Below are positions 1 through 33,662 of a DNA stretch of 33,662 nucleotides, piece by piece. Source of the DNA: Cochliopodium minus (Eukaryota; Discosea; Himatismenida; Cochliopodiidae); the NCBI GenBank assembly GCA_024220525.1, contig JAMYWO010000084.1:1-33662 (forward strand), written 5' to 3'. The position numbers were made by a program, and so were the translations under genes. The number at the start of each line of letters is the position of its first letter. The stretch's first letter is position 1. The notes below the pieces were generated by a model, which worked only from the letters and a program-made list of their open reading frames with translations, was not told the DNA's origin and searched no databases.

Positions 1-76
1 AAATAAATAAAATAAATAAAATAAATAAAATAAATAAAATAAATAAAATAAATAAAATAAATAAAATAAATAAAAT
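1..76. repeat. AAATAAATA satellite at left end
   Basis: About eight near-perfect copies of a 9-bp unit, AAATAAATA, run from the first base to about 76. A closely related A/T satellite closes the right end of the window. The array has no G or C and is not telomere-like. It most likely marks where the assembly stopped in a repeat. Confidence 0.9.
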
Positions 77-330
77 TGATGAATAAAAAACCCATTATTA
101 CTCTCCCCAACCATCTCCACCACCATGAAGCCAGCCATGTATCCCACTAGAGTTAAATAAATTCAGTAACAGATTTAAAACTATGGGATGATATTTTTAA
201 CCAGTTTTCGATGCAAACACCAGTAGCACAATTCCCAGAATTAGCAGTGAACTCAAAAGAAAAGAGCATACATTTTTGTCCAGCAATGAATTTTTTTTTG
301 GTAAATGCTGTGGCCAGATTATAATTTTTG
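77..330 (-). other. possible coding patch, strand unclear
   Basis: This stretch is richer in G/C than its surroundings. On the minus strand a frame runs through about 275-165 (reading ..CMLFSFEFTANSGNCATG..), and a second minus frame at about 165-90 ends in GWLHGGGDGWGE and a stop. The plus strand also has an open frame at about 165-330. The minus reading could be downstream exons of the F-box gene at 534-817, because the strand and spacing fit, but no clean splice path was found. Positions 331-533 hold nothing recognisable. Confidence 0.25.
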
Positions 331-533
331 TTATGATTTACCTATTTGTTGATTAAGTTTTTTATTTTGATCGAAATATTAAGATAAAATAAAATAATCA
401 AATGCTTAATGTAGCATCCCTAAAATGATTATAAAGATATTGTTAAATCAACTATTATTGTCATTATTGTTTATGATATTGATCCATTCTTTGATATATT
501 TACTAACAAAATTTCATTCAGAAATTTAGATTA

Positions 534-817
534 TCACAGGAACATTACCACTTTATCATTGAAGATCAAAAATTCTCTATCAGAAGATTCTAGATCCCAC
601 ACAATTAATGAATCGATGAAAATCTTCTTGTATGTTTTGGTCTTGGAAAATACTTCCAAATCTACCTTTTCATATTCTGTTCTTTCATTCACCATTATCT
701 TCCAAAAAGTATCAGATTGCAATATGAAATAAAATTGTTTGCAACAAAAGTGAATCCAATAAATATCCCTCAATTCCAAAAGATTGAAAATTTTGATTAT
801 GATTGGTTTTGGAAAAT
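534..817 (-). CDS. F-box protein, 3' exon(s), start unresolved
   Basis: From a possible splice acceptor at 818-819 an open frame of about 93 residues runs to a TGA at 534. It starts FPKPIIIKIFNLLELRDIYW, followed by a CCKQFY motif and SDTFWKIMV. This matches the F-box pattern: a Pro-x-x-Ile-Ile start, a Leu-rich helix, then Cys-Lys and a Trp-Lys end. F-box proteins bind Skp1 and bring substrates to SCF ubiquitin ligases; the substrate-binding part would follow. The frame may end at TGA 534 or splice at a GTAATG just before it. No 5' exon could be joined: upstream minus-strand frames around 860-1060 and 1170-1275 look partly coding but carry in-frame stops. It may be a broken gene or one with short exons I could not place. 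Confidence 0.5.
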
Positions 818-1581
818 CTTTTTTTAAAAATATATATTGAATGAGTGTAATTTAATAGAGTATGGAAAAGATTTCTTTTTTTTGCCTATTTGTTTTTCAT
901 ATTCTTCTTTTATTTTGATGCTCATTGAATTATTAATAGTGCTAGTATTTTTATTTCCCACTTTTTTTTTTCTTTCTTCTAATTCAACAATTATACTTTA
1001 ATTCTTATCACACAAATATTTATATATCTCCAATGAAATATTTTTATTTAAATTTGTTTCTGAAATCTTGTAAAGTTGAACATTCTTTAACTAGATATAT
1101 TTTAAATCCTTTTGTTTCACCAGTGTGAGATTATCCTTTTTATTTAAATATTTAATATCTGATTAGCAAAATAACCAAACATTCCATCAGGATGAAAACA
1201 TTTGGATGTTTTGGAAAGTTGATTATTTTAAAATTATTAAAATCAAATTTCAGATTGAGATCGGAGATCTTGATGCAAAAAAAAAAAAAAAAGAGGAATT
1301 AAAAATAAAAAAAAGTATTATTTTGGGAAATAATAAAGTTATAAATGTACAGTAAATTTGTGAATATGTATGTTAAACCATAAACAATAATTCAATTTTA
1401 AATAAATAAAATTTTCTTAAATTTTTATAAATATTTAGATGCTCATTTATTTTCAATTAACAAATTCCAAGTGAGTGTTAACAAAGTATTACAATATCTA
1501 AAGGAGAAATGAATTTTTTAAAATTAAATTATCCTGTTTAGTGATTTAAGATTTAAAAATAAAAAATAAAAAAAAAAAAAA
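818..1581. other. AT-rich stretch, no resolved gene
   Basis: No full gene is seen. Two minus-strand patches have coding character: about 1275-1165 (ISDLNLKFDFNNFKIINFPK) and about 1060-860. They could be 5' exons of the F-box gene, but the splice phases do not close. The rest is A/T runs, including a 16-base A-run near 1277. Confidence 0.4.
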
Positions 1582-1582
1582 A
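1568..1582 (+). promoter_or_regulatory. oligo(A) leader before start codon
   Basis: Fifteen A's run directly into the ATG at 1582. Similar runs precede several better supported starts in this window, so this supports the small ORF that follows. Confidence 0.4.
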
Positions 1583-1833
1583 TGGAAGAAAAAGAGTATG
1601 CCTACATTACCAAATCATGGACAAATGGTAGTAATGAAAGAAGTTATTTTGTTGAAATATCCAGTAAATCTTTGAAAGTGAGTAGCCTTGAAGAAGCGGA
1701 ACAAATACTCCAGAACCTACATTACATCAAAATCCAAGATTTTATGGATGAAAGTTTTGCCAAATTTGTCGAAGTTAGAAATACTTTGGTTGCTGTAGTT
1801 AAACAACCATGGATAAAAAAAAAGAAAAAATGA
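1582..1833 (+). CDS. small hypothetical protein (83 aa)
   Basis: The ORF starts with ATG directly after a 15-A run, a start context shared with solid genes here. The product is mixed and hydrophilic (MEEKEYAYITKSWTNGSNER...), with no signal peptide or membrane segment and no family I recognise. It ends in KQPWIKKKKK and TGA inside an A-rich tract. A second frame continues for about 35 codons past this stop, so either a one-base length difference in the A-tract or an intron starting at a GTAGTT near 1795 could give a different C-terminus. Coding status is likely but not certain, because the ORF is short. Confidence 0.5.
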   Translation: MEEKEYAYITKSWTNGSNERSYFVEISSKSLKVSSLEEAEQILQNLHYIKIQDFMDESFAKFVEVRNTLVAVVKQPWIKKKKK

Positions 1834-3222
1834 TTCCCTTAAACTGGCTTCCAACTTTCAAGGTGGATTCTCCTTTTATAATTTTAATATTTTTCAAACA
1901 AAAATATATAATTTAATTTTTCTCAAAATTCAAAAATATAACGAATTTCAATTCTTTAATAAATCTTTTTCAACAATCTATCTCTTCTTAAATTTTTTTT
2001 TTTAATTAGAGTCAAAATAAAAATACAAAAATAAATTAATATTTTGCTGAAAAGAGATTAAATATTTATTTAAAAAAATATTTATTAAGAAAATCTTTAA
2101 AAAATCTTTGTATTAAACTTGAATTTGGGATTTTTGTTGAATATTCCCTCTAAAAATTTTTTATTAATTCGATTCTTTAAAATTAATCAATAATAATTAT
2201 AAAAAGATGAAAATTTTTTATTGGTTTAGTCAATTGACAATGTATCTATATTTACAATTAATCTCGATCTTCCTTAAAGTGGAGTTAAATTAAATATATT
2301 TTTTAATTAAATAATTAATAAATTTAGAACGTTCTAATTTTAAACCTTTTCATCAATAACAAAAAATTTCCTTTGACCTGGGAAATCAATGGTTTAATTA
2401 TTTTTTAAATCATTATTTTAATACTCTTCCAAAAAATTATTTATTTCAAATTTAAATATTCTCTACCACAAAGCCTCTTCATTTATAACCCCCAAAATTA
2501 AAGGTTGTGTATTATCATTTAGAGAATTATAATTTTTTTGGAGTCTAATTTCAAATTATTATCTAAGGGGGATGAATTTTCAATACCCGATTTTATGCAT
2601 ATAGATTGATCCCTATAATAATGTGTTACTACTTGGAGTTTTTCTTTTTTTTAATTGTTCATTTTTTATTATTTTTTTGAACAAATTTGAAATTAAAAAT
2701 TTTAAATTGACAAAGGAATTAACAAAAATAAAAGGATGAAAAGATCCTTTTATTTTTACACTTGTTTTATAAACTGGTAATATTGATACAGGAAAAAACC
2801 CTTGTTTCATGCAAAATCCACAAAAAAAATTAAAATTGAAAGGTTTAATTATCCAATTTTTAAACATTTTAATCCTCTTTTTGTGTTTTGATTTATTTTT
2901 TTATATAAAATTTTTATTCTAATTATTTAATTGACAAACATGTTTAAATAGAATTTACATATTAGAGTAATGATGAAACCAGAATGATTTGTTATATTAA
3001 AATAATATTGTTTACATCTAGTTTTCTTTGAGAGCAAATAAATTTTGCCAAAATTTTTGCAAAATTTTTTTTGGGGATCTTAATTTAAACTATTTACAAG
3101 TTCAACTGAAATTGGTTGATTAAATCCATTATTAATAATTTTTGCGAAAATCAAAATTAAATAAATTATTATTTAATTTATATAGATTCTATGAAACAAA
3201 TAATGATTTTATCAAAAAATTT
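1834..3222. other. gene-poor AT-rich spacer
   Basis: About 1.4 kb between the small ORF and the end of the CAMTA-like gene. Open frames exist on both strands (for example minus-strand 2613-2867), but their composition is that of A/T-rich random DNA: Phe/Lys/Asn/Ile rich, no motif, no A-run leader. I see no gene, RNA or repeat here. Confidence 0.5.
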
Positions 3223-5971
3223 TCAAAAATTGAAAAAATTGGAAAAAGATTGCTGCTTATTCCCCTCTATGATGTTTTCATTATATATAATGGGCTGATA
3301 CGAGTTAAAATAAGATCTCTCATTGGGGCTAACGGCCTGACTATCCAAATGTATCAAAAAAGGAAACTTCGAAATAACAAAGAGACGATACTGTTGATAA
3401 GCAGAAGTTTCTCCAAAAAAGGGACAGCAAGTGTTTTTCAAAAGGCTGAGTCTTTGGAGATTCGGGAAGGAGTTGACTGCGTTATTGAGAAAGGTGTTGA
3501 GATTGGTGATTTGATTTTTGTTGAGGGAGAGGGTCTTGAGTTTTTCCATCTTTGGGAATTTACAGTCATCGCCAATTAAATTACCTTTAGGGAAAAAAAA
3601 AAAATTTAATAAAAAAAATCTCCAAAGAATGAATATTTGTTAGTAAAAATGATTGATAATTGGATCAATATTAATCAACATATACAATGATATGATTATT
3701 CAGATCTCATTGAGATCAATTATATAGTATCTTATGTTGAGATATAAAAATTGATCCAAATTTCATGGCGCAGATTAAATTCTCACAAAAAAATTTCAAT
3801 TATCTCTTTTTTTAAAGTTTAAAAATTAAATATTTTTTTTTTTTACCATCTACAATTAAAGTTTTAAGTTTTGGAAATTGGGAACAAAAAGTGAGATCTC
3901 TCAAAAAATTATTAGAAAGATCCAACTCTTTGGTACAATGCCCGAACATGTAAGTGTAGTCCAAAGAGATCATTTTCAGACCTCGCCAAGCCAAACTGAG
4001 ACGGCCATCTTGAGGCAAGTAGTAAAAAGGAAAGGTATTAGATGTGATTGCATTTTGGTTGGTTCCTTTAGATTTAAGAAACAGATTGACAACTCCTGTT
4101 AAAAAAAAAAATAAAAATTTTTAAAAATTATAGAAAAAGTTAATTTTATTTTTTATTTCGAAACAAAAATTATAATTATTTTTTATTTTAAAAAAATTGT
4201 TTACCAGGATTGTGAGGGGGCATTTTTATAGAGTAGACTCCATTCGTAATAAAATTGCAGGGGATCTCTGTTTCATCTATTATACAATTCCATTCAGTTC
4301 CCACCAGTTTTTTATCGACAGAAGTAAAATCAAGGACGACCAAAAGTTTAGTTTCCTAATTTGATTAAAAAAATAAATAAAAAAGAGACAATTACTATTG
4401 AAAATTAAAATATGAAAATTTAATTAATAAAAATTAAAAATTTAAAAATTTTTTTAAAAAAAGTTACTTTTTGAGATAATCCAGAATCGGGAGCATAATG
4501 ATTGAGTGCGATGTGAAGATTAGATTGGGGGTAAGAAGGGTAACCAAGGGGGTTGGACTCCGAGTTGTTGATGAACTCAAAGTCAAGGTTGGAGAACTCC
4601 GAGCCAAAAGTGTTGTTGAGGCTGTCGTTGCTGTTATTGATGCCGGGCGACAAACTAATGTTGTTGTTGCTGTTGGTGTTATTAAGGTTATTATTATTAT
4701 TATTGTTTTTATGAATGTTATTGTTGATATTGTTACTATGAATGTTATTATTAATATTAATATGATTATTATTATTATTATTAATGTTATTATTAATGTT
4801 GTTATTAAAATTATTAATGTTGTTCATCATGTTGTTGCTTCCGTTGAATCCGTTGGTGTTGCTCATGAGAGTAATCATGTTGTTCATGTTGTTTCCCATC
4901 ATGTGGTTCGAGAGTAGAGGACTTCCGTTTGGGCTTCTGTTAAACCCATTTGGACTGTCTCCATATCTGTCGTTAGGTAGCACCTCGACTTTTGAAAATA
5001 AAATCATAAATTTGAATTGAAAATTATTATCTTTTGTTTTTTTTTTTACCCTTGATTTTTTTCGATGCAGATTTGTTGAGAGATTTATCAGTTTTTTTCC
5101 TATTGATTGTGAATATAAATAATAAACGAAATTTCATTATGTTTATAGGGGAATTATAAAGAAAATTCAAAAATCAAAAAGTTGATTACACTTTTTTGAA
5201 ATAATGAACAAGAACAGGATATTCTTTCAATCTATAGTTTTCTTTCTTCTTCATCTCTCCATTTTCATTGTGAGTATAGCAAATTTCTTCGATGATAAGT
5301 TTATATTCGTGTTTTCTCCAGCTGGCGCAATATTCTTGGTCCAACATCCTTCTTTTCTTTGGATCCTTATCCTCAAAGCTTTTGGGATGCATCAATCTCT
5401 CCCTTTCTTGTGAGGATTCTTCTATTGCTTCTTCTTGTTGTTGAATCCATGTTTGTCTTCTCATGATAGGCTTCCCTTGATCGTTCTTGTGATTTCTTAG
5501 CTTATATCCATTTCCATTTTGGATGATTTGTTTGACACTCATCTTGCTTTTCTTCCATGATATCCCATCTTCATTGTAGTTAGGAATTCCTCTATCAAAC
5601 AAATATAAAAATCCTACTTCTTCATCGATATATCCACCCTTCACTTTATCAATATGAAATTATTGTGAATATATGGTTAAAATAAAATAATATTTTTCCT
5701 CGTTAAGATAGATGTTCAATTATAATTTGATTTTCTTCCTCTTTTATAAAATCTTATCCTTACATTTATCTTCTCTTGGCCTTGGATATGCCTTTGATAC
5801 TAATTCATTATTTGGATTTTCGAGACATCTGATTAAAACGTGATAATTTTTTGATCTGAATTCTGAATTTAACTTTAATGCTTTTAAATTTGTTTTATCT
5901 TTTTTATCAAATAGCATCTCTAATTTATTGGGAGTTAATTCCACACAATTGTTTTGAACTTTGTTCTCCAT
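3223..5971 (-). CDS. CAMTA-like factor: CG-1, poly-Asn, TIG, LRR
   Basis: Exons (in order): 5764-5971, 5190-5643, 5050-5099, 4468-4988, 4205-4355, 3847-4095, 3223-3584. All splice phases agree and give 664 residues. Exons 1-2 hold a CG-1 DNA-binding domain: GFLYLFDRGIPNYNEDGISW, then KKSKMSVKQII, MRRQTW and PVLVHYFKK match CAMTA landmarks (FLFDR, DGHxWRKKK, TVKEA, RRxYW, VLVHY), with an insert of about 75 residues before VLVHY. Exon 3 is basic (KKTDKSLNKSASKKIK), a possible nuclear signal. Exon 4 is Asn-rich. Exons 5-6 encode a TIG domain (TEWNCIIDETEIP...MPPHNPGVVNLFL). Exon 6 then runs without a break into leucine-rich repeats (KELDLSNNFLRDL), which end in a cap (YRLFVISKFPFLIHLD) like the LRMDA family. 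Known CAMTAs carry ankyrin repeats and IQ motifs after TIG; none is seen. Likely nuclear transcription regulator (inference). Confidence 0.85.
3660..3759 (-). mobile_element. short MITE-like element, copy 1
   Basis: A 100-bp segment in the last intron of the CAMTA-like gene, bounded by perfect 10-bp inverted ends (TTGGATCAAT / ATTGATCCAA). A related copy lies in the opposite direction at 6798-6879. The shared blocks are TTGGATCAATTTTTAT, AATGAGATC and TTGTATATGTTGAT. It has no coding capacity. It could be a tiny non-autonomous DNA transposon or a hairpin element; two copies are too few to decide. Confidence 0.45.
4681..4830 (-). repeat. AAT/AAC codon repeat (poly-Asn tract)
   Basis: A trinucleotide-biased tract in exon 4 of the CAMTA-like gene that codes for runs of Asn broken by Ile, His and Ser. 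Purity is low at the DNA level (AAT, AAC, ATT and CAT mixed), which suggests an old expansion. It acts as a linker between the CG-1 and TIG domains. Confidence 0.8.
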
Positions 5972-6617
5972 TTGAGTTTTATTTTTTTAAAAATTTTTGT
6001 GATTGAATACCATTTTTTTAATTTTTTTTGAACATCTCAAACTTCTAAATCATAACATCTCATTTAATCCATTTGAAATCGTTTTTTTTGAGCTTCTCAA
6101 AACTAATTAATTGAAATTCTTATTAACTAAAAGAATAATCCTCCAAATAGGAACTATTTATTTTTCAGGAACTTTTTAATTGGAGGAAATTAATAAAAAT
6201 CATCGAGATAATGATATATTGAAAGATACAATCAGTTAAAATATTTAAGAAAACAAAAACTTGAATACCTTAATTGTTAATTCAAAGTAACGAAGAGGAA
6301 AAAAGAAATTAAATAACTTGGGGAATTGCTTTGAATTAATAGTTCTAAATCAGTGAAGTTTGAATCTCGAACCTTTGAAAATTTTCTTTAACATCTCTTT
6401 TCCAAACGAAATTTCAAGCTTCCAGAATCAATTTAAATGAATTGTTTTCAACTAAATCTTCATATAATATTAATTTCAGAGATTGGGGATTAAATGAGGG
6501 AATTTTAAAAGATCCTTCTTTCGAATAGAACTCAAGGTAATAATGTCATTTGTTAAATGTATGGATTTTTCTTTGAAACCAGTTTTAAGAAAAAAAAAAA
6601 AAAAATTGTGATCAAAT
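5972..6617. other. divergent intergenic region
   Basis: This is the shared upstream region of two divergently transcribed genes: the CAMTA-like gene (-) and the folate-receptor-like gene (+). It must hold both promoters. Apart from A/T runs and the A-run at 6590-6605, I see no motif I can name. Confidence 0.6.
6590..6605 (+). promoter_or_regulatory. oligo(A) leader
   Basis: A 16-base A-run ends 12 bases before the ATG of the folate-receptor-like gene. It is one of five such runs in front of plus-strand genes in this window. Confidence 0.4.
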
Positions 6618-7493
6618 ATGACCAAACTTAAGTTGATTCTCTGTCTGCTAATTATTTATTTAATTCCTGCAAATGCAATAGATAAATGTGCTCCCGATTC
6701 CCCATATGAATTTCCATTCAAAGTAAAATCAATATTTGAATAAAAGATCAATGAAAATTTTTTTTGAGAATAATATAAAGTATATATACCTTATAAATTG
6801 GATCAATTTTTATCTCTTCACATAGATACAATATCATAATGAGATCCATTATCAACATCTCATTTGTATATGTTGATCCTTTATTGATCATTTTTACCAA
6901 AATAAAACAAATGAATTAAATTTATGATCAATTATCTAAATATTTAATTGATTTATTCTCCACATCTTTTCAATCAAAATATATATTAATAATATTTGTT
7001 AATTAGTTTTATTTCTTAGCCAAAAGAAGAATTACCTGAATGCAAAGAATATCAAGATTATTCTTGTTGTAGCAAAAAAGATGCAGAAGCCATAGGAAAA
7101 ACCATCAATGAATTGATGAGAAAAGATTGTCAAAGTTGCTATACATTGGTGAGAGAATGGAAATGCGCAGAATGTTCACCAAATGCAGGAAAATATCATG
7201 TGGGACAACATTCAAAAATAAAATTGTGTGAAGATTATTGTCATGCAGTATATCATTTCTGCAGTGATATCCCTTTTGATTTGGGACAAAAAGATGAAGA
7301 AAGAGTATTCTACTTGAACAAAGGATTTTCATCTGCAGAAGAATGGTGCAGAGATAAAATAGGGAAAGAACCAAACTGTTATAAAGGTACCATCCCCACT
7401 GAAAAAGATACAAGTTGCATTTGCCCAAATCAAAACTGTCATATGGGAATCAATGAACTTGAACTTTGGGATGATGAAAACTTGGAACTTTGA
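6618..7493 (+). CDS. secreted folate-receptor-like Cys-rich protein
   Basis: Two exons, 6618-6722 and 7020-7493, give 192 residues. The N-terminus MTKLKLILCLLIIYLIPANA is a clear signal peptide. The mature part is Cys-rich with the layout of the folate/riboflavin receptor domain: CKEYQDYSCC, then CQSCYTLVREWKCAECSP, then LCEDYCHAVYHFC, then AEEWCRDKIG and a final CICPNQNC. Family members bind folates or riboflavin, usually at the cell surface, through a disulfide-braced fold. No C-terminal hydrophobic GPI signal or membrane segment is seen, so it is probably secreted. Ligand residues cannot be judged by eye, so the binding role is inference. It is shorter than vertebrate folate receptors. The 297-nt intron carries a copy of the MITE-like element. 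Confidence 0.75.
6798..6879 (+). mobile_element. short MITE-like element, copy 2
   Basis: This lies in the intron of the folate-receptor-like gene and is in inverted orientation relative to copy 1 at 3660-3759. It starts TTGGATCAATTTTTAT and ends near TTGTATATGTTGATCC. It is shorter than copy 1 through small internal gaps, and its right terminal repeat is degraded. Confidence 0.4.
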
Positions 7494-7676
7494 ACAAACA
7501 AAACAAGAATTGTGTACTTTTAAAAAGTAATAAATTTTGAGTTTAAAAAGGGAAGATATTTTTCATAAAAAGGAAATACTAAAATTGGCAACAAAGTCTT
7601 TTTTTTTTGAATAAAATAAAAATTTATTTAATTACATAAAATGGTATCAATTTATATACAACGAAACTTTTTTCTT

Positions 7677-8829
7677 CTACTTCTGTTGAGAGTTGTAGAG
7701 TTCGTTCAAAGCAATTAATCTTTGTTGCATGGAATTTTTTTGAAGCTCAATCTTCTTGAGGACCATATCTTTAGCAGTGGAAAACCAAATGATCAGATTC
7801 TTATCTTCATTATTATTCTCTTTTCCATTCTTGCGTTGATGTTCCAAGAAATCAAATTCCATGTCCTTCAATTCCTTTTGGAGGAGATATAATTGATGAT
7901 CTTCCCACTTTTGGATGAGATCTATCACATTGTGAGATACTTGGTTGGTCAATACAGAGATGAGGATCCTTGGATCGATGCGATAAGGATTGGAGATTCC
8001 TCCACCTTCATAAAATCCCAATAATTTGATATATTGTATCACTCCGCTCGATTCATTCCCACCAATCAACACAGATATCCCTATTAAATGAAAAAATCAA
8101 GTTTATATTTAAATTTCTTTGTAATGGGAAATCTTATTAACGAAATTTGAATATATTTTGAATTAACAAGATGATCATAATTTTTACCTGTTTCCAAATT
8201 TTCAATTAAGAATTCCTCATTCCATGAAGTGTTGAATTTATCGTTATTAGATTTTTCATTATAAAATAGAGAATATTGAGGAGATGAGAAATATCTGCGT
8301 GTCACTTTAAATGTACAAGAATATTTTTCAGAAAATATTGAATATTTTTTCTTTTTTCTTGAATATTGATAATGAATCACTTTCCAACTCGTTATATTTT
8401 CTTTTTTGCTCAATATGATTATGGATTCTATATGTTTGGCCAATTCTTGATGAGTCCATCCCAAACTGGATACCAATTGGTCATCTTCTTGGATTACCTT
8501 TTTCATTGTTTCTGCTAAACCAAGGAATCCATCAAAAGATCTATATCTCCAATTTATATCACTATTATGGGTTAATAATACTTTTATAAAGTTTCACCAT
8601 AAAAAAAAAGAGAAATTGTTACCTTTTATTGTCTTTAATTGGTTTAGCTCTTCTCTCAATTTCTTCAATAGTCAAATCATTTATCCCATTCAAAAATTTG
8701 TCCTAATTATTATAATAAGCATATTATTTTACGGAATAAGAAATTTGAAATAAATTTTTGCTTTACATTTTCATAATCTTCGGACTCGCTGCTATAAGAA
8801 TTAATAATATCTATATTATCTTTTTCCAT
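7677..8829 (-). CDS. uncharacterised 306-aa protein
   Basis: Four exons, 8767-8829, 8623-8702, 8188-8561 and 7677-8080; phases agree and TAG ends the frame. The product is soluble, with no signal peptide or membrane helix. The first 20 residues are acidic and Ser-rich (SYSSESEDYEN). The middle contains FDGFLGLAETMKK, LGWTHQELAKHI and QYSLFYNE; after the third intron come IGGNESSGVIQYIKLLGFYE and NPYRIDPRILISVLT. The densely patterned Gly/Pro/aromatic motifs look like a conserved folded domain, but I do not recognise the family. The C-terminal 100 residues are charged and probably a coiled coil (QKELKDMEFDFLEHQRKNGK). It is transcribed in the same direction as the LOV-RasGAP gene upstream, 414 bp away, probably independently. 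Confidence 0.75.
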
Positions 8830-9243
8830 TGTTGTATTTTCAATTTTTTTTTAATTTTTTTTTCAAATAATATAAAGAGAAAATATTTGAAAGAAGCCCA
8901 AATAATTCATCTTCATAAAGGAAATTATCATAATTTTTGATTCTTCCAATCAAATTTCAAAAAAATCCAATGTTAAAAATTTTTCGTACTAATAAAATAA
9001 TAATTTTTATCTCTTAAATTTAAAGAGAGAATACTTGGAGCATTGGAACTGAATAATTCATTGTTCATCCACAACATTTTTATCTTTTTATCTGATTTGT
9101 TCAAATTCGTTTATAATCGTCACATTTTTACTATTTTATTACAATTTTATTTTTTTAATTTATGGGAAGATTTTAATTTTTAAAAAACATTTTTAATAAT
9201 TTTTTTAATTATAAAAGTCTATTTTTATCAAAAAACATGAAAA
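8830..9243. other. spacer, nothing recognised
   Basis: It lies between the 3' end of the LOV-RasGAP gene and the start of the 306-residue gene, both on the minus strand. It is A/T rich, with A-runs on the minus strand near 8843-8875 that fit the oligo(A) leader habit seen elsewhere. I see no other feature. Confidence 0.5.
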
Positions 9244-12200
9244 TCAGAAGAAATATTGGTCTGATTTGTAAAAAGAATTTATCAAGGTTGAAGAAGAGTT
9301 TAGACGATCTAAACGGTGCAAAAGATATGAAACATCCTTGAATTCCTCTCCCTCTGATCTATCCTGATAAACTGTTTTTAACTTATCCAAAATGGCAGCA
9401 GAGTTTTTATAAACGAAGAAAGGGATATAAGAATTGATATCTTCAAGATCAATGGATGATTCTTCTGTACTATCAGATCCTTTTCTAAATTTTTTGATAC
9501 CTTATTTTTAAAAAAATTTTAGAACAAAAATCATTAAACCACAAAAAATAAAATAAAAATTAATAAAAAAAATAAAAAAAATCCAAAAAAAAAGATTATT
9601 ACCTTGATGTGAACCCTTTTTGTGGAAGATTTTACTTTCGAGAGAATTGACTTTTTTCTTTTTATTATTGCTTTTCATCTTGAGAATGTATTCTTCACTT
9701 TTGTTTTTGAACTTTAGAAAGTCAAGGTTGGTACGGATGTTTTTAGTCTCTTCTGAAATTTTGTTAGTGGGTGATCTTGGGGTTGTTTTCTCCACATTCA
9801 CACGAAATTCACTTTTTATTTTTGCTTCGTGAAATAACTGTATGTTGGTGAACATTTCTACTGTTTTGTCTATTGAAAAGTAAAACAATAAAAATAAAAA
9901 TAAAAATAAAAATAAAAATAAATTAAAAAAATAAAAAATATAAAAATTTTTGAATTGAAAATAAAAAGTTACATTAAAATTTTAATATATAAAATATGAT
10001 TAAATAAAATAAAGATATTACTCAAATAATTTTTCTTGGTGTACTCCTCATAAAACTCGTTGAAAAGTGTGATTTGTATGTTTTCGTAGTCTTCTTTCTC
10101 CTGCAGATTTTCTCCTTCTTCCAAGTCTTCGTTTTTCTCCATAGTAACTTGATTAACCAAACACTGTAATACCTTTGAAATGACTAGAGAAGCTTTAAAA
10201 AAAAAATTGTTAATTTTTATTTTTTTAATTTTATTTTTATTTTATCTTATTTTTTTTTGATATTTTTTTATTTTTATTTTTATTTTTTATTTTTATTTTT
10301 ATTTTTATTTTTTATTACCTCTTTTCACTTTTTCGTTTTGCAAGCTTGTGCAAGAGGAGATGAAGGATGGATGGAAAAATCTGAGGAAAAACAATGACAC
10401 AAATGGTCTGGACTCAGGAAACACTTTCACGCATTCTTTGGTGACCACATCCAAAATTTTGCAAAATATGCTTGAAAAAAAATACAAATAAAAAAAAAAA
10501 AAAATATATATATATAAAAGATTAAAAATAATTAAAAATAATCAAAATAAATATAAAAATTAGAAAATTTTTTTACTCTGGCAGCATTGTCATGTATTTT
10601 TCTATGTTGTCCAGGATTTCTTTGCATAAAAGAATAATGTTGGAGACATTGGATCGCAAGAAAAAATAGTGGAGTATCTTGTCAGGGTTTACCTAATAAA
10701 TAAAGAATAAAAATAAAAACTGTTAAAATCAATAAAAAATAACAAATAAAAAAAAAATAAAAAAATAAAAAAATAAAAAAAAATAAAAAAAAAATAAAAA
10801 AAATAAAATAAAAAGAAAAATAAGAATAGTACTTCGAATGCTTCTGGCAAGAGAATTAATTTCTCAAGAGCCTTCCCCATGATGATGTTTAGATATTCTT
10901 CTCCGTTCATAGTGAATATGGTTCGAATCAACCAGGTATCCACCTCATCATCCCTGTAAAGAGTATTTTCCGATTCTTTATTTTTGTTTATTTATTTTTT
11001 TAATGATTTTTTTTATTTTTTATTTTTTTAATATTTTTTCTTTTTTTTTACGTGTTGTACTAAGTCTTTCTTCACAGAGTTTTGTCAAAAAGTTTTTTAG
11101 TCCCTCTTCTCCGAGTATGTTAATGAACTTCTTGAGTTCGTTTTGGTCAGAGCGATCTCCAAAACCGACCTGGAAACAAAAAAAAAATTATAATTTAAAT
11201 TATATTTTATATTAAAATTTAATAAATAATTCTAATTCATTTTTTTTTTTATTTATTTTCCACAAAATTGTTGTGTTACCTCAACAACAAAAATGATCCA
11301 CTTTTTAAAGTTTGTACTATGAACTCTTGATCTTGTTTTTTGTTCTCGAATGCCAGATATTCTTTTTCTTCAATGAAAATCATTGTTTCATCATCCTCAA
11401 GATTTGGGTTGGAGTTCTTGAAAAAGATCATGTCAGAATCTTTGAGGGATTTCAGATTTTCCAATGCTATTTCTTTGTTTTCAATATTGTATTTTTTGAT
11501 GAACCAATCACAAAATTCTTTCACTTTAATCAAAAGAAAATGTCAGATTTATAAGTATCAATTGAGTATATTTAGGAGGTATAAATAAAATATCTTCAAC
11601 ATAAAAATGAAATTTTATTGATTTTGATGATTACCATTGAAGCAATATGCTAAACCATCTTTTTTCTTCAAAAATGTGTCATCTTTAATGTTGCTGAGCA
11701 AATCCTATTTTGAAATTATTATTTTAATTTAATCCCGCGAAGAAAATAAAAAAAAATATTATTTTAAAACATCAAAATAATTAACCAATTTGGTCTGTGC
11801 ATGGAAGAATTAAAAAAAAAAGGAAATGAATAATAATCGGGGAAAATAATATTTATATTTACACTGAATATCCTATGGTCACTGCTAGTGATTCTATTGG
11901 AGGAATTTCATCACCCCAAACTATTTTTTGGGTTCGTCCTGAATTGAGAGCACTTTCTTCAGAAGGAAAGATGATCACATCTTTTTGAATCGCAATAAAG
12001 AAGAGAACGGGCTATTTAAAGAGGAACATTAAACGAAAATCAATTAGATAAAGAAAAAATTAAAATTTTTTACCCTATTTTTATTTGCTTTTTCATGGAT
12101 TGGAAAACAAACAAAGTCGTTCCAAAAAACAGATGAATCTTTCCTATAATTTAATAACTCAACATGGCACTATATATTAAAGAAAATAAAGTAAAGAGTC

Positions 12201-12732
12201 AAAAAAATAATAATATAGAAAATTTACAGGTATTCCTTTTTTAAACATTCCCTCATTTTAAGAACCACATCCTATATTTGATTTTAGAAAAAATAAGTAA
12301 TTAAGCTTAATTAATATTTTTTTTCCCGTTCACCTTGTCAGAATTTTTTCCCTGCAAAAACCTGCAATTTTTCCCAAGAATATCATTCTCAGAGTATCCC
12401 GTCATCGTGGTGAACTTTTAAAAATTTTTATTAATCTTAATTTAATTTATCTTATATTAAGTTCAAATTACTTTCTTGTTTTGCATAATGATAGGACAAT
12501 CAGGTAGTCCATTATGGCAAATAAGCATTGACTCGTGTATCGATTGGATGAATTTGTATTCTATAATTGAAAAAAGTTATTTCATATCACAAATACAATT
12601 AAATCTACCTTTCACAATCAGTTTTTGGATTGATTTGAGCTTTTTTTGTGTTAATTTAAAATCAGTAGCTTTCCATACTTGATTGAACACTTCTGCTTGT
12701 TCTTGTAAATAAATATCGTTATAGTTTCCCAT
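9244..12732 (-). CDS. LOV - DEP - RasGAP signalling protein
   Basis: Exons: 12609-12732, 12472-12560, 12334-12414, 12228-12271, 12074-12169, 11865-12011, 11786-11794 (9 nt, tentative), 11635-11704, 11318-11523, 11052-11169, 10833-10975, 10577-10692, 10319-10470, 10022-10192, 9603-9869, 9244-9500; about 696 residues. LOV domain: [15 protein letters not shown], the flavin-cysteine motif [22 protein letters not shown] and FFIAIQKDV, so the photoactive Cys, both flavin Asn and the Gln are present. DEP domain: [19 protein letters not shown] onward. Ras[11 protein letters not shown] holds the arginine-finger position, then [22 protein letters not shown] (FLR motif) and [11 protein letters not shown]. 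The C-terminal 150 residues are Lys-rich. Exon 4 is one base short of keeping frame at an A6 run (12237-12242), a likely sequence error. RasGAPs speed GTP hydrolysis by Ras; light control is inference. Confidence 0.82.
9891..9925. repeat. AATAAA-type microsatellite in intron
   Basis: About six copies of a 6-bp AAATAA/TAAAAA unit in the intron between the fourteenth and fifteenth exons of the LOV-RasGAP gene. Similar A/T microsatellites sit in its neighbouring introns at about 10261-10316 and 10731-10816. Confidence 0.7.
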
Positions 12733-14221
12733 CTTTTAAAGAAAAAGATTTTTTTTTATTATTTCTGATGGTTGATATAAGAAATGAATTTTTTAATAAT
12801 TTTCTGATTGTTGATATGAAAATGAAGTGAAATTTCAATTAAGATGTTAAACTATTATCCAACATTCTTTATTATCAAAACAAAGATCCGATTAATATCC
12901 TTGATAGAAAATTTGGAATTTTTCTACTTTGAGGTATCAATGTGACACAGGAAAAATACTGTCGAATTTTCCTTTGATTTTTGAAAATGAAAAAAAAAAA
13001 AAAATTTATTTTTGTATCCACATTTGAGGAGACATATATTCATCAACATTCTCAGATCATTCAAAAAAATCAGAAAATTTTAAATAAGGCCTAAAAAATA
13101 GAAAATGACATCTATCACTATATGATGCCATATAATATTAGGAGTGTTGTATAAATACAGGCGGGAGTGTAACATAAAAGAAATTTAAATTTCGATAAAT
13201 ATCAAAGAAAATATTTTAGTCTAAAATTAACAATATGCTATATATGCCTCATATTGGATTGAATTCAATGGAAACTAATGTTTCCTTGATCTATCTATAA
13301 TTTGAATTTTAAACCCTATCTATAAAAAATCTCGAAGATATTTTTTGTATTTTTTCTTTTTTAAATGAAAGGGCACATTGCCAATTATAAACACCAAATC
13401 TGAGATTAACTCTCCTCATTTAATAATCTATGGCTTCATTTTATCATTATATTTCCTGCATTTGATCTTAATAATAACTGATAATGAAACTCAAAGAAAT
13501 TGATGGATAATTGGATGAATACTTTCATTTTATAACAAATGATAACAGTGGATAATTAGTTTTTTGGCAGCCATTGTTTTTTTTTTTCATTGTTTTTGAA
13601 TTATTTGTTTTCGATTAACTTTATAGAGGTATATATGCTTTGGTAAAATAATTTGTAATTGGCCAAAATATCAAGTGAGTGTATATGATTATATAAATTA
13701 TAAAAAAAATATAAGAAAAATAAATCAAATTTCTATATCCCACCCAACTCTATCCTGAATTGATCAAATATTCAATTTATCATTTACCATTAGAATGAAA
13801 TTTCATATAATTTTTTAGAATTTTGACCTTTATTTTGTCAAAAAGTTTTTGACATATTTTTTTTTTTTAAAAAGAAGATACCTAGTCAAAACTTGCAACC
13901 AAATGCAGACTCTTTTCCGTACAAGACATACCTAATTTTTTAATTTAATTAGTTTTGCAATTTTATTTTTTATAAAGTTTTCTTTAAAAATGGTCGTAAC
14001 AAAGAAATGTTGCAAAACAACCATCACATTTTCTTGTGACTTTTTTCAAGTATTTTACATTCATTATTATGAAAAACAGAATTTAAAATTCTTTAAGTTA
14101 ATTCGATCATCACAATTAAACTCCTTGGATTGACAAATGAATTGAAAAGAATGGCCTATTTGAAGATTGTACCTTTTGATTTTTTTTTTTATATTTGCCA
14201 AATAAAAAGAAAATTGAATAA
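12733..14221. other. largest intergenic region
   Basis: About 1.5 kb upstream of two divergent genes, LOV-RasGAP (-) and the 536-residue unknown (+). A nine-base run lies at 12749-12757 (A on the LOV-gene strand). A 47-codon plus-strand frame at 13990-14133 has some Cys residues but no other support. I see no tRNA, repeat or recognised motif. Regulatory sites for a photoreceptor gene could be here, but nothing identifies them. Confidence 0.5.
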
Positions 14222-16836
14222 ATGAAAGAAGGTAAAGATGATATTTCATTTGTAAAAGCTTTAAACTTGAATTTTTTCGGAAAAAGAAATTTGGAGAGCT
14301 CAGAATAACTTTTGGGAAGAATATATCAAATATATACCTAATTGCAATGAAATAATAGGATATCTCAACGACTTGGAGAAATATATCAATAAATGGGCAG
14401 AAGATTACCCAAAAATGAATTCAGATTATTTACAATTAGAAAGTAATTAACTTTTAATCCCACATAGCCAAATTTAACAATTTTTTTTCAAGTATGTTGG
14501 GAAGCATTTAGAGAGTTGATAGCTAAAATGCCATTGAAAAGGACATTTCTGTGGCATCTAATCTTGGATCCTCAAAGAGATATATTTGTGAGGATGTGCG
14601 CATTGCATATTTCGGACAAATTGAAGGATATGTTGTATAATTTACAACGGTAAAAAAGAAAATTCTCATTTTAATTACATCAGATGATTAAATATATATA
14701 TTGGAACAGTATAATTGAAAATAAAAATACTTTTTCAAAGTATATCCGATATAATTACCATGATAATTCTCATACAACCGAGTTCCAAGTAAGAAATATT
14801 GTTGACCCAAATTTTGAACAAATGATGAAAAACCACAATCAGACTTATATTGGTACTTTATTTATTTTGGGAATGTTTTTTCTTTTTACAATTTTTTTTA
14901 CCAAAGGAAATGTAAAGGTGGCTTTCATGAAACAAAAACTCTTACACTATTTAGTAGACAGTGGAAATTTAAAAATTGGTAATACCAGTTATAAAATAAA
15001 ATATCAAGATGATTTTTTTTTTTTTACATAATTAAACAAAGAAAAGCTTTTCAAACCCAACTTTTTTTCGATTAAAAAATTTATTATTTTTTCTTCTTTT
15101 TAGTTAACACCATCTTTGAAGAAAAGCCTCCTATAACTACCGCATATAGTTTATGCATGAATGGAGGTAATACCCAACAAATGGAAGAGTGCTTCGATCT
15201 TTTTAAAAAAGGAAGAATGGACATTCCCTCCATCAAAAAAATATTCAAAAAAATGACTCTCCATTACAAAGCACCTTTGACTTTATGCAAACCTTCCGAA
15301 AAAGATACAGTCGTCCAAAAGTGCCTATTTTTCAGCCTTCCAAAATACATTATGTACAAAATAATGCTGAGTGTGACGTATAAAACTTTAGTCCTAAAAT
15401 TCTTCTTATTAATTTTTTTTAAATACAGGCCGAGAGAAACTTGTATATTCTCCAGGTAAAATCCATTCATAAAATTTTAGTTTAGAAATCGAATTTGACA
15501 AATTCTTATATGATGAAAAATTTGTTCTTTTTTACTTTTTCACCAAAATTTTTTTTTCAACAAATTTATTTATTGTATAAATAATTTGTAATTGGTTAAT
15601 TACATTTTTTTTCCTAGATCTTGCAAAAAAGGTAACATTTTTTCAATATTTTTTGAAAAACTTCCAAATCAATTATTTTTTTCATTTAGCCTACAACCTT
15701 TTAAGTTCTGACAATTTTTGGGAAGCTTTGATAGTTGGAAGCAATTTTTCTATGATAATTCCAGTCGATAAGAAGGATGAGCCTTTGGTAAAATTTTGTT
15801 TCTTTTTTTGACATTTCTTTGGTCTAAAATTTCTAGAAATTGAAATACCTGAAATTTGAAGAATCAGAATCTAAGAGTATGGTTGTGAGGTTTTGATAAT
15901 TCCTATATTTTTTATTTTTATTTTTTATTTTATTTTATTTTTTAATTTAGATCAAGGGAAAATGTCTTGAGTAATTATTTTTTTTGAAATTATTCTTTGA
16001 TATACTTTTTTAAACACTTTTTTTATCGAAGAAACTGCAGCAAAATTAAATTCGCCCACATGCTTTTTTGAAGAGTTAAAAGAGTTGCAAAATGAGCCCT
16101 TGACCAACAATGAGTTGAAATCCTATTATGAAATTATATCCAAAATAGAAAATAAAAAATCTATCTTAGATCATTCACTGCCCGAAAGGTTTTACAAACA
16201 ATTTTTTAAATTTGATTATATTTTATTTTTTTTAAACTTTTTTTCCTTTTTTATTTTTTTTATTAATTTCAAATTTTTTTGAGATTTCCTTTAATTGAAA
16301 ACATTTACTCTTTTGAGAAAATGGTGGAACTTTTTCCTGTCATAAGCGAAGAATATTTTTTCACTTCACCATGTTGGGCCTTATTTCTGAATTTAAACGA
16401 GAGACTGGGAGAAAATTTTTTGACTCGTTTTATGGAAGAAAAGTATTTGTTGTACCGAATAAAGTGCACTTGTACTGTATGAAAAAACAGATTTTTTTCT
16501 TTTTTTTTTTGTTTAAACTTGTTATCTATTTTTTTTCAAAAAAAAAAGATTTATTTAAGAAATCAAAGAATAGTTACTCCTACTTCTATTCTCCAAGAGA
16601 TTTTTAAGGTTGAAAGATCTCAAGATTTTATTGATGTTTTTGAAAGACAAATTAATACTTTGACAACTGTAGATTTCTTTTATTTCCTTTTTTTTTTTAC
16701 ATTTTTCGTTTCTCTTTAGATTGAGCTTGATGATTTGGGGATTAAACAAGAGGTTTTTAAATTACAAAAGAAATATAATTTGAAAAAGAAAGTGGATGAT
16801 GTAAATGAAACGAACTTGAATTGTTTATTGTTCTGA
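14222..16836 (+). CDS. uncharacterised 536-aa protein, 15 exons
   Basis: Exons: 14222-14231, 14287-14442, 14493-14649, 14710-14852, 14907-14978, 15104-15377, 15429-15455, 15618-15631, 15690-15787, 15837-15889, 15951-15970, 16032-16188, 16284-16476, 16549-16668, 16720-16836. Phases close at every junction with no internal stop, which supports the model although several exons are only 10-27 nt. The product is soluble and mostly helical by composition, with no signal peptide or membrane segment. Recognisable stretches include WEAFRELIAKMPLKRTFLWH, AYSLCMNGGNTQQMEECFDL, ALIVGSNFSMIIPVDKK and FFTSPCWALFLNLNERLGE. I cannot assign a family or function. The C-terminus is basic (LQKKYNLKKKVD). The next gene starts 132 bp after the TGA. 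The first 10-nt exon is the least certain part. Confidence 0.68.
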
Positions 16837-16960
16837 AGATGTTCCTATAACTAACTAGATCTTTTTTTTTTTTTCTATTGTTTTCCATTAAACTTTTAGA
16901 TTATAAAATAAGAAAAAAATTAATTCAAACTTTGATTTTTGATTTTATATTTCATAAATT

Positions 16961-16969
16961 AAAAAAAAA
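16961..16969 (+). promoter_or_regulatory. oligo(A) leader
   Basis: Nine A's run straight into the ATG at 16969 of the esterase gene, within a spacer of only 132 bp. Confidence 0.35.
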
Positions 16970-18596
16970 TGTATTTTATAAAGGGCTCCATTTTATTCAT
17001 TGTTTTGATATGTACTGTATATAGCAAATTATTCAATGCGAATGACCCAAGCATCCAATATATTGGGAGGGTTATTTACAATAATGATTCCAGTGTATCA
17101 TTTGATTGGAGTAATACTCAAATAAATGTAACATTTAGTGATGTAACTAGTATTAGTGTAAACAAAAAATAATCCCAACAAATTCCTTTTATAAATTAAT
17201 TATGCTTTGGCAAAAATCTAAAATAATTTTCTTTATAAAGGTTATGATCAATGATGGTGTAAATTCATTCAATGCTTTTCTTGATGGTAATTTGGTGACC
17301 ATTATCAACACCACCAAAACACAAATAGTATATACAATTTCGACCAATTTGGCCAGTGGAGCACATAATCTTTTATTAACAAGAAGATCGGAAGCATTGT
17401 AAAAAATAAATTAATTGGATTTTTTTTTTTCTAATATATAAACATGATTATATAAAGCTATACCATAACTTTGAATACTCAAAGAAAATTACAAATTTTC
17501 ATGAATTTAAAAAAGTTATAAGATAAAAATTGATTTTTCATTATGGTTCAATCATATTCAATTTTGAATATGGGAATATAAAAGAAACATTTGAAATATG
17601 AAAAAAAAGAAAAAATCATGTTCATCAAAATATCTGTTATTTTCATCATCTTTTAAAATAGATATGGGGAGACAACCTTTTTGGGGATAAAAACAAATAA
17701 TCAAGCAAAAATATTATCACATAAATTCAAAAGATCTTCGGGAAGGAGAATAGAATTCATTGGAGACAGCGTCACTTGTGGATATGGTATTTTGGGAAAT
17801 CCACCTTGTGATGGATCAGTATCCTTGCAAGATGATTCTTTGACTTATGGTCCCATCATCGCCGAAAAATTAGATGCGGAAATACATGTCGAATGTTATA
17901 CCGGAAAAGGTTAAAAACCAAATTTCATTCAATAAATTTATTAATTTATTAATTTTTTTTTCAATTTATTTCAAACAGGAATTGTCAGAAATAAAGGAGA
18001 TAAAAATGTCACCTCTTCTGATCCTTTTCCTGTTTATTGGAACAGAACCCTTGCTGAATTTGTAAGGAAACTCATTTGTTAAACATCTTTAAAAAGGAAT
18101 ACTCAAATGAAATCTTTTTCTTTTTAAATTTTTTAAATTTTTTTTTTTTTGAATTTATCAATTTTTAATTTTGTAATTTTTTATTTTAATCGAATTGCAT
18201 TTTTTTTCTTCAAAGCCCAAACCAGTCTGGGACGCAACCACATGGGTTCCACAAGCTGTCGTGATCAATTTAGGTACAAACGACTACGCAACAGATCCTC
18301 AACCACCCCTCGCAGTCTTCTCAGAGGCATATCAAAACTTCATTGATTCAATCAAAACCGCATACAACAGTAGCAGCATCACGTTTTTTCTTGCATGTGG
18401 TCCGATGATCTCTTATCCATGTGAGACCATTCGTAATTTGTCTCAATCTTATCCTAGTGGTGTATATTACATCGAAATCAACCAGACCATCCTCAACAGC
18501 ACCACTACTGGTTGTGAGGGTCACCCTAATGTCAAGGGCCATCAATCCATGGTTTCTTTGACTCTCCCTCTTGTTCAAAATATTATGGGTTGGTAG
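16969..18596 (+). CDS. secreted CE2/SGNH-type carbohydrate esterase
   Basis: Five exons, 16969-17157, 17241-17398, 17662-17909, 17979-18061 and 18216-18596, give 352 residues. A signal peptide (MYFIKGSILFIVLICTVYS) leads to an N-terminal beta-sandwich-like half (IQYIGRVIYNNDSSVSFDW), then an SGNH hydrolase half. The landmarks are IEFIGDSVTCGYG (block I, nucleophile Ser), GKGIVRNKGD, WVPQAVVINLGTND (Gly and Asn block) and GCEGHPNVKGH (catalytic His). This order, a jelly-roll followed by SGNH, is that of carbohydrate esterase family 2, which removes acetyl groups from plant or microbial polysaccharides outside the cell. The specific substrate is inference. Several Asn-x-Ser/Thr sites fit a secreted glycoprotein. 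It lies between two unrelated genes in the same direction; pyruvate kinase follows after 126 bp. Confidence 0.88.
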
Positions 18597-18708
18597 ATAG
18601 ATGATGATTATATGGTTTAAATAAATTGTTTTTTCTTTTCTTTTTGATTTTTCTATTGTCATCTGTTCCATTTCAAAATATATAATTCACCTAAATAATG
18701 ATCAAAAT

Positions 18709-18723
18709 AAAAAAAAAAAAAAA
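18709..18723 (+). promoter_or_regulatory. oligo(A) leader
   Basis: Fifteen A's run into the ATG of the pyruvate kinase gene. The whole upstream region is only 126 bp. Confidence 0.4.
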
Positions 18724-21716
18724 TGGACGTTATTAAAGAATTGAAAAAACCTATCGATAGAAATCCTTCCAATATCAATGTCCAAAAGCTCATCAAGACC
18801 AAAATTGTTTGTACTTTAGGACCTGCTTCTAATTCGGTACTTGACAAAATTTATAATTAAAGGATTTTCATTGCCTGATTTATTTATAGGAAGTGATGTT
18901 GAGGAAAATGATAACTGAAGGTAAATAAATGCTTTCTATGTTTATAAACAAATGATCTTATATTTTTTATTGAAGGAATGGATGTTTGCAGGTAAAAAAA
19001 ATTAAATGAAATTTTCACCAAATATTTATATGAAATTTCTCTTAAAAACCCAAAATCTTATCTTAATCTCAAGACTCAACTTTTCACATGGAGATCATAA
19101 AGATCACATAAAAACATTTGAATTGGGTGAGCTAAATGGAAATATAAATATTTTGAAATGTTCATTTTTTTTATTAAAGTGAGGAAATTATCAAAGGAAT
19201 TCGACCACCAAGTAAGAACAAAGTTCACTCAAAAATTTATATTTCTTTGTAACATCCTTTTTTTTCTTAGGTATCCATTTTGTGTGACGTACAAGGACCA
19301 AAGATCAGAGTGGGAAGAGTAATCAAATTTTTTAAATCAAAATTTTTTTTAATTTAATTTTTTTTAATTTGATTTTTTTTTTCACATTTTTTTTCACATT
19401 TTTTTTTTTAATTTTTTTTTTTAAAAGATTGAGAAAAAATTTACATTGGTTGTCGGAGACAAGGTAAATATTACTGGGGAAAAAATTATAGGAAACAGAG
19501 ACAGATTCCAAATTAAATATCCTAATCTCATTGGAGACCTCAAGCAGGATGACAGCATCTTCATCAACGATGGAATCATTAGATTGAGAGTTCTTTCTAA
19601 GGACACTACTGATTTGCAGTGTGTCGTGGAAGCTGGAGGGGATGTTTCCGATCACAAAGGTAATTTTTTTTTTTTTTTTTTTGTAAAAATTGAAATTCAA
19701 TATTTTTTTTGATTAAAATTATAAAGTTAATATTTTTAAAATATTTTCTTTCCAAATTTTATTTTTATTTATTTATATTATTATTTTTTATTTTTATTTT
19801 TTATTTTAATAAATTTTTTGATTTTTTGCATATTTGTACTTCATTTTTTATTTTTGATTTTACAATTAATTATTTTTCATTCTATAGACTTATTTTCATT
19901 TTGTATTTTACAATTAATTATTTTTCATTATTTATTGAATTTATTTTTAATTTTTTTTTTTTAAAAAAAAAAAAAGGATGTAATATTCCAAGTGGAAATT
20001 TGTCAGTGGACATCGTCACAGAAAAAGACAGAGAAGACTTGGAATTAATAGCAAAGTTAGATCCTGAATACGTCGCTCTTTCCTTCGTAGGATCTGGAAA
20101 GGACATAATTCAAGTGAGAGATTTGTTGAGGGAGTTTGGCAACAGCGATATCAAAATTTGCTCCAAAATAGAAAGGCCTGTCGCTTTGGATAACATTGAA
20201 GAGATTGTTCAACAAAGTGATTGTGTGATGGTTGCAAGAGGAGATTTGGTATCATTTTAGAAATTTATTTTTAAAAATACATTTTAAAAGATTTTTTTTT
20301 TTTTATTTTTTTTTTTTTAAAAATTCATTTTAAAAGATTTTATTTTTTATTTTTATTTCTTTTTTTTTCTTATTTTTATTTTTTATTGTTTTTATTTTTT
20401 ATTTTTTTATTTTCATTAATTTTATGATTATTTTATTGGCTATTTTTCTGTTAAAAATATAATATTTTATTTTTTATTTTATTTTTGATTAATTTTATTT
20501 AATTTTTGATTATTTTTATTATTTCATATTTTATTTTCTTTAATTTTATGATTATTTATTTCTGATAATTTTTTTTCTTAGGGGGTAGAGTGTGATATTT
20601 GGACCATTCCAAAACACCAAAAAACAATCATCAAATTATGTAACGAATACAGTAAACCTGTGATAGTCGCAACTCAAATGTTAGAATCCATGGTCAAAAA
20701 AAAAAAAATATTTTAGATTTTATAATATTATAATATATTTTTTTTTTTTTTTTATTTTTTATCAATTATTTTAGAAAATTTTCATTTTGTTGAATTTTTT
20801 TTCATTATTTTTTTTATTGTAATTTATTTTTGTTTTTTTGATATTTACTCATTACTTTTATCTTCTTTTTTACCAATGAAACTAACTTTTTTTTTTTAAA
20901 AAAAGACCAACAATGTAATTCCCACAAGAGCAGAAGTCACAGATGTGTACCAAAGTGTGATAGACGGGACAGATTGCGTGATGTTGTCAGGAGAATCTTC
21001 TGTTGGAAAATACCCCGATGGTACCGTCAGAATGATGGACCGTATTGTTTCTACCGCTGAACAAAACTTGGATAACAGAAACTTTGAAAAGTTATTGGGT
21101 CCTCCAAAGAACTTTGTCGAGACCATGTAAGTTTGTTTACAATTTTTTTTTTTTTTTATTTTTCTGTTTTTCGAAAATATTTTAATAAATTTTTAATTTT
21201 TTACATTTGTACTTCATTTTTTATTTTACATTGATACTTCATTTTTAATTTTTAATTTTACATTTTATTTTTTATTTTTTATTTTCAATTATTTAAAAAC
21301 CCAATTTTAAATTTTTTTTAATTTTTTTCTTGTTTAATTTTAGGGCTCATTCTGTGGTCAACATCACCAAAGATCTTGTTCTCAAAAACTTAAGAGGAAA
21401 AATCATCAGCATCTCTGACGAGACCTACCCCGCAAGAATCGTCGCCAAGTACAGACCACAACTCGATCACATCTTCTTCACTTCTAGTCTAAGAGCTGCA
21501 AGAGAAGCTAACTTTCTTTGGGGTGTGAGATCTGTTTATGTCGAGAAGATTGTCGAGATTGACTTGGAATCCATGATATCTTCTGTTGTCAAGGAGGGTC
21601 ACAATGATCGTTTGTTGAACATCGATGAGTACATTGTCGTTTTTTGCCATTCCAAAAGGTTCAGTGGTGCTACTGTTGGTCTTTATTCTGTCAAATCTTT
21701 TTTGGATGATGTTTAA
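18723..21716 (+). CDS. pyruvate kinase
   Basis: Eleven exons: 18723-18836, 18890-18920, 18976-18991, 19074-19126, 19180-19211, 19271-19318, 19428-19659, 19977-20248, 20582-20692, 20906-21126, 21344-21716; 500 residues, normal for the family. It transfers phosphate from phosphoenolpyruvate to ADP, the last step of glycolysis, in the cytosol. Visible landmarks are [30 protein letters not shown], the active-site [19 protein letters not shown] (metal ligand and substrate loop), VATQMLESM and [17 protein letters not shown]. The start is fixed by an A15 run and by the family N-terminus. The residue after GP is Lys (GPKIR) where K+-dependent enzymes have Glu, which suggests K+-independent activity. 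Introns are T-rich and up to 333 nt. One donor (after 20692) reads GTCAAA, which is unusual. Confidence 0.97.
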
Positions 21717-21841
21717 CCTATCTTCTTTTTTCCTATTAAATATTATTTTTCAATACAAATGAATTTTATGAATAGATCTATTTTTAAATTTGAACATGAA
21801 GGTCTTGGTAAGAATGGATAAATTTTAAAAAGAATAAAAAT

Positions 21842-23942
21842 TTAATTTTCATTTGTTTGGATGACAAGATCATCTTTTTCTGATCTCTTCCTTATATATG
21901 AAATGAGTTTGTCAGAGAAAGACATTAATAAAAACCCAAGTACAATTACAAAAATACCAATAATGCCCAAATAATTGATGACTTCATGGTGAATAACATA
22001 ATCAGCCAAAATAGAAGCTAATCAAAGAAAAAATAAAAGAAAAGAAAGAAAATTGAAAAATAAAAGATTGTACTTGGTATCGTTAACAGTGTACAAACAG
22101 AAACATACAAAGGGCTCGAGAAAGTGATAGAAATAAGTAAAAAAGCGTTGAAAATAGAGTCCAAGCAAGCAGTAAGAAGGATGACTTTCCAGGCGTCAGG
22201 TGGAGGCCAAACGAAAACCTCTAACTTTGTAATGTTGGCAATGGGGATACCGACCCAAAAGACAAGAAGTGTGTAGACACCAATGATACCTATGAACAAC
22301 AAAGACTCGACAACTTCATCCAAAACCTCATTTTTTAAATCGGCTGGTGTTCTTTTTTTGTGGTGGTCAGAGTTGTTGTTATTCATATTTTCCTTTTAAA
22401 AAGAAATTTGTAAGAAATATTAAAGAAAATTCTTTTTGTTAGGAATTGTATAAAAAATAAAAAATTTTTTTATAATTATTGTGACTTAGATTAAAAATTG
22501 TTAAAAAAAAAAACTAGGATCACATACATTATAAATGTAATCAACATCCTCCTCATTGACACTTTTGTTGCCCCCTGAAGAATTATTGGCATAGTAATCG
22601 TTATTCTCGATCATCTGATCAGTGTCAGTCAAAGCCTGGTAGTTCTCAGTGCCACCATGATCCCCCTTCCCATCATGATGATCACCCTCAACCAATTTTT
22701 TATACAAGACTTCATACAAAGAATAAGTGACAACTGACAAAACAACAAAGAAATAACCCCAGTCATTTATTTTTATCGAAGCAGTGTTCGGTGAAGAAGA
22801 TGAGGCTATGAATGATGATACTATTGATGAAACATCTATTGCCGACTTTGTTTGCCTTTCGTGGGAGAAGGAGACCATCACCACCCCTCCGACGCAGATC
22901 ATCACTGAGATTATTTTCATCACGGTTACTTTTTCTTTGAGGAAAAATACCGAGAAGAAGAAGACGACCGCACACTGAGAATTATAAATTGCGGTATTTG
23001 CCGAAACTATTAATAAACATTTTAATTAAATTTAATAATTTTTAAATTTTTTTAATAATTTTTAAATTTTTTTAATAATTTTTAAATTTTTTTAATAATT
23101 TTTAAATTTTTTTAATAATTTTTTATTTTTTGTTTTTTATTGATTAATTCCAAATTTTTAAAAACTTTTCTTTATTTTGTTAATTTTTTTAGTTTAAATT
23201 TTTTTTACCTGTAATCATGGGAATAGAAATATACCAAAATAGCACACAGGCCAAGGATAAAACTGACAAGAGAAACCCTGACCAAAGCAACTTGATGTAA
23301 TATTTTTTTTGCTTATTCCAAGTGTACCTCTCTCTGTTATTAAAGTATTGAATTGTTCTGAAAATCACTCCCACAATAAAAAGTACTGTGTATCCACTGT
23401 GTACAACATAACTCTGAACAACTCTACCATTAAAATTTTTTTTTGTGAAAAAAAAAAAAAAATTCTTACAGTGAAATAAGGCTATTTTCGAATTTTAAAT
23501 TAAATAATGAAAAAAAATAAAAAAAATCTTTTACTTTGTTGTAACTTGTTTTTTGAAGAATTTCAGCCATGATTACCCATGATGCTACCTTAATTATTTA
23601 AGTTTTTGAAATGTTAATGTTGAACTAAATATCAGCTTTATTTGATTTTAAATATTTTTTTTAAATTTCCTGAAAATTAAGGAAAAACAATAGGTCATAT
23701 ATGATGTTTATTGTCATAGGATTAAATTAGTGTTTAGAATAGATGATTGATAATCAAGTGTAATTTTGATCAGTGCTAGGAAAAATTTTAATTCCCTTCG
23801 ACTAATTGTGCCCAATGAAAAAAAATTGGTGTTTACCATACAGATGATGGCCAAAGTAGCAACCTAAAATGAATATGAAAAATAATGATACAATATAAAA
23901 TAAGAATTATGGGATGTTTACTGTTAGTTTTAAGTTTTTCAT
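21842..23942 (-). CDS. SLC35F-like drug/metabolite transporter
   Basis: Eight exons: 23922-23942, 23837-23863, 23535-23588, 23470-23481 (12 nt), 23209-23413, 22528-23006, 22074-22392, 21842-22017; 430 residues, phases all agree. It is a multi-spanning membrane protein of the drug/metabolite transporter clan. Landmarks typical of SLC35F members are VASWVIMAEILQKTSYNKPYF-TSY before the first large block, VSANTAIYNSQCAVVFFFS in the middle, the KEKVTVMKIISVMICVGGVV helix and a second half ending in LGIIGIFVIVLGFLLMSF. A polar, Asp/His/Asn-rich loop of about 70 residues (GDHHDGKGDHGG) divides the two halves. SLC35F3/F4 relatives carry thiamine in animals; the substrate here is unknown. It is tail-to-tail with pyruvate kinase, 125 bp apart. 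Confidence 0.87.
23031..23120. repeat. 20-bp tandem repeat in intron
   Basis: About four and a half near-perfect copies of TTTAAATTTTTTTAATAATT lie in the intron between exons 5 and 6 of the SLC35F-like gene. It is a simple minisatellite and could vary in copy number between strains. Confidence 0.85.
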
Positions 23943-24072
23943 TCAATTTTTTTATATATATTTGAAAAGAGTGAATTCAAATAAATCTTTCTCCGTTCTT
24001 CATTCAATATATTTATAGTTAATAATTGGGGTGAATTGAATTTGTGAGATGAATGAAAAATGAGAACAATAG

Positions 24073-24087
24073 AAAAAAAAAAAAAAA
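24073..24087 (+). promoter_or_regulatory. oligo(A) leader
   Basis: A 15-base A-run ends 24 bases before the chosen ATG of MED6 at 24112, in the 169-bp spacer between the divergent SLC35F-like and MED6 starts. Confidence 0.35.
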
Positions 24088-24111
24088 TTGTTGGTAATTC
24101 TTATCAAAACA

Positions 24112-24795
24112 ATGAATGAAGATGATAGGGAGAAATATTTGCATGATGGGAAATTTTCCATGGATATAAGATATAATGAGGAGAGTTGGTTGGATTTTTT
24201 GAGCAGATCCAATTTTTATGATAAAAGATGTTCAAATGAGATTTGTAGAATGCAAAACCTGAATCCCAACAAAATGATGTAAGGAAAAATTTATTTATTT
24301 CATTTTCAAAATAAGAAATATATATTCTTTGGAATATAGAATATTATCATACTTTTTAAGAATATTTATATTCTTATGAACATATGATCAGATTCACATT
24401 GAAAAGATCAAATAAATATATTATCCAAACAAAATATTTTCAACGTAAATTTTTATCAAAGAGAGATGGTGGGGATAGAATACGATTTAGAGAAACCAGA
24501 ACCACCAAATTTGTATCTGATAAGAAAGAAAAAGAGATTATCACCGAATGATAGTGTAGATAGAGCATTGTATTATATAATAAATGGATGGATGTATCAT
24601 GCACCAGATATGGAGCATCTATTCAATCAGAAACTTAACAAATGCATAAGCCATTTGAATACCTCACTGGAATCATCCAACATAGAAGAAAAAGAAGAGG
24701 ATCTGGATGAACAAATTCCCTATACAGATGTAAAAATAAAATCAAGTGTGCCAAATATCTTGAAAAGAAATTTTGGGGATTTGATGAATAATTAA
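24112..24795 (+). CDS. MED6: Mediator complex subunit 6
   Basis: Two exons, 24112-24278 and 24462-24795, give 166 residues. The landmarks match the MED6 family closely: ESWLDFLSRSNFYDKRCSNE (family SxFYDxxCNNE), ICRMQNLN, MVGIEYDL, NLYLIRKKKRLSPND and ALYYIINGWMYHAPDM (family YYIIDGxIYQAPD). MED6 is a head-module subunit of Mediator, which links activators to RNA polymerase II in the nucleus. The acceptor chosen at 24460-24461 is the only one of three overlapping AGs that keeps phase. The C-terminus after the conserved domain is short and acidic, so the protein is smaller than animal or yeast MED6. The stop is 102 bp from the stop of the syntaxin gene on the other strand. Confidence 0.93.
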
Positions 24796-24896
24796 AGGAA
24801 TATTTAAATTTTCAAAAATCAAAAATGTAAAACATTTTTTTGAGGTTTTTTATTTTTTGATAGATTTTCCCTTTTTTTTTGTTGGGAAAATTTTGA

Positions 24897-26487
24897 TCAT
24901 CTTACAGCAAGTCTCAGTATCAACAAAATAGTCATAACAACAATTAAAACACACAACAACAACATGCAAGAACGAATTTTGGAAGTTCTGCTATTTTGCT
25001 CAGCTTTTACCAACTCTTCGACACCCTTGTCAACATGGACGACAGCTTGTTCAATATTATAATCAATACGATCAAGAATAGTACCTTTATTTGTATGAAA
25101 AAAGTTAATTGGTATTTGTTTTTAATCAAAAGTTAAGAAGAAATTTATCAAAATAAGTAATTTATCCAAAAATGAAAATTATTCTTCGAACAAATCTTTT
25201 AAAAAATGATTGATTTTTTTATTTGGGAAGAAAATATAAAACATTCATTTCATGAATTTTTTTTTTTAAAGACAACTTAAATTACTGCAGTAGAAAAATT
25301 TTAGTCTATCAAAAATTGATCATAATAATGATCACATGAAATTGTCTTTTAACAATTTATTGTAATGATTAACTCTTTTTAGTATTTTTGTTAATGAAAT
25401 GATGTTTTTTTAATTCATTTACCTTGATCAACAACGAGAATGGCAAGATCATTGAAAATGCTGGCCAACTCAGTGATGCTCTTCGCAACCGCCCTCAACT
25501 CCTTATCTCTCTCACGAACTTGATCATAATTATCCTGAGCCCATAACAACTGATCTTGATTGAAACCATTATCTACAAACTTGGAGTCGTTTAGAGAAGA
25601 AGGAGTGTTTTCATCCACTTCTAGGGATGACTTTCCTTTCTTTCTTTTCCTCTCTAATTCTCTTAAGTAGCTTTCTTGTGATTGTCTGAAATCGTTGGAG
25701 AGATCTTGCAGGATTTTCGCGAGCGCATGCTTTAAATTATCCCTCATTTTAATTTCTTTGTCATCTAAGTTCACGTTTTGTGCGATCCCTTGCACTTTTT
25801 TTCTACTTTTTTGGAATAACTATACATTCGAAAGAAATTATTATCAAATCAGCGGAATATCAAAATTTAAAATAAGATGATTCAATATATTGCTCCATGA
25901 ACATATATTTCTGATAATAAAATCAAATTTCATTCAAAAATTTAAATTAAAAAGAATAATTTTCAAATAAAATGAAGTTTAAATTCTGGAGAGAAATTAA
26001 ATATGTTCTGAAAAAGGATGGGAGTTTTTTTTTACATTAGTTATAACTCCAGTAATTATTTCGATGTTATTCTCTTCTTCATCATCTTCGAATTGAACTT
26101 TCAAATGTTTTGCATGGAGATCATTTAAAATCAACACTAAAATTTAATAGGAAGTTTATATTTTTAAACACAAATTAGAATCTATATAATCGAATCTTGA
26201 TAGAGTCTATGAAGTTTGATCAATTTAAAATTTGTCTTACTTTTTCTTTTAATATCAGCAATATCCAATTTTATCTCTTCAATAATGCCCATCCACATAG
26301 GTCTCTGCCCTTTAACTCCAAGCTCAATCTCATCACCATCTGAGCCCAGCAATTTCTCATTCTCCACATTTTTGAAACCATCATCCTTCATCACATTCAT
26401 CTGTTTTCTATATCTTGTTCTTAATTCCTTAAATTTGTCAAATCTGGATCTACATTTGACATTGATCGGTTGGGGTTTTTGAATCAT
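24897..26487 (-). CDS. syntaxin-16/Tlg2-like Qa-SNARE, copy B
   Basis: Four exons, 26241-26487, 26036-26136, 25423-25819 and 24897-25084, give 310 residues. The layout is syntaxin-16/Tlg2 type: a short N-terminal part with RSRFDKFKELRTRYRK, a helical Habc region (MWMGIIEEIKLDIADIK), a Lys-rich linker, then GFNQDQLLWAQ and the SNARE motif (RERDKELRAVAKSITELASI onward, to VVDQGTILDRIDYNIEQ). The zero-layer Gln is the one in DQGT, coded at the end of exon 3. A C-terminal membrane anchor follows (LLLCVLIVVMTILLILRL). Tlg2/syntaxin-16 proteins drive fusion of endosome-derived vesicles with the trans-Golgi. A paralogue with the same exon structure lies just upstream; 78 bp separate the two coding regions. 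Confidence 0.93.
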
Positions 26488-26565
26488 TTTTCTCACAAAT
26501 AAATATTAAAGAAGAATCAATTTTTTTTATTTTTTATTTATAATTTCTCTTTAAAAATTTTTTAA

Positions 26566-28357
26566 TTATTTGGAGGCAAGCCTTATGATGAACAAAATGG
26601 CCATAATGACGATCAAAACACACATAAGCAACAAACAAGAGCGAATCTTGGATGTTTTGCTGTTTTCTTCTGCTTGTTCCAATTGTTCAACTCCCTTGTC
26701 AACATGGACGACAGCTTGTTCAATATTATAATCAATACGATCAAGAATAGTACCTTTATTTGTAAGAAAAAAGTTAATTTGCTTTTGTTTTTGATCAAAA
26801 GTTAAGAAGAAATTTATCAAAATGTAATATTTGATAACTTTAAAATGAATATTTTGTAGTTCTCATTTGACAAGCATTTTTTAAAATTTTAAAAAAAAAT
26901 TATAAATTAATAATATTCTTCAAAAATGAAATTTGATTTGTCAATAAAGTATTTGTTGGATCTTTAGTATTTTTGTTAAAGTAATGATGTTTTTTTAATT
27001 CATTTACCTTGATCAACAACGAGAATGGCAAGATCATTGAAAATGCTGGCCAACTCAGTGATGCTCTTCGCAACCGCTCTCAACTCCTTATCTCTTTCTC
27101 TGATCTGATCATAATTATCTTGAGCCCACACCATCTGCTCTTGATTAAATCCTTTATCGATATAATTAACATTATTGAGGGAAGAAGGGGAGTCATCATC
27201 CACATCCAAAGAGGATTTTCCCTTTTGCATTTTCATCTCTAATTCCCTCAAATAACTTTCTTGGGACTCCCTGAAATTGGTAGAGAGATCTTGGAGGATC
27301 TTCGCGAGGGCATGTTTCAGATTATCCCTCATCTTTATTTCTTTCCCATCCAAATTTGCATTTTGACCTATTATTTGCACTTTCTTTCTGCTTTTTTGGA
27401 ATAACTATTTGTTTCGCAAAAATATCAAATTTGAATATAAACATAATAATCAATTATTGGATCAATTATTATCTTAAAAAATTTATCAAATTGAGATTTG
27501 AGATTATGAAGTGATATTTTAATATTGCAAAAATCTTGAATTAATTGAAATTTCTTAGCATCAAATTTTTGACTTCTCATTTCAATTATAATTGTAAAAT
27601 CATTGTGATATCACAAAATCTTATTCATTAAAATGATTTTTTGGGATGATCATAATGCCCCAGAATAACAGATCTTCATTGGGAAAGTATATTTTATTTT
27701 TGTTTTTACTTTATAAAAACTTATTTATTTTGATCAATTTCAAACGAAAAGGAATATATTTGAAAACATTCCAAAAAATTTGCCATTCATATTTCGGTTT
27801 AATGTTCATTCAAATAAGAAAAAGATTTTTTTCATTTCAAATAAAATCATAAATTAAAAAGAAAAAAAATTTTGTGGGTTTTTTACGTTTGTGATCATCC
27901 CAGTCAATATTTCAATACCATTCTCTGCTTCATCATCCACCTCAAATTGAACCTTGAGATGTTGGGCATGTAAATTATTGAGTGTTTTCACTATTTATTT
28001 AAAAAAATCCTAGTTAATAAAATTATTTCCTTTTTATAAAATGTTAATAATGATTTTATGGATCGATATTAAGTAGATATTACTTTTGGATTGTATTTCA
28101 ACAACATCTATTTTTATTTCTTCAATTATTCCCATCCACAAAGGTCTTTCACCACCCATTTCATCCAATTTTTCGAGATCTACTGTCAATAGCTTTTGTT
28201 TATCTTTTTTGGATTTTTTATTGGATTGGTGTTCATCATTCATCATATCACCATTTAAATTATTATTTTGTTTTCTATACATAGTTCTCAACTCTGAGAA
28301 TTTTTGAAATCGGGATCTATATGGAATCCTAAACGTATTAGTTGATATATGACTCAT
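26566..28357 (-). CDS. syntaxin-16/Tlg2-like Qa-SNARE, copy A
   Basis: Four exons, 28084-28357, 27887-27990, 27008-27404 and 26566-26753, give 320 residues. Exons 3 and 4 have exactly the same lengths as in copy B (397 and 188 nt) and the same phases, so the pair is a tandem duplication. Features: MSHISTNTFRIPYRSRFQKF at the N-terminus, a Lys-rich insert (NKKSKKDKQK) absent from copy B, PLWMGIIEEIKIDVVEI, GFNQEQMVWAQ, the SNARE motif with DQGTILDRIDYNIEQ, and a tail anchor (LLLMCVLIVIMAILFIIRL). Exons 1-2 have diverged far more from copy B than the 3' end has. The two copies may serve different trafficking steps or life stages (inference). Confidence 0.93.
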
Positions 28358-28533
28358 TTATTTTTTATCAATTTTTTTTTTTAATTTGATAAATCAAATT
28401 TGAGGGAGATTTTTCATTTGTTTTGGAAACATCTATAAAAAGGAGGTTCAAAATCTTAAATTCCATCTTTTTACAAGTGGTCAACATTTAAGTTTGGTAT
28501 CAAATTAAAAAAAATATCCAAAAAGCTTTTTAA

Positions 28534-29047
28534 TTAAATCAAACTTTTTTGAAATTCTTCAACATTAGAAAAGTTGATGTCAAAACCAACACCTTCGTCA
28601 GTCTCAATACCAACTTCCTCCCAATCCAATTTTTCAGTGTTACTCTCGATCTCCTTAATAGATTCAATGCAATTTCTTTTTCTCTCCTTTAGTTGTTTCT
28701 AAGAAAAAATTAGTAATTAAAATAATTAAAAAAAAACTCTTTGAAATAATACTCTCAATAATTCCCATTGCTTTATATTTTTCTCTCTTTCTTTTGGATC
28801 CACTTTGATGTCAGAATTTCTTAAGTTTTCCAATTTTCCCAACAATTTCTCGTTGAGAGCTTCAAAATTTTCAATTTCTTTTTGTAAATCTTCGTCGGTG
28901 AGAGCGTTTTCGAGCTGTTTAGTTTCGACATTCAAAGCGGACGCCTCCTGATCAATTTCTTGCAACTCATCTTTCATTAGCTTGATTTGTTCGTCCAATT
29001 CTTTAATTTCTTCAGCGGAGGCTTCTTCAAGGCCTGTTTGATTAATC
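28534..29047 (-). CDS. Hop2/PSMC3IP-like meiotic protein, N-terminus missing
   Basis: Two firm exons, 28753-29047 and 28534-28698, code for the C-terminal about 150 residues. A coiled coil (EIKELDEQIKLMKDELQEID) is followed by DLQKEIENFEALNEKLLGKL, LRNSDIKVDPKEREKNIKQW, KQLKERKRNCIESI and the diagnostic end WEEVGIETDEGVGF, as in Hop2 (EEVGIETDED). Hop2 works with Mnd1 to help Dmc1/Rad51 pair homologous chromosomes in meiosis, so this hints at a sexual cycle. The first exon enters in phase 2. The expected N-terminal winged-helix exons were not found. A minus-strand exon at 29171-29289 (MKRKHKHYYNQ...) fits the phase but does not look like the winged helix and overlaps a plus-strand exon candidate. 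The ambiguous base at 29225 lies in it. Confidence 0.7.
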
Positions 29048-29204
29048 CTAAAAAAAAATGAGAGTAAATGAAAATTATAATTCTTGAAATAGATTAAGTT
29101 TCAGTTGTTCTTTTTTTTGTTTGAAAATTATCTTCAAAATAAAAAAATTTGAAAAATAAAAAAAAATCACTGTAAAATGGAATAAATTATATTTATTTCT
29201 TTAA

Positions 29205-29776
29205 ATGAAGAAATACAGATGGATNTCAGGAGATAATTTAATAGCAGGTGACTTTTTTGGTTATAATAATGTTTATGTTTCCTCTTCATTTTTGTATTTC
29301 TTTTTAATTTTTTAATTTTTAATTTTTAATTTTTAATTTTTAATTTTTAATTTTAAAATGTTTTATTAAAATTTTTTGTCAATATTTTTATTTTTCAATT
29401 TTTTCTAAAAAATTATAATTTATTTAACAAAAAAGATTATTTTTTTTGACATATTCAAAAAAATGTTTTTTTATTAATCAAATTAAATTGAAATAGTTTT
29501 TTGAAGAGGTTGGAAGGTGACTGGAAACGTGGTGTTTTGTCTGGTGTCGGAAAAATGATTTATACAAACGAAAAGGACAACAAGATCTATTTTTATGGAA
29601 CATTCGTTGATGGGAAGAAAAAGAAAGGAATTTTGAAAGAGTTGGGAAGGGAGTACATTGTTTCTTATGACGACAACGAAAAAGAAAACGAACAAAGGAA
29701 AAGGACGTTTGAAGGAGTCAGAGTAATGATAGGTGAAATGAAAAACATAAATTCCTTTTTAAATTTTTATTTTTAA
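29205..29776 (+). CDS. MORN-repeat-like protein fragment
   Basis: The main exon, from about 29497 to the TAA at 29776, reads RLEGDWKRGVLSGVGKMIYT, then KIYFYGTFVDGKKKKGI. This fits MORN repeats (EGxWKxGxxxGxGxxxY, YxGxFxxGxxxG), which often bind membranes or scaffold proteins. A likely first exon at 29205-29247 starts MKKYRW and contains SGDNLIAG, also MORN-like, but it includes the ambiguous base 29225. Its phase does not match exon 2 as written. Either the base masks a length error, or the donor lies further on near 29300, which does keep phase. The exon could also end at the GTAATG at 29724 instead of reading to 29776. The gene is short, perhaps incomplete. Confidence 0.45.
29225..29225. 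other. ambiguous base (N)
   Basis: This is the only undetermined base in the window. It lies where a plus-strand MORN-like exon and a possible minus-strand Hop2 exon overlap, so it weakens both models. Confidence 0.95.
29305..29356. repeat. AATTTTT tandem repeat
   Basis: About seven copies of a 7-bp unit (AATTTTT) in the probable intron of the MORN-like gene. Related (ATTTTT)n runs fill 29780-29970 between the two convergent stops, and (AAAAATT)n runs fill 30140-30270 inside the RhoGEF gene. Confidence 0.75.
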
Positions 29777-29820
29777 TTTTTTATTTTTAAAAATTTTTTT
29801 ATTATTTTTTTATTTTTATT

Positions 29821-29870
<50 letters not shown>

Positions 29871-29969
29871 ATTTTATTTTTATTTTTTATTTTTATTTAA
29901 TTTTTTATTTTCATTTTATTTTTATTTTTTAATTTTTTATTTAATTTTTTTTTTTGATTATTTTTTCTT

Positions 29970-31480
29970 TTATTTTTTTTTCACCTCGATTTGTGTGGTG
30001 AGCTTTTTTCTCTCGGGAGCTTTTTCAAGGTAAGTGTCGAAATGGCTGATGACTTTGCTCATTTTGTTGACATAATCCGACAACAAATTGTACTCCTTGT
30101 TGTCCGTGGATGTCAACTCCTTAATTTCCTTTTCAAAAAAAAACGTTTAAAAAAAATTAAAAAAATTTTAAAAAAAATAAAAAAAATTTAAAAAAAATAA
30201 AAAATTAAAAAAAAATTAAAAAAATTAAAAAAATTAAAAAAAAATTAAAAAAATTAAAAAAAATTAAATTTTTACATTGATTAAACCGAGTTGGTTGGTA
30301 AAATGATACATGGGAAGGTTGAAATAGTTGTTGACAGTGAAGTTGGAGGGCTTGTTCATGTTCTTCCAGCACTTGTGGAAAAACTTGGCGAATTTCTCGT
30401 CCTAATGAATAAATTTAAAATTAATAAAGAAGAAATAAAATTAATATTAACATAATTATTGAGTAAATACTAAAAATAAAATAAAATAAAAAGTTTGATA
30501 AAATAAATAAAAATTGTGAAATAAAATTAATGATAAAAAAAATGAACAAAAAATTACAAAATAACAAAATGATGTAAAATTAATTTAAAAACAAGAAAAA
30601 TACAAAATTAAAAAAAAAACCTAATCAAAAATTAATAAAATGAAAAAAAAAAAATGTAAAAAAAAACCTTGCTCAACAAAGTCTCAAAGTGTTCGATTCT
30701 TTTCGAATTGTTACGAACATACTCTCTGTAAATGTTCATACGATCAAAAAAAGGGGACTCCAAACTCTCCACTTTTCCGTTTTTTTCCTGCTGGGATCGC
30801 AGAGTGTTGAAAAACTTGGCGTTCATGATTCTTATGTTTTTCAAATCTTTAAAAAAAAGTTCCTCTTCTTTTTCGTTTATCATTTCTTCTTGTATCAACG
30901 GACTCACTATATTCTTTAATAAGTTTTAAAATGAAAATTTCAAAAAAAAAATGTTTAGAATCAAAATGACGTAAAATATAAAAACTATCGTCCAAAGAAA
31001 AATCTGATTATAAATTTAATTCAATTAATTTGAAATATGATATCTCATAAAGCATTAAATTATTTATTTTTTCAAATAATATTGTTTATGCTTTTTTTTT
31101 TTTTGGAAGCAAGCAATTATAATATTATTATTGTGTTTATGGATAAAGTCTTTTTTTTTATTTACTTGTATCAGCTCAGTTAAACTGCTGAGATAAGTGT
31201 ATTCATTATTTATCAATTCGAAGATCTTTTCTTGTCTTTTGATATCTAGATTGGATAATTCAGCAACTCTATAAATTTAAAACGATGATAATTTTGTGAA
31301 TATTTGTTTATATTTTTTGATATCCTTACAATTCTGGGAAATTTTCATTGCATAGATTTTTGAAGTTTGTATAAGGGATTGGCTTCAATAATTTGTTTAT
31401 ATCAATGACCTTCTTATTCTATTTTCGAAATAAAATTCATATTATATCAATAAAAAGGAAGGCCTCACTTTATTTTCCAT
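29970..31480 (-). CDS. RhoGEF (DH domain) protein
   Basis: Six exons, 31469-31480 (12 nt), 31330-31418, 31166-31268, 30668-30913, 30276-30401 and 29970-30128, give 244 residues with consistent phases. The core is a Dbl-homology domain: KRQEKIFELINNEYTYLSSL (conserved region 1), NIVSPLIQEEMINEKEEELF, FFDRMNIYREYVRNNSKRI (central YxxYxxN helix) and LPMYHFTNQLGLINEIKELT (conserved region 3), then a last helix. DH domains load GTP onto Rho-family GTPases and act at membranes and on actin. Conserved region 3 lacks the usual QR pair, so it is diverged. The frame stops after VKKK at 29970; no PH domain follows unless the GTGAAA at 29984 is a donor to an unseen exon. Confidence 0.78.
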
Positions 31481-31640
31481 ATTAATTTATGTTTTGTTGA
31501 AATATCCACAATTTTTTTTATTTTATCAAGAATTTTTTACAATAATATATAATATTCAAGGAACAGTTTGCAGGTATCATTTGTTGCTTAAAATAAATCA
31601 AACTTTAAAATAAAAAAAGGAAGTTTATTAAATTCACAAA

Positions 31641-33144
31641 ATGTCTTTCTTTGATAAATTATTTGCAAATAACCAAAATCCACAACAGAATAATCAACAA
31701 AATCAATCACAACAAAACTATAATAACCAACAGCAGAATTATAATCAAAATTATAACAATAATAATAATTATAATCCAAACAGTAGCAACAACTACAATC
31801 CAAACAGCAATTATAATCAAAACACCAATCCATTCGTAAACACACCTCCCGTTCAAAGCAATCCAAACAACAATTATAATCCCAACAATGGCAATTACAA
31901 TCAAAACAACAACATTAATAATCCTCCTCCCATCCCAAAGAGGCAATCCTCTCAAAATGTACAGCCTACACAGATCAAATGCTCTCGCTGCAAAACGATG
32001 ATAGACATGAATCTCGTTGAGGATCATAAATGCCAACAGCAGCAAAATAATCAAAATAATCAACCCCAACAAGAAACGTAAATTTCTCAATTCAATGAAT
32101 TTAATTCTCTGATTATAAAAATATATTTCTATATTTGGAATATCAATAAATCTATAAATCTTTATCGATCAAACAGTAAACAAGAATCGTATCGAAATTA
32201 AAACAAAAAATAAAATATTTCTCTTTCTAACATGAAGATTTGTTATTTTAAAGAGAATTTTTTTTTGTAAAATAATTTACATAAATCAAAATTTTAATAT
32301 TTCATTCTAAAATTTCAAAAGATCATTCTGGTCAACTCTTTTCTCCAAACCAGAGCCCAAAAAAGAACAGCCTAATAACAATAACAACATGAATAATAAT
32401 AACATTAATAATAACATGAATAACAATAACAATCTGAATAAAAATCCACAACAACCTCAAAAACAAAAAGATATTGTAGATCACATTTTTGATGACAAAG
32501 AGTTGCAAAAGAAAACTGGTGGCATGATCTCTAAAACGGGTAACAATTTATTTATTATGTATTTTCATTTATTTTTATTTATTTTTATTTATTTTATTTA
32601 TTTCAATTTATTTTATTATTTTATTTATTTTTATTTATTTTTATTTATTATATTTTCATTTTTATTTCATTTATTTTTATTTATTTTATTTATTTCAATT
32701 TATTTTATTATTTTATTTATCAAATTTATTTTATTTTCATTCATTCATTTTATTTATATCAGTTGAAGACAAAAAGTTTCAGGAGAGCGTGGGCAATACT
32801 ATTGCCCAAAATGCAGAAAAAGATGGCAATTTCCTTGTTTCTTCTTTGGCCAAAAACAAGAGTGTTCAATCTTTTTTTGGATCTGTCATTTCCAAAACTG
32901 CTCAAAATGAACAAGGTTTTTTTTTTAATAAAAATAAAGATCTTATTTCCCTCAAATCATTTTTATTTTGTTTAAAATAATCATCAAAATTTAATTTTTT
33001 AAAAAAAAAAAAGTACAGGAAAGGGTAGCTCAAAAAATGAAAGAAGAAGTCAGGAAGGACAGAACTGAACAAAAAAAGGTCGCCAAAAGTTTGTTTGGTT
33101 CGGTTGTTTCCACAATGCTCGAAAACAACAATAATAACAAATAA
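31641..33144 (+). CDS. Asn/Gln-rich protein with CxxC...HxC motif
   Basis: Four exons, 31641-32077, 32322-32539, 32763-32915 and 33014-33144, give 312 residues. After MSFFDKLFANNQNPQQ the first 110 residues are nearly all Asn, Gln, Tyr and Pro, a prion-like low-complexity tract. Then comes a small zinc-finger-like motif, KCSRCKTMIDMNLVEDHKC (C-x2-C-x11-H-x-C), followed by a second Asn/Gln tract. The C-terminal half is folded in look and helical, with two similar segments: VQSFFGSVISKTAQN and KSLFGSVVSTMLENN. No family is recognised. The last acceptor was chosen at AAAAAG|TACAG because the nearer CAG breaks the frame. Low-complexity tract plus finger suggests a protein that gathers in granules or binds a partner, but that is inference. 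Confidence 0.8.
32560..32755. repeat. A/T minisatellite in intron
   Basis: The second intron of the Asn/Gln-rich gene consists of ATTTTATTT-type units. One block of about 45 bp containing TTATTTCAATTTATTTTATT occurs twice, near 32587-32632 and 32679-32722. Confidence 0.7.
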
Positions 33145-33265
33145 AACTTTTAAAATTTTTATTGAAAATATTTTTTATTTTGTTCAAAAAATTGAAAACG
33201 AAGACTCAAAATTCAGAATATTTTTTTACATTAAATTTTATTTAAAGATTTTCTTTTAATTTGAT

Positions 33266-33512
33266 TTAAAGAGAATGAATGTACTCAGAATTAATCTGTT
33301 GAGGAGCGTTATGAATTTCGGTTAATCTCAAATATTTCACGACATGTTCCTGTTTGGAAATGATGACGTAGAATCTCACTACTTTCCCTTCATCCACCAC
33401 CTCAGAATGTGTGAGCTTTTTTGTTGTATGGTTGTAGACAAAAACTCTTCTGTCCTTGGTAACTAGAACTTTCATGATACTAGGTTTGGTGTTGATCATA
33501 TCCCCATTGTAT
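33266..33512 (-). CDS. partial gene, last exon only
   Basis: An open frame enters in phase 2 from a splice acceptor at 33513-33514 and runs 82 codons to a stop at 33266. It reads YNGDMINTKPSIMKVLVTKD, then RRVFVYNHTTKKLTHSEVVD, and ends NSEYIHSL. The alternating beta-like pattern with Gly-Asp turns could come from a beta-propeller or similar fold, but I do not recognise it. Upstream exons would lie beyond the satellite at the window end, so the gene is cut off. It converges on the Asn/Gln-rich gene, 121 bp between stops. Confidence 0.6.
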
Positions 33513-33534
33513 CTTCATGAATGAAATATAAGAA

Positions 33535-33662
33535 ATGAAATTAATAAAATAAATTTGATAAAATAAAATAAATAAAATAAATTTGATAAATAAAATAAAT
33601 AAAATAAATAAAATAAATAAAATAAATAAAATAAATTTGATAAATAAAATAAATAAAATAAA
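33535..33662. repeat. A/T satellite at right end
   Basis: Arrays of AAATAAAAT / AAATAAATA units broken by a recurring TTTGAT spacer (three times) run to the last base. It is the same family as the array at 1-76. Confidence 0.9.

Follow-up and report, generated by a model that had tools for sequence, protein, structure and literature searches.

Gene structure and domains at the locus

The window, a stretch of 33,662 nucleotides of Cochliopodium minus DNA, carries on its reverse strand a gene that codes, in this order, for a LOV domain, a DEP-like stretch and a RasGAP domain (Table 1). The gene model has 15 exons and a microexon, in agreement with the figure of about 16 exons given in a preliminary description of this DNA. 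The introns are of the GT-AG type, 48-160 bases long, with a GC content of 4-20% compared to 34% in the exons. The source genome is AT-rich. Exon 6 has its donor at 11862 (GTAAAT); a transcript without the microexon would use GTGTAA at 11864 instead.

Table 1. Features of the window gene (copy C84); positions are those of the window
Feature	Positions	Strand	Content	Remarks
Whole LOV / DEP-like / RasGAP gene (G000:C84)	9244..12732	-		ATG at 12732, TGA at 9244
Exon 1	12609..12732	-	N-terminal extension with Met-Gly start (MGNYNDIY...)	M1 and G2 invariant in 9/9 aligned N-termini
Exon 2	12472..12560	-	Start of LOV core
Exon 3	12334..12414	-	FTTMTGY...; adduct Cys	Cys codon 12366-12364
Exon 4	12228..12271	-	LOV	44 nt; frame-breaking difference at A run 12242-12237
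Exon 5	12074..12169	-	LOV Asn residues
Exon 6	11863..12011	-	LOV Gln and linker
Microexon	11786..11794	-		9 nt if GT donor used; recognised via paralogues
Exon 7	11635..11704	-	Start of DEP-like stretch
Exon 8	11280..11523	-	DEP-like stretch and linker into RasGAP
Exon 9	11052..11169	-	N-terminal part of RasGAP	118 nt; frame-breaking difference near 11156-11143
Exon 10	10833..10975	-	Arg-finger position	Codon 10955-10953
Exon 11	10577..10692	-	RasGAP
Exon 12	10319..10470	-	RasGAP, FLR motif
Exon 13	10022..10192	-	RasGAP and C-terminal side
Exon 14	9603..9869	-	C-terminal region without named domain
Exon 15	9244..9500	-	C-terminal region with a conserved 16-residue stretch; stop codon

The first domain had been described as a LOV domain with the full residue set for flavin photochemistry, and this description held. 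The PAS_9 profile matched it with 67.8 bits (Pfam cut-off 27, E-value 1.1e-18), compared to 64.4 and 53.2 bits in the paralogues C347 and C413, and the best match in the PDB was Phototropin (7.5e-24). The motifs of the flavin pocket are all present: the Cys in NCRFLQG, the Asn in LLNYRKD, the Asn in FWN and the Gln in IQKD. We see that these motifs align with those of the Phototropin LOV domains, the closest solved structures. On the other hand, the Phototropin domains fall outside the Met-Gly group of the LOV tree (see below), and the effector of phototropin is a kinase.

A search of the window model with a limit of E ≤ 1 did not report the Pfam RasGAP profile PF00616. The same profile scored 31.9 bits in C347, above the cut-off of 28.3, and 24.7 bits, below it, in P0001, a EukProt transcript product that is 93% identical to the window gene. 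A profile whose RasGAP sequences came solely from three members of the family matched neurofibromin with an E-value of 1.2e-8 along positions 2-155 of 156. With one outside RasGAP row included in the profile, TLYR (the Arg-finger position) and FFLR aligned with TLFR and FLR. The earlier assignment of a RasGAP domain that keeps the Arg-finger position and the FLR motif is supported by the full-domain match and by the two motifs. An AlphaFold model of P0001 made from a 9-row alignment had a poor pLDDT of 44 and was discarded.

The DEP domain proposed between the two did not reach the level of a domain assignment. The DEP profile PF00610 gave 12.6 bits in the window model, and 13.1 bits in a second search, against a curated cut-off of 32.7. 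In a profile search of the stretch against the PDB, the DEP domains of DEPTOR came out best, with whole-sequence E-values of 0.0035-0.025 and 0.83 for the best single stretch. Because the score stays under the cut-off and the DEPTOR match is weak, we call this part DEP-like. The AlphaFold model of the exon-8 stretch (pLDDT 57) was too poor to keep, and Foldseek with it returned 0 matches at E ≤ 0.001. The window model, C347 and P0001 were all without a SAM match at E ≤ 1.

Sister genes, the transcript product and relatives elsewhere

Other loci of the same genome carry related genes. Judged from its reading frame, C347 is the intact representative of the LOV/DEP-like/RasGAP genes: its 13 exons code in frame for 694 aa with the whole architecture, all introns are GT-AG, and the only stop is the terminal one. 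The gene at C413 is built equally cleanly (11 exons, 1081 aa, in frame, GT-AG introns throughout, single terminal stop), and it joins a sister LOV module, through a coiled-coil-like region, to RasGEF_N (PF00618, 32.8 bits, cut-off 28.3) and RasGEF (PF00617, 132.7 bits, cut-off 23.1). The third LOV/DEP-like/RasGAP copy, C78, has its halves assembled apart and in the wrong order, with the C-terminal half about 28 kb off and ordinary sequence upstream of it; an apparent frame of 3336 aa beside its N-terminal half is a run of N and was dismissed. C51 is a DEP-like/RasGAP paralogue with no LOV found upstream.

The transcript product P0001 is a single ORF that covers the second half of the LOV domain, the DEP-like stretch and the RasGAP, and reads SVPNWDLL at the position of the microexon. 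It is devoid of the first half of the LOV domain, the adduct Cys included. Neither C347 nor C413 had a close transcript product among the matches listed (the best 120 of 295 and the best 120 of 439). We count both observations against the main reading given below, together with the Pfam RasGAP results for the window model and P0001, the weak DEP assignment and the poor AlphaFold models. As to the claim that LOV, DEP and RasGAP sit in one gene, the in-frame C347 and P0001 bear it out for the family; it does not extend to an intact frame in the window copy, nor to a DEP domain proper.

Among the matches listed (38 rows; the best 120 of 295 and the best 120 of 439), PAS_9 and RasGAP were also combined in P0054 (MMETSP1310), P0188 (a metagenome) and P0189 (the 'PAS/PAC sensor protein' of Planoprotostelium fungivorum), with both domains above the Pfam cut-offs in 3/3. 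A LOV-RasGAP as such is therefore not unique. The preliminary description would have been contradicted by many proteins with the order LOV-DEP-RasGAP; the three proteins found had no DEP at E ≤ 0.1, and the DEP-like form was observed, among the matches listed, only in the family of the window gene. All three share with this family the Met-Gly start, the LOV group and the order, with the LOV leading and the RasGAP at the end. In place of the DEP-like stretch of the window family, P0188 and P0189 have after the LOV domain a SAM domain above cut-off, while P0054 showed no SAM at E ≤ 0.1. The RasGAP parts of these proteins barely align with that of C347 (BLASTP E-values 0.002, 0.004 and 0.058), so the fusion may be either independent or very old.

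In an unrooted LOV tree of 25 hand-picked rows, 14 rows split off with support 99/96, and C413, C347 and C84 grouped together at 100/98. Within the 14-row group, 11 proteins start with MG, 2 have an MG downstream and 1 looks like a fragment; of the remaining 11 rows, 0/11 start with MG. The window gene is a member of a eukaryotic LOV family in which most proteins have Met-Gly starts and a conserved segment precedes the LOV core. One member of the group, P0011, had no match to the Cys motif, a point against the main reading.

Alternative readings of the window copy and of its domains

The splice phases were said to join the parts of the window gene. In this copy, however, they are broken by three frame-breaking deletions: exon 4 has 44 nt compared to 45 nt in C78 and C347, the microexon (with the GT donor) 9 nt compared to 10 nt in C347 and C78, and exon 9, for which C347 and P0001 alone served in the comparison, 118 nt compared to 128 nt in C347. 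With these lengths, translation leaves the frame inside the LOV domain. The preliminary description had noted neither these deletions nor the gene family with its LOV-RasGEF member. Conversely, the dN/dS between C84 and C78 was 0.09, and the amino acid differences that could be polarised were 6 in C84 and 7 in C78 (20 more were unpolarised). The window copy was under purifying selection until recently and is now probably without a full-length protein. A long-standing pseudogene is disfavoured by the same dN/dS and polarised counts. We also disfavoured C84 and C78 as alleles, given a dS of 0.25 and blastn similarity that stops about 35 bases or less from the ORF ends.

Somewhat better than even, in our estimate, are the odds that the window copy is a paralogue that lost its function recently and, although transcribed, yields only a truncated LOV fragment, with C347 (perhaps also C78) as the functional gene. 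Besides the three deletions, the start of P0001, MFKKGIPC, is the frame predicted by the exon-4 deletion, so the transcript product carries this lesion. Moreover, C347 and C413 could be modelled without any such break across 24 exons, which makes random assembly error at such a density unlikely. The dN/dS and the polarised changes, on the other side, give no sign of long decay, and the RNA covers the exon-4 lesion only; at the microexon and at exon 9, P0001 is like C78 or the intact frame. Recent inactivation of C84 is compatible with the family-level reading given below.

We consider it rather unlikely that the locus is a third functional copy whose breaks, in part or in full, reflect assembly errors or an unusual event in decoding or splicing. 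The strong purifying selection on C84 fits such a copy, and at the site in exon 4 the in-frame sequence U UUA AAA has a form that serves in -1 frameshifting. Skipping the microexon through the GTGTAA donor would preserve the frame, and the assembly is imperfect, as the run of N in C78 illustrates. Still, the exon-4 lesion recurs in the transcriptome product, no break of this kind occurs in the C347 or C413 model, and, as judged by eye, no choice of GT-AG sites rescues exon 4 or exon 9 without loss of sequence.

For the LOV part, it is improbable that it acts as a redox or flavin-state sensor, or as a scaffold, rather than as a light switch: LOV domains of some proteins can sense redox state, but C84, C347, C413 and 9/9 aligned sequences retain the adduct Cys, the two Asn and the Gln.

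Least of all do we believe that LOV and DEP-like/RasGAP are two neighbouring genes wrongly joined; exons 6 and 7 are indeed separated by 160 bases, more than any other intron in the 15-exon model, and C51 has its DEP-like/RasGAP with no LOV found upstream, but the suspected junction of two genes, from the exon at 11865 to that at 11704, is crossed by the single ORF of P0001, C347 joins both parts in exact phases through the same microexon, and P0054, P0188 and P0189 also combine the two domains in one protein, and the two-gene model was rejected on P0001 and C347.

Possible light control of Ras

Our main reading, which we think fairly probable, is that this genome couples LOV modules to Ras regulators of opposite sign, RasGAP and RasGEF, and may in this way put them under control of light. 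A bolder reading goes further, and we give it a probability of roughly 0.35: a duplicated LOV module would exert a blue-light push-pull on Ras, with a RasGAP as the off arm and a RasGEF as the on arm, both probably membrane-bound, and the Met-Gly LOV group would swap effectors across protists. As part of the same bolder reading, this group of putative photoreceptors may be undescribed within the literature searched by title and start of abstract.

In the proposed mechanism, FMN in the LOV pocket would form the Cys adduct under blue light, and the change in the LOV domain would pass to the flanking helices and the linker. This may then change how far the GAP (or GEF) is exposed or where it sits on the membrane, such that light would lower (GAP) or raise (GEF) Ras-GTP at the membrane. 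In the bolder reading, with LOV modules on both regulators, light would set Ras-GTP directly, bypassing any receptor, G protein or second messenger. Membrane placing could perhaps be helped by predicted N-myristoylation, and an N-myristoyltransferase gene is present in the genome. Two residues count against the main reading. The window family has D, D and V at residue 6, and D or V at this position is poor for N-myristoylation; C413 has a Lys at the position of a phototropin Arg, which we take to be the holder of the FMN phosphate. A rhodopsin search gave no match, but its controls were equally without a match, so the result carries no weight.

A natural protein with the sensor on the Ras regulator would make the link from light to Ras in amoebae a one-step reaction. 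In the photosensory behaviour of Dictyostelium slugs, RasD and the RasGEFs GefE and GefL are among the molecules named (PMC2211301), while mechanisms or photoreceptors are still to be clarified according to a 2025 paper (PMC12503944). This pathway resembles the genes described here in having Ras and RasGEFs in a light response; unlike in the window family, no sensor fused to a Ras regulator appears in the parts of these two papers that were consulted. Likewise, a natural LOV-RasGAP or LOV-RasGEF did not appear among the papers listed in literature searches, as judged by title and start of abstract, a scope outside of which the main LOV survey falls.

Optogenetic control of small GTPases is established in engineered tools, such as PA-Rac1 and light-recruited GEFs (PMC4469895 and PMC10363612, in the parts consulted). 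Light control of a small GTPase would be common to these tools and to the window family, but the tools are man-made and the fusion is natural. A LOV-RasGAP and a LOV-RasGEF would supply optogenetic parts shaped by natural evolution, one for each sign, with sister LOV modules.

The fungal RGS-LOV photoreceptors are similar to the window family in that a LOV domain adjoins a regulator which accelerates the hydrolysis of GTP; the target of RGS is heterotrimeric G-alpha, whereas that of RasGAP is Ras. A BLUF and an RGS domain at C329 were also considered as a single gene, and this candidate was rejected on the stop that lies between them.

The window gene and its domains

The modelled window gene starts and stops at the ends of the span claimed in the preliminary description (9244..12732). 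Of the approximately 16 exons claimed there, 15 were modelled directly, while the 16th, a microexon, was detected only through relatives. Introns are GT-AG, 48-160 bases long, with 4-20% GC compared to 34% in the exons. The protein model carried X at two places with an untraceable frame.

In this model, Pfam detected PAS_9 with 67.8 bits (E 1.1e-18). Phototropin LOV domains were the top PDB matches (7.5e-24), and the flavin motifs reported earlier, NCRFLQG, LLNYRKD, FWN and the Gln, all align with phototropin LOV. Pfam alone was silent on the claimed RasGAP domain in the window model (none at E<=1). However, a profile (A10) of the RasGAP stretches of the window gene, its in-frame LOV/DEP-like/RasGAP paralogue C347 and the transcript product P0001, with no outside RasGAP included, matched neurofibromin with an E-value of 1.2e-8, covering positions 2-155 of 156, followed by SynGAP and p120GAP, in support of the RasGAP claim. 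The DEP claim was not confirmed as such. The Pfam score was 12.6 bits, under the cut-off of 32.7. In the profile search with this stretch (A8), the top hits were DEPTOR DEP domains, with whole-sequence E-values from 0.0035 to 0.025 and 0.83 for the best single stretch; below them came five weaker rows, of which four were unrelated and one was a Rac exchanger 1 protein. Judged by these scores, the stretch between LOV and RasGAP is classed as DEP-like and is not assigned as DEP.

P0001, a 474-aa Trinity product from EukProt, was identical to the window protein at 438 of 473 aligned positions in the protein search. It runs from the second LOV half through the DEP-like stretch and RasGAP to a final NKIS; therefore, these parts share one ORF, as expected from the fusion described earlier, while the Cys half of LOV and the C-terminal end lie outside P0001. 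Compared by eye with both local copies, P0001 resembles the window gene in its opening residues and towards its end, and C78 (the copy with halves assembled apart) in the middle. Therefore, it may be chimeric, made from two copies that are both transcribed.

Frame breaks in the window copy and their age

The assembly (44.65 Mb, 598 contigs) holds the window on contig C84 along with further family members. C347 has 13 exons, all GT-AG, and encodes 694 aa with one stop, in frame throughout. Exon 4 measures 45 nt in C347 and 44 nt in the window gene, the microexon 10 and 9 nt (the latter if a GT donor is used), and exon 9 128 and 118 nt. Relative to C347, the window frame is thus broken at all three, contrary to the claim that splice phases join the domains. 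The C78 exon 4 and microexon match C347 in length; C78 exon 9 is absent from the assembly, and the N-half of this copy runs into N. The start of P0001 is the one predicted from the exon-4 length difference, and exon 4 in that frame reads a stop followed by 10 residues. One donor that skips the microexon preserves the frame. For exons 4 and 9, inspection of the window gene by eye revealed no GT-AG choice restoring the frame without sequence loss; therefore, conventional translation would stop soon after exon 4, within the LOV domain.

Exactly at the exon-4 break lies an in-frame U UUA AAA heptamer holding an A run, a shape used in -1 ribosomal frameshifting. It is a lead only and may have arisen by chance in AT-rich DNA. 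The C78 halves lie about 28 kb apart on one scaffold in reversed order, the C-half with ordinary sequence upstream and the N-half with a run of N; this split may be a misassembly or a rearrangement.

The window and C78 copies were compared over 517 codons, leaving out the microexon, all of exons 9, 10 and 12, the ends of exons 4 and 8, and any codon split by an intron; dS was 0.25 and dN 0.024, a ratio of 0.09. With C347 as outgroup, and gap and X columns excluded, 6 amino-acid differences fell on the window copy and 7 on C78, while 20 were unplaceable. By these counts, the window copy is apparently not long dead. The lesions may be a recent loss, which we favor, or else not all of them are real, or decoding of the gene is unusual.

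LOV modules joined to Ras regulators

PAS_9 matched 15 stretches of the genome, and the NCRFLQ DNA pattern matched six places (one in the reversed-pattern control): C84, C78, C347, C413 and two spelling NCSFFQ (C15, C175). Four NCRFLQ LOV genes is a lower bound because an intron within the motif or a different spelling would escape the pattern. The LOV module of C413, a LOV-RasGEF gene, is sister to that of the window gene. Pfam scores in C413 were 53.2 bits for PAS_9, 32.8 for RasGEF_N (cut-off 28.3) and 132.7 for RasGEF (cut-off 23.1; profile positions 1-180 of 181). Among the matches listed in three protein searches (38 of 38, best 120 of 295 and best 120 of 439), which scored only the 8000 candidates with most words in common, there was neither a RasGEF accession nor a near-identical product of C413 or C347. 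Ras regulators are expanded in this genome, with 69 stretches matching RasGAP and 168 matching RasGEF (one gene can hold several); DEP matching stretches number 46.

Beyond P0001, the matches listed included three proteins with PAS_9 and RasGAP, the latter above cut-off: P0054 (MMETSP1310, 745 aa), P0188 (source lgn, 646 aa) and P0189 (Planoprotostelium fungivorum, 673 aa, 'PAS/PAC sensor protein'). P0188 and P0189 also carry SAM above cut-off, whereas P0054 had no SAM match at E<=0.1. Their RasGAP domains are barely alignable to the C347 domain (lowest E 0.002). In the local paralogue C51, with a similar exon layout, no LOV was found upstream of the DEP-like/RasGAP part; therefore, LOV may have been added in front of a pre-existing gene.

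A tree built from 119 columns of 25 hand-picked LOV rows (midpoint root for drawing) separates 14 rows at 99/96. Within this set are the three LOVs from this genome (100/98) and the three LOV-RasGAP proteins from elsewhere (82/82); PB1, SAM and further proteins make up the rest. Rows from phototropins, CAP-Gly proteins and bacteria lie opposite. A Met-Gly start occurs in 11 of the 14 compared to 0 of the remaining 11 (Fisher p 1e-4, descriptive only, the rows being related and hand-picked). In P0008 and P0009, Met-Gly lies inside the first 14 residues, and P0032, also in the group, appears to be a fragment. All of the group but P0011 have the Cys motif (13/14). Ser or Thr at position 6 favors N-myristoylation; seven of the 11 Met-Gly starters have it, while the window protein, C347, C413 and P0050 do not.

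The LOV adduct would most likely control the attached GAP or GEF. From known LOV chemistry, the light-made Cys-FMN adduct would change the LOV flanking helices, and this change would pass via the linker to the GAP or GEF part, or to its membrane placing. Since GAP and GEF sit on sister LOV modules, control of Ras in both directions is suggested. Modular LOV receptors are already known; the coupling of a LOV sensor to a Ras regulator would be a new form of them. LOV-RasGAP fusions are present in databases, but among the papers listed none dealt with them judging by title or abstract opening, and they are 'undescribed' only as far as the terms searched and the literature covered, which did not include the largest LOV survey, reach.

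Other light sensors and neighboring genes

A photolyase/cryptochrome FAD domain was not found in this genome (the control was positive in 7 of 14 genomes). A single BLUF domain was detected; therefore, LOV is perhaps not the sole blue-light sensor. The BLUF stretch lies upstream of an RGS exon (46.6 bits) on the same strand; the two may be one gene or two.

Pfam gave no match above cut-off in two scanned exons of a tandem pair of clearly similar window genes, with exons syntaxin-like by eye (DNYDQVRERDKELRAVAKSITELASIFNDLAILVVDQGK). The table includes further window exons.

Coordinates of the features discussed
Feature	Location	Strand	Details
Window gene	window 12732-9244	minus	15 exons modelled
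Microexon	window 11794-11786	minus	16th exon
U UUA AAA	window 12245-12239	minus	
C78 halves	L030 4648, L031 4447; about 81148 and 110947		
C413 (L032)	6105-785	minus	in-frame LOV / coiled-coil-like / RasGEF_N / RasGEF, 11 exons, 1081 aa
C51 (L033)	3251-4668	plus	DEP-like/RasGAP
BLUF	C329:24500-34400 (L044), about 4400-3839	minus	60.3 bits, seemingly short protein
Syntaxin-like pair	window 25415-28357	minus	
Folate receptor family, Cys-rich exon	window 7020-7493	plus	32.5 bits, cut-off 29.8
Pyruvate kinase exons	window 19425-20260	plus	PK 36.2 bits (one exon scanned)
EamA-type transporter exon	window 22501-23025	minus	33.1 bits
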